Shown: piece by piece, positions 1 to 64,000 of the stretch
Numbering within the stretch: position 1 is the stretch's first letter
Layout: the number at the start of each line of letters is the position of its first letter
Origin: Cavenderia fasciculata
Taxonomy: Eukaryota > Evosea > Eumycetozoa > Acytosteliales > Cavenderiaceae
Length of the DNA: 64,000 bases
Assembly: GCF_000203815.1 (NCBI RefSeq)
Contig: NW_004457735.1
Location: 124,001-188,000 of the forward strand
Reading direction: 5' to 3'
Translations under genes and position numbers: made by a program
Notes under the pieces: generated by a model
What the model was told of the DNA's origin: nothing
What the model saw: only the letters and a program-made list of their open reading frames with translations
Databases searched by the model: none

Positions 1-242
1 CTAAGCATAAAATATTCTAAAATTATTAAAGGACAAGAAAGGCTATTAGGTTATTGAAAAAAAGTGGAACTACTTTTTAAAAGTAGGCAAGCTATTTAAT
101 TCTTCCAAACAATAATAATAAAAAAAGAACTCTTTAATTTGAAAGAGTTGGTCAAACCAAGACTATAGATAGATATATTATCTCTTTTTAATCTTATTGC
201 TAGTATATAATAAATATTAAAAAGAGTTGAGAGTGTTTTTAT

Positions 243-656
243 TTACAAAAAATCAGTAATTGATTTCTTTGGTGGTGGACCTTTTGGTGTTTCTGGTTTC
301 TTGGTCATCTCTTCAAACATTAAAATCTTTTGAAGGATTGAACTCTTCTTGCCAGTCATCATAACAAGAAAGTCTCTAAATGTGATGGTTTCACCGTTGC
401 TAGATACTTCGGCCATCATCTTTTTGAGTTCCAAATGTGTCTTGGTTTGTCCAACTCTCTCCAACATCAACTTCAACTCCATCATGTCGATATCACCACT
501 ATTGTTGACATCGTAGGCCATAAATTGTTCTTTATACTTTTGAATCAATGCCTCCTCTACTTCAGGGAATTCAGCTGATATGGAATCCAAGTCATTCTCT
601 TGTTGTTTCTTCAACTGACCAAATACTTTTCCACCTTGATGTGAATGTGTTGTCAT
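243..656 (-). CDS. AIF1/Iba1-like EF-hand calcium-binding protein
   Basis: Single-exon 137-residue protein. A canonical 12-residue EF-hand loop starts near residue 49 (DVNNSGDIDMME, with acidic or polar residues at positions 1, 3, 5, 7, 9 and 12). It is followed by a helix with THLELKKMMAEVSS and a second, degenerate EF hand that has lost most ligand residues. The tail, with KSSILQKILMFEE and a GPPPKK segment, matches the end of animal allograft inflammatory factor 1 (Iba1), as does the length of about 140 residues. AIF1 proteins bind calcium and bundle actin in membrane ruffles and phagocytic cups, so a cytoskeletal role is likely here by family knowledge only. The ATG follows an AT-rich leader and no intron is needed. 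Confidence 0.85.
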   Translation of the reverse strand: MTTHSHQGGKVFGQLKKQQENDLDSISAEFPEVEEALIQKYKEQFMAYDVNNSGDIDMMELKLMLERVGQTKTHLELKKMMAEVSSNGETITFRDFLVMMTGKKSSILQKILMFEEMTKKPETPKGPPPKKSITDFL

Positions 657-852
657 TTTTCTCTACTCTTTAAAGTTTAAATAAATAAATAATATATGTT
701 GCCTTTGAGCAATTTAAATAATAACTAACAACAAACTGGCAATCAAGCTATTCAAACAACAAAAATTTAACTGAACCACTGTTTTGGGGTTTGAAAAAAA
801 TATCTTTCCAAAATTCAAGTAAAAAACATTGGATGGGGTAGGCATTTATTTT

Positions 853-2254
853 CTATAGATTTTTAAATACATCTTTAAATCGGTTACTATTGGATGTACT
901 CCATGCAGCAGTAATATATAAAAGTGATGCAAAAACATTGAAATAATTGGTCCATGGAAGGTATTGTGGGAAAAACGCTAGATATAGGGAATAGGTGGTG
1001 GAGGCTACCAAGGCTGCTTGTCTCTTCCAAGGTGTATTTCTAGATAAAAGAAAAGATGATAGGAAAAAGATCCAACTCTTTCTGGCAGCATTGGAAATGG
1101 CTTCGAGTAGTAATAGTACCACTCGTTTTCTACTCTCTGGCACGCCAATCGTAACAACGTGCAACAATTTCATTTTCTTTTGTTTGCTAATATACATGAC
1201 CACTCTAGAGATTGATACCCAAATACCCAACAAAAAGTTGCTAGTAATTAAAACACGACGAGAATACTTTAATCCCCATTTCATTCTTCCTTGTTCTTCT
1301 TCCATCTCTTTGATCCTATCTTTTAATAATTCAACTTCTGCCAAAATTGCTTGTATTTGTGTTTCTAATCTATGTACAATTTCTATAGAAAATAATAAAA
1401 GTAATTAATTATTGACATTTACAAAAAATCTATGATACAATACCATCTTTTGTTTCATAATTATTATTATTATTATTATGTTGGTTAGAGGTTAATCTAT
1501 AAAGATTATTGGTACTACCATTACTCTGTTGATATTTTGATGATAGGTATGGACTTGGAAGTGTATTATTACCATTATTACCATTATTATTAAAAGATGA
1601 AATGTTGAATGGTAAAAAGGAGGGTGATGGTTGTTGATAATTGGTTGTTGTAGTAGTTGTGGTTATAGTATTTACAGAAGGTTGTGACGAGATGTTTTGA
1701 ATGTTGTTGATACTTGGACTGTTGCTTAGTCCATAGTTTGCTAGATTTGGATAACTTATTGCTGTTATGTTGTAATTGGTTTCACGTGGTGTGTGACGTG
1801 GTGTATATCCACCATTGGAGCTTTGTTGTTGTTGTGGTTGTTCATTGTTGTTGGAAGATGTAATAGATGGTGATTGAAGTAAAGGATTCTGATTCAAGAA
1901 TGGTGTACTCTTACTTCTCTTCATATATGATTCTGAAGAATAGATGTTACTACTATTGAATCCTCCTCCAACTCCACCGGCACCGCTACTAAATGATGGA
2001 GACCTATATTTATTGTACATGTTGTTACTATTGTTATTGTAATTAGAACTAGTTGGTGGAACAGCCGAAGTAGGAGTAGGTATATCATCTGTTACAAATA
2101 TAGGTAATAGTCCATTGATAGAGTTTATTACAGGTGAGTTGTTATGTGACGATGTTGTAGAATGATTGGTACTACTATTGTTACTACTATTATTATTACT
2201 ACTTTCGTTTGAATAGAGAGTATCTAGAATACTAACTGATTTTGATGATTTCAT
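853..2254 (-). CDS. Low-complexity protein with C-terminal coiled coil and membrane segments, two exons
   Basis: I do not recognise the family. Exon 1 is 1444..2254 and exon 2 is 853..1382. The 61-nt intron begins GTATTG and ends TTCTATAG. The stop codon seen when exon 1 is read on (1430..1432) lies inside this intron. The join (GAT G + AA ATT GTA) keeps the frame open and gives 446 residues. Residues 1-270 are Asn/Ser/Thr-rich with little fold. Exon 2 opens with a charged coiled-coil stretch (ETQIQAILAEVELLKDRIKE) and then three or four hydrophobic segments, so the C-terminal third is probably membrane-embedded. The exon 2 reading frame alone has no ATG near its start, which supports the splice. 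Confidence 0.7.
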
Positions 2255-2519
2255 AGCTCTCTCTTCTCTCTCTCTCTCTTCTCTCGATCTATCTATAAAT
2301 TATATTAAAGAAACACACAGCTGAGAGACATTATTGGAAAGGGGCATGAGTTGAACCACAATGGATTTAAATTGCGAGGGAACGAAATTTTTGAGAAATC
2401 GAGATGACATCATTGGTCTGATATCTTATATGACCGTCATCTATCAAGAATAATAAATTCAATTTATATTTATCATTGGTTTGGTGATGTAGAAATTTAT
2501 TTAAAATTTTAAATAATAT

Positions 2520-2771
2520 TAAACATTTTTTAAAATTAGCTTCACGGCAAAGTTAACTCTTTTAACTTCATGCGAATTCTTCGTCTTCGTGTTCATACGA
2601 TGATACGATGGGCAGAATTCTAAAGAGAGATTTGCAGAGCGTACTATAGTATAAACCAACACCCAAAATGCACACAACAATAGAAAGAATATGAATACAT
2701 ACACCCGGGTTGCCATCTAATCCACAAGTTCCTTGACACGTTGTTCTTGATACAAACAGTTCGAACGACAC
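2520..2771 (+). pseudogene. Decayed copy of the 3' end of a LIMP-2/CD36-type gene
   Basis: On the plus strand, 2600-2690 resembles the last codons and 3' untranslated DNA of the LIMP-2-like gene at 13752 (that gene is on the minus strand). Shared features are an ATACGATGGG-like stretch, AAGAGAGATTTG at the stop, ATAGTATAAAC, and ACACCCAAAA followed by TGCAC. Further 5', AAAATTAGCTTCA also matches the downstream copy near 13.65 kb. The reading frame is not maintained, so it is a relic. The antisense strand happens to carry a Cys-rich open frame at 2568..2771 that I do not believe. The rest of 2255..3304 shows no convincing gene. Confidence 0.5.
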
Positions 2772-3304
2772 GCTTGCTTTGAATGGATCTCTTTGCGTAG
2801 GTGGTCAAATCAAAAGAAAGGCACTCTGCAATAACTCAAAACCTCGACCCAATCAACAGGTTTTGAACAACACCAGAAACTAGTTCAACGATCACCAACT
2901 CCAACCATTTGAAGTTTGATTCCCTTGCACCTTCAACCCCGATAATGTTTCAACAATCAACAACTCTAGCCTCGACTTGTGTGTGTGTGTGGGGGGAACC
3001 CTTGCACCGTTATCGTACCTATCAACTCGCGCTAGACTCTGATGACGCTTGTATGGTTGAAGGGGGTTCAATCTCTTACACAAGGGTGCACGGGCCCATC
3101 GGTGTTATGATAATGAAGATAAATTCTAAATATTTAGATCGTTATCAATCATTGTTCCCCTCTTCATCCCCAAGTTTAAAGGTAAGAAGACAAAAGGAAG
3201 GATCATTCATTCATAATTTAATATTTATATTCATATCTTTTTGTTGTAGTTTTAATCATAGTATCGATCAGGTTAGGTTCTAGGGATACCAAACAGTTTT
3301 AAAA

Positions 3305-5941
3305 ATGCCTAGAAAAAAGTAAATATTATTTTCTTGTATATATGCTACACTGCAATATTAATTCTCTCTACTATTTTTATATTAGCCACAGTATCGATGG
3401 AGGGAAACTGATCCTCAGCAACTTTGAGGAATACATCGAAGAAATTACTTCTCTTCTGGCGCCAATGGGATTGCGAATGGTTTACAGAGCGACGTTCGAT
3501 CCACTTCACTTTGTTGGCAAGACGATTCAAGATTTAAAACAAAACTGCGAACCATCTTACCATAGTCGTCTCGAAAAGTTGATCAAATTTGATTCAAAAA
3601 CTGGAATGATTGATGCCGACAACCCAATACTTACTACCATTGGATATGTCGGTTCTACAAAGGACCCATACAAAAGATTTAATGCTCACGCCAGACGTAC
3701 TAGCCAATGTTACCTCATCAATGCGTGCATCCGAACCTTTCGTTTTTTCACTGTCACAATCATTGACATTGGACCAGATTCAAAAGAAGGCTATGCGTTG
3801 GAAAAGTCTTATTTCACAAAACCAAGTCTCAACATTGCCGATATCAATGAAGACGATTTCGTCAAGATCAAGAAGATATTTTCTTTTCACCGTCCTCCTT
3901 GCAAACAAGAATATCTTCAATTCAAATTGTTCAACCAGTACATCCGAACCTTTTCAACGAATCATTTCACCGACCATTTCAATTATATGTACTCGTACCT
4001 CATGGAATCGTTTTACACTGGTCAATCCGTCGTCTTCAAGCTCCATTTTGGTGCCACTTCCGACATAGTCATCGCTCATCCACAATTGTTCATCGAAGAA
4101 TATGGGTTGACAGACATTGCAATGGATCCTATCAAATTCAACATCCAGCCTATCTTGGAGACGTGTATCTATTTGAACCAAGTACTGGGAAGGGATTGCC
4201 AAAAAGCCAGCTTTATCGGGCCCGATGGATTACCATACGCGATGAGTTGTCCATTAGCTTCCCACGGAATGGAGGAAGACCCAATACTTGCCAGTCTCGA
4301 CGTATCACTTAGACGTTCCATCACCTCTAACCATTTGGTCTACTTGCGTGGGGTCCATTTAACATATGGTCCATCCAGTGCCATAGAATGCATGTACCAC
4401 CAACTGAGCTTTGCCCCCCTCTCTAGGGATCAAATTATCACTCTACTGCAATCCATCAGCCAACAACAACAAGTCCACAACTCGGCCATCGAAGGCCTCG
4501 AGATGTTACCTATCCAATTCATGGGCACTACCATTTGGATCGACGTCTCAGCATTGGCTATTGACAGAGATTTTGTCCCCATCATGAAAATGGATAAAAA
4601 CTGTTGCCACAAATTCTTTGTCAAGGAAAAAAAGAATCTCGTCCACAGTGTATATTATACCGATGAAGAACAAATACATCTTTGTGAAAAGAAAGATGAT
4701 TGCCCATTACATCGTTTTCCAAATACAATGACCAAAGCTCAAATAGCTCACTCTCTTCTCATACACTATTATCATCTTTATCAAATTGACCCCAACAAGG
4801 AATCGGTTAAAGATAAAGTCTGGAAAAAGTTTGTTACACCGTACGAGGAGTGTATCAAAGCATTTGGAAAGGAGCATTATTATGGCATCTACATTTTCAA
4901 AGATTGTATCAGCAACAAGAAAGGCGAGATCCCTGCAATCACCAAAACAGTCAATGACGATGGATTTTATCTCAACTTGAATACCAACATTCCACTAAAA
5001 TACCACACAACTTTTAGCGATAAAGTATGGATACAACAACAATCAATGACTTCCACTGAAAGAGCAAATGAATTAATGTTAATTCACATGAAAGTTTTGG
5101 TGTCAATCTTGAATCAAATCATTCTCAAGTTTAGGGGTCCAACAATTCCCAAACCAAGTGATTTTGGTGACATCCCACATTTCAAACATTTTGAAAACTT
5201 TATCAAGAAGCTCATTTCATTGGCCAAGCTCAGCGAAGAAGATATCATCAAGATATGTACGATGCCAAAAGGTTGGGGTAACATTGTTCACTGTGGTCTT
5301 ACCAGTGGTAGTGTTCCAAAGGACCATCCAATCATTAATACACAAGTTAACCTTGAACTCGATGGAAATGAACTATCTACTCCATCAAAGGAAAAGTTAA
5401 AGGAGTTCCACAATGCATTCCATCGTGTGGAAGCTTGTTTTCCCTCGACCACCACCGTATCATTCACAAGTACTCCATTGCACAAGTTTGCCTTGTCAAA
5501 TAATGATGAACGTATGATATATATAAAAAAAAAAAAGTATCAATTAGATATATAAATATATTAACATATTTTCCCAAAGTATTACCAAACCTTCATCGTG
5601 GTAGGAGTGGTGTCGAAACCACTGATACTTATCAAGAGGTTTGGGATAACCTTGAGAATAGCCTGAATCTATTCTACAGTCATATGGGAGATCCTATGAA
5701 AAAGCAATCCATATTCGAGTTGGACAACAATCCCAATCACAACCATAATATGGAACAGGATGACCACTCTTCATCCACTTCTACTACTACTACTACAACT
5801 ACTACTACGACCAGTACAATTCAATACCAAGATGACTCTGATGATGATGATTTAAATGGTGTTGATTCAAATGAACACTGGATCCAAAGAAAGAAACAAA
5901 GATTTGACCAACCTTTCCACAAGGAACAAGAAGAGGATTAA
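3305..5941 (+). CDS. GIY-YIG-like nuclease-domain protein, three exons
   Basis: Exons 3305..3318, 3386..5511 and 5580..5941; introns GTAAAT...TATTAG (67 nt) and GTATGA...CAAAG (68 nt). The first exon is only ATG plus 11 nt (MPRK). The joined protein has 833 residues. Around residues 90-155 the order of conserved residues fits a GIY-YIG nuclease: Tyr in GYVGST (about 92), Arg in YKRFNAH (about 102), His (about 106), Glu in ALEKSYF (about 144) and Asn in PSLNIAD (about 154). The first GIY is weak (GMI). The remaining 680 residues match nothing I know; a CCHKFF...HLCEKKDDCPLH segment near residues 415-450 might bind metal. The C-terminus is Thr-rich and acidic with a basic KKQR patch. It could act in DNA repair or descend from a mobile nuclease; the sequence does not decide. 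Confidence 0.65.
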
Positions 5942-6043
5942 AAAAAACAATTCACAACTTAAAATAAATATATTAATAATAATAAAGTTTTTAGATTATA
6001 AATATATTGATATTTTATTAAATAAATAATTATTGTATTAAAT

Positions 6044-7185
6044 TTAATTGATAAAAGAGTTTATGCTTTCAGATTTATAACCATCCTTGGAATAGGTGAT
6101 TGGGAAGAAACTTTCTTCCATCTCTACAGAATTGTGTAACTTGTATCTACCATAGATGAATCCAACATCCTTTTCTTTGAATTTAGTCTTGTCTGGAATA
6201 AAACATAATGCATAGGCCATTCTCTCTGTTAAAAAAAAAATAGATCATTAATTTAACATTAACCATAATTGGAGTATGGTATATTTCCATCAAGGTTTAC
6301 ATACCATTCTTCATACTAGTATTTGAACCTGATCCATGCCAAGTCAAACCATGGTGAATACCACAACCACCTTTGGGGACTACAACTGGGACAACATCTG
6401 GTTTTTCAATACCTTCCTTTTGAGCAGCTTCGTTTAGGTTCTTGGTGTAAGATGGTGGAACATGGAAATTCTTGACCATACCAGAATGAGTGTTCCATTT
6501 ATGACTTCCCTTTACATACTCTAAAGTACCATTCTCTGTAGAAACATCAGTCAATGCCAACCAAATAGTGACAACTGAAACTGGATTGAAAAAAGTTAAA
6601 TATGGTTCATCTTGATGGAATTTGATTGGACCTCCACCAATTGGTTTCCACTAAAAGATATATGTTAGAAATTGTAAAAATTTAATAGAGATTTAAAATT
6701 ATTTACAAATAAATCATCTTGAGCAAGACGAGCACCTTCCCAACCCATTAAATCGGCAGCAACCTTTCCCAACTTTTCACTCAATGCAACTCTAGCAAAA
6801 CTAGGATCACACTTGAATGCATTGGCAAGTTCACGAGTAGTATCATTTCTTGATAAATTTGGTCTCCAATTTAATTCATCTAAAAAAAGAGAGAGAAGAA
6901 AAAAAAAACAAAATATTGAAAAAAAGAGTGAAAAAAAAAAAAATATTAATATAACATTATTTCTAAAATAGGGGAATATTATAAAAACCAAATTGATATA
7001 TTTTTTATATATTTCATACCTGGAAGAATATTTTTTGGATAATCTTCATTGAATAAAGGTTCAACTCTACAAGCAATTGATTCAACTTCATCCTTTGTTA
7101 GGATCTCATCGATTAATAGGAAACCATTGTTTTTGAATTCGTCCTTTTGCTTGTCAGAGATGTTGAATTGTTGATCGTTGTTCAT
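6044..7185 (-). CDS. PhyH-family Fe(II)/2-oxoglutarate dioxygenase, four exons
   Basis: Exons 7020..7185, 6707..6879, 6305..6650 and 6044..6225 give 288 residues. Introns start GTATGA, GTAAAT and GTATGT. The phytanoyl-CoA dioxygenase signature is complete: the HxD metal pair (H125 and D127 in FHQDEPY), the distal His (about H218 in GLTWHGSG) and the 2-oxoglutarate-binding Arg (about R230 in ERMAYALCF). The N-terminus (QKDEFKNNGFLLIDEILTKDEV) is the usual start of this fold. The family hydroxylates substrates from phytanoyl-CoA to small metabolites. There is no obvious peroxisomal C-terminal signal (ends FIN), so the substrate cannot be assigned. Confidence 0.85.
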
Positions 7186-7649
7186 TTTATAATATTACTA
7201 TTTATATTTCTATTTATTCTACTTTTGATAAATTAATATATTTTAAACTAAAAGAAATTTCAATTTTAAAATGAAAGCTAAAAGGAAAAATTAGTATTGG
7301 TAAAAACACAAAAATGGAAATTCTAAATATGTAAAATAGAGATAGCAAGGCTGCTACATACGTGGGCATTTATTTACGTGGCCCAATAATCCACTAAACA
7401 CATGCCCACTCAAATTTAAATATCCCCCAGGGAGTATATTAAATAAAAAAATATATGAAGAGTGGGTTGGGTTAAGCGGGTTTAAATGGGTGGTAAAGTG
7501 ATTTTATTTCTTTTTTTGGTTAAAAGATTTTGTTTTTTTTTTTGATTGAATAGTTGGGTGGAAATAATTAAAGGTGAGTAAGAGTAAATATTGGTCTATG
7601 ACTCTCCTTTACTTTTGAAAAATAATGATATTATATAAAATTGGAAAGT
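7186..7649. other. Spacer upstream of the PhyH gene
   Basis: AT-rich, no gene. It holds a perfect 8-bp inverted repeat (GTGGGCAT at 7362..7369, ATGCCCAC at 7402..7409) and two ACGTGG boxes, the only GC-rich patch in the spacer. It could be a regulatory site for the dioxygenase gene. Confidence 0.3.
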
Positions 7650-9131
7650 TTATTTCTTAATACTTTGTTTTTGTTCTGATTCATCTTTCCATTCAGCTTC
7701 TCTTGTGTTGTCGTAAGCGTAATTTTTGACATGTGAGAATAGAGCCTTGTTGGCAACACCTGGAATTTGATTGGTGACAAGACTTCTCTTTTGGAAACTA
7801 CGTAATCTATCTTTGAGTGGATGGAATGTTGGCTAAAAAAAAAAATTAAATAAATATTAAGATTATAATTATCTTTTTGTTTTGTTATTTACATTTGAAA
7901 GTTCAGATAAAGTAGAAGGTAATTCAGAAGGTAATAAAAATGCTTCAGTGATTGTATCGGCGACAGCGTTTGAAACTTTCTTTGTAGACTTTGCAGTTTC
8001 ATCTCTAGTTTTGGCACGATCTGCTCTTTGTGCTTCTATTTGTTGTTCGTGTTGATCGATCTTTTTGACGATTTTTTCAATGTGATCAATGTCTTGAGCC
8101 ATCTTGGCCTCCTTTTTTCTTCTAGAGACATCGCTTTGATGCTTGGCACGAGACATACTCTTTTTCTTTTCCTTCTTGGTCTTGATATCGTTGATGGAAA
8201 GCATTTGACCGAGTGACATGTTGACACCCTCCTTGGTCTTGATGACTGGCAATTGATCTCTTTCTTGTACCAACTTGATGTCTCTCTCCTTTTCGAGTTG
8301 GAGATCAACCTTGAGTTTCTTGACGATCTTTTCTGGCATCTCTTGGATGGTCAATCCTTGCTCGACTTGCTTTACATATCTTTCGGCCTTCTTTTCGATT
8401 TGAAGAGCCTTGTAGAGAGTTTGTTGATGCTCTTGTGGGACGGGACGATAAGACATACCGGCCGATGGCAATTCGACAGACTTGGAAGCCTTGACCAATT
8501 TGTTGTGAGTTGGACGGGGATGGTAGACGTCCTCTTCATTGGTATGTAGATAGCTGTTTTGGTCGATTTCCTGTTCATCCTCCCACAAGTCTTGTGTCTT
8601 TCTCTTGTTCTTTCCGGCCAACTCGTTCATCATGTGCTTTTTTTTGTTTGGTGTTGGTTTGTTCATGTCTTGGAGGTATTCGTTGCTGTATGGTTGCGAC
8701 TTTTTCTTTTGTAGATTGTTGACGGTTCTTGTGAGTAAAATCTCTTCACTCGAAAGTACATTTGTGGTTACATTCTTATTCTTTGAGATCTCTTCTACAT
8801 TGTCATTTGATGACAATATTTTCTCTGCTCTTGTCAATTTATTTTTTGCCAATTCTTTCTTTTGTTCTCTTTTATTTAATAGTTTTGGTGTTTCTTTAAC
8901 TAAATCGATAGATAGAAAAAAGAAATATTAATATCATATTGATAAAAGATTCTCTCCATTTCTTTACTAACCTGTTTTACTAATAGTGAATAATTGTTTA
9001 TCTGATTTCTCTTCAACTGGTTTACCAAACTTTAATTGATCTATAATCTCTTCATCTCTCTTTTCTGCGTACATCAAAGATACCTCTTTACGAGCTCTTT
9101 GATTCTTATTCTTTTTATGTTCGTGACCCAT
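7650..9131 (-). CDS. nop53: NOP53/GLTSCR2-like ribosome biogenesis protein, three exons
   Basis: Exons 8972..9131, 7893..8899 and 7650..7832 give 449 residues, close to yeast and human Nop53 (455-478). Introns begin GTTAGT and GTAAAT. The protein is highly basic with Lys-rich nucleolar-type stretches. The family core is visible in the middle (SYRPVPQEHQQTLYKALQIE, the counterpart of the SYNP...HQ...L..A..E motif). The last exon carries the DRLRSFQKRSL box that corresponds to the C-terminal F+SLQ+R motif of the family. Nop53 acts in 60S subunit maturation and recruits the exosome helicase Mtr4. It is divergent from GPN3 with only 242 bp between the two ATGs, so they may share a promoter. Confidence 0.7.
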
Positions 9132-9373
9132 CTTTTTATATCTATATCTATATTTTATATAACTACTATCCCCTCTCTAAAACAACTAATAATAATAATA
9201 ATAAAAAGAGACACAAAAAACCTTCATCAATTGTCCTCGTTCGGTTTTCTCACCAAACATTTAATTTTCGATTTTTCATTCTTTTTTTTTTTTTAATTAT
9301 ATAATCAGATTTATTATCATTGCAAGCATAGTATATTTCGTTGAACAAACATAAAGATAGATAAGAAAGATAA
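9132..9373. promoter_or_regulatory. Bidirectional promoter between nop53 and gpn3
   Basis: A 242-bp AT-rich spacer separates two start codons pointing away from each other. It contains T-rich and A-rich tracts and short TAA repeats but no distinct element I can name. Confidence 0.4.
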
Positions 9374-10435
9374 ATGGCAAAACATGCACAACTTGTAATG
9401 GGTCCTGCTGGTAGTGGAAAGGTATAAAGAAGAAAGAAAGAAAGAAAGAATGAAAAGTTATCAAGAAATGAATGTTTGCTTATTTACCTACCTACCTACT
9501 TATCTACCTACCTACTTAAGTCAACCTATTGTGATGCAATGAGAAAATATTGTGAAGAAATTAAAAGAGTAGTACATGTAGTTAATTTAGATCCAGCAGC
9601 AGAGGTATTTGAATACCCAGTGTCGGTAGATATCAAGAATTTGATCACCGTAGACGAAGTAATGGAAGAATTGGAATATGGACCAAACGGAGGATTGGTC
9701 TATGCAATGGAATACTTGATCGAGAATATGGATTGGTTTACCGATGAGATTGGAGACTATGACGAAGACTATCTTATTATCGATTGTCCGGGTCAAATTG
9801 AATTGTACAGTCATATCCCAGTCATGCGTACACTCGTAGAAACACTCAAACAAAATGGTTACAATGTATGTGCAGTCTTTTTAGTAGACTCTCAATTCAT
9901 TCTAGATAGTTGTAAATTTATCTCTGGATCTCTCATGTGTCTCTCTGCAATGATTCGTCTAGAAGTACCACATATCAACGTTTTAACCAAAGTTGATATT
10001 ATCAAAAGATCTCAACAAATTAAAGATATTGAAAGGTAAATCATAAAAGACATATATATTATATTATATTGATTACATGACACTAATCTTTCTTTTTTTG
10101 TTTTTTTTAATAGTTTTCTTGAAATGGAAGTACCAGATATTGTAGAAAGATTAGATAGTGAAACACATAATAGATATCATAAATTAAATAGAGCAATTGG
10201 AAAACTTGTATGTTATATATATTATATTTTTTGAATGACATTAATATTAATATTTTTTTAGCTTGAAGATTATAGTTTAGTTAGTTTTTTACCTTTGGAT
10301 ATTACTGATCAAGAAAGTTTAAATGTTCTATTACAACATATAGATAATTCTATACAGTACGGTGAAGATGTGGAGCCACAGGACCCCAAAAATGATTTCC
10401 CAGATGAAGAAGATGAAGATGATTATGATATCTAA
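9374..10435 (+). CDS. gpn3: GPN-loop GTPase 3 (RNA polymerase II assembly)
   Basis: Exons 9374..9421, 9521..10035, 10114..10207 and 10262..10435 give 276 residues; human GPN3 has 284. Motifs: Walker A GPAGSGKST (residues 10-18, interrupted by intron 1 between Lys and Ser), the defining GPN triplet in YGPNGGL (about 70-72), DCPGQIELY (about 104-112), VFLVDSQF and LTKVD. GPN3 works with GPN1 in assembly and nuclear import of RNA polymerase II. The C-terminus is acidic ([11 protein letters not shown]). Intron 1 holds a CTAC-rich tract. Confidence 0.95.
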
Positions 10436-10553
10436 ATATTATTAATAATAAAATAAATTAAATTATTTATTTGTGTAAATAAGAAAAAGAAAAAAACTAT
10501 TACATTCTATGTATGTTTTATAATGTACATTTAATTTATTTAATTTTTTTTTT

Positions 10554-12797
10554 TTAAATATTTAAAATTGTTTTGATTGAATGATTTTTAGTATCATATC
10601 TATTTTCAAAGGTAGTACAATTATCTAAATATTTAAAAGGGTATTGTATTTGACATAGGTATTGAAGTGTAACGTATGCATTTTGTTGTATGATTTCTTT
10701 CATAAATTGATCCTGATCTATTTTAAATATTTGTTGAAGATTTAAATGTTGATGATTATCTTTGTTATCTCTATTGATTAACCAATCTAAAATATCCAAT
10801 TGACCAAATCTAATAGAATCTAATATTAATTGTTTCCAATTTTGTTCAAATGTCAATGGTTTCTTTTCTTGAATATATTTTAAAATATTAATGTGACCGT
10901 GTGAGACTAGTTCTTGAAGATGGAATTGAGAATACCATCCCTTTTCGTGAATGTATTGCAAGAGTTGGAATGAGCCAGATATACTTGCACCCTTGGTTAA
11001 TTCTTCAAAATTGATAAACTTGCTATTGTTAAATGATTCTCCTTCAAGACAAATATCGACAATGTCAATCAAGAATTGAATGCTACCGGTTTTACCAATT
11101 TCTTTCCATACCCATTTTGGTTGAGGAGTTGTAAGGTCGGGTGTTTTTAGAGATTTCTTGAATGCTTCCTTGTCACACTTTTCAATAATGGCTTTGACAG
11201 CTTGGAGACTACCCTTTGTGACGGCATATTCAATGACAGAGTGTTCTTGAGCCTCGGTGATCAATTCGAAAAAGTGAAGATTGTCTAGAATGGTTCCAAC
11301 AGACTGGAGGTCATTATTCCAAATGGCTTGTTTGAGTTGTTCCATACCTTCGATTTCTCCGTCGTGGTCAGAGATGAATTGGAGCATTTCCAATGTATAC
11401 CAATTCGCATCAATGACTCTATCCAAGTGTTCATAGTATTGATAGATGAATACCAACGATTCCATTGTACCAGGTTTGTAGGCACTATCATTGTTTGATA
11501 GCTTGGCACGTAGTCTGAGGTCATCTAAAATGTATTTTGCAATGACCAATCCTTCAGTGTCACGTCTTTCAAGTGCCAACCCTACTGCATTGTTGTGGAG
11601 GAGTGATGGGTTGCCTTGGATATAGTCAATGGCAGCCCTAACTTGATCCAAAGTACCATATTGACAGAAGAGTTGGAATGGTTTGCTGTTTGTGCTTTGG
11701 TCAATGATGAATGGTATAGTATCGACGAGTCCAAGCTTGACAAGATGTGGAATAAAGTATTTCATACGCATGTATGAGCTGTCAACATTGGATCCAGGTT
11801 CCAATCTCTTCATAATTTCCATTAAAACCAATTGGTCAAATGATTCTTGGTCAAGGGATTGACACCATTCGCCGCCGGCATTTGTGACAACATTTTGTAT
11901 TTCAGTCAGGTCAATACCAACTGGATTCTCTTGATTGATTTTGTTTGCGATAAACATAATTATATCAATCTTTTGTTTGGTGGTATGCAACGCACTAGTG
12001 TGACCAAAGTAAAGGTACTCGACTGGAAGGAATGGTGAAGGAGCGTATGCAAACGAGTCGATGGTTTCGATACTACCAGTTTGAAGAGACCAATTACGAA
12101 CAGTTTTGTAATAGGATGGGTGGTCTACATAGTCTTGTACAATCTCTGGGAAATGGTCTCTGATAAAATTGAATATTTGAGCGGTTTGGTGTTGCAATGA
12201 AAAATTGATAAAATTGAATACATTGATACCGGGAGTATCCAATCTCAATGCACCTTGGTCTGCTCCGTCTGTTGGCATTAAACATTGAGGATAACGATCG
12301 AAAAGGTACTCGAGTACGTGTAAGTGTCCATCACGAGCAGCAACTTCCCAAGCATTTTCGGTAGAGAGTATGATAGGTTCGGTTTGGTCTAGAAGGATCT
12401 CGAGTATTTCAATATTCCCATTGGAACAAGCACGACTAATAAGTTGAGGTGACAAAAACCAGTTTTTCATTCGGTCATAGACCAACCGAAAAGTGGCAAC
12501 ATTGGGTGCTTTTTGACAAAATAGTTCTATAGATTTGTTGGACCAAGTAAGGGGTAGACCACGTTCCAATTTTTCACACAACAATGTAAAATAACCATTG
12601 TGGATAATATCAAACGTGTCAGTCCATTGGCTATACTGTTTCTTTAGAATGTTTTTATCTACTCCACTGAATCTTTTTTTGAATTGGTTTGGTTCTGGTT
12701 GACTTGGAGTTTGACTCTCTATTATATATTTAAATAAATAGTGTGAATTAAATACTTTTTTAATTGTATTGATTTGTTTATTATTATTATTAGACAT
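10554..12797 (-). CDS. Dictyostelid ankyrin-repeat-type protein
   Basis: Single exon, 747 residues. The N-terminus (KKVFNSHYLFKYIIE) resembles the short helical start seen in large families of dictyostelid ankyrin-like proteins. Degenerate ankyrin repeats follow: SRACSNGNIEILEILLD, WEVAARDGHLHVLEYLFD, EYAVTKGSLQAVKAIIE, ELVSHGHINILKYIQE and DSIRFGQLDILDWLIN. Spacing between recognisable repeats is irregular. There is no signal peptide or membrane segment. Function unknown; such proteins are usually lineage-expanded and probably protein-binding. Confidence 0.8.
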   Translation of the reverse strand: MSNNNNKQINTIKKVFNSHYLFKYIIESQTPSQPEPNQFKKRFSGVDKNILKKQYSQWTDTFDIIHNGYFTLLCEKLERGLPLTWSNKSIELFCQKAPNVATFRLVYDRMKNWFLSPQLISRACSNGNIEILEILLDQTEPIILSTENAWEVAARDGHLHVLEYLFDRYPQCLMPTDGADQGALRLDTPGINVFNFINFSLQHQTAQIFNFIRDHFPEIVQDYVDHPSYYKTVRNWSLQTGSIETIDSFAYAPSPFLPVEYLYFGHTSALHTTKQKIDIIMFIANKINQENPVGIDLTEIQNVVTNAGGEWCQSLDQESFDQLVLMEIMKRLEPGSNVDSSYMRMKYFIPHLVKLGLVDTIPFIIDQSTNSKPFQLFCQYGTLDQVRAAIDYIQGNPSLLHNNAVGLALERRDTEGLVIAKYILDDLRLRAKLSNNDSAYKPGTMESLVFIYQYYEHLDRVIDANWYTLEMLQFISDHDGEIEGMEQLKQAIWNNDLQSVGTILDNLHFFELITEAQEHSVIEYAVTKGSLQAVKAIIEKCDKEAFKKSLKTPDLTTPQPKWVWKEIGKTGSIQFLIDIVDICLEGESFNNSKFINFEELTKGASISGSFQLLQYIHEKGWYSQFHLQELVSHGHINILKYIQEKKPLTFEQNWKQLILDSIRFGQLDILDWLINRDNKDNHQHLNLQQIFKIDQDQFMKEIIQQNAYVTLQYLCQIQYPFKYLDNCTTFENRYDTKNHSIKTILNI

Positions 12798-13545
12798 GTT
12801 TTGTTTAAATATTATTATTTAATTATATAACATTAAGTTTTTATGTGATAATTTATTATTATTATTATTATTATTATTGTGTAAATTTAATTATTGTGTG
12901 ATTTATTAAACAAATGAAATGGCTGGTTGGTTGTGCAAGACAAGGTAGAATAGAATAGAATTGTTTTGATATTTACTTTTTTTTTTTTTTCCTCTGCTCT
13001 CTCTCTAGAGAGCGAGTTGTAGTCCGTTTTCGGTTATCAATCTTAGATTGGGATTGGGTAGGCCAATACCAAACCAAAATGATATTCTAAAAATAATTTT
13101 CGGACTGACCGTCTTTTTTTTTCGATTCTAACCGCTATATCGTATGACGTACCCCCTCCCAGGTTCGTAAGAGAACAGGAGGAAGAAGAAGAAGAAGAAG
13201 AAGAAGATATGTATGAATCTAATGATACCATCTTTCATCGTCCAATAATAAATAAAGGCAGACCGTCACGTGATATTTGTTTGTTTGAAATTGAATCTAT
13301 AGGTACCCCCTCTTTTACGACCGTTACGAACGATCGATTGTATCACACTACAAATAACGGGGGTAAATAGATAATATTCAACTCGTTTTTTGGTAAGAGT
13401 AACATTGAGTTGATGATGGTAGACAGATAGAATCATTATCTATCTCAATCTACAACTACATAAATTTAGTGTTAATGATGTGAGTGTGTGTCGTGTGAAG
13501 AAACCATACTACCCTTTTTCATTTTTTGGTTCAACTATTTCTGTT
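12798..13545. other. Gene-poor spacer
   Basis: Contains an ATT microsatellite (about 12850-12878), a GAA run (about 13179-13205) and nothing gene-like. The stretch 13010-13330 is less AT-rich than its surroundings, with several GACCGTC and GTCCG words, but I see no gene in it. Confidence 0.3.
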
Positions 13546-13680
13546 TTTGTTTATACTATGGTAGGCTCTACAAATCTCTCTTATAGCGAAGTCCCCATCG
13601 GATTGCCATGAAGACCAAGAATTTAACTGCCATGAAGCTAATTTTAAAAAATCGTTTATTTTATTATACAATATAAAACA
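13546..13680 (-). repeat. Downstream duplicate of the LIMP-2-like gene's 3' end
   Basis: 13546..13615 and 13730..13799 match at all but one of 70 positions (T/C at the base corresponding to 13562). The duplicated unit contains the last 15 or so codons, the stop and the first part of the 3' untranslated DNA of the gene at 13752. Upstream of the unit (up to about 13680) the copy still reads as a hydrophobic helix in frame with the tail (FMAVKFLVFMAIRWGLR), so it looks like a partial copy of a related 3' end rather than a simple slip. Confidence 0.75.
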
Positions 13681-13751
13681 ATCTATTTTCTGTTTAGATT
13701 GATTGACTATTATTGTGCATTTTTGGGTGTTTGTTTATACTATGGCAGGCT

Positions 13752-16142
13752 CTACAAATCTCTCTTATAGCGAAGTCCCCATCGGATTGCCATGAAGACT
13801 CCCGCTACGCCCATTAGACCACCAACGACGGCCATGACGACAACAGGAACAATCTTGAGGATCTTGAGTTGCTTGAGGGCACTCTTGAGATCATCGATGG
13901 TATCTTCGGATGGATCACCAGTTTGACCAATCTTCCACGATGGGAGGAAAGTAGTACCCTCAATGTTTGGGTAAAACGCACCGACGTTATCCCATTCGGT
14001 AATGTTTGGAATTTGGAAGTTCAATTGCAACTTGAGGTTATAGTAGAGGGCATTACCAGAGGTTGGTTCGAGGTCCAATGGAACGGCAGCGTTTTCATAG
14101 GTGGTGTTTTGACCGATGGTTTGGCTGAGAATTTCTTGTGGAACTTCCCACATGTCCCAGAGCGAGACAAAGGTTGGTACACCTCCGTTGAAAGAGGTGA
14201 TGTTTCCGAGACCATCAATGTCACTATAGAAGGTGGCGTTGGCTGGGAACGAGTCGTTACGGAGGTAGTAACGACGACAGCTGATGCCTTGAACGTCGAT
14301 ATCTTCGACATAGTCGAGGTTGACTGGACGGTAGATGTTTTCTTCAAAGACGATGAGTTCTTCTGGCGAGTGGTCTGGAGCAAATTGACCAGATTCAGTG
14401 TAACCTTCGACTGGGATTGGAGAGGCCCATTGGATCTCGGTTTGGTTGTGCCAGCTGATGAGCCAGTTGGTCCATTCGAATCCACTTTGACCAGTGTAGA
14501 CGGTGGTTGGGAGAGCAGTGGTAAAGTTCTTTTGGATGGCACAGCCGCCTGCGATTGGGGCATTCAAGTAGATGAGCAGTGGGTCATTGAAACCAGAACA
14601 GGTCCACAACCATTCACCGACAGTCTTTGTGGCAAACAAACCACTTTCAGTGTACAAGATATTGGTGAGAGTGCTTACGGTTTGACCTTGTAAGCCACCA
14701 AAGTAGCCCAACAAGGTTTGGGCTTGATTTTGGTTGATGACATTGTTCCAGACGTTTGGACCCGTTCCACTGGCATAGTTGGCCAATGCAGATACACCAG
14801 CAATGGAACCAAAACTACCAGCACCATAATCAGCCATGAGACCGAGGAATTGTGGGATAGTGAGATTGAGAAGAGTGCTGTTAATGATGAGACCCAATTC
14901 GACATTTTGGTTAAGGTCTGGGTAGAGCATATTGTATTGATCGATACTGGTACCGTTCAATGGAATGGCGGTCATGAATTGACACATGCCAATCATCTCT
15001 GGTTGAGGGGTTGGAGCAAGGAGACCACATTGTTGCATGATGTAACCGGCCGATTGAGAGGCAATGCTGCTTGGAATGGTTGCGTTAAAGTACCAAGAGA
15101 TGGCGGCCATGGCGGCATTCAAGCTGGATGGTGGGATTTGAGCAGCGGTAAGGAGTACTCCGACAGCGGTTTGGTTACCTCCGATGGCTTGCATGTAGGT
15201 TTCGAGAGATGCAAGGTTGGTGAGAGCGTATGGGTTGGCAGAGTTCAAAAGCTTGTCAACTTGAGCTGGAGAGAGTCCTGAACCAGTTGGTGGGAGGGTC
15301 ATTCCCAAGAATGGCAACATGTTGGCCCAGGCAGCAGCTGGACCGTCGGTTGGGACAGTGGTGCTGTTGGCCCAGGCGTTGTAAAAGTATGCCATTGGGT
15401 CGGGTACAGAGGCAGCGGTAAGAGCAGCCAACAATCCTTGAAGCTTTAAACCGTATACAACTCTAGAGTTGTAACCGATGGCCAAGGTGATGAATTGTTG
15501 GTTGTTGAAATAGGTGTTGGTCTTGCTCAACAAACGGGCAGTTTCTGGACCACCAGAAGCAACGATAAAATTAACGACATTTCCAGTCATTTGCATCAAA
15601 CCAACAAAGGTTGGATTGATATTGGTAATCAAAGTGTTTTCATCAGAGACAGAGGTTTCATTTTCAAAAACGTACCATTTACGTTGAGAAAAGGTGGCAG
15701 TGTCACCACCATCACCAAAGCTAACATTCAAGTAGTCCCAATAGTAACGGTAGTTGAATGGTCCAACTTGAGTATAAGTTGGGATGGCTGAGGAATTGGT
15801 CATAACCTCTTCAAGATTGGTCTAAAAAAAGAAAAGAAAAAGAAAAGAAAAATTGATGGTTAAGAGACTTTGAACAAATAAAGGATAGTTTATAAATCCT
15901 ATTTAACTTACAAGGTTATAAGCATAATAATATTGAGTATATGTGTTTTCAATTGAGCTTTGACCGGCCCATGAATCATAACGTTCACTAGACTCTGAAG
16001 TGACGACGATGTTCTTTTCGAGTGCATTCTTTTTAACATTTAATAAAGCGGGTGGGAGTGCTGCAAGAGCAATGATGAATGCTGCAATACCGATTACAGC
16101 CAAGATGATACCTGCTATCATCAATCCTTTTGGATTTGCCAT
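13752..16142 (-). CDS. LIMP-2/CD36-family lysosomal membrane protein (Lmp-like)
   Basis: Exons 15912..16142 and 13752..15821 give 766 residues, matching the 750-790 residues of D. discoideum LmpA-C. Topology is the CD36 hairpin: N-terminal membrane anchor at about residues 6-30 (GLMIAGIILAVIGIAAFIIA), a large lumenal domain with many N-x-S/T sites, and a C-terminal anchor (VPVVVMAVVGGLMGVAGVF) ending in a short basic tail (RWGLRYKRDL). The family motif GPFNYRYYW follows soon after the first exon. Lmp proteins act in endolysosomal membranes and phagocytosis. Codons lean to C-ending forms, unlike most neighbours, which suggests strong expression. Which of LmpA, B or C it matches cannot be told by eye. 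Confidence 0.88.
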
Positions 16143-18739
16143 TTTTCTATATTAATAATTATACAAATATCTAAATGTAAAAGTAAAGTATAAATAGATA
16201 AATAGATAGATAGATAGATAATAATAGTTTTTGTTAGTTTATTTGTTATTGTTGTTATTGTTGGTTGTAGATTGAAAAAGTATTGAAAAAATAATACTTT
16301 ATATATAAAAGTCTTTGTAGGAAAGAAAAAGAAAGTGGAGATGATGATGCGAGAGAAAGAGAAAGAGAGAGAGAGAGAGAAGATCAAACACACCTAATAA
16401 AGTCAGCCAACTACTATCTTCTTTTGACAGTGGAGAGAGTCAGTTGTTAATGGTTTGTGTGTAAAAGTGGAAATGTCATCAAGATTCTCCAACCGCAGAT
16501 ATTGATTGTAATAGTCATCACAAAATAAGAGGTCGGTTATAAATAAAAAAAAATTATAAATAAATAAACCCTCACCCACACCCTTTGCTCGTCAATTTCG
16601 TGCAATGGGGGGTTGGCGCGTGAAATTTAAAAAAAATCGTCAGCTGCTGAACCTATGAACAACAAATAATAAATAAAATATATGTGTACATACATGTATA
16701 ACAAATAAATAAATAATAATTGGAGGACAATGAGTGGATGTCAATGAAGATTATATAGATAGATGATAGATTTTGGATATTCCTTTTCTATTCTATTTTT
16801 TTTTTTTTTTTTTTTAGCCGATGATACAAAAAGAAAGAGACACAACAAAAAGGTTAATGGGCGACACGGTAAATCTTTTGGGGGATAAGAGATCACAAAT
16901 AAAACCCGAAGCCCAACGATAAGAATTCATTCAATTGTGTGTTTGAAATAGATATTTTGTTGTTTTGTGTATTAGAGCCACCTTTAGGGGCGACGGGATT
17001 TGTCGGACATAGATGGAGATGATGTTGATGTGAGAGAGCCTTCCTTACCTTTTGATATAAAAAATTACTTGAAAAAATAAATATATTTTACAATTGAATT
17101 AGAGAAAGTAGGAAAGTAGTGAAACAAAACTCTTGAGAGAATTAGTTAGCTCACAGAGACACACAAAAAGATTAAAATAATAAATAAATATATACAAAGA
17201 AAGAGAAAGAAGATATTTTGTGACTAGAGGAGGAGAAGGGAGAAGCCACAGTTTTGTTGAATTTTTGTGTGTTTGCATCAACAAACCATTTAATTTAAAA
17301 AAAAAAGAAGAAATTTAAAAATATCTACAGGGTTTCCGGTGAGTTTTTTCACCCACATACCATCAAAACAGGGCAGGGCGTTTTCAACAAAAAAGAAAAA
17401 AAAAAGTTTTCAAAACTTGGGATTGACCCGTCAAATTCAATTGCACCGACTTTTTAGCGCGACGGAAACAAAGGCAGTTGAGGCAAAGGAGCCTATTTTT
17501 TTTGAAAACCTTCTATTTCTCTTTGAAATTTATAAATAAAGTTTTGGTTTTCACACCCGTGTCACAATGAAAAAAGATATTTACAACTGCAAACATGGCT
17601 TGCATGCACTGCAGGATGGGATAAGAGGGGAGATTTTAACAGCTCCTGTTGTGCTGTTTGACCTATGTTTATTAGGTCTATTCCTCACTCTCTGATTTGA
17701 CGGTTGATAAACTATCGATTTAAAGATGTGTGCACAGAATTAAAAGAGGAATCTCGATACGGTCTTGACTGGTCACTCGCTGGGAAGATGGGCAGCGCAT
17801 TTCCCAGATTGGATAAAACCTATGGACTAATTAAACCTCTCATCCCCGCTTACCTACTCGGTCTCATTGGAGCAACTTATTTATCTTCTTTAGACGAGGG
17901 GAATTGTTGTTGGAAGGTAGGTCTGAAACTATAATCCTCCTCCTCCTCCTCCTCTCTATCCACAACTTGTAACTCTATTTTTAAAAAAGGAGGGAGTTGG
18001 ACAACAAGGGAAGAATACTTACCAGTTTTCAATTATTAATATAATACAATCCTTTATCTGAATGACCTAAAGGTTGTTTGTTTACTTGATTCGGATCTTG
18101 TCTTACCATCAGATTAGATTTTTTTGGGAATATTAAGGGGCTTTAAAAAAGTTGAGGTTTCAGTTTAAGCCTCCTCCCAGTACTCGCACACATTAATTTG
18201 AAACTATGATTCTTTCATTAATGTAAAGTGAGACATCTTATTTCAAATTGAAGTCATTCACTTCAATAACATACTACATACATACATGACCCTTTTAATC
18301 AATATTGAAATGATACATCTACAGAGGTGTGAGGCCTGATCGATCATCTCTTTGATAGAAACGTTACGTTGTATCTTGGTCTTGGATCAAACAGAGGAGC
18401 AACGTTACCTTGATGATCATGGGGGAGAGCCTCCAAGAATCGGTCAGTCATGAAAATTGACCGACTGACAGGATGTTTTGACAGCAACTCTGTGTGACAG
18501 CTCTCTATAAAATGGGTGCTCCTTTCAACAACAACAACTACTGCTACTACAAACAACTTACTAAAACAACAACAACAACAACTCTTTTAATTATAATTAT
18601 CTCTTTTAAATATTTTATTAAAAAAAAAAAAAAGTAATGTGAACACTTTAAAAAAAATATCTATGTCGGTGAAGATCCCTTCCCCTCACTCGAAACTTCT
18701 TTTTTATTTTTATTTTATTTATTTTCTTCATCTGCTATA
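16143..18739. other. 2.6-kb gene-poor stretch
   Basis: No convincing gene on either strand. Contents: GATA and GAGA tracts near 16.2 and 16.37 kb (promoter side of the Lmp-like gene), a poly-T run near 16.80 kb, a CTC run at 17937-17953, and many A/T homopolymers. A TATAAAA box at 18506..18512 followed by a CAA-rich leader probably belongs to the gene beginning near 18.7 kb. The open frames here (for example 17704..17934) have no codon or family signal. Confidence 0.4.
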
Positions 18740-19645
18740 GTGTTATTTGACCTGTACTTTACTGATAATGAAGATGTATCTAGCGCTTGGGAGAGTAGTA
18801 GTAGTAGTCATGAGTCTAGAGGAGAGAAAGAACCCTCCCCATCCTTTGAGTGGTCTCTAAGTAATAATAATCATCGTGTTGTGCTTGACCAACCAGAGGA
18901 CATTGATATTAGAGCCTTTTCCCTTTCACCTCCACCTCCACAGTACCCTGTACCTGCTGATATTAGACACCCCTCTTTCCTCTCCCCTACACCTCCACAG
19001 TACCCTGTACCTGCTGATTATCTCAAGGTCGCCGCCGCCGCTGCCCCTCCTATACTGCTACTCCAAGAAGAAGAAGAGCCACTAGAACTAGAGGAGCCAC
19101 AAAGACAAGAACAACAACCTCAACAAGTAGTACCTCTGGAGCAAGAAAAGGTGACCAAAAGAAAAAGAGATGACCAACCATCCTCAGAACTCTCAGTAAT
19201 ACCAACAACGTCCTCATCCTCTTCTTCTTCATCTGCAATCATTGTATCAAATAATAATAATAATAATAACGACAATAACAACAATAATAATGATATTGTT
19301 GTTGAAAAGAAAAAGAAGAGAAAGATACGCATTCATACTAAAAGTAAGATGACAACGACCACTACTACAACCACTACAACCACTACAACCATTACCAACA
19401 CAACAACCATCTTGAATGGTGGTGGTGAAAGTGGGGAAGAGAGTAGTGGTGGTGGTGGTAGTGATGATAGCAACAATAGATCAAGATCAAGATCAAGATC
19501 ACCACAAAGATCATTGTTACTCGACAGAATCAACAATGATATTCAACGAGAACACGAGTTGCTTCATAAAAGAGATCATTTAAACAACATTAAGAAATCT
19601 ACTACTTCTCCTGTTGCTGCACCTGCTGTTCCTGCTGACTTGTAA
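18740..19645 (+). CDS. Low-complexity RS/Thr-rich protein, first exon unresolved
   Basis: Unrecognised. The open frame of about 300 codons has no ATG near its start. A good acceptor (TCTGCTATAG) ends at 18740, so the start codon is presumably in an upstream exon that I could not identify: the ATG at 18663 followed by GTGAAG gives the wrong phase for this acceptor. The protein contains an imperfect tandem of SPPPPQYPVPAD and SPTPPQYPVPAD, Asn, Thr and Ser runs, a basic KKKRKIRIHTK patch, and a short RSRSRSRSPQR tract followed by a helix (LLLDRINNDIQREHELLHKR). The RS tract hints at a nuclear role. Confidence is in the coding nature, not the start. Confidence 0.5.
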   Translation: MLFDLYFTDNEDVSSAWESSSSSHESRGEKEPSPSFEWSLSNNNHRVVLDQPEDIDIRAFSLSPPPPQYPVPADIRHPSFLSPTPPQYPVPADYLKVAAAAAPPILLLQEEEEPLELEEPQRQEQQPQQVVPLEQEKVTKRKRDDQPSSELSVIPTTSSSSSSSSAIIVSNNNNNNNDNNNNNNDIVVEKKKKRKIRIHTKSKMTTTTTTTTTTTTTITNTTTILNGGGESGEESSGGGGSDDSNNRSRSRSRSPQRSLLLDRINNDIQREHELLHKRDHLNNIKKSTTSPVAAPAVPADL

Positions 19646-20039
19646 TAATAGTACTACTTTATCCTCGCAATGACAACGAATGAATTGCGAATCACTAATG
19701 ACATCTTTCAAACGACATTCCATCCTCTCTCGCTTCCCTCAAAAGGAAATTAAATTAAATAAATATTAATATTCAATTTTTTTGTCACCATCAACTTTCG
19801 AATGTTTGAGAGAATAGATAGATAAATTATAGGTATAGAACATTCTTTCTTTTTTGTCTCATACGACAACATTTTAGACATAATTAATCAATCAATCAAT
19901 CATCAATCAATCACAACCATATTTATTTAGATATCCTTTTTAGTATAAGGAGGAGAGGAGAAGAGGAGAGCAGTGATTAATATATATATATATATATATA
20001 TATAGTATTAAATAATCAATTACCACCAAATTAGTAATA

Positions 20040-22682
20040 ATGTCTAGTAGTAGGACAATAAATCAATCTCGAGATAGAAGTTCGAGTATAAGTCAACAAC
20101 ACCAACAATTACAACAACAACAACAACAACAACAACAATCTGAAAAGATAGATTTAAAGATTGTAGATGAATTAAGAGAGGAATATGAAAGAAAGATATC
20201 TGCTATTGTTTATTGTTTGCAAGAAAAGAGTGAAGAGAATATAGATCTTCATGCACGTATTAAAAAGCAAAAGGATGAACTTGAAAAGAAAGAGAATGAA
20301 CATCAAAAGGTGATCGATGGTATGCATGAAATCGTGTCACACAAGGATGAAGAGATTGGTCGCGAACGAAAGAAGTCGGCCGAACTCGAACGACGTACTC
20401 ATTCCATGAGTGAGTTGTTTAACGAAATGGCAGAAGACAATTTAAAGTTGAAATCCATTCTTGAAGAGACACGCAACCGTATGATTCAAACTCAAAAAGA
20501 GGTCAACAAAGAGGTTGCAGCAGCTGTCAAACGAGGTCAAACTCAGTATCAACAACAAATACAACAACTTCAACAACAAGTACAACAACTCCAACAGCAA
20601 CAAGGTGGTGCTGGTAACAAGTTGTTGACAGGATTAACTAAATTGGTCAATGTTGCCACTCCAAACAATTCTCCCAAGAAACCAAGTATCCTTCAACAAC
20701 AAGCCAGCAATGGTAACGGAAATGGAAATAATAATAGCAACACATTACTTGCCACTCCACCAACAACAAATGGTGTCAATTCACCACATGGAGGTGATAG
20801 TAATGGTGGTAGTAGTAGTAGTAGTGGTGATCTCTCTCCAAGTCTTACATCTCAGTCGAGTGACAAGAATCTATTGTCTCATATCTTGACACCTGAACAA
20901 ATCATGGTTTCTGCGTTGGAAGAGATTTGCAAGACTGAAGATTTGATTGGTCTCGATCATCTTTTGTTGACCGACGAAAGATGGGCTGCCAGATTCAAAG
21001 ACAGCAAGGATATTCGTGCCATCTCCAAATCATTGCTCAACAAGATTATCGACAAGGTCGAGATGGACAAGAACCGTTCGTTAGAGGTAACTGAACGTCT
21101 ACGTGCTTCATTGTTGAATCTCGAGGCTCGCAACGACGATCTAACACGTGACACTGAAATTAGTACAAACAAACTCAAAGATACCGAGGAAACTTGTTTC
21201 AAGGAGAAACAACGTGGTGATGCATTTAGAGATAGTGCCGTTGAATATGAAAAAAAGATAAAAGATATTGAAACTAGAATGTGGGATAATTTAAATAAGG
21301 TAAATAGATATATAATTATTATTTTAGAAAAATTATTTGATTTGATTTACTGATTTCCATTCATTTAAATATATTATATATAGGAGGGTAAAAGAAGACA
21401 AGATGCAGAATACAATGCAAAGAGATTAAAGAAAAAGGTTGAGGAATTAGAGTTTTTATTAGAGGAATTAAAGGAAGATGATTCTGATGATTCATCAACC
21501 ATTTCAGATGTTAGTGATGATGATGACGACGACAATGGAGAAAAAAATCAAAAGGATCAAAATGATAATTCAGATGATTCAGATGATGATGATAATGAAC
21601 AAGATAATGACGAATCAAAACAACATCAAGAAAATCAAGAAAATGAACAAAATATTAAACAACAACAACAAGAAAATGCAGAAAAACCACAAGAACAACA
21701 ACAAATCAAACATGATAGTGACAGTGATTCTGATAAAGAAGAAGAAGAAGAAGAAGAAGAAGAAAAGGAAGAAGAGGAGGAGGAAAAAATAGTAAAAGAA
21801 GAGGAAAAAAAGGTAGATGATACTTTACCAAAAATAGAACCATCTTTGACATCATCACCGTTTATAGAAGATAATAATATAACTAGTACACATGAATATG
21901 AAACAAACAAGGATCATGGTAAAGAAGAAGAAACAAAAGTTTCTTTAAATAGCGACCAAGTCATCAATACAGAACCAAAACCAACAGTTATAGAGAATAT
22001 GGCTGAAAGAAAGAATAGTTTTCATAAAGAAGTCGATCCATTAACTCCATCATCATCGTCATCGGTTGAAAACGAATCACCAATGTCATTTTCACCACCC
22101 CACAATAATAATAATAATAATAATAGTATAAATCAACAACCTCCCCAAAATGTATTACCACAACCTTCTTCTTCTTCTTCTACTACTACCACAATCGACA
22201 CGACTCCAATAGAACCAACTCTGGAACCAACTCCAATAGAGCCAACTCCAATAGAACCAACTCCTTTGGAACCAACCCAACCAATTTCGCCACCAAGTCC
22301 ATCTTCACCAGTAGTTTCATCATCTCCTACTTCTACTACTACCACTTTAAATAATAATTCATCAAAGACAGCTACAAGATCAACGTCATCGAGTAGATTG
22401 AGTATATCAGGTTTGAATAGTTTACTAAAAAAAGTAGGTGGATCAAAAGACCAAAAGGAAGATGATGAAAAAATCGATGCTACCACATCCCATTCGTCTT
22501 CATCGGCCAGTGAGGACAAGAATAGTAAAGAACGTAAACTAAAGGAAAAAGAAAAGGAAAAAGAGTTAAAGGAAAAAGAAAAAAGAGAAAAGGAGGAACG
22601 AAAAAAGAGGGAAAAGGAGGAACAAAAGGAAAGAGAAAAAAGAGAAAAGGAAGATAAAAAGAGAGATAAATCTAAAATCTAA
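20040..22682 (+). CDS. Large coiled-coil, Gln/acidic/Lys-rich protein, two exons
   Basis: Exons 20040..21299 and 21384..22682 (intron GTAAAT...ATATAG) give 852 residues. Residues about 40-180 form a long coiled coil (heptads from DLKIVDELREEYERKISAIV onward), followed by a poly-Gln segment. A more globular helical block lies at about 280-350 (LTPEQIMVSALEEICKTEDL...RWAARFKDSKDI) and a second coiled coil at about 345-450. The C-terminal half is disordered: Asp/Glu-rich, then Ser/Pro/Thr with four or five PIEPT-type repeats, then a charged Lys/Glu helix to the end. A (TA)n repeat lies about 40 bp before the ATG. The family is unknown; a scaffold or cytoskeletal protein is the safest guess. Confidence 0.8.
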
Positions 22683-23102
22683 AGAAAAAAAAAAAAGAAA
22701 AGAAAAGACTACTTGTTTGGAAGAATTCTAGATACCTAGAACTTTTTTTTTTTTTAATGTAATTTATTTAATAATAATAATAGTAATAATTAATTTAAAT
22801 GATATGGATAATAAAATTCACATTAATTATTTAATCCCATATATATATATGACTACGATTCCGATCATTTAACATTAAACAAAGTACGATTGCCCAGTGA
22901 ATGTAAAAATATCCAAATATTTTTTTGGAAAATCAGGTGATACTTGGGTAGGAATGTTTCGTGATCTTTGGTTGCTAAGCTTTGATGACAATGCAAACTC
23001 TTTTCATAAATAGCATTCATGAATCACTCTTGTACACCAACAACAACAACAACAACAATACAAATACAAATACAAATATAATTATATTTAATTTTTAATA
23101 GA
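22683..23102. other. Spacer between two plus-strand genes
   Basis: Poly-T and AT repeats, then a CAA-rich leader before the ankyrin gene's ATG. Nothing else recognised. Confidence 0.3.
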
Positions 23103-24375
23103 ATGGCACACGAAGACTCTACTACACCTACTACTTCTACTACGACTACTCCATCGTCGACATCAACATCATCTATAGTAGCACAACCACTACCACCAAA
23201 CTATAATCCAATATTATATCAAAATATTGGTATTGATAAAGATGATGATGATATCAAACACCCAAACTCTTATATTTCAACAGAAACACAAACACCAAAA
23301 TCACCTCAACAAGAATCATCAACAACTAGTACAACAAATAATAATAATAATAAGAATACCACTGTAAATAATAATACATCATCAAAAAGAGTTGGAACTT
23401 TAACCATTTTAAGATCTACACCATTAATTAGTGCAATCTTTGATCATCAATATGAAAAGGCTGAAGAGATGATAGCCACCAATCCACATATGATCAATAT
23501 TGCTGAACCTAATCAAGGTTATACTCCTTTATTATTAGCTGGTATGTAAATAATTATGAAGATGAGTAGATCTATATATCAGCAGTTTAGTTGACAATAT
23601 ATTCACATTATTTATAGTTGAAAACAAAAACAAAGAGATTGCATTTAGAATCTCTAAATTGTTGATAGAAGCTGGTGCTATTATTAAAGTGATGACCAAA
23701 GGTGGACACACTCCATTTGGACAAGCTTGTTCATTTGGTAACCTAAAAATAGTACAATATATGGCATCACTAGATGGTTCACTTATTACAGAGATCTTAC
23801 CAGTACCACCTATCCTGTTGGCTAGTGAGCAAGGTCATTTAGAGGTGGTACAATGGTTGACAGCCAGTGGTGCCTATATCTATGCACAATTGACAAAGGT
23901 CACCATTAAAAATAAGGGTGTCATGGCATTCCATCAAGCCGCATGTAAAGGTCATCTTCCAGTGGTTCAATTCTTTGTCGAGCGATGTGGTATGTTTATC
24001 GAAGACCGTTCAAACTTGTTGGGTGTGACAGCTCTCTATGTTGCCATTGAACAGAATCATTTAGATGTTACAAAATACCTCATTGAAAAGGGTGCAAACC
24101 CTAATGTGCCCCGTTCTGATGGTTACTTTGGTTTGTACATGGCTGCTCAAAAGGGATTGACAGAGATGACAAAGTTAATACTCGGCTATGGAGCCAATCC
24201 AAATCAACTTTCATTTACCGGCAATACTTCATTGGATATTGCAAGAACCAAAAAATTACCAGAGATTATTCAAATATTGACTCCAATAACTTCACCATCC
24301 CTTTGTAAAACATCTCCATCTGATGGTGTATCAACAACATCATCTTCATCTTCATCTGGTTGTATAATTATGTAA
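23103..24375 (+). CDS. Ankyrin-repeat protein with C-terminal CaaX prenylation box
   Basis: Exons 23103..23541 and 23618..24375 (intron GTATGT...TTATAG) give 398 residues. After about 100 disordered Thr/Asn/Ser residues, ankyrin repeats run from about residue 105 to 375. Clear ones are STPLISAIFDHQYEKAEEMI, GYTPLLLAVENKNKEI, GHTPFGQACSFGNLKIVQYM, LLASEQGHLEVVQWL, FHQAACKGHLPVVQFF, VTALYVAIEQNHLDVTKYLI and FGLYMAAQKGLTEMTKLIL. A Ser-rich linker ends in CIIM-stop, a canonical CaaX motif; a terminal Met favours farnesylation. If modified, the protein would be membrane-tethered with ankyrin repeats facing the cytosol. The partner is unknown. Confidence 0.85.
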
Positions 24376-24448
24376 TAAATAAATAAATAAATCGATTCTA
24401 AAAAAATTATTATTATTATTTTTATTATTTATTAATTATTTAAAAGGT

Positions 24449-27400
24449 TTATTCGAAAATCTTTTCAAAACTTAGAGGTGATCCAGAGATTGAAAAATAT
24501 TGACCATTTGTTGTTCCAGATCCAACATACAATTTACATTTAATATCAATATGTTTCCATGTATGACGATCCAAGTTATTGATTGTAAACTGTTGAGAAA
24601 AGGATGGTTGTAGTTGGGCTTCATGGAATACTGCTTGTTGATCAAATCCAATTCCGCTGACTTGAAATGGTGTGGTGCTCAACAGACCACTCAAAGCTCT
24701 TCTTTCATAGTCTGTTGGTGACAAACGACATTTGATGGTAAAGGTAATAGAACCATTTAATGATGTGACAATGGCATCCAGGTAGAATTGACTCGCCAGT
24801 AGATGGTTGGCAATATTAGACAATTCACCCAAATTTGTTATACCATAAAAATCACTTGCTTCCTTGACTATTTCTTCCGTTCTCCAGTTTTCTTCATATT
24901 CATAGCCATTTTTAAATCTAGGGTTGATACGGTAGGGTAGTGTTTTTGAATTTGTTTCTTTCAAGTGTGTGTTGAAACTCTTCCATTGTGTTTTGCTCTC
25001 TGTAAAGGCATCAACTGTTTTATCTCCAACTGTAATAATATCATTTTGTTTTTGGGTTTGCGTGTTATTCCATTTACCAGTTGTAATGGTGATGAATAGA
25101 TCGCATGGTCGTTGAAAGAGACGATCGGCCTCGTGGAGGGCAATATGACATGGAGAAAGTGCAAGACTCGATCCATCAGTGTACGTGATGCCATTGATGG
25201 TGTGAGAATCGATAAATCCGGGAGTGGCAGATGTGGCAAGAGCAGCATTAAATATAGAGGTGTTTAAAACATCATATTTGAGACATGCCTTTCTAGGGAG
25301 ATGGTAAGAGCTAAACAGAGTGAGCTTGTTTGAACCATCAAAGTTGGTGGCCGCAGTAACTGCTACATGAGCAGAGCCTGGTGTAGAGGCTTGCACTTGA
25401 AGTAGGTATTTTTTGTTGTTTTCTGGTAGGTGTTTTGAGAGGACATTATTAAATGAATCACGTTTATAGATAGCTCTACAAATAAACTTTGTGACATTCT
25501 TGACAATTGGAACACCACCAAACGGATATATCTGGACTTTGTTCAAATCATTATAGAATTCAATCATTCTCGATGATTTGCCATCGCTACCTGATATTCC
25601 GAGGGCAACCAGACCTCCCGAACCACTACCAACAATAAGATCCACTAATCTACTGATTGGAATGTCGTACAGTAAATGCTCCAGGTGGTTTATGGCTATT
25701 GCTTGGGCAATTCCTCTTACTCCACCAATTCCTTCAATCGAGAGAACTCGGGTGTTTGCATATTTTGGTACCTGAGAATTGATCCATGGCGAGTCAGTGT
25801 CGCAAATCGGACATTTGATGGGGCTTTCCTCGCAGCAATCAGAACAAAACATATGGCCACACTTTCTTGGTTGAGTTGGATGGGCTAAAAGACAACCAAA
25901 ACAGACATTATTGGATGGGGCCAAATCTTTGTTGAGGAGGAGCGGTCGTCTGTTTTGAGTGACCTGGTTGTCATCTAAAAGATATGTTGGTAGATTGTCG
26001 CTAGCGTATGCTGCCAGTGTTTTATAGTCTCCAAAAGGAACATGGCCAGAGCTATACCACTTTTCGTTTGTAAAAGAGATTGTCTCTCCAAGGTTGAACA
26101 TGAGGAATCTTCGTTGCTTCTTTACAGTTTGAGTCGATTTGTGGTTGATCTCTTGGGTATGACACGATCTCACAGTTTCACATCTGAGATCTGAAATTTT
26201 TGGATGTACAGAGTCGCAAGGCATTGAGTCCATGATTTTATCATAGGCCTCTTGGAAAACCTTGTTGAGAGACTCTGGTAGTGTTTGACCTCTGACGGGG
26301 GAGAGAATTTGATTTCTCTTGCAATACAAGTATATAATGTCTCCTGTTCTTTCTTGAATGGCTTTATAGGCATTGTCAAAGGCTGAAACTGGTGTCATCT
26401 TTTTACAAATGTTTTGATTGTAGATGCATTTAAAAAATTCGTAAATAAAAGATGTCACTCCCTCCATGGATTTGGTCATATGGTAAATATCAATGGTTCC
26501 GAGTGCCTTTACATTGAGAATGTTGATGGCCTTTGACATGTAGCCCATCATATGGGATCTGTTATAGAGGGTTTTGTTGGTTTTGACAAGACAAGCTGAT
26601 TCGAGCAGTCTATGGACTAGATACTTAAACTTGATCATTTGCTTTGAGAATTGGTCAAGGTCCTGAAACTGAACAACGTCGGTACCTGGATGGAAAGACT
26701 TGCCGGGAGGGATGAATATGGCATTGAGTGTCTTATAGTGTCCTCTGAGTTCGACGAGTTCCTTGTTGTCAGAGTCTGGTGGGAAGATCTTGTTGGAGGC
26801 CTCTGTAACGTCATAGCTTGTGATGTTTGTTGCCTTGTTGTATACAACAATCAAATGAGGTTTGGTAGGTTGATTGATAGTGGAAACTGAGCTATCCTCG
26901 GCATACGATAAGAGATGTGATATGACATCTACAGAATTCTGAGCAGATTGGTTGTAGACATAGATAAAGACATCACTAAAGAGGTAGAGTAGACGTGGAT
27001 AACAGGTATCGATAAATCGACGACGATAACTTAGTTGATCAGGATCGATACACGACTGTGTATGTTTGATTGTTTGGTTGATAACTTCGGCTCCTTTACC
27101 CTCACTATCAAAGATGAGGAATTTGGAATTGTCCTTGGGCAATCTACCATTGTAGCAGTTAATGTCAGAGCTGGCAGCATCTGTCTGACTGTTTGACGAC
27201 ACTGGGATATGTTCTCCCTCGGCCAAGTAACGGACCAGCATACTTTTTCCTGCGCCAGTGGGTCCAGCAAAACTAGCAAGCAAGAAGGGGTCAGTCTCGG
27301 ACAGACCAGTGTTGATCCATTTGAGACCCTTTTCCATCACCTGAGAGTGAGGACTGACAAAGAGGAGGTTGTTGCTCTTCCAATCTGTTAAAAACTCTGT

Positions 27401-27640
27401 TTGTTTGTCTGTTGTCGGTTTTGGTTGTTCATGATCAAGAGCCTTGGCTGATTCATTGAAATTTTCTATTATGATTCTAGCATGGCCTTCCAAACCTTCG
27501 ATACTATGAACGAAATCACAATGATCATTGCAATAGAATGCTTGGCACGTGTCACAAAAAAACTCTACCTTGTGGGTACAACTAAACTTTAGTTCTTGTT
27601 GCTGGGCATCATGATCATTAGGATCTGATAGAGCAAACAT
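24449..27640 (-). CDS. B-box / P-loop GTPase / RING / patatin-like protein (paralogue 1)
   Basis: Single exon. The frame is open to 27658 without an ATG; the first ATG (27638..27640) gives 1063 residues, but a Zn-ligand-like Cys just before it hints at a missing short 5' exon. Domains in order: B-box-type zinc finger (CTHKVEFFCDTCQAFYCNDH, about 21-40); GTPase with Walker A GPTGAGKS (about 126-133), DSEG (about 178-181) and VVYNKAT as likely G4, reminiscent of GBP/atlastin-type GTPases; RING finger (C..C...C.H..C..C...C..C, about 580-613); patatin fold with oxyanion loop GIGGVRG (about 637-643), the elbow GSGSGG (about 671-676) where active patatins have GTSTGG, an ATSATPGF block, and DGS (about 822) for the usual DGG/DGA. 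The nucleophile Ser is therefore Gly. It is head-to-head with its paralogue at 28124. Role unknown; see findings. Confidence 0.85.
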   Translation of the reverse strand: MFALSDPNDHDAQQQELKFSCTHKVEFFCDTCQAFYCNDHCDFVHSIEGLEGHARIIIENFNESAKALDHEQPKPTTDKQTEFLTDWKSNNLLFVSPHSQVMEKGLKWINTGLSETDPFLLASFAGPTGAGKSMLVRYLAEGEHIPVSSNSQTDAASSDINCYNGRLPKDNSKFLIFDSEGKGAEVINQTIKHTQSCIDPDQLSYRRRFIDTCYPRLLYLFSDVFIYVYNQSAQNSVDVISHLLSYAEDSSVSTINQPTKPHLIVVYNKATNITSYDVTEASNKIFPPDSDNKELVELRGHYKTLNAIFIPPGKSFHPGTDVVQFQDLDQFSKQMIKFKYLVHRLLESACLVKTNKTLYNRSHMMGYMSKAINILNVKALGTIDIYHMTKSMEGVTSFIYEFFKCIYNQNICKKMTPVSAFDNAYKAIQERTGDIIYLYCKRNQILSPVRGQTLPESLNKVFQEAYDKIMDSMPCDSVHPKISDLRCETVRSCHTQEINHKSTQTVKKQRRFLMFNLGETISFTNEKWYSSGHVPFGDYKTLAAYASDNLPTYLLDDNQVTQNRRPLLLNKDLAPSNNVCFGCLLAHPTQPRKCGHMFCSDCCEESPIKCPICDTDSPWINSQVPKYANTRVLSIEGIGGVRGIAQAIAINHLEHLLYDIPISRLVDLIVGSGSGGLVALGISGSDGKSSRMIEFYNDLNKVQIYPFGGVPIVKNVTKFICRAIYKRDSFNNVLSKHLPENNKKYLLQVQASTPGSAHVAVTAATNFDGSNKLTLFSSYHLPRKACLKYDVLNTSIFNAALATSATPGFIDSHTINGITYTDGSSLALSPCHIALHEADRLFQRPCDLFITITTGKWNNTQTQKQNDIITVGDKTVDAFTESKTQWKSFNTHLKETNSKTLPYRINPRFKNGYEYEENWRTEEIVKEASDFYGITNLGELSNIANHLLASQFYLDAIVTSLNGSITFTIKCRLSPTDYERRALSGLLSTTPFQVSGIGFDQQAVFHEAQLQPSFSQQFTINNLDRHTWKHIDIKCKLYVGSGTTNGQYFSISGSPLSFEKIFE

Positions 27641-28123
27641 ACACCTTTTATATGTCACTTTTTTTTTAAAAAAAAAAATATTAATATTAAAAACTCTATT
27701 TCGCTTTGTCCTAATTTATTTTTGTTTCTTTTTCATACTTTTTAATAATTGTAGAGATAATAGTTTTAGAGATTGATTGATATAATAAAAATATTCTTGT
27801 GGATTTAGTATACATATGTACAAAACAAAGTACAGCCAACAACTCAACTTAAATTTTTGATTATAGCGTGGGTGATCAACTATTGCGCAAGGGGTATCAT
27901 CTCTCACTCATTGCAATCAACCACCGACAAGATTTCTCTCATTGATCCAAGGTTAACCAGAACACACAAATGGTGGGGGAAGGGGAGGTGTTGTTTCAAC
28001 TACAATTTTAAAATAAATATGCTGAAAGTTGATGATGATGATGATGATGTGCAATAATGATTAACATTACATCTATAATTTTTTTTACTATACCATAGTT
28101 TATCTTTGTAGGAGAATCAGAAT
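27641..28123. promoter_or_regulatory. Shared upstream region of the two B-box/GTPase/RING/patatin genes
   Basis: About 480 bp between the two divergent start codons. A/T tracts flank both genes and a GAT microsatellite lies at 28032-28050. Somewhat higher GC lies at 27865-27990. No named element is seen, but the geometry suggests joint regulation. Confidence 0.4.
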
Positions 28124-31100
28124 ATGGATCATCCAACCAACATCGATGAAAATAACGAGGCCATGTTGGCATCCTCACTAGAAAATGTCAATTTCGATGC
28201 AACTAAAAATAATGTTAATAACACGAAAAATAATAATAATGGTAGCGATAATAATAATGAACTAGTAATACCAAGATGTACAGCAAAGAATTGTAATGAA
28301 AAGATAACAGTATATTGTGAACAATGTAAAAGTTACTATTGTAACAAACACAATGCTAATCATTTGTATGTATTGGCAATGCGATCACACAACAGAGTAG
28401 ACGCAACTGAAATCGTAAAGTTTATCTCCAAGTTGAAATGCAACGATCACTCTAAAGACGTACAGATCGATCACACGAGTAAATACATCTATGTCTGTCC
28501 AATTACTCTTCAATTAAAGTGGGGACCAAAGCTATGTGACGTGGCTAAACACTCTGATAAGCCATATCTTCAAGTTAGCTTTATTGGCCCTTGTGGCTGT
28601 GGAAAGGTATATATGCACACACTCACACACATATATATATATTTATTTATATATAAATACGGATGTGTCTTGTATTTGAATGTAATAATACTAATATATA
28701 TGTTTTGTTTGTCTCCCAGAGTACAATGATTAGATTATTGGCAGATGATGATGATGGTGTATTGCCTATACCCGCTATCCAAGGAACTTTAGTTTCGACA
28801 TCATCAGACATTAATGCCTATCATTCAAGAATAGATGATGAAAAGGATGCATTTATCTATGTGGATTGTGAAGGTACCGGAGGTGCAATGTCTAATCAAA
28901 TGTTGTTAAACTCTATTGACCAATATAGTCAAAACATAGTTCAAGGAGATGATGGCAACCTGATCCCATCAGGAATGACAGAACAAGAGAAACAAAGTTT
29001 CTTTAGTGCTCGAACCCCATTTGTATCATACTCATTTCCTCGACTGTTGTATCTCTTTTCTGATGTATTGGTGTTTATGTTTGCTGGGGAGCCAAGGGAA
29101 CGAGATACCGTCCTCAAGCAGCTCATCCTCTATGGATCATCTGCGTCTGCAGGCACTGTCAACCATATGTTTCGTCCACATTTGGTGATTGTGTTTAATC
29201 ATTCTAAAACCCACGATGGCAACGACTTTGACGTTGACAAGGTCACTAAAAACTACTTGGAAAGTAATAGTGAACAAACCAACAAACTAAAGAGTCTCTA
29301 CCAATCGATCAGTATTATCCATATACCCACTGCCAATGGAACCACCATGATGAAATCAATCGAGCAAGTTGGAAAATTGGGTGAAATCATCAAGGAGAAA
29401 GTAAGGATAAACAGAGAATATAAGTTAAACAACCCAGAATTTACGCGTTCCAAGGTTTTGAGCTATTTCAACCGTGCCATGCAAGACTTCAACATGGACC
29501 AAAATGCAAAGGTTGACTTTTTCAAACTCATATCTATGGAAAGTGAAACCAACTCAAATGCTTCTTTTATTTTCAAATATGTCAATCTAATTGCCGATTC
29601 AAAGTTGCTAAATTCATCGGCTTTTGATCATTTATCTTTTTTTCTTGGTATGAATTCAAAAAAAAAGAAAATAATTCTAATTTATTTATTCTAATTTATT
29701 AATTTAGCAACAACAATGATACAAATTGGAATTATTGCTGCATATAAAAAACATTGTTTAAGACACGGGCTAATCGATCAAAAGATTGGTACACCAGATG
29801 CAAAATTTACAAATCAATTTGAAGATATTATTAAACAAGTTGATCATTCAATGGTTGAATACATGCCATGCAATTCGCAGCATTACAGTGAACACTTGAA
29901 AAAGAAAGTATTTTGTGAAGTTAGAAAAAAGAATCATCTAGATAGCGACCACGAATGCACCGAGGTTGCAAAGTTGGAGCTTACCAAGGAACAAGCGTCC
30001 AAACTCAAAAGTATGGGACTTCAAGACGGCCAACCCATCAAAATCAAATGGGAAGGTCGATTTGAACAAGACCCCCTATACAAACCTCTGCTTGAAACTG
30101 CACAAGCAATTCTCCTATCGCCAAAAACCGAGAATTGGGAAAGCTCTCATATTTTAAAGGACATTCCATTCAAACTAGTTTGTAATGCCTGTCTTTTGGA
30201 ATTCCCCAGTGAAGTCAGATCAGGATGTGGACACTATGTGTGTCGTCTCTGTTGCCAAGAGTCACCCGATTACTGTCCCATCTGCAAGGAAAAGAGCCTG
30301 TGGAAAGACAAGACCATCCCCGACAACTCTGCCCTCCGCATTCTATGTCTAGAGCCTGGAAATCTTCTTAAATCAACCACTCAATGCACAATTATCAATG
30401 AAATTGAACAGAGTCTCTATTCGATTCCCATTGCCCAATTGTTTGATGTCATCTCTGGTATTGGGTGTGGTGCAGTCATTGGCCTGTCATTTCCATGTGG
30501 TAACAAAAAGGCGACAGAGGTAATCAAAATGATTGAAGAGTTTTCTGGCCAAAGCAAAGGGGTGCATAATCTGGTGCTCATGTTTCATCAAAGTTTGGGT
30601 AATCCATTTATCGATAACCTAGCCCTTAAATTGATTGAAAAGATTTCATCTGAACTGACCAAATTCATTCCCAATACACCCACGCATTCAACACCGATGG
30701 ACTGCAAAATACTTTGTTCATCGGTCGAATTCAATACCATCAATGCCGACTCTCCACAGGCTGCAAACTACAACGTTCCCTCCCAACACCTTCTTTCAAA
30801 AATCCTTCTTTGCGACTTGGTTACGTTTTTTTTACTCGAGACCGAGACTTGCAAAACAGAGCCTACCCACCACCCTATAGGTTTCACCATCAAAGAGTGT
30901 GACCGAAACTGGGGTATCTTTAGAGCAGGGAACAATCAACCAGAATATTTAAAACCAAAGAAAAAGGTTGACATTGTAGTATCACTTGGCAACGGATCGA
31001 TTACTTTTGAAAATACATCAAATCCTGTAGTTGAAGAATGGAACAAACACAAGAAAGACCTTTGTCCAGACTCAATCAAAACCATGGTAAGAATCGACTC

Positions 31101-31587
31101 GGTCCTACCACCCACCTCTTTTGGTTACGACACTAAAAAAGAAATTCAAACATCCATGTCCAATGAAACATTGGCCTATCTTGCAACCAATGAAAAAGCA
31201 AAGCAGGACCTAAAGCAAGTTGTAAACACACTATTGGCACAATTATTTTATGTTGAACAACAAACTAGAATGGCCAATAGTCAAACTATACGTGCATCCA
31301 TTCGTTCAAGACTTGCAGTTGCCCTTCCAAAGGAAATCATTGACCAAATTAAATCATCTCCATCTGATTGCTTCTCTATCGAATCACAACAAGGACTAAC
31401 AGAAGGCCAATACCAATTCCATATTAATGAAATCCAATATGAACCAACCCTCATCATTCCATTTACCATTGAAAATATCGAAAATTTTGTACATTCCTTC
31501 TCTATTTCAATTAAATGTAATCTAAAATGTAATAATCTTCAAGAACCTTCAAATCAATTAATTTCAAATTGTCCAATTAAATTTTAA
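28124..31587 (+). CDS. B-box / P-loop GTPase / RING / degenerate patatin-like protein (paralogue 2)
   Basis: Exons 28124..28606, 28720..29647 and 29708..31587 give 1096 residues. Same order as its divergent neighbour: N-rich leader; B-box (CNEKITVYCEQCKSYYCNKH); P-loop GPCGCGKST (about 155-163, split by intron 1 after Lys); DCEG (about 210-213); FPRLLYLFSDVLVFMF, shared almost word for word with paralogue 1; RING (CNACLLEFPSEVRSGCGHYV onward, about 629-663). The patatin region is more decayed: the oxyanion GGxRG is replaced by EPGNLLKS, the elbow reads GIGCGA with no Ser, and no DGG/DGA motif remains. The fold is still detectable (LFDVISGIGCGAVIGLSF). Paralogue 1 has no introns, so the pair differs in gene structure. 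Confidence 0.85.
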
Positions 31588-31622
31588 CATAAACGTAAAA
31601 AAGTTACCAGTAACAAATATTA

Positions 31623-32735
31623 TTAAATACTTTTAGTTTTATTATTTTCTCCAACAAAAGTATATTCGGTTTCAACTCTTGAATCGTCTTTAATAATATA
31701 TTCTCTATCCAATTTCATAAATTCATCATCGTCAAGATTGGAAGGGATCATCATGAGTGGTTGAACTCCATTGTCTTTTGTACTAGACTCACGATCTTCT
31801 TGTTCTAAATTTGCCATTTCAACATCTTCATGTTCTCTCATTGTTTGACTAAGAGTTCTCTTTGTTACAATGGTAATTACTATAATAATTCCAACTGTAA
31901 ATAATGTTGCCAATGTTATAAATATTAATTCTTGATGTGATTCTTCTGAATCTAAAGTAAATAAGAGAGTAGTAGGGAAATTAATAAATGTTTTATATTG
32001 TTTCAAATGTTGATTTATAATAGAATATGATTCATACCAGCCTTGTCAGAGAATATTTGTGTAAGATTATTAATTAAACTACCAAGATAGGTGTAAGCTA
32101 CTGTACAAGGGATTAAACCCGCCGTAGTTGCCAACCAATACCGATAAAATGATATTTTAGTTGCTCCAAATAAATAATTACAAAGTCCTAAAAGAAACGG
32201 AAAGAATTAATAAACTTTTATCTTCTTTTGTAGATGTGTTTATATATATTGTTGACATACCAAATGGAATAACAGGAGATAAACGTAATAAAAAGATAAT
32301 TAAAAATCCATTCTTTTCAACAGCCAAATCGATTTGACCATATTTCTTGTTGCTTTTCATTTTCTTTTCAGCCCATTCTCGAGTAAGAGATCTACCAATA
32401 AAGAATGCAAGGATGGCACCCAAATCGCATCCAACTACAGTGGCCACTGACCCCAAAAAAGGTCCAAATAAAAACCCAGCAGCCAAATTGATTGGTGTAC
32501 CAGGGAAACAAAATACCAAAGATATTGCGTAAACGACACTGATAAATAGTGCCCCAACAAAAGGTTCCAATCCCTTGACCCAATTCATTAGACCAAGTGT
32601 AGTTTTTTGTACTGGTGAATCTGGTACCATCAACAAAATAAACAACAAAGTTATGCTTAACATTAACGTTATAATAGATCCAACCTTTAACCTTTGTTTG
32701 GCCCCATTACTTAGATTTAAATTGAATTTAACCAT
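31623..32735 (-). CDS. VTT-domain (TVP38/TMEM64, DedA-like) membrane protein
   Basis: Exons 32261..32735, 32038..32187 and 31623..31951 give 317 residues. N-terminal membrane segment (IITLMLSITLLFILLMV), then the VTT core: FPGTPINLAAGFLFGPFLGS with the re-entrant G-x-FG pattern, LAFFIGRSLTREW, and RLSPVIPFGLCNYLFGATK, the R-xxP-xxP...NYxxG signature of TVP38/TMEM64 proteins. A further membrane segment (ELIFITLATLFTVGIIIVITIV) precedes an acidic cytosolic tail. VTT proteins are linked to lipid scrambling and Golgi/ER membrane traffic. Its 3' end lies only about 35 bp from the convergent paralogue 2 gene. Confidence 0.85.
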
Positions 32736-33527
32736 TTTTTTTCTTTATATAATTATTGTATAGTATTGTATTTCTTATTATTAAAAGAGTAGAAAAGAGA
32801 AAAGAGAGAGAGGAAATAGAAGAGTAATACGAGAGAAATAAAAAAAAAAAGAGAAACACTTTCTTCTTTTTTTAATTATAATGATCGATTACTTTCAAAT
32901 ATGTCACTGTCTTTCTCGTTGTACTACTACTTGTTATAAAAGAAGATAGAAGTTTGTTGTTGTTATTATTATTATTATTAACTATTCTTTTGAATGCTGT
33001 TTTGTTGTTTTATAAATCGTAAACTAAATTGAATGTTGATAAAAAAAGAGTAGTACTATTACAGTAGTGATACTAATATTACTTTTAATATATAATATAA
33101 ACTATAGAAGAGAAATATAGAGAACAGATAAATAAAGAGGTATACCTTCAAAAAAAAGAATAAAAAATAAATAAAAACCACAGCAGTACTCACGTTGGAC
33201 ACTGTGGTATTTTATTAATTTATTTTTGACACTCATTTCATGACGAACTCGACCTTCCTTTTTTGGAACAACTACGAAAAAAGATGGTCGACTGCGCCCC
33301 AATGCCTAAGAAATTAACACCCTTTTGCAGGAGTGGTGTTAGTGCATTCATCCCATGCACGCAACAACATCTCATCACGCATGATGTTTCATGATGTTAG
33401 TTGTGTTTGTTTGTGTTTGTGACAACAAACCCTTCCTTCTCCCTTTAACCTAACCTAATATTTATTTATTATTTTTTGTTTATACAATAATCAATATTTA
33501 TTATTATTATTATTTGTATTAAATATT
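32736..33527. other. Spacer with microsatellites
   Basis: Promoter side of the VTT gene and 3' side of the LRR-like gene. ATT repeats at about 32964-32980 and 33498-33513. No gene seen. Confidence 0.3.
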
Positions 33528-35282
33528 TTAAATATTTGTACCAATATAAATAAATGTATCTTTATAGATTGTATGTTGTATCTCATAGTTGAATCGAGTT
33601 GGTAGGTTGGTATTGATAAAAAGGTATCTTAGAGAGTTGAATAGATTTACTTTTCCATCCCCTTCTTCTTCCTCTTCCACTTTGACAATGAGACGTTGTA
33701 GTGAATCGAGATTTGTTACCATGTAATCGGTAGTTTGTACAAGATTGTTTCGATTGGTGTATCCAGTTGATGACTTGGTGGTGGTACCCATTGAGGATCC
33801 TGTAATAGTCAACGTGTAAAGATTGGTAAAGGTTTTGAGAAGTGCTAGAATCGTATATCCATTGACTGAACTACCCGTAGTGTTGATATTTGTAATTGTC
33901 AAGTATCTAATGGAATCGTTGGTCACACCAGGGGATGCAAAGAATTCAAACATTTTATCATTGAATGATTTATCTATGGTCAATGTTGTAATACCACCAT
34001 TTGAAATGATACTCTTTAATGCCCTTTTGTTGAAATTGGGTGTGTGGTTTGGGACACTGACAAGATCGTCACCTTTAAATATGAATTTACGTACTGCCTT
34101 ATTTTCAATGATAAATTGTAATAAGTAACATCCCGACTCTTTAAATACACTTTTAGAGTGCATACCAATTGAAGTAATCTTGGTTTGTGTTGAAAAGAAT
34201 TGAACCAATTGTTTAAAAATGACAAGACTATTGTCACTGTCTCTAACAATATCCAATGGTATGAATATTGATTCCAAGAGTGGGAGAGAGTTTAAAATGA
34301 CCAGTAAACAATTAGCTCCAAGTGTATCTGAATGAATTCGAATCGATTGTAAATATTGAAATGATTGTGTAAATGTTCCATTAATTCTAAATACATTCTC
34401 CAGAAATTGTTGAGATTGTTCTGGTTGTTGTTGTTCTGTTGTCATTATAACCAATTTCCTAACACGTGTATCTTTAATAAATACTTGATATTCGTTTAAT
34501 ATATTCTCTACTATTATTAATTTATCAATTATACTACTACTACTACTGTCTTGATTGTCTTTCTTTTCTTTCCCATCCAAGTCTTGTAATAATTCATTGG
34601 CAGATAATATAGGGAACCCCAATAGAGTAAGATGTATTTGAATCTTTTTATCGGTACCAATAAACAAAGCAAGTTCACGTAAACTCTCTTGATTGTTTTC
34701 CAATTCTATTTTAACTTTGGTCAAATTTGGAAATAGATTGTGTATGGGTGCACGTGTTGCTTTGATAGCTTGCCAATTTTGCTTTGAATAGCAAGATGAA
34801 TAAAATCCACTGGCGATCAGACTATCGGCCACATCTAAATTGTTCAAATGCAATGTCTCCACAGCATGTCCACTTTGACCAAGATCAAAACAATGATAGT
34901 TTTGGTTATGTTCCAGTGTCAGCGACAGGTCATGTTGCATTTGATTATTGATACTGTAGAATGGGTGATCAATATAAAGTACAGTCCTTAGTCTTTTAAC
35001 AACATGACTAAACCAATACTTGTTGACCAATGCATACCGTAACCATATCATCATCATCATCTTTATCTGATCATCTTGATTATTATTATTATTACTATTA
35101 TTACATGATCTAATGATTAGATTACATTGTTTTGTAATCTCTTTAATTATATTTAATTGTATTATATTTGGTAGTTGTTGTAATAATAATGATGATGATG
35201 ATGATGATTGTATTATTATTTGTGATTGTTGTTCTTGCTCTTCTTTATCTCTATTAATAGTTGTTGATGTCATCTCGGACAT
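33528..35282 (-). CDS. Leucine-rich F-box-like dictyostelid protein
   Basis: Single exon, 584 residues. The N-terminus is Gln/Ser/Asn-rich and includes LPNIIQLNIIKEI...WLRYALVNKYWFSHVVKRLR, the shape of an F-box-like helical start common in dictyostelid LRR families. The rest has irregular leucine-rich units (VETLHLNNLDVADSLI, LFPNLTKVKIELEN, FQYLQSIRIHSDTL, SIRYLTITNINTTG, FTNLYTLTITGSSM). There is no membrane segment. It could be a substrate adaptor for an SCF ligase, but the F-box is too weak to be sure. Confidence 0.7.
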   Translation of the reverse strand: MSEMTSTTINRDKEEQEQQSQIIIQSSSSSSLLLQQLPNIIQLNIIKEITKQCNLIIRSCNNSNNNNNQDDQIKMMMMIWLRYALVNKYWFSHVVKRLRTVLYIDHPFYSINNQMQHDLSLTLEHNQNYHCFDLGQSGHAVETLHLNNLDVADSLIASGFYSSCYSKQNWQAIKATRAPIHNLFPNLTKVKIELENNQESLRELALFIGTDKKIQIHLTLLGFPILSANELLQDLDGKEKKDNQDSSSSSIIDKLIIVENILNEYQVFIKDTRVRKLVIMTTEQQQPEQSQQFLENVFRINGTFTQSFQYLQSIRIHSDTLGANCLLVILNSLPLLESIFIPLDIVRDSDNSLVIFKQLVQFFSTQTKITSIGMHSKSVFKESGCYLLQFIIENKAVRKFIFKGDDLVSVPNHTPNFNKRALKSIISNGGITTLTIDKSFNDKMFEFFASPGVTNDSIRYLTITNINTTGSSVNGYTILALLKTFTNLYTLTITGSSMGTTTKSSTGYTNRNNLVQTTDYMVTNLDSLQRLIVKVEEEEEGDGKVNLFNSLRYLFINTNLPTRFNYEIQHTIYKDTFIYIGTNI

Positions 35283-36495
35283 TCATTAATCAAGCTTTTT
35301 TTCAATCACTGGTCATGCATGTTATAATTATAATCGTTGAGCAATATAATACTTTGAGTAAAAGACGACTACTGACTCGATCTAAAAAAAGAAAGAACAA
35401 ACCGTTGATCAAAAAAAGTTCGTTGGTGCATGTTTTTTTAATTTTTTTTTGGTACTCTAAAAACAAAAAAAGAATCTAGATTTGATGGAGAGACTCTGAG
35501 CTGAGGAACCATCGCATCCTTTCTTACGTGCCATTAAACCTCACCGCATTACACAACATACATAACATACATCTATCTTATCTTATCTATCTTATATCTA
35601 TAGAATCTCATTCAAAAGTAATAGTTTTTTTTTCACTTCAAAAGGGTAGGTTTCAAAAAACATAGATCTATAAAGAGATATATAGATAACAATAATCATC
35701 ATCATCATCATAATCATTCCTATGAAAAAGTGGACGTGTGTGAATGAATGAATGAAACCGATCAAAAGATATACCGCTATTTAGTTGTTTGGGTATTAAC
35801 CAACACATGTGTATATATATGTGTGGTTGTTGTGATCTTTGAATAATACAACAAACAAACAAACAACACCTACCCACCACCACCATCCCCAAAACAAACA
35901 CTAAACCTACCACCCACCCCCCACACCTACTTTAAATATATATATATATAAATCAATCATTTTATTCACTATTATTGCTTTTTTTTTATATTTATATTTA
36001 TTTCAAAAACATTATTTGTGTACTATACTATACTATATTTATTCTTATCCCTTTTCCCTTTCTTTTTTGTGTTTTTTATTGACAACAACAATGAATCTAT
36101 CATCTCGAAAATAGTAGTAGTATTAGTCAGTATTTTAAACAAAAAAAAAGGTATTACAGCAAACAAGCAATCAATCGGTCATTGGAATCCAACAACAAAC
36201 CGTTGCAGCACGAAAAGAAAGAGAGAGATATCTCTTTTTTTTTTTTTTTTTTTTTTCAAAGACTTTGTACACAATACACCTGCTTTTTTGTTGTTTGATT
36301 GTTTGATTGTTTGATTGATCATACCCTTTTGTATTTATTTTTATTTTCTTTCTATATCCTTCTCTCCCAATGACCAAAATACTTATAAAGTCACTTTCTT
36401 TTATATAAATCTAGATTATATCATTTAGTAGTAACAACATATCAGTAGTAACATTAGAATATATATATATATATAGATAGATTAAAAGAGAGAGA
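35283..36495. other. 1.2-kb spacer, promoter side of two genes
   Basis: Divergent upstream DNA of the LRR-like gene (-) and the 7TM receptor gene (+). It holds poly-T/poly-A runs, a CACC-rich patch near 35.87 kb, TTTGATTG repeats near 36.30 kb and a (TA)n just before the receptor ATG. No gene seen. Confidence 0.35.
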
Positions 36496-37307
36496 ATGGC
36501 AAATCAAATTGATCCCACTTTAAATACAGTGTTGGGATACATTGTCGATGTATTATTGGCATTGTCAATTGCTGGTTCATTCTTTACAGTGTTGACATTT
36601 ATGTTATTCCCCAAACTCAGAACCTATCCAATTAGATTGATTCTATATCTTTGCATGTCCATCTTTTTGGCACAACTCTTCTTTTACATCTCTTTTGAAG
36701 CCTATGACTCGATCATGTGTATTCCATCGGCACTCTTATTGCATTACTTTTTCCTTGCCGATTTCGTTTGGACATTTTGCGTTGCCTTTAACTTTTACCA
36801 AATGATTGTCAAGCGTAACAGAGATGCCGAATCATTTGAAAAGTATTATCACATGGCTTCATGGGGTCTTCCACTCATCTTTGTCATTTTCATTTCTGCC
36901 TTTAAGAAATATATTAATAGAGGTTATTTGTAAGTTTAAAACTAAAACAACAAAAATAATATATGTATATGCATATGTATCTAACTTACTTTTTATTTAT
37001 TTGTTTCTAGCTGTTATATGGAAAATCAATTACCAATCTTTTTGGGATTCTTTGTACCAGGTTTATTGGTAGTTTGTGCAAATGCCGTCATCTTTTTCTT
37101 TATTGCCAGAGAAATTCACGATACTTTAAAGAACGCTCCACGTTCAGACAAGAAAGAGAAATCAAAGGAATTCAGAGTATACTTTTCCATTTTCGTATCG
37201 ATTGGTCTCTCCTGGATCTTTGGTTTCATTATGACTTTCTTCAATGATGGTGTTACTGATGCTATTTTCTTGGTTCTTTTCTCTATTACCACTCCACTTC
37301 AAGTATG

Positions 37308-37350
<43 letters not shown>

Positions 37351-37656
37351 AACAAAAGAAAGAAAGAAAGAAAGAAAGTTTTATTAATCACTTTTTGTTT
37401 AATTATTTACTTCTTTTAGGGATTTTTAATCTTTATTTCATATTGCTTAAATGACAAGGTATTGAGTAACTATGCCAGACTCTTTGGTCGTGTTATTCCA
37501 TTCTGTCGTAGATGGGAACACTTGGGATCTTCTACTCACATCTCTTCTACCACTGGTTCCAACACTGGTTCGAGCAACAGTTCAAGATCAGATCGTTCGG
37601 ATCGTTCGGATATGTCTTCTTCCACCAATTCAATTTCAATGACTCCAATCAAATAA
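36496..37656 (+). CDS. Seven-transmembrane G-protein-coupled receptor (class B/cAR-like)
   Basis: Exons 36496..36929, 37011..37302 and 37420..37656 give 320 residues. Seven hydrophobic segments start with VLGYIVDVLLALSIAGSFFT and end with TPLQGFLIFISYCLND, the QGF...Y/FC pattern of helix 7 in secretin/latrophilin-type receptors. WTFCVAFNFYQMIVKR and YYHMASWGLPLIFVI resemble dictyostelid cAMP-receptor-like proteins too. There is no N-terminal ligand domain or cleavable signal. The cytosolic tail is Ser-rich with tandem SDRSDRSD. LrlA-like or Crl-like proteins are the likely relatives. Intron 2 carries a (TA)n tract followed by AAAG repeats. Confidence 0.8.
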
Positions 37657-38240
37657 TAATCAGTAGTAGACAAGAGAAAGAGAAATCACACAAAACACGT
37701 ATTCATCATACATATAACTTCGAATTAATTAATCACCTTTTTTTTTTCCCCCTTCAACCCATCAAACAACTAACCACCCTATACAACTACAACAAATAAC
37801 AACAACAACAACAACAACAACAACACATGTAATTATTATCTCTTCCACCACCTCTATTCTTCTTCCTTCTTATTCTTTTATTTTAAATGTTATAATATTA
37901 TTAGATGTAATAATAAAAAAGTACGATTCCCCAACAACCAAATAACAACAACAACAACAACAATAAACAAATATAATAAACAATGTTATAATATATCATA
38001 TTAATCAAATTCATTGCCATTGTTATTAATACTTTACACCCATTAGTTTTATTTTTTCTCTTCTATCTTTATGAATATTCATTTACAAAAGAATTTAGAT
38101 AACATCCCAATTGTTCATATTTGTAACTCCCAATTGTAAAAATAAAGAAAAGAGTTGGTCCAACATTATGATCAAATGTAAATGAAATAAAATAATAGAT
38201 AAACTTTTTGTTTAGTTTTATTTGTTTTTGATTTGATTTG
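37657..38240. other. Convergent 3' spacer
   Basis: CAA-repeat-rich 3' DNA of the receptor gene (37798-37826 and 37947-37970), then AT-rich DNA to the end of the opposite gene. No gene seen. Confidence 0.3.
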
Positions 38241-40137
38241 TCAAGAACAATGGGTATTAAAAAAGTCTTCAGTAGAGGTCCTCTTTTTTTTAACTGGACT
38301 CCATTCACTGGTTGGCTTTTCCAATGCTGCTTTCTCTGGAGAGGTGGTGAGCAGACTACCACCAAATGCCAAACCTTGTTGTTCTGCTAAAAGGGCTGCT
38401 TGGATTCTCTCTTCAAAGTCCATCATACTCATCTCTAGTTTGGCTGGATTCACTCCTCTCTTGGCTGCCTCTCTCTTTCTAATGGTTGGTTTTGTTGTCA
38501 ATGATGCTGGTAAAGATGGAGGTGGTGGTTTGACAATAGAGGTCGTAGTAGTCAAAGGAGGTGGTGGTTGAGGTGGTGTGGCGATGGTACTTGATATAGG
38601 TCTCTTTTTCATCGTCAATGGTTGTTCAACAACTGTTTTAACTTTTGTTAAAGATGATGATGAAGAAGAAGAAGGGAGGGGGTTGGTTGAAATCGGTTTG
38701 ATGGATTTGTATTTGTTATCAATATCCATAGTCGGTTTAATCGTTGTGGTGGTGGTGGTGGTCGTTGTTGCCAAACTTGTTGTTGTTGTTGTTGTCGGTT
38801 TGGATTTATTCATAATCGTTGTGGTGGTGGTCGGTATCGTAGAGGTTGTGGTGGTTGGAAGTTTATGTACATTGTTTGGTTTGGTTGGTGTTGTGACAGA
38901 TGGTGATGCTGCCTTTTTGTTGTTGGTCGTTGTAGTTGTAGTTGTCTTTGTAGTTGTTGAGGTTAGTGGAGAAATCAAAGTAGTTGACTTTAATGGGTTT
39001 TTGTTGTTGTTGTTGGTAGTTCCAGATAATTGTGATGATGATTTCTTTGTTGTTATTGTACTTTTGGATGGTGGAGACTTTTTGGTTGTTGAATAAATGT
39101 CGTTTGTATTTGTTTCACATTGTTTGATATCCTGTACTCTTTTGTTTGGACATTTCAATGATGATGATGATGATACTAGTTTGTTGGAGTTCGTACTACT
39201 AGTAGTTGACGGTGACGGCAAAGGTGATGGTTGTTTGGCAACTGGTTGAGGTTTGTTGTTTTTAGTCAACAATGATGATGTTTTTTGAGGTGACATTGAC
39301 ATTGGAGATATATATGATCCAGCATTTTGAAAGAGTATATCTTCATCATCGTCGTTGTCGTCATCGTCCAACAACAAAAAGTCATCATACTTGAAGCATG
39401 AAGACAAAGGTGAGGATGACAATGACGATGAAATACTACTACCATTGGATAATTTCAATTCGGATGATAATGACAACATGGCAGGTGTGGATGGCGATAA
39501 ATTGTACAATGGCGATGATGATTTTAATTTCGAGGAGGAAGGAGTGGTGGTGGTGCTTCTAATAGTGGACACTCTCTTCTTCTTGATACTAGTTTTAATT
39601 GGTTGGTTATTATTATTACATGATAAAGATGGTGATAAGGATGAAGAAGAAGAGGAGGATAAAGAAAGTGGTGATGAAGATGTCGTCGATGATTTGATAG
39701 TATTATAAGATGGAGAAAAAGAAGAAGATGATGATATTGGTGAAGAAGATGTAACCAATTTTGAAGAATCAGATATCCATCCATTATTATTATTATTTTG
39801 ATTATTATTATCAACTCCAATACATTTCTTTTTGGTATTATGATGTGTTATATTTGATAATACTTTGTGATTTGGCTATAATATAATAATATAAATATAA
39901 ATATAAAATATAAATATAGTATTCTTTATATATTAAATATAAATATATAAATATACATACGCTACTAAAATGGTTTTCATTGTTGCAGTCAAAGTCTAAA
40001 TCCAATTTGAAATCCTCTTTTCTAATTGTAAAGGATGATATAGATGATTGAATGTTACTGCTGCTGCTGTTATTGTTGTAGTTATAGTTATTAATGTCGT
40101 TGTTTATATTTGATAATGATCGTTTTCGTTGAATCAT
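38241..40137 (-). CDS. Ser/Thr/Pro-rich low-complexity protein with conserved-looking C-terminus
   Basis: Exons 39961..40137 and 38241..39875 (85-nt intron, GTATGT...ATTATAG) give 603 residues. Most is disordered: Ser, Thr and Asn runs and an acidic DDDDNDDDED stretch. The last 75 or so residues look structured and different in composition (KREAAKRGVNPAKLEMSMMD, FEERIQAALLAEQQGLAF, then PVKKKRTSTEDFF). The PVKKKR patch could be a nuclear localisation signal. Family unknown. The exon join is in phase 0, and the frame has no ATG between 39758 and the acceptor, which supports the upstream exon. Confidence 0.7.
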
Positions 40138-42639
40138 TCTTTTGGTTTTTAAGTGACGATAATGATGGATGACTGTCGTATAGATATAGATATTGTATAT
40201 AGATATGTATATAGCTAGATTGATTTATGGTTGCTACTATGTGTGTGGTTGGTGGATTAATTTTAATATTTAATATAAATGAAATGGGTAATAAGTTTAA
40301 CGAATCATTAACCAATTAATGATGATGTTCAAAATATTATTGATTGGGTCGACAATATATTTTTTGTGGATTCCCGCCCTTTTTTTGAATTTTGGGTTTT
40401 GCTGTTGTTTCTGATGTTCATTCATTGTGGCAGAGGATGAAGGTTGTGTGGTATTTATCTGAATAGGAATGGAATATGGTGTGGCGTTGGTTAGCTGCAT
40501 GAAAAACTAGCTCTCTGTCGATGCTTAATTTGATTTCCCTCCTTTTCTTTGTCGTGATGTAGTAGACTGTCTGGCTGTCTGGCTTTTGGTTTGATCTCTA
40601 TTGTTGTTATGTTGTTATTACTATACTAGTATATATATTAAAAAAGTAATTATTCTTTCTCTTTTCTTTTTAGTAGTGTAGTCTGTGTAGGTGTAATTAA
40701 GATATTTATTTCGAAAAAGAGATATATATATTTATATAGATATCTTTATAAAAGTTAAAGTAGTACAATAGCAATAGTAGTAGTAATAATAATATAGTAG
40801 TAGTAGTTTAAACACAAGTTACTTTTTTGTCTCCTATTTATATTGAATAGTATATTATTAAGATTATAATTTTAAAAAGGTATCATTCATTTCTATTTCT
40901 ATTTCTATTTCTCTCTCTCTCTCTCTTGTCTACTCCTTTATACTCTTTGTTTATTTATTCATATTCACGTGTGTGTGCCCGTGCTATGCCTACACCTACT
41001 CTACCAAACCTCGGTGGTGCATACGCCATCCATCTATCCATTTCAATTTCCTCTCTCTCTATCATGAATAGAACAAAGAGAGACGACTTTATGTGTGTGT
41101 CGCGACTATTGCTGATTTTTAAAAGACGTTTATGTTGACAACAACATCGAGTTCACTTTAACCAAGCAACAGAGTAGCTATAGATTGTATGTCGACATTT
41201 TATAATCAGAGATATATAGCTGGAGAGAGCGACAAACAAAAGAGCGGAGAGTAGTGGCGTGATGGGATTGTGTCACAAAAAACCAACAAACCACTATCAT
41301 CATCAAAATCGTCATCATCTTTTCCACCCCTAACCCTAACATAACACGCGACGTATTGTCACTCTATCCCGACCGACCAACCTCTCCTAACCAAGTAGTA
41401 CACCAACAAAGTTTAATTAATTAAATAATTTAACAAATGTCACCCACCACCAATTAATTGGTGGTTGGTAAGAAGATTGGTGGGTGGGTGGTGGATATTG
41501 ATTGTCATGGAGATGATGATAGTGATTGACAACATATGTATATCAGTATTTTATTTATTTTTGGCAATATTCATCCATCATCTACATGGGATATTTATTC
41601 CTCTTTCCCTTTCTCTCTCTCTCTCTCGATTGATTAGAATGGTAATTCATTCAATTCAATTATTGGTATCGGAACATGCATGACGGCAACAAAATATTTT
41701 GGCGTGTGATGGATAGACGTCATTTTAACAATTTTATCTATTGATTGTTTTTGTGGTGTTGACAACATTACACTTGGTTTGTTTCCAACAACAATAATTT
41801 GGAAATCCATTTCCATCCTCGAAAGAGATTTATTTTTTTTTGTTGACACCACCCATCTCTCGTCGTGTGACGTTTTGAGATGTTTCACTCTCATTCTTTC
41901 TCTTGCTTAATCTACCACCACACCCCAACAGAGAGATAAGATAAGAGTGAGTTGTAGTTATATATGATATTTTAATTGGTCGACTCAACCCAACCAACTA
42001 CACATACATACTATAGTGTTTGTTTGCTGCCTTTGTGTTTGTTTGTTTGTTTTGTTTTTTGGATTGTTGTTTTTTTTACTTTTAAGAGTATTTGTAGAAT
42101 TACTCTTGTTGCCATACTTGTACATATTTGATGGATGATGGAGATGGCAGTAGTACTGGCCAGCCGGCCCGCACCCACATTTTTTCCCTCTCTTTCTAAT
42201 GTGAGAGAATGAGTGAGTGAGTGAGAAATTTGTTTGTTTGTTTATTAATTAATTAATATATGTTGTCTTTTGTGTCGACACATTACAATTTCCATTGATT
42301 CCATTCGTCATCATACATTTGCAAATTTCCTTGACGACTGCATGATATAGACAGTGTATTATATCATCATCAGCTAACATCATCATCATCATCATCAACA
42401 ACCATTAAACAACATATGGTTTTGGATTGGATTGGAGGTTTATTTATTTTCTATTACCATAACAATAATAATACACATATCACAACATCAACAACATCAA
42501 CAACAACGCATTGTCCCAAAAATACAACCATCATCATTTCCTAATAGCAGACAAGAAAATAATAGGCACCCAATCAAATCACAATCACTACTATAATACA
42601 AAGAGAGAGAGAGAGAGAGGCTGTAGCTTATAGAAAATA
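40138..42639. other. 2.5-kb repeat-rich gene-poor stretch
   Basis: No supported gene. Contents include pyrimidine tracts (40885-40926, 41613-41629), ATC microsatellite near 42374-42396, GAGA near 42600-42618, and a short telomere-like CCCTAACCCTAAC at 41328..41340. The frame 40297..40500 (-, 67 codons) starts with ATG but has no other support. Confidence 0.35.
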
Positions 42640-42963
42640 ATGCTAAAAGAATTTGTACTTCCACCTCCACCACCTCCTCCACCTCCTTCCCTACCACAAT
42701 CGACATCGATATCGTCGTCGTCGTCATCGTCGTCATCATCGACATCGACATCAACATCATCCTCATCGCTATCATTGTCAATACCCACCACTACCACAAC
42801 ATTATCAACCTCTATATCCATTTCCATTCCCATTTCGAATCCAACCAGTCCTACATGGACTCCTCCACTTCTCTCTCCAACTCGATTACGTAAGAAGAAC
42901 AACAATAATATCATTCATCATCATCATCACTATCACTATCACTATCATTTAATTCCATCATGA
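42640..42963 (+). CDS. Possible small Pro/Ser-rich protein or 5' exon
   Basis: ATG-started frame of 107 codons. The sequence is almost wholly low complexity: a run of nine prolines, Ser/Thr dipeptides and a His/Tyr tail. A GTAAGA donor-like site lies after CGATTAC at about 42888, so the last 25 residues may be intronic and this could be a 5' exon. The opposite strand is also open, which is typical of simple repeats, so coding status is doubtful. Confidence 0.2.
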   Translation: MLKEFVLPPPPPPPPPSLPQSTSISSSSSSSSSSTSTSTSSSSLSLSIPTTTTTLSTSISISIPISNPTSPTWTPPLLSPTRLRKKNNNNIIHHHHHYHYHYHLIPS

Positions 42964-43762
42964 TGGATCATGTCAATCATCCAACTTGGAATAAATCAAG
43001 TTGGAATCCCAAAAATATTTATTTTATCCAAAAAGAGTAAAAAGATCTTGATCAAGTGATTATAGATGAACCAATTTAGATCAACTAATTTGATCAATCA
43101 ATGTCCAACTGAAATGGTTCATTGATTGGTTGGTTTGTTGTTGGTTAGGTTAACTATAGAGTTTGTTAGTTTCATTTAATCTATCTTTTTTTTTTTTTTT
43201 TTTTGTCAGTACTTGTTGAAAATTAGAGATATTTTTGTTGAAGTGATTGGATGTGCGATTGCATAAAATTTACCCCCAATGATAATTATCATATCGTGAT
43301 TGATGGGGGGTGATCATAAACACAGCACAGGCAGTTCAAAAAGAGAGGTAAAGATTTTTGCATTTGTTGTTTAAAAAAAAGAGGGTAGTAGGAGCCATCA
43401 TCCATCGATCATTTCCCATTCATCCTACACACTAGTCGAAAGAAAAGTTTAGTTGTTTGTGTTTGCTCTGTCATTCATTCTTATTCATTCATCATTATAA
43501 TCAACATCATCACCTTTCTTGCTTTTACAATAAATAAAAAGAGTGACAATCCAACCAACTATCCATATCCATATCCATTCCATTCCATCATTATATATAT
43601 ATAAAAACTAATACATAATCTATTTATATCTCAACTATAGAAGACAAAAAGGAAAACAATAACAATAACAACAATACTAATCAACAACAACAACATAATA
43701 ATAATAAAGACAAAGATAATAATAGTAGTAATAATAATAAAACAACATTCAAGATATCAGCC

Positions 43763-43824
43763 ATGTCAGTATTCAAGAGAAAAGATAAAGTTGAAAAAGA
43801 TGATAAAAAGAAAAAGGATGAAGG
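43763..43824 (+). CDS. Orphan 5' exon of an unidentified gene
   Basis: A TATA-like run near 43.59 kb is followed by a CAA/AAT-rich leader typical of dictyostelid mRNAs and an ATG encoding MSVFKRKDKVEKDDKKKKDE, then a clean GTATGT donor in phase 1. The frame is also open back to an acceptor-like TATAG at 43640. I could not find a following exon: 43825..45159 has only repeats, apart from a possible acceptor at about 45028 that gives eight codons. It may be a distal exon, or a gene broken in the assembly. Confidence 0.3.
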
Positions 43825-44176
43825 TATGTCAATCAATCAATCAATCAGTCAATTATTCTGTTATATGTGTGAATGTGAGAGTGAGAGTGTGTGTCTGTTA
43901 TATCACATTTATTTGATAGATTGGGTTAGATTTATAATCAATCCAATAACTTTGGAAAAACACACTACCAAACCAAACCAAAATACAAAAATAATATACC
44001 TTCCTACTACCAATCACTACGAGAGAGAGTGTGTTTGTTGGTGGGGTGAATTTATAAAACTCATCATCAATAATGATAATAAGGAGAATAGATGATGTAT
44101 TGAATGGATGGTTATCCATCCACTTGGTATAGATATAACAATAATATTATTATTATTATGATTAACACTGCATATA

Positions 44177-44215
<39 letters not shown>

Positions 44216-45159
44216 CATAAATAATTCAAAACCAACAAGTCAAGTGATAGTGACAGACGCGCGACAAACAATAACCAACAAAGTCATTCGCGACTATTCT
44301 TTAAATTTATTCTCATAATTTATGATTATGCATGCTTAATCCTCTCCTCCTCATCCTCCTCCTCCTCCTCCTCCTTTTAAAGACAAATATTAAAAAAAAA
44401 ACAAAGCAGTCAGTGACTATAGGAAAAATTCAGAGTCATCATTCGGATACGACATATAATAATAATAATAATAATAATAATACTTGATTGACTGCGATAT
44501 ATAGATCCTCCCCATCATAATTATAATTCAATGGAAATAACCACAACAATCATCATCGTCACCTGATTTATAGATTTTAAAATAATTATCAACATTTAAG
44601 AATATTATTAAACATAATAATAATCATCATCATCATCATCGAGAGACAAGGGATTATTTAGATCTAAACCAATTCCATTCGTCAGCAACTTTATATAAAG
44701 TTTGACCACTCCCACTCTCCCACCCCTTCCCCAATCATCATCATCATTCATCATCATCATCAACCATCAGATCAAATTTAAACATTGAATACAACACATA
44801 TATGGTAATAGAGGAATAGTAATCCAAAATACCATTCCTATATATATTGTTTTAATTTAAACTCTTACCATATATATTCTTATATTCTTATATTCAACAA
44901 TACAATAATACAATACTTTTGTTTTTTAATTTTCCCTCCCTCCAACCAACCATTACACAATTTCTTCAAAACTACAATCAAAAAAAAAAAAAAACAACCT
45001 TTTAGTATTTTTTTTTTTTTGTGTAGTGTTTATCAAGGATTTTATTTCTTAAATCTTTTTTCCAAGTCCAACCCCAATCCAATCCAATCATTATTATTAT
45101 AATTTATCCATTGCCATTATCAAAATTTAATTCTAATTAATTTTTTTTCCAACCAAAAA
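43825..45159. other. Repeat-rich spacer upstream of the dynamin-like gene
   Basis: AAT microsatellites (44177-44213 and 44458-44481), a TCC run (44341-44376), ATC runs, and a poly-A/poly-T pair at 44980-45021 close to the dynamin-like gene. No gene seen. Confidence 0.35.
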
Positions 45160-47744
45160 ATGATATCAAACGCACGTAAACTTTATATGCAACAATTAGC
45201 ACAAGAAAAGAAATCATCAGAAGGTGCCAATCCAACAACAGCTACCACCACATCGACCACTCCACCACAATTTATTTCATCCACTCCAACCGCTCTCACC
45301 CCAACCAACTCTAACCATGCTCTCGTAGCCAACGGTGCCTCTGCTCCCACCTCCAACATTGTCGACGATGTCGATCAATTGCAACAACAAAAGCTCAAAG
45401 ACGAAGAGGAGAAAAAGAAAAAGGAGGATTTGATCAACAAGCGTCAAGAAGATGAACGTCAACAAAAGCTCCGTGAAGCTCAAGACAAGAAACGTGAAGA
45501 CGAAGAAAGAAAAAAGGTATACGCCAATGAAGAACTCAACGAAGAGATTGAAATCCAAAGTTTGGAACAAATGGGTAAAAACACTGGTATCTCCCAAGAC
45601 ATGTTTACCTTTTTCCCAGCAGAAGTTTATGGTGCCTATGATAAATTACAAAGTTTTTCAAGAGAGTAAGAAATGGAAATAGAAAAAGAAAAAGAAATAT
45701 TAATCCTGGAAAATATTTATTAATTAATTTTAATTTCTATTTTAGTTTAAATACATCAATTTCACAACCAGAGATTGTATTTGTTGGACCAAGATCATCG
45801 GGAAAATCATCATTGATTGAATCGTTTATTGGTAGACCATTGAATATTGTTGCTGGACAATCGGGGGGAGCATGCAGCAAGAGAGCCGTGCACCTCCAAT
45901 TCATGAACAACCCAGAGGTTGAAGGCACCAAGATCACGATCAAGCGTGACTCGTTTATCAAAGAGTTTGACCACGACATTGTAGTGCCACTCGAACAACT
46001 CAACGACAACCTTGCCCGTCGCTCCAACCAATTCCACGAGGAGCCAATCTACATTATCTTTGAGAGCAAGAGTACTCTCAACTTGACGCTCATCGATACA
46101 CCGGGTCTCCTCTTTGACGGCCAACCCGAGCAATCCAAGATCGAAGCCATCGTCCAACAGGCCGTTCGTCCATCACACCGTCTCATCGTCGCTGTCGAGG
46201 CCTCTGGTGAGTGGGCCGAGATGACCATGTTGCCATTTGTTAAAAAGGTCGATCCCGAACTATCGCGTTCCACCTTTGTCTTTACCAAGTTTTTCAACAT
46301 GATTCAAGACTTTAACTCGACACGTGGCGTCAACCGTTTCTTGGCCGGCACCATCAACGAGATCAAGACCTTCTTTGTCACCCTCCCCAACCACAAGATC
46401 CGTGCCCGTTACTCTGAGCCAGCCGCCTTCCAAGAGAAATTGACCCAAGCTTTTAGACGTGACATGCACTCACTCGAACAATTCCAATACGACAAGAGAT
46501 ACGAACGTACCATTGGTGTCCACCCATTCCGTCGTTACATGCTCAACATTGTCTGGAAGAGCTATCAAGATGCCATCCCACGCATCCTCAAGCATCTCCG
46601 TTCACGTTGTCAAAACGCTCAGTTGACACTCAACGAGCTGCAAAAGCAGTCGCTCTCACTCGACTCGACCAAGTTGCGTGCTGTCGCCTCCAACTACACT
46701 GTCACCTTTCTCCAAATCGTCGAGAAGCTCCTCTCGGGTACATCCGAGGGCAACCCATCGGTCAACGGCCAGACCTTGGAAGAGGAAAAGTCTCAACAAG
46801 GAGACGGCGGCGACTGGGTCGACCTCTACAACCGTCCCATCAAGTTTGACCCCGAAGAGTGGGGCATCTCGTACTGGAACAGCAAGCTGTATGGTGGTCA
46901 GCAATTTGAGCGTTTGATGGGCGAGTTCAAGGCCGTCTGCGACAATACCAAGATCACCGAGGTTACACTCGACGACGTTGCCACTGCCTCTGGCATCAAC
47001 AAGCTCAACAATATTCCCAACTATGCCTGGGCTGCCTGCGACCTTGCCCAACAAAAGTCCCAAGACGCCTTGGTTCCATTGATTGAGCAGCTCTGTGAGC
47101 GTGCCATCTACATTATGAAGCGTTTGGCTGAAGTCACCGACAAGGTCGTTGACACGCGTAGAAAGAACCGTGGTGGTGCCAACCTCTCGGTCATTAGCCG
47201 TCAATCATCGTCGTCCAACTCGACGTTTGACCTCGAGAACATCGACCAATACCCATACTTTACTCACCACGTCCGTGACATCTTTTTCAAGTTTATTGAG
47301 CAGACTGCCAAGGTGTGCAAAGAAAAGTGTATGGATGAATTCTACTCGACCCGTACCATCTACTGGGAACTCACAGAGCATCCAGACCAAAACCTGCCAT
47401 TCCTCAAGGCCGACCACCAAGACACCAAGTCGACCGTCGAGCACTTGACCACCCAGTTGTTTGACACGATCCGTAAACGTATCACCAAAAATGTACTCCT
47501 CAAATTCTACAACTTCTTCCTCGTGCCAATGCAAACCGATTTGTGGACTGAAATCCAAGGAAAGATTACCTGTCTCTCTTCAGAATCACTCGAACAAATA
47601 TTTGAAGTCAATGCCACCAAGGAATTGCTCAAGGACGATGAAAAGAAACATCAAGGCATACTTGATAAATACTCTCAAAATGATGAGGCCTTTTTACGTG
47701 CTGCCTCGGCATTTTCACATCCTCTTTCAACTCCTTCACAATAA
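45160..47744 (+). CDS. Dynamin-like GTPase (DlpA/B/C type)
   Basis: Exons 45160..45665 and 45746..47744 (intron GTAAGA...TTTTAG) give 834 residues. Residues 1-165 form a Thr/Ala-rich leader and a Lys/Glu coiled coil. The dynamin-type GTPase domain follows: P-loop GPRSSGKS (about 183-190), switch SGGACSKRAVHLQF, DTPGLLFDGQPE (G3), and FVFTKFF as G4. The stalk region continues through TKLRAVASNYTVTFLQIVEK and RKRITKNVLLKFYNFFLVPM. There is no PH or Pro-rich domain. D. discoideum DlpA-C, relatives of plant chloroplast-division ARC5, act in cytokinesis. Codons across 45.9-47.5 kb are strikingly C/G-ending compared with neighbours, which suggests high expression. Confidence 0.85.
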
Positions 47745-47866
47745 TAATAATATAATATAATCTAATTAATAATTTATAAATTCTCAATAATAAAATAAAA
47801 TAATATTTATTTGTAAAAAAAAAAAAATCACAATCAAAAAGCTAATCAGATAATAAAAAATGGAAC

Positions 47867-47940
47867 AGATGCAGAGGGGTAGAATGTCAGGTATAAATGG
47901 CCTGATTTATAGTTTTGGATTTGTTGAACTGCATCTTGAG
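47867..47940 (-). ncRNA. Candidate small structured RNA with DUSE-like upstream box
   Basis: A perfect 8-bp stem (AGATGCAG 47867..47874 with CTGCATCT 47929..47936) encloses a second hairpin (TCAGG 47887..47891 with CCTGA 47901..47905). Reading the minus strand, CCCATAA (about 47998-48004) sits about 60 nt before the stem, the position and sequence of the Dictyostelium upstream sequence element of small RNA genes. A T6 run follows the stem at about 47855-47860, suitable as a Pol III stop. No snoRNA boxes or known RNA family recognised. The region lies in a 417-bp spacer with no protein gene. Confidence 0.3.
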
Positions 47941-48161
47941 AGTACTCTACTTTTATCCATAGTAGAAAAGAGAATAGGTAAATTATGTATATAGGTTTTA
48001 TGGGAAGTATTTTAGAAAACAAGGTTCCAATAAAAAGAAAACAGTTTTCTTTTTTTTGTTAGCTGCTTTTTCTTTTTTGATAATTAATCTAGAATATTAT
48101 TACTATAATAAAATATTTGTGTAATTTATATATTTATATTTTTCTTTTTTTATTTAATGAT

Positions 48162-50367
48162 TTAATCTATTGAATAGAAAAACATTGGTCTGTTGAATTT
48201 TGTTATTGATAATTGTTTGATTGCTCTAGAGACTGAAGATTCCTTGCTACCAACTATAATTTCACATTGAGCAGCGATTTGCATTTCAGTAAAGAATATA
48301 ATAGCTTGTTCAGATAGTTGAGCATCTGTCATTGTTCCAGATGTCAAGTTTTCTAAATTACTTTTATCTCTGTTGTGGTCGAGTGCCGATAAAGAGTCAA
48401 ATAGCTTCTCTCCCATTTTCTGTTTGTTTCCAGTGATTCGTTTGGTGACTCTGTCGATAATCGGAGCTATCTGTTTGAGAAATTCGATTCGATTGGTCAT
48501 TACAAAGAGTACGGGAATATCTTTAAACTCATCCATTGATTTTACAACTTGTAATGCTTCCAATGTATCGTCAATAATCTTTGGCAATGAAACAAATTCA
48601 ATGGTTTGTCCTGCAAGACCCTCATTGTCTGTACTCGAGTCTTGTTGATTAAGATTTTTAAACTTTACTTGTTTCTCTTTGATAAAAGAATTGGTTTTGT
48701 TGTCGATTGGAGAAAAGGTGGCATAGTGCAACGATACACATTGTGGTGGGTTCATGTATGCCTTTTTGCCTTGATAAAATTTGTATTGCAAAAGTGTCGA
48801 TGCCAATCTTGCTTTTTCATTGAATCTAAAGAGCCAATTAAACACTGCTGCTTCATATTCAAAATAACTATTAAATCCAAATTGCATTGGATAATTTTCT
48901 GTCTTTTCATCATCAGGATTAAACATTAAATATTTCTTTCCCAAATCTTGATCTTCAATTCTATACACTTGAGAATTACTATTATTTATTGGATGATATG
49001 TATTTTCATCACATCTAAATAAATAAATTAAATAAAATAAATATTATTAATATTATTCGTTTGTTTTTCTTTTTGTTTTTTACATACAAAGTAGTTGGTA
49101 AAAAAGTATTTGACCATTGACCAAAAATAAAATGTTTACTATCAAGTAGTAGAGCTCGATTGAGAAGGATTGATTGGGTGACGGCAGATGTTAGGTAATT
49201 GACAATCGATCCAAACGATGCAGAGGCATCAAGAGTGTGGACTAGATATTTTCCTTGCTCGCATGTTGGAGGATGATTGGTTGGTGATGAGGCATGAGAA
49301 TACATCCAATTTAATTCAGAATAACCCCAATTGATTCGATCCAATTGTTGGTACAATGCAAAGGTTGGTGATGACAATGGTACCTTTATGAGCTTTGCAA
49401 TGAATGCATAGTCTGGTACACGATCCTTTTCAACTGGAACATAAAAGTTGTTCTTGTCAAGATCCCATGCCTTGTTTTCACGTAGAAACTGGTCCAATAT
49501 CTTGTTGGGTTTGTCAAAGTTGGTGTTGTGTCCAACAATGATAATACTCTTTCTAATCTTGGGTGACATGGCAGCCAAGAATGATGTGAGAATATAGTCT
49601 GAACTATTCCCAACATATTCAAAGAGACCGTGATCAATCATTGGCAAAGAATCTCTTACTTTGGCAAGTTCTTGATAGTTGGCCAAATTAAATTCCCTTT
49701 TTGTTCTTTTTTCTAATTCCTCTTTATCTTTTTCGTGAATATCATCTTGATGTTGTGATATGGATGTCATAGTGGGTACTTGAATGTTTATGCGTAGTGG
49801 AATGGTTTTAAAGATTGGTTTTGGTTGGATAATGATACGACCAATATCCTCAACAATGTAAAACGGAATGTTTTCAAATGGTGACTTGAAGTTGTAGATG
49901 ATTGGATACTCTTGACCATTCATAATCCTACGTTGGTCTTCGACATTGTAGTCATCTCTAATGAGATACTCGAGATGAGAAGAGTGTCCCAACACGTGAC
50001 GATAGTTGGTCATGGTCTCTACAATCTCACTACGTGGCTTTGTCTTTAATCCCTCTTGTAGTCTTGACTCGCTGTGTAGCTGGTTGAACTTTGAGAGGTT
50101 TGAGAATATAGATGCACGGTATCGAAGTGATTGTTTGCCATTCTCTCCATGTGGGTCTTCTTCCTCTTTACCTCCTTGTACCACTGAACGGAATACCTTG
50201 GAGTATCTTAGTTGGTTACGGTCATTGTTGATATGTGATTCCTTGTAGTTTGCAATCACCTGTGTCTCTATATAAAGTGTTGTCGTGAATAATATTGCTG
50301 CCAATACTATCAACACTGTATATATAGCTCTCACAACTGTTCTTTTTTTATATAATCTATCTATCAT
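48162..50367 (-). CDS. Type II membrane protein, fucosyltransferase-like
   Basis: Exons 49088..50367 and 48162..49014 (73-nt intron, GTATGT...TTTAG) give 710 residues. A short basic N-terminus is followed by one membrane anchor (AIYTVLIVLAAILFTTTLYI), so the rest is probably Golgi-lumenal. Weak GT23/O-fucosyltransferase resemblance: a motif-like GSIVNYLTSAVTQSILLNRALLL (N-terminal nucleotide-binding half), CVSLHYATFSP where these enzymes have a C-V-x-H-x-R strand, and AAQCEIIVGSKESSVSRAI resembling the C-terminal D-xxVGTxSS-xSR motif. The Arg after His is not present (HYA), so activity is uncertain. Confidence 0.5.
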
Positions 50368-50769
50368 CTTTTAAATATTTAAATATATATAAATTCTATC
50401 TTTTCTATCTATAGGCATATATATAAATATAGTAGTACTATTATTATGATTGTTGTTGTTGAGAATGATCATCCCCATCTCATTCATTGTTTGTATGTGG
50501 TACTCCATTTTTAAAAAGAATAATAACACACACAAACACACACCCCAAACACACTTGTATTAAGTATGTGTTGGATGTATGATTTGTCTGTATCGATTAT
50601 TTGTTCATCTTCTGAATAAATTCTATAAACTGATCTTTCAAGAAGATATTGTAGAGGTGTGAGACAAGATGATGAAGTGAAGAGAGGTTCGCTTGGTTTT
50701 ATTATTTTAATTTGTTTTTATTATTTTTATTTTTATAAACAAATAAGTTCAAGTGTCTGTCTTGTCATC
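50368..50769. other. Divergent promoter spacer
   Basis: Upstream DNA shared by the fucosyltransferase-like gene (-) and the beta-grasp-like gene (+). It has a CACA-rich patch near 50.53 kb and no gene. The frame that continues upstream of 50770 has no ATG. Confidence 0.3.
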
Positions 50770-51450
50770 ATGACCGTCAATAACAGTATTAGTGACAATA
50801 ATAATAATAGTAATAATAATAATAATAAATATGATAGTAGTTTAATAAATATAAATTGTTCAATACAATTAAAAGGATATGACCCATCATCTAAATATTT
50901 GAAATATCAATTTGCAGTGGGAGCAGAGGGATCGGAATTAAAGAGAACCATTCTAAAACAAATAGAGATACAACAACAAGGTCAACCATTGGTTTTAAAG
51001 AAAGATGAAACATTTATCATCTATCATAGAGAGGATAGACAAAAAGATGATAGATATAGATGGGTTGGTCCAGTCATCACAGACAATGAACCACTCGAGG
51101 ACAATGAACATTATGTGGCTACTGTGACTCAAAAGTCAATGAACCTTGGTATAGATGTTCATATCATATATTCTAGTCCTGACTTGGATCCAAAAGACAT
51201 TAGAAAGGTGGTCAAACGTGTCGATCTTCAACTAAGTGGTTACACAAAGTTTAGTGATATCTATCGTATCATTGAACCAATGACATTGGCAGAATACATC
51301 ACATCTGTAACAAAATATCGTTTCCTTTTCGCTGGTCGTATGTTGGACTGTGAAACAATGATTTATAATGAATCTGGTATTGGTTCAAATCAACGTATTC
51401 CATTATTTGTTTATGTTTCAATTGACCCTACAAGTAAAACAACCAAATAA
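50770..51450 (+). CDS. Small protein with possible ubiquitin-like C-terminus
   Basis: Single exon, 226 residues from the ATG at 50770; the frame extends upstream but without ATG. A short Asn-rich leader is followed by two similar-looking halves: residues about 35-130 (KYLKYQFAVGAEGSELKRTI...DNEHYVATV) and 150-222 (RVDLQLSGYTKFSDIYRII...YRFLFAGRMLDCETMI...RIPLFVYVS). The second half has the ubiquitin-like rhythm of strand, helix and an LFAGRMLD turn comparable to IFAGKQLE in ubiquitin. There is no C-terminal Gly-Gly, so conjugation is unlikely. Function unknown. Confidence 0.65.
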   Translation: MTVNNSISDNNNNSNNNNNKYDSSLININCSIQLKGYDPSSKYLKYQFAVGAEGSELKRTILKQIEIQQQGQPLVLKKDETFIIYHREDRQKDDRYRWVGPVITDNEPLEDNEHYVATVTQKSMNLGIDVHIIYSSPDLDPKDIRKVVKRVDLQLSGYTKFSDIYRIIEPMTLAEYITSVTKYRFLFAGRMLDCETMIYNESGIGSNQRIPLFVYVSIDPTSKTTK

Positions 51451-51610
51451 GACAGATAGACAGGTATTAATTAAAAAAAAAAAAAAAAAAAAAGATTATA
51501 TACATGTATAAATATTTTTATTATAACTTTAGTTAGTTTTAATTGTATTATTATTATTACTTTATAAATACTCGTGATCTATTATTATTATTATTATTAT
51601 TTATTAATTA

Positions 51611-53800
51611 TTAATTATCCATTCCTCCAGGTTCAATATTATTATTATTATTATTATTATTTTGTTCAATGTCATTATTTAGTTCAACCTCTTCCAACTC
51701 TTCAATATCAATGTCTGTACTTATAGCTTCCATTGGTGGACTACTCATAACTTGTAAATTATTATTATTATTACTTGGAACCATGGTTGCATTGGATAGG
51801 ATTGAAGGTGATGGAGGAGACTCTTTGGATGAACATGAACTGTTGTCATCATCTGATGCGTCGTTGGTTGCAGTGATGGTGGGTTGGGAGGTGGCTCGGC
51901 GGAAATTCATTTCTGATGGCTTGCGACTCATTTGTCCACGGGTATTACTAGATGAATTCCAAGAGGATGTGGCCAATGAAATGATATCTCTGAGATTAAA
52001 GAAACGATTGCAACATAGAGGTGAATTTAACCAAATGGTGGCGGTACGTTTGGTGATACCATAGATTAAAAATATTTGGATTGGTTGGAGAACTCTGATG
52101 GTGTTGGCAGCTGCATGTGGACCAAATGGGATGATACCAGATGGCGAACAGTGGTCTTCTCCATGGGCATAGACACATGTAACATATTCTTGCATCTTTT
52201 CAGATATGGTTTCATTACGCGATGTCGAATAGAAATTAAAGATAATTTCATAAAAGAATTCGACCATGAAAACCATCAACAAAATGAATGGTTTTAGATT
52301 AAAACGAATAAGACGGATTGACTTTGTTCTTCCATCGTCTGTACGAATAACCACTTTATAAACTTCTCTAAATATTAATCCAACAAATATCAATCCTGAA
52401 AATAATACAACACAATAGGGTACCCAAAAAGCACCTATTTGCCAGTCCTGGTCTCTTAGGAAACATTGTAGACTACCTCCTGAATATCCATATTGATTAT
52501 CTGATAATGGAACCAACGCCAATGTCAATGCTACTACAAATACAATTGGTGTATAAAATTTTTCATAAGATTCTGTTGTATTTACTAAAATTGAACAAGA
52601 AAGTAAGTATTAATATTAATTATTTTTTTGTTTGGTTTGGTTTACATACAATTTCTTAAAACCATCCATAAATCAAAAGCAGCGGTACCCCACCATAAAA
52701 TAATACCAAGACCACCAAATGTGAATAGGAAGCCTGTTGCAGGACATGCAGCATCCAAATGTTGACGTCTAAATCGAATACCACCATCACAGAGGAATTC
52801 AAATCCTTGGCTCAATAGAGCTAGATCTGTAAATGTCATCAACAATCCAAATATACACATGTATAGAATACAACGAGTATGACGGTCTTGGTGACGATCC
52901 AATATACCAAATGTAATAATCATAAACGAGCAACATATAAATCCAAATACACCAAAAGCGTTGGATATTTTAAAGATGGTGTTGAATTGGCTCTTGTCAA
53001 ACACTGGATATGGACATGGGAATACACATGCTGTTCCAGTAAGATATTTGAATCCATCTTCTTCATTGGTAGTCGATCTATTTTTATAGGTAAATGGAGC
53101 AGCACATGTAAAATCGTATGGAGCACATAAAGGACATCCAACAATGATAGAATCGGTTACTGCACATTGAATCGAGTAAATGTCTGGTCCACGGAATTTT
53201 GATAGATTAAATGAATTACTCGATACTGGAAACATGTCAACAAGGAATTTGGGAACGACATCTTCACATGTAATATTACTTTTGGCAGTCATTCTAGGAC
53301 AATCATTAAAAAATTGTATACAATCACTTCGACATGAGCTTTGAAAGAGTGCAATCTTTGTAATATTTCGACCTCCAAGTGGGATTGGATATGGTAGATC
53401 GACAGTTTGACAAGGTTGAAACAACATATTACAAACAACCTTTAAACTATGATCATTTGCACAACTGTCGCCCATAATTGTCATACTTGATAATACTTTT
53501 AACGCATTTTCTTCAAATTCTTCTTGTGTTTTGTTATATGGTATCCAAATTGAATCTAAAAAAATAGAGGTAGATGGAAAGAGTTGGTTAGGCAATGGAA
53601 CTCATTTGTTGATTTTTGCTTAGATTAAAATATTACATACTTGGATCTTTTAAATATTTTTTACATATTGTTCCAGTATATGATTGACATGTTGCAAATG
53701 GATCAACAATTGGGTATGTAGTATTAGTAGAGGATGATGATTGGCCTTGTACCAATTTCAATGTAATAAATAAAATAAATAATAAATAATAGAGTTTCAT
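51611..53800 (-). CDS. Frizzled/Smoothened-like receptor
   Basis: Exons 53641..53800, 52650..53555 and 51611..52584 give 679 residues. Signal peptide (MKLYYLLFILFITLKLVQGQ), then a Frizzled-type Cys-rich domain starting at CQSYTGTICKKYL and including CNMLFQPCQTVDLPYP, CRSDCIQFFNDCP and TCEDVVPKF. Seven membrane segments follow (from FKISNAFGVFGFICCSFMII to NTIRVLQPIQIFLIYGI), then a Ser/Asn-rich and acidic cytosolic tail of about 130 residues. This is the layout of the dictyostelid Fsl family, expanded relative to metazoan Frizzled. The KTxxxW motif of animal Frizzleds is not evident. The ligand is unknown. Confidence 0.88.
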
Positions 53801-55688
53801 TTTGTTTTTGAAAAATTAAAATTGGATTTAATTTAATGTGGAGTGTGTGTCTAAGTCTGATTAGTGAGTGAGATGAATAGCTATGAAAATGATGAGGATG
53901 ACAGGATAAAAATATTAGTGGTGATCAACATTAAACTAAAAATAAACTTTGGAACTTTGGAAATTTAGAATAGATTGAAAACACAAGTTGTTGATCGATT
54001 GTTTGAAAGGTTTGACAATTGTAATTATAATAATTATTGATAATAATAATTGATAATTTGGATTGTTGTGTTTTAGCAGTTAAAATAAGAAAATGTAAAG
54101 GAAAGGGTTGTGGTGAAGAGAAGGGAAGGGGGTAAAGGATTGTTGTTTTAAGGAAATCGGTTCCCTATATAATACAAATTAAAAAAAAAAAAAGTAATAA
54201 AGTGTTTTTTATTAATATTATTTAAATTAAACCATAGGTGATTGATTGATCCCTACCCCATCACAAGTGGCTAGGGTAGGGTAGGGTAGGGTGGGTGATA
54301 CGGGCTGTACGGAGAAAGAAAGAAAAAGCAAAGTGTGATTTGAGTTGAGAGTGGGAGAACTTTGGTTTCATTTCACTTCAAAGGTTTCGGTTTGTTTTTT
54401 GCCCACATGTTTCCTAATTCCTTGCTTTTGACTCACCCCCCACCCACCATTTATTTAAAAATGACATTGTGTTTGTGTGGGCGTATAATGATCACAGAAG
54501 TTGTTGTGTGTTGTGGTTGCATGACAATGGTGAAGAATGATGAGCGCTCGTTTGTCACTCTCAGATGTGAACAACAACAAAAACCATCATCTGATCAAAA
54601 CAGACTGTGTACGCTATGCTAACTACCCTCTTGCTCGTACCTATTGACAATGAAAATGGAAAGTATGCTGCAAATCCTGTTTCAATCAACCGTAGATCTA
54701 CATTTTCAAATAGCAGGGGAAATTATTTTTAGAGCTTTGGTTATCTTGACTTTGTACTTTAGCCCTCACGGGAATTCCCTAACCCTCAATCAATTAAATT
54801 TATTGTAAATTTGATTTCATGATTAACCCGTCTATCTATCCTCCTTCTCTCTTATTGTAATCGATTTGATTTAGCTTGACGGTAAGATTGAGGGTGATTA
54901 GGACAAAGAAAGAATCGAAAGATGTTGTTCACCCCATCCTATACCTTTAGCTATAAATAAATTATTAAATATAAATGAGTGGTGGTGGGTGAGTTGATAA
55001 CCTATCCTCAAAAGAGGATCACTCTTTTATTTCCAAATTTGGTTCTTCTCTTTTAGATTCTTGATTATCTATAAATACATACTTGTAAATAAAACTATTA
55101 TACTATAGTATATAATATAGCCTATTTGATTCTACTCCAATAGATGAGTTAAACAATGATGGGATAGGAGGTAGGGGTCGGTCACCTTGATATGGTATCA
55201 ATCAATGTCGTTCTATAAATTTACGTTGATAAGTTGATGTGTAAAGGGTACCCTTTGTTGAACCACTTCTTTATTCCGAGAACTTTGAATATCTCTATGG
55301 ATAAACTCTTCTCTTCTTGAATACCCATTCTTCTTTTACCTTGATGTTGTCTTGTGATTCAATTGATGCCAAGCAAGCTATGATGATTATCAGTTTGCAA
55401 TCAACAGAGATGCCCTATATATAAATATCGCATTCAATTTAAATCTTTTTTTTGTTTCTTTGTATCAATTTTAGAATAAAAGAGAAAGAAAATATTTGAT
55501 TGTAATTTTAAATATTAAATTTGGTTGTTCTTAAACTATTTTTTCTTAAAGGTGTCTATTTTTGATATTTTTGTTTCTGTAGAAATCACCATTAATTTAT
55601 TTAAACTAAACTATGCAAATTAATTAATTTATATATCCCTACCCTACAGTCACCATATAAATTAATTTGCTAATCGATCTAATTAAAT
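53801..55688. other. 1.9-kb gene-poor spacer with a G-quadruplex-type run
   Basis: No gene seen. Five GGG runs separated by one or two bases occur at 54274..54295 (GGGTA repeats), a strong G-quadruplex candidate on the plus strand. The rest is AT-rich with small inverted repeats. Short frames such as 54362..54622 lack support. Confidence 0.4.
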
Positions 55689-56226
55689 TTACCAGCTGTG
55701 ACACTAAAGTATTATGAAATAGATGGATTTGTCAATAACCAATCATTTCACTTAATGTATTCAATTTAACTTACCTTGCCACCTTGCCAGTGACAATGAT
55801 GCCATTGGAGCCAACAGGCAGCTGGATCCTTAAAATATGGACACCCCCAATCAGCACCAACTTGGTCTTGTTCCTTTGGCTCTGTAATCTCACGAGTTAA
55901 TTCTTCTGGAATGTCTCCTTCTGGCATTGTTTCTTCTGATTTCTGTTCAGCATCTCTAATTGCATGACATTTGCCCGAATACCATGTGCTATTAAAAGAT
56001 TTTAAAGAGAAGAGAGAGACAAGTATGAGTAACAAACATTTCAATTTCATTTGGATGATTTAAATTACCATAATTGAGAAAAGTAACATAACCATTGGTT
56101 TTTGATCAATGGGCATTCAGAAGCAGTGAGATGTTGCTCGGAGAAACGAGTGAGGATGTCATCAGCCATGATAGCATGGACAGAGAGTAAGAGGACGATA
56201 GTGAGTAATAATACAGATTTTGACAT
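55689..56226 (-). CDS. Secreted Cys/Trp-rich small protein, three exons
   Basis: Exons 56069..56226, 55775..55988 and 55689..55703 give 128 residues. Introns begin GTAATT and GTAAGT and end AATAG and CTTTAG. Signal peptide MSKSVLLLTIVLLLSVHAIMA. The mature part has paired Cys/Trp motifs: ECPLIKNQWLCYFSQLC, TWYSGKCHA, GCPYFKDPAACWLQWHHC and HWQGGKCHSW. The last six residues come mostly from a 15-nt exon, and the WYSGKCH / WQGGKCH echo supports both splices. An alternative start inside intron 1 also reads in frame as a signal peptide (see findings). Family unknown; an extracellular or vacuolar role is likely. Confidence 0.65.
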
Positions 56227-56552
56227 TCTATAAAAATGACTTGATTAAATATATTTGATGATACAGTTGAATTGAATTTACAACATTGTGATGAACGTAT
56301 AAAAAGACAACGAGAGTAGAAGTCATTGCCAACGGCGTTTGCAGTGAAAAAAAAATCAAAATAATCTCGGGACCCGAGTCCGAATTGAAAATCAATTTTT
56401 CGTGGCCCTGGGTAACATTGAAATCTCTTCGGTGTAATCAGAGATATTTTTGATGGTATCGAACCAAACCAAATCATTTGAACCAACTTTAATCTTCTAC
56501 CAGTGTTTTGTGCCTATACAAATATTGTGTCTACTTGATTTATTATGATTAT
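56227..56552. other. Spacer with small inverted repeats
   Basis: Holds CTCGGG-A-CCCGAG (56366..56378) and an ATCTCT/AGAGAT pair about 60-80 bp downstream. This is GC-richer than its surroundings and lies upstream of the secreted-protein gene. No gene seen. Confidence 0.3.
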
Positions 56553-58098
56553 TTAAATTTCATTTGCTTGAATTTTGAATCTAATATTCTCCATTATTCT
56601 AGCCATAGCTCTAAGATTATGTTGTGTTGCCAAGGTATAAAATATTTGTTCATTTGATTTATATAAATGGTGTATATATGCTGTTGAATAATTTTTACAT
56701 CTATAAAAAAAAAAAGAAATAATTAATAACTGTATTTTGGATTTTAAATTATAATAATATATATTTACGTTGGACAATCACAAGATTTATCCAATGGAGT
56801 ATCATATTGTGATTTATATTCTGATTTTGTAATCAAGAAACGATCATTTGATTGTGCTAAAAGAATGGAACCGTGACGAGCCGATCGTGTTGGATAAGAT
56901 GAATCAAAGGTATCGATTCCCAATGGAACCGATCTGATGATACTCTCCAAGTCACCAATACCCAAAAGATGATTTGGTTTGTTTCTAGGGACAAGTGGCA
57001 TTAAAAAGGAGAGTAGATCGTTCATTTCGTCACGATCCTTTCCAATACTACCTCCAATTGCCACTCCGTCGAATGGCAGTGATGTGAGATACTCTAAACT
57101 CTCTCTTCTCATCTCTTTGTTTACACCTCCGTGAATGACAGAGTACATTGCCTGCTGTCTTGGATCTTTTAAATGTTCGAGTAGCGACTGTCCCTCCCAA
57201 TGATGTGTTCGATGCAACGACTCTCTCACCTTTTCTTCCGAAATGTGATAGGGAGGTAGTTCGTCAAATGGGATGATGATATCGGCACCCAACTTTTTCT
57301 GGTACTGAATCGATGATTGTGGTCCTAGTTCAATGATGGATGATGTTCGATAGGATCGGAATATGACACCGTCGTCTGTGATTGATTCGATACTGCCCGG
57401 ATACTTTTTACCCGACATTCCTTTGAGTTCTCTCTTTGTCATTTCAATCGATTGTGACACGACAAGGTCATTTACGTCTGTCACTGAATCGTCTTGTTCG
57501 TTGATGGTATTGTGTCTTTCTGGATGACCCATTGAAAACACTTGGAAACCTCCACTATCGGTAATAATCGGTGCCTGATAATTTATAAAGTTGTGTAATC
57601 CACCAGCCTTTTCAATCGTATCCAAGTCTGCATTCACAATCATATGATAGGTATTGACAAACATTAATTGTGAATTTTGTTGTCTTGTTGTAACTGGATC
57701 AACAAATTTAATACTACCAATAGTTGCAACTGGTACAAAGTTTGGTGTTTCAATTCTTAAATAAATTAAAATAAAACATAAATATCAATAATCATATATT
57801 CTTTTTTCCTTTTTCTTCTTTCAACATACATTCCATGAGGTGTAGTTATTTTAGTGACACGAGCATTTGATTTTGATGATTGATGAACAACTTCAAATTG
57901 AAAGTAATCATTTATCTTTTCATTCTTTGGGAATGAATTGGCAGTTGGTAATGGTAAATTCTTTAAATGATTCTTATTCTTTGGGTATATTGATTGACTA
58001 TTATTTGAACTACTACTATATTGACATTTACAACTACTATTATTAAAGGAGTTGATAAAACGAGTTGGTTTAATGATTTTAGATGTAAACCTATTCAT
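56553..58098 (-). CDS. tRNA-guanine transglycosylase, chlamydial-type, with organelle-like presequence
   Basis: Exons 57830..58098, 56769..57755 and 56553..56700 give 467 residues. Residues 1-60 are Ser/Asn/Lys-rich with few acids (MNRFTSKIIKPTRFINSFNN), like a mitochondrial targeting sequence. The TGT barrel follows: VARV-type start (SNARVTKITTPHG), TPNFVPVATIGSIK, ITDSGGFQVFS (catalytic-pocket Asp about 156), VIHGG, HLLGIGDL, nucleophile region GIDTFDSSYPTRSARHG (Asp about 371/374), and Zn ligands C415, C417, C420 and H446. FDSSYPT, where most bacterial and eukaryotic TGTs have FDCVxPT, and the overall wording resemble chlamydial TGTs as I recall them. It would exchange guanine-34 for queuine or a precursor in tRNA. 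Confidence 0.88.
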
Positions 58099-58305
58099 TT
58101 ATGAATCTTGACTACATTCGAATAACCTAATTCAAACAATCAAATGAGTCATGAGTAGCAGACGAAAGAGTAAAAAGACGAAAAAAAAATGAAAAAATAA
58201 AATATCAAGGTGATGGTGATCATTCGATGAGAAGTCCAATATTAAGAGATACTATATTATTGTCGATTATAAAAAGAGATAAATATATAAAGAGATAAAA
58301 GAAAG

Positions 58306-59526
58306 ATGAAGGTATGCAAATGAACCTCAATGAATGATTTCTTTTTTTTACTTTACTTTAGTTCACACTCACACTCACACTCAAACTATTACCCTTTTTT
58401 ATTATTAAATTTAAATTTAGTCATATTTGGTAGTTGGAGGATGTGGATTTCTTGGTAGATATATTGTTGAAGCATTATTAGCAAGAGGTGAAAAGAAAGT
58501 TCATATCTTTGATATTAGAAAGTCGTTTGAAGATGATCGTGTCACATTCCACATTGGTGATATTAGAAAGTTGGAGGATTTGGAGCGTGCTTGCAAGGGT
58601 ATCGATACTGTCTTTCACACCGCTTCACCAACTCATGGTATGGGATACGACCTCTACTACTCTGTCAATGTAACCGGTACAGAGATGCTTGTCAAAGCCT
58701 GTCAGAATAGTGGTGTTGCTCAACTAGTCTACACATCGTCGTCTAGTGTCGTCTTTAACGGTGCCGATATCGTCAATGGTGATGAAACACTCCCATACGT
58801 AGGTCAACACTTGGACCCATACAACAAGACAAAGGAATTGGGTGAACGTGCCGTCCTCGATGTTGCCACCAACGATCCAAACTCTAAATTGGCTGTTTGT
58901 GCTATTCGTCCAGCCGGTATCTTTGGTCCAAGAGATGTTCAAGGTTGGCCACAATTCTTAATTGCTGCTAAAGAAGTAAGAAAGAAAAGAAATAGAGAAA
59001 TAGAGAAATAGAAAGAAAGATATATTAATTATTTATTATTTTAATGTTTGATTAGGGAAAGAACAAATTTATGTTTGGAACTGGTAAGAATCTTTGTGAT
59101 TGGACTTATATTGATAATGTTGTTCATGGACATTTGTTGGCAGCTGACAAGATGGTACCGGGTAGTAAGATTAACGGACAAGCCTATTTCATTACCAACG
59201 ATGAACCAATTCCATTCTGGAATATGCCAATCTATGCCTACGAGGCATTTGGATATGAAAAGCCAAAGTTCAAGATCCCATTCGCCGTCATGTACTACAT
59301 TGCATTGCTCATTGATTTCTTTGTCGCTCTCTTGAAGCCAATCAAGACTATTCACCCAACCATCACTCTCTTCCGTATGGTTTACACCAATGCCACTCGT
59401 TACTTTAATATCAACAAGGCTAAACGTGATCTTGGCTACAAACCAATCGTTTCAGTTCAAGAAGGTATGGATAGAACTAGAGATTGGTTCAAGATCAATT
59501 ATTCTCAATTTATCAATAAGAAGTAA
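58306..59526 (+). CDS. nsdhl: Sterol-4-alpha-carboxylate 3-dehydrogenase, decarboxylating (NSDHL)
   Basis: Exons 58306..58311 (just ATG AAG), 58421..58975 and 59056..59526 give 343 residues. Rossmann motif VVGGCGFLGRYIVEALL, acidic residue FDIRK at the end of strand 2, HTASPTHG, SSSSVVF, and active-site YNKTK (Tyr/Lys). NSDHL-type signatures are clear: RPAGIFGPRD, GTGKNLCDWTYIDNVVHGH and FITNDEPIPFWN. A hydrophobic segment near the C-terminal third (FAVMYYIALLIDFFVALLK) is the ER membrane anchor. It removes the C4 carboxyl in sterol synthesis. The 6-nt first exon was accepted because the second exon's frame has no ATG at its start and the join is in phase 0. Confidence 0.9.
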
Positions 59527-59964
59527 ATCAAATTAAATGATAGATCTCTCTCTTTCACCGTGGTCATCCTCCTCTCTCTCTCTCTATCTACTCTTAATTA
59601 AACAAAAAGTATTTTAATAATAAATACTTTATACAAACCACCACTGTCTTGTTAAGGATGGTGATGATGATGATGATGATGATTTACAAATAAAATAATT
59701 ATAATTGTTATTATTATTATTGTTTATGATTTTCCATTGTATCATGGACTGTGTGTTTTAAAGATATGGAGATAGATTATCTTGTGCAACCCATCATCTC
59801 TATCTATCTCTATCTCTATCTCTATCTCTTTTACACCATCCCAAAAAGAGATAGTTTGTGCAGTAGTATGTTTACTATTCATTATGCCAAAACGTAAAGA
59901 TGATGGAATGAAAGAAAAGTGGGATGGCCATTGATTGATTAACTGTGTTTTCATTGCAATGCAT
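59527..59964. other. Convergent 3' spacer
   Basis: Holds CTCT and CTATCT microsatellites (59573-59588 and 59796-59830) and a GAT run (59660-59683). No gene seen. Confidence 0.3.
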
Positions 59965-60692
59965 TTAATCCAATACAAAACATCTTGAGATGATATCATT
60001 AACAACCCAATCGATAGCTTCTTCCAATCCTTCACCAGTGACAGCACTACAACTACAAATCTTCCAACTGTGAGTAGACAATGATTTCAATTCTAGATAA
60101 TCAGCAATCTCTTCCTTTGTCTTTGACCCACTTAAATCTTGTTTATTTGCCAATATCAATAATGATGCACCAGCTAATTTCTAAACAAAATGAACAACAT
60201 TATTATTATTATTATTAATGATTCAGTAACAAACAATATAAATATGATGTTGTTGTTGATTGGGATGTAGATTACATACCTCTTCTTCTAATAAAGTTTT
60301 TAATTCATTCTTGCAATCATCTAATCTTCTGATATCACTACTATCAATAACCCAAATGATAGCATCATTCTCTTCATAATAGTTACGCCAGTAACTTCGA
60401 AGTGTTCTTTGTCCACCGATATCCCAAATGTTTAGTTTATAATCTTTGTGCCACAACGTTTGAATATTGAAACCCAAAGTAGGACTAATACTACTGATAT
60501 CCTCTCCATTAAACTTTTTAACTATAGTTGTCTTTCCTGCATTATCTAATCCTCTGTTTAAACCAACAACAAATCAAATAGAATTAGTTACTTTCCTCAA
60601 TGATCTTCTCATTATTTACAAACTTACAACATCAATACTCTCAATTCCTTTTCTTTCTGCTTTAACTTTTTGAGTACTGTTAGTAGACCCAT
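59965..60692 (-). CDS. arl2: ARF-like small GTPase ARL2
   Basis: Exons 60628..60692, 60280..60553 and 59965..60180 give 184 residues, exactly the length of human ARL2. [20 protein letters not shown] is the ARL2 N-terminal helix. Motifs: GLDNAGKTT (P-loop, about 23-31), SPTLGFNI (switch I), [22 protein letters not shown] and [16 protein letters not shown]. The penultimate CFVLD corresponds to the RIFTAD end in animals. ARL2 works with tubulin cofactors in tubulin folding and in cargo release from PDE6D-type carriers. Gly2 is present, though ARL2 is usually not myristoylated. Confidence 0.95.
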
Positions 60693-61071
60693 CCTTCTTC
60701 TCTATTGTATCTATCTTGTTCAGATATATATCACACTGAACTATTAATTAATATTAATAAACTTTGAATCTCTCTTCTTCCGCTTTTGGTTTTGTCAAGT
60801 TCATTTTATTAATTAATTATAATTCAATTATTAGTTTGTTTAGGGAATAGATAAAATGTGAGTGTTCATGAGTTCTACTACTCATTCATACCACGAATAA
60901 AATAAAATAATAAATAATTATAATAATAATAATAATTACTTTTTACTTCTGCTACGTTGCACTTTACTTTTCCCAATTTCCAAGAGTTTATTGATTTTAA
61001 ACTATAGTCATCACAGAGAAGAGAGTGACAGATGATTGTTTAGTCATATAGATCATTGGTCATAAAGAGAT
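60693..61071. other. Divergent promoter spacer
   Basis: Upstream DNA of ARL2 (-) and the transglutaminase-like gene (+). AAT repeat near 60.92 kb. No gene seen. Confidence 0.3.
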
Positions 61072-64000
61072 ATGGATACAACTGATTTAACAACATTACA
61101 TCAAAACATTAGTTCACTTTATCAAGCTACAAATGATTATAGTGAAGTATTAAAGAGTATGTATAGAAATGATAGACATTGATAGATAGATAATAGTGTA
61201 TGACTAACATTTGATTTACTTTTACTTTTACTTCTTTGTTTGCAGATGGATACTATAATAATAGTTTCTATCAGAATGCTGTCAATACATTCTCTGATAA
61301 TCATCCTCTAAGTGATTACAGTCAAGAGTTGTTGTCATTGATGGACTCTGCATTCAGTGATTGGAGAAGTAACCAACAACCAAACTTTGATAGAGCCAAG
61401 CAATATGTAGATAGAGTAGCTATGGCATCCAAGAGTAGACATGGCACCACTGATGTCGGTCAACTTGTCAATGACAAGGTTGAACAATTCGACATCCCAT
61501 TAATTAACATTCAACTATCATTTAATAGTTTATTACAATGTATTACAAATATTCATATAAATGCTTCTCAAAAGTTACATCAATCTATCCCTCCGACCCC
61601 TACTCCTTCTACTCCTTTGGTTAAACCATCATCATCATCGTCTCAAATTGGGTTTAATAAACCATCACCAATGTTACCTACTAGACAACCTCAACTACCC
61701 CAACAACTATCTCAACCAGCACCACCAATTAATAGAAAGTCATTACCACCAAACCAAGTAGGTCTCCAACAGCCACTACGACCACAATCACAAGCACCAC
61801 AATTAACATCAAGAGCACCTCCACCAACACTGAATAATTCAATTGTTAGACCAAACGATCCCAATGCAACAACAACCAAAGGTGATTTAAAAAAGAAGGA
61901 TGGACCTGGGTGTTGGAGTTTAAAAAAGCCTGGACAAGGTGATGATCTATCCAACAAACCATCAGTACCTCAATTAAACAATGATATCAGTAGACCACCA
62001 CCACCTCGTCCTGCGCCATCAGCACCAACAACATCAAATGCCACTCCTCCTCCACGACCACCACCAAGTGTAAATAGATTATCAAACCAATTTAGTCAAC
62101 AACAAATACAAGACAATAATGGTGGTGATGCACCAGCACCTCCACCACCAACAAGACAAAGATCTTACACTCAAGGTAATGTTGGTGGATCTTCTTCTTC
62201 TTCTTCTTCCTCTTCTCCATTTCAACTTCCTCCATCCCCACCTTCAAGAACAACACCTCCTCCATCAACCAATGATTCTTCACCACCACAACCACAACCA
62301 CTATCATCAATGTCAAGACCAAGACCATTGTCATCTCAATTCTCACAACCTCCTGTACAACAACAACAACAACCACTCCAACCAAGACCTCAACCTTTAC
62401 AACAACAACAACAACAAAATAATAATAATATTCCAATCAGAAATAACAACAATAGTGTGATAAGACCAAATATGACTTTAAAGTCATCTTCAACAGCATT
62501 ACCAACTTATGTATCATTACAAGAATTACAAAATAATTTAGAAAAACATAGACAATGTAAGTAGAAAAACAAATAATTTAAATTTTAATATATTAATTAT
62601 TTATTTATTTAATTTTTTTATTAGTATGGGATAATAGAAAATGGAAGATAGTTAGAAAATATGAAAAGAGTGTAAGAATGATTGCTGAAGAAGTTAAAAC
62701 GATAGAACCTGGAAATTTAATGTTTAAACTTACCATGTCAGTACCAGCCACTACAATGATTCAAACGGTTAGATCTTCGTCGTACGAGTTGGTAGATGTA
62801 AACTCTAATTTACTATCAACAGCTAAAATCATTGAAACTGGTTCGGGTCATCAAGTCTATCGAATTGAATATCAACTTTCTCCCTCTATTACACATGTCA
62901 AAGCTGTTTATACAACAGAGGTGGACAATTATTCGCTAGATATGGTTGAAGATACTCAAAATGACCAATCTTATGTCCCCGAATCATTGGATCCCCAATC
63001 CTTGGAATACACCAATACATTGGAGAGTCGTGACCCAGTCATATTCGATACACCAGAATTCAAACAATTTATTGATCGAGAACAACTGAATCGCAAGCAA
63101 TTGCAAGATGGATCATATGAAAGTGACCTATGTTTTATGTATCGTGTGTCATTGTGGATCTATGCCAATATTCAATACGATGCTTCGTTTAATGGTGCCA
63201 AACCTCTAGAGACTGTTGCTCGTGGTAGAGGTGATTGTGGATCACATACCAATCTATTTGCTGCTATTGCTCGGTATCATGGTATTCCAGCAAGAACGGT
63301 TGTATGTCGATCCAACACAAACAAGAGTACAGCTTGGGGAACCTATCATGTAAAAAATCAATTCTACCTTTCTGGAATTGGATGGATACCCTATGACGGT
63401 GCCTACAAGGATGGCAACCCATTTCACAAGAGAGCATTTGGCAAAGATTCTTGTGATTGGATGATTCTACATAATAATTATATTTACGGATACGAAGATT
63501 TACATGATCAAAAATCATCATTCTTTTGTCAACTTGCTTGGACAATATTTGGTGGTAATGGTACTTGGAAAGATTATAAATCAACACCATCTCATAGAAT
63601 TGAACCAATTGATCCTCCTCCCAATACATCTTCACCTACTCCATCTAGATTTTTATCAACACCAACACCATCAACAACAATATCAAAACCATTTTCGTCT
63701 CAACCTTTAAAACCAAATGTTATTAATAATCAAAATAATAATAATAATGGTGGTGGTGGTGGTGGTGGAACAAAAATTAAGATTTCTCCTTTTGGTGGTA
63801 TATCTGGAAATATTTTAAGAAATGTTGTTTCAAATTCAAATAATAATAATACTAACAGTAATAATAATAGTAGTAGTGGTAATTCATTATCAAAATATAA
63901 AACAAATTTACCACAATATATATCACTTGATGAACTAAGAAATAATCTAGAGAAACAAAGACAATGTAAGTAGATTCAATATATCCATGCATATGTCTTA
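61072..64000 (+). CDS. Modular transglutaminase-like protein, partial at right edge
   Basis: Exons 61072..61156, 61246..62556 and 62625..63965; the last donor (T|GTAAGT) is at the window end, so the protein (912 residues so far) continues. N-terminal helical domain (about 1-130), then a Pro/Ser/Gln-rich linker with poly-Pro stretches. At about 450-465 stands YVSLQELQNNLEKHRQ, joined by the intron to LWDNRKWKIVRKYEKSVR. The transglutaminase-core domain shows Cys (GRGDCGSHTN, about C670), His (about H707 in GTYHVKNQFY) and Asp (about D723 in GWIPYD). A second linker ends in YISLDELRNNLEKQRQ followed by the same phase-1 donor, so another WDNRKWK-type exon may follow outside the window. The substrate is unknown; profilin or SH3 binding by the Pro runs is possible. 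Confidence 0.8.

Follow-up and report, generated by a model that had tools for sequence, protein, structure and literature searches.

A divergent gene pair of Cavenderia fasciculata combining B-box-like, GTPase and RING domains with a patatin fold that lacks its catalytic serine

Two neighbouring genes of the amoeba Cavenderia fasciculata, here called A and B, raise the question of what a protein might do that carries a B-box-like finger, a P-loop GTPase, a RING finger and a patatin fold in a single chain. They lie in the window, by which we mean the whole stretch of DNA that was analysed; it covers 64 kb of a genome that totals 31.0 Mb in 21 contigs. Asparagine and glutamine tracts are found in it, and its introns are short and AT-rich, both of which suit a dictyostelid. 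A first-pass annotation of this DNA had described an adjacent divergent pair with the four domains in this order and a D-S/C-E-G motif in the GTPase, and both statements hold for A (1063 aa, DSEG) and B (1096 aa, DCEG).

Anatomy of the pair and its family

The features of gene A, of the region between the genes and of gene B are as follows.

24452-27640 (24449 with the stop codon), minus strand: gene A, a single exon of 1063 aa with its ATG at 27640 (open frame)
27482-27580, minus strand: B-box-like zinc finger of A, residues 21-53 (ANCHR-like_BBOX, 19.3 bits, below the cut-off of 27)
26651-27328, minus strand: GTPase domain of A, residues 105-330
27242-27265, minus strand: P-loop of A, GPTGAGKS
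27098-27109, minus strand: DSEG of A
26828-26842, minus strand: YNKAT of A
26216-26650, minus strand: helical region of A, residues 331-475
25802-25903, minus strand: C3HC4 RING of A, residues 580-613 (all eight ligands; weak in Pfam)
24791-25756, minus strand: patatin-fold region of A, a pseudo-enzyme
25616-25630, minus strand: nucleophile elbow of A, GSGSG, with Gly673 in the place of Ser
within 25166-25180, minus strand: DGS of A, with Asp822 kept
24452-24790, minus strand: C-terminal tail of A, which aligns with its counterparts in B, L011, L014 and L015
27641-28123, no strand: upstream region common to A and B, 483 bp between the two ATGs
28124-31587, plus strand: gene B, three exons, 1096 aa
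28124-28606, plus strand: exon 1 of B, with the B-box-like finger and the P-loop except its last residue
28277-28390, plus strand: B-box-like zinc finger of B (23.1 bits, below the cut-off of 27)
28586-28606, plus strand: exon 1 part of the P-loop of B, whose last residue is in exon 2
28720-29647, plus strand: exon 2 of B, with the remaining GTPase and part of the helical region (GT..AG borders; alignment)
28864-28875, plus strand: DCEG of B
29194-29205, plus strand: FNHS of B
29708-31587, plus strand: exon 3 of B, with helical region, RING, degenerate patatin and C-terminal tail
30181-30285, plus strand: RING of B, residues 629-663 (eight ligands in C3HC4 spacing)
about 30328-31296, plus strand: degenerate patatin of B (Pfam Patatin 16.4 bits, below the cut-off)
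30457-30471, plus strand: elbow of B, GIGCG

The open frame of A has a chance expectation of about 10^-30.6. A and B can be aligned across almost their full length at 23.6% identity (E 4.8e-66), on the strength of which we regard them as old paralogues; at 24% identity a recent tandem duplication is rejected. The 483 bp between them have a GC content of 0.29, with a GC-richer patch at about 27851-28000 (0.40-0.47 in 60-base windows). Divergent order by itself is weak evidence of coordinated expression, since a quarter of neighbour pairs are divergent under random orientation.

Searches of the genome with its own sequences, together with frame maps, gave about 21 related gene models, a lower bound made up of models drawn without transcripts. 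Seven of them, the long class, align from the GTPase through the patatin region (A, B, L011, L012, L014, L015 and L016). Outside this class stand L013, which is truncated at a degenerate RING and lacks a patatin, a B-box GTPase, four short GTPases and another eight GTPase genes. Three of these eight (L019, L020 and L022) match the RING pattern, and no patatin match was found in any of the eight within the stretches read.

Judged by fold, the GTPase of A is closest to GBP, atlastin and RNF112, with GBP1 first and atlastin next. The GBP type proposed in the first-pass annotation thus stands by fold comparison of A but not by sequence, as a GTPase profile built from 12 of 21 segments missed the GBPs and ranked ABC-type P-loops on top among solved structures (6.8e-5), ahead of SMG9 (4.9e-4) and septins (1.4e-3). 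Pfam GBP is not listed for A up to an E of 5, and neither A nor B is among the 15 exon-level PF02263 matches in the genome (up to E 0.01). Without a profile match we reject membership of the GBP family (PF02263) for both, though the GBP/atlastin type of fold is there. The helical region that follows might possibly be a GBP/atlastin-like middle domain: in the structural comparison of A, fold-match ranges extend to residue 474, with an rmsd of up to about 25. The structure model of the whole of A has a pLDDT of 46, too poor for judging domain packing.

The zinc ligands of the RING are present in C3HC4 spacing in both A and B (8/8 each). The RING pattern matches five of the seven long genes, namely A, B, L011, L012 and L014; the RING of L015 is missing its last ligand pair and that of L016 is spaced differently. 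RINGs of E3 ligases usually have a hydrophobic residue in the first CxxC, and the RINGs of this pair (CFGC, CNAC) are without it. When ten N-terminal segments were compared with B-box profiles, a B-box family appeared at E <=0.1 in six, and one segment, that of L013, passed the cut-off (34.4 bits).

A lost lipase site and opposite motif states

The patatin affinity that had been read from the sequence is borne out, and in solved structures the patatin of A finds its best matches in bacterial patatins, CapV of CBASS among them. A profile of the patatin regions of A and of the three genes with a complete catalytic site (L011, L014 and L015, the catalytic trio) matched chains named 'Patatin' (9wn0 and 9wn1, 1.6e-27), a 'CBASS cGAMP-activated phospholipase' (9kh7, 3.3e-26) and CapV (8zr9, 5.5e-24), and further down plant patatin (3.2e-16) and iPLA2beta (1.6e-13). 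L011 alone returned the same order of kinds, the first three at 2.8e-15, 3.6e-14 and 8.6e-12. In tblastn against plasmids the patatin of L015 matched 39 records, and 10 of 12 among the matches listed are annotated as CBASS cGAMP-activated phospholipase. Three plasmid loci were inspected; one lies beside a DncV-like gene, and in the stretches fetched for the other two there is none. We read the CBASS match as similarity and not as proof of descent from CBASS. No CD-NTase was recognised by eye in the window among frames 250 aa or longer. Viral contigs and prokaryote genomes yielded no relatives to peptide patterns that are specific to the family, so that both are weak negatives.

An effector phospholipase role for A and B, which the first-pass annotation had brought into play, is not supported by the site itself, where the nucleophile Ser is replaced by Gly in both. 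In A the GxSxG motif has become GSGSG and in B it has become GIGCG, and A aligns without gaps across the elbow with 9wn1, the best solved patatin chain, GSGSG standing opposite GTSVG. In a patatin alignment of 14 rows the nucleophile column holds Ser in 10 (three rows annotated as CapV, four other patatins of the C. fasciculata genome and three members of the family), and the remaining 4 rows, all from the family, have Gly (A, B, L012 and L016). The four other patatins are those aligned from 13 other patatin loci of the genome, of which three have a GxSxG but are too short and six were missed by the motif filter. The Asp motif is kept in A as DGS and absent from B, L012 and L016, and two of the four other-patatin rows, both partial frames, have nothing in this column either; the alignment shows B to be without the Gly-rich loop as well. 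Pfam finds no patatin in L012 and L016 up to an E of 1, so their patatin assignment rests on alignment to the other members. To judge by these residues neither A nor B looks like a canonical lipase, and with Ser changed to Gly in both we reject an active canonical lipase in either. The same loss rejects a catalytically competent CapV-like patatin in A and B, and the CapV comparison therefore suits their relatives rather than A and B as enzymes. Even if this anatomy alone stands, A and B are to be recorded as apparent pseudo-phospholipases and not as lipases.

Across the long class the two sites are found in opposite states. A, B, L012 and L016 all have DxEG and none has the patatin Ser (4/4 and 0/4), whereas L011, L014 and L015 all have Ser, Asp and the Gly-rich loop and none has the glycine of DxEG (3/3 and 0/3), which reads DTET, DSEN and DSEP. 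The P-loop is kept in L011 and L015 and lost in L014; we call these GTPases altered, as 'dead' would be too strong for two genes that retain it. This pattern is suggestive of a family that has split GTPase and lipase functions between paralogues. In both trees one branch sets off the catalytic trio (100/99 in the long tree; GTPase tree, 92/87). The opposite states may therefore go back to one split, and seven of seven should not be counted as seven events. Another branch of the long tree (100/100) puts A and B together with the trio and has L012, L013 and L016 on its other side, and the serine-less genes need not form one clade. In the best tree A and B are sisters, but unsupported (55/29). 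With unrooted trees, Ser may have been lost once or more than once. The GTPase tree comprised 21 segments, five of which start at GKS, and left out one L019 gene, L020 and L022, whose frames begin after the P-loop.

At other loci the two kinds of paralogue lie near one another. L011 (C10:276978-280334) and L012 (C10:294367-299676) have 14 kb between them, and L015 (C21:2370643-2373810) and L016 (C21:2377458-2382800) have 4 kb, so that two of the three catalytic genes are linked to a serine-less one; the third, L014 (C10:539173-542532), is linked at 7 kb to the RING-truncated L013 (C10:528801-532546). The identity of 56% between L012 and L016 and of 42% between L011 and L015 makes it probable that the linked blocks were copied from one another, and linkage of the two kinds may merely mirror block duplication. 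If their frames each make up one gene, L012, L013 and L016 apparently hold three B-box-GTPase units in tandem, the first two degenerate. A short GTPase gene adjoins each catalytic gene; at L011 the two stand in tandem, and those at L014 and L015 are arranged head to head. Of 10-mers that contain three or more G/C, the upstream region of A and B shares a single one with the divergent pair at L015 and none with the pair at L014. The L013-L014 cluster also contains a GBP gene (Pfam GBP 7.9e-22); that this is the sole GBP of the genome is rejected by the number of exon-level PF02263 matches given above. Near A and B there is no catalytic patatin; among the matches listed, the nearest patatin on C3 besides their own is at 661010, about 0.5 Mb off.

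What A and B might do

The reading that we favour, tentatively and at somewhat less than an even chance, makes A and B RING scaffolds that are driven by GTP and carry a pseudo-phospholipase module; their family would have divided GTPase and lipase functions between paralogues. On binding GTP, the GTPase domains would form dimers or oligomers at a target that is perhaps a membrane, and the B-box and RING would recruit partners or ubiquitin. The pseudo-patatin might serve as a docking or lipid-binding face, and it could co-assemble with catalytic paralogues and switch them on. What we observe is the architecture, the state of the motifs, the fold affinities, the gene family and the linkage of the two kinds at other loci; what we infer is that A and B hydrolyse GTP, oligomerise, act as E3 ligases, co-assemble with catalytic paralogues and serve against microbes. 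Several observations given above count against this reading: the single branch that may account for the opposite states, the distance of A and B from any catalytic patatin, the GTPase profile that missed the GBPs and the first CxxC of the RING.

It is also conceivable, if somewhat unlikely, that A and B act as RING E3 ligases under the control of their GTPase, the patatin fold being a relic block for folding or dimerisation, with no partner lipase. The complete sets of RING ligands would fit, and a GTPase-RING core can stand alone, as in L019, L020 and L022; but the patatin region and tail have stayed open across about 420-435 residues in both genes, and RINGs that bind E2 do not typically have such a first CxxC. 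There is a precedent in RNF112, where, in the part of the account available to us, a GBP-like GTPase and an active RING share one chain and the E3 and GTPase activities are mutually unrelated (PMC12012479).

We consider it unlikely that this is a lineage-specific family, expanded by duplication, that serves growth or development in some ordinary capacity at membranes or lipid droplets and whose immune role is illusory. Its clusters and divergence are consistent with birth-and-death duplication, but clusters of diverging paralogues are also typical of defence genes. The CBASS-like patatin, the GBP-like fold of the GTPase and the GBP gene within a cluster likewise lean towards defence, though they prove nothing. 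Atlastin, the fold match next after GBP1, would suit the ordinary role, being described in the passages seen as an ER membrane fusion protein (PMC8565484, PMC12012479).

A bolder proposal, and one that we think quite improbable, is that the family is a eukaryotic, GTP-gated counterpart of CapV, in which microbe-sensing GBP-like GTPases assemble and activate a CapV-like phospholipase. Sensor and effector would be split between linked paralogues, A and B being sensors that no longer have an effector nearby. The sensor half would then be the intact GTPase with a dead lipase, and the effector half the intact lipase with an altered GTPase, a division that we hold to be just as improbable. 

Should the reading that we favour be right, an immune GBP-fold GTPase and an anti-phage-type phospholipase would be united in one amoeba protein family, their activities divided between paralogues that are near one another at other loci, and two defence parts that have been studied separately would become linked. 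As some genes have lost Ser and others the DxEG glycine, it would also yield clear predictions that run in opposite directions from paralogue to paralogue.

That A or B is still an enzyme through a nucleophile that has shifted, to Ser674 in A or to the Cys of GIGCG in B, is very improbable: A does have a Ser flanking the lost position on both sides and keeps the DG Asp, and B has a Cys at +1, but from the gapless elbow of A a neighbouring side chain should point elsewhere, and B lacks both the Asp and the Gly-rich loop.

Comparison with known systems

Several known systems come close to A and B. GBPs carry R-D at the G4 place, where A and B have an asparagine-type N-K/H motif, and A and B differ from GBPs and atlastins also in their attached RING and patatin. 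TRIM proteins are alike in uniting RING and B-box in a single protein, but A and B have the B-box first and the RING more than 500 residues later, and are without the RING-B-box-coiled-coil block of TRIMs; we reject TRIM membership, as the B-box-like finger of A (residues 21-53) precedes its RING (580-613). One GBP and one TRIM are described in D. discoideum, with immune roles expected for such proteins, in the excerpts seen of two Dictyostelium reviews, which do not mention the architecture of A and B (PMC8565484, PMC5758549). RNF112 membership is rejected too, since in RNF112/neurolastin the RING is N-terminal and in A and B it is C-terminal to the GTPase; neither a B-box nor a patatin is reported for it in the text available, unlike in A and B.

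The fungal patatin NLR PLP-1, as far as the portion of the paper at hand describes it, resembles A and B in having a nucleotide-binding domain and a patatin in one self-interacting protein, and couples the two in cell death; it differs in its NB-ARC and TPR, its N-terminal patatin and its lack of a GBP-like GTPase (PMC12881547). The claim that no named family has the full order agrees with our literature searches, which were worded for domains and found no paper describing this architecture; the literature met in this way also makes no mention of a GTPase/lipase division between paralogues. To call the order of A and B new to science is nonetheless too strong, in view of unnamed fungal 'FabD/lysophospholipase-like' proteins that presumably have an FCDxCW zinc motif, P-loop, DCEG, RING and patatin in the same order. 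We take these proteins to carry the motif YPRLLYxFSD, as A and B do, and to keep the GTPase and lipase motifs both intact in one protein. The 'FabD/lysophospholipase-like' gene of an mBio paper is, in the part seen, a patatin-TPR gene with another architecture than A and B (PMC6737239). CapV of CBASS, finally, is among the top solved-structure sequence matches of the family's patatin region, but it has the catalytic Ser that A and B lack, and it is a stand-alone bacterial effector, whereas the patatin of A and B is a C-terminal module.

Tripled B-box-GTPase units

At three stretches with relatives of the A/B pair, the B-box-GTPase unit stands three times in tandem, two of the three copies being degenerate and the motifs of the final one intact, and at each the units apparently form a single gene:
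L012:2368-7677, tripled units
L013:2302-6047, tripled units
L016:1959-7301, tripled units

The patatin-like region of the L016 paralogue continues into FNIP repeats (L016:3669-7301; Pfam 1.2e-50).

Neighbouring and unrelated genes

Close to the patatin genes and the tripled genes we find four short GTPases, all with the P-loop GD[ST]GxGKST; a C-terminal GGLSD stretch is present in three and was not seen in the fourth, at L015:
L015:1009-2625
L027:3418-5061, GGLSD
L013:6171-7844, GGLSD
L025:671-2386, GGLSD

In the window itself, two items were picked out by eye, the first of them unrelated to the pair:
45645-47744, putative dynamin-like GTPase gene (VGPRSSGKSSLIESFIG ... DTPGLL)
51611-53601, candidate frizzled/smoothened-type receptor, two frames

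GBP genes

The L013-L014 family cluster encloses a guanylate-binding protein (GBP) gene:
L027:1825-3275 (C10:535324-536774), Pfam GBP 7.9e-22 and 8.9e-7, two frames

Genome-wide, the profile search gave 15 exon-level GBP matches in C. fasciculata, whereas two reviews give one GBP for D. discoideum (PMC8565484, PMC5758549).
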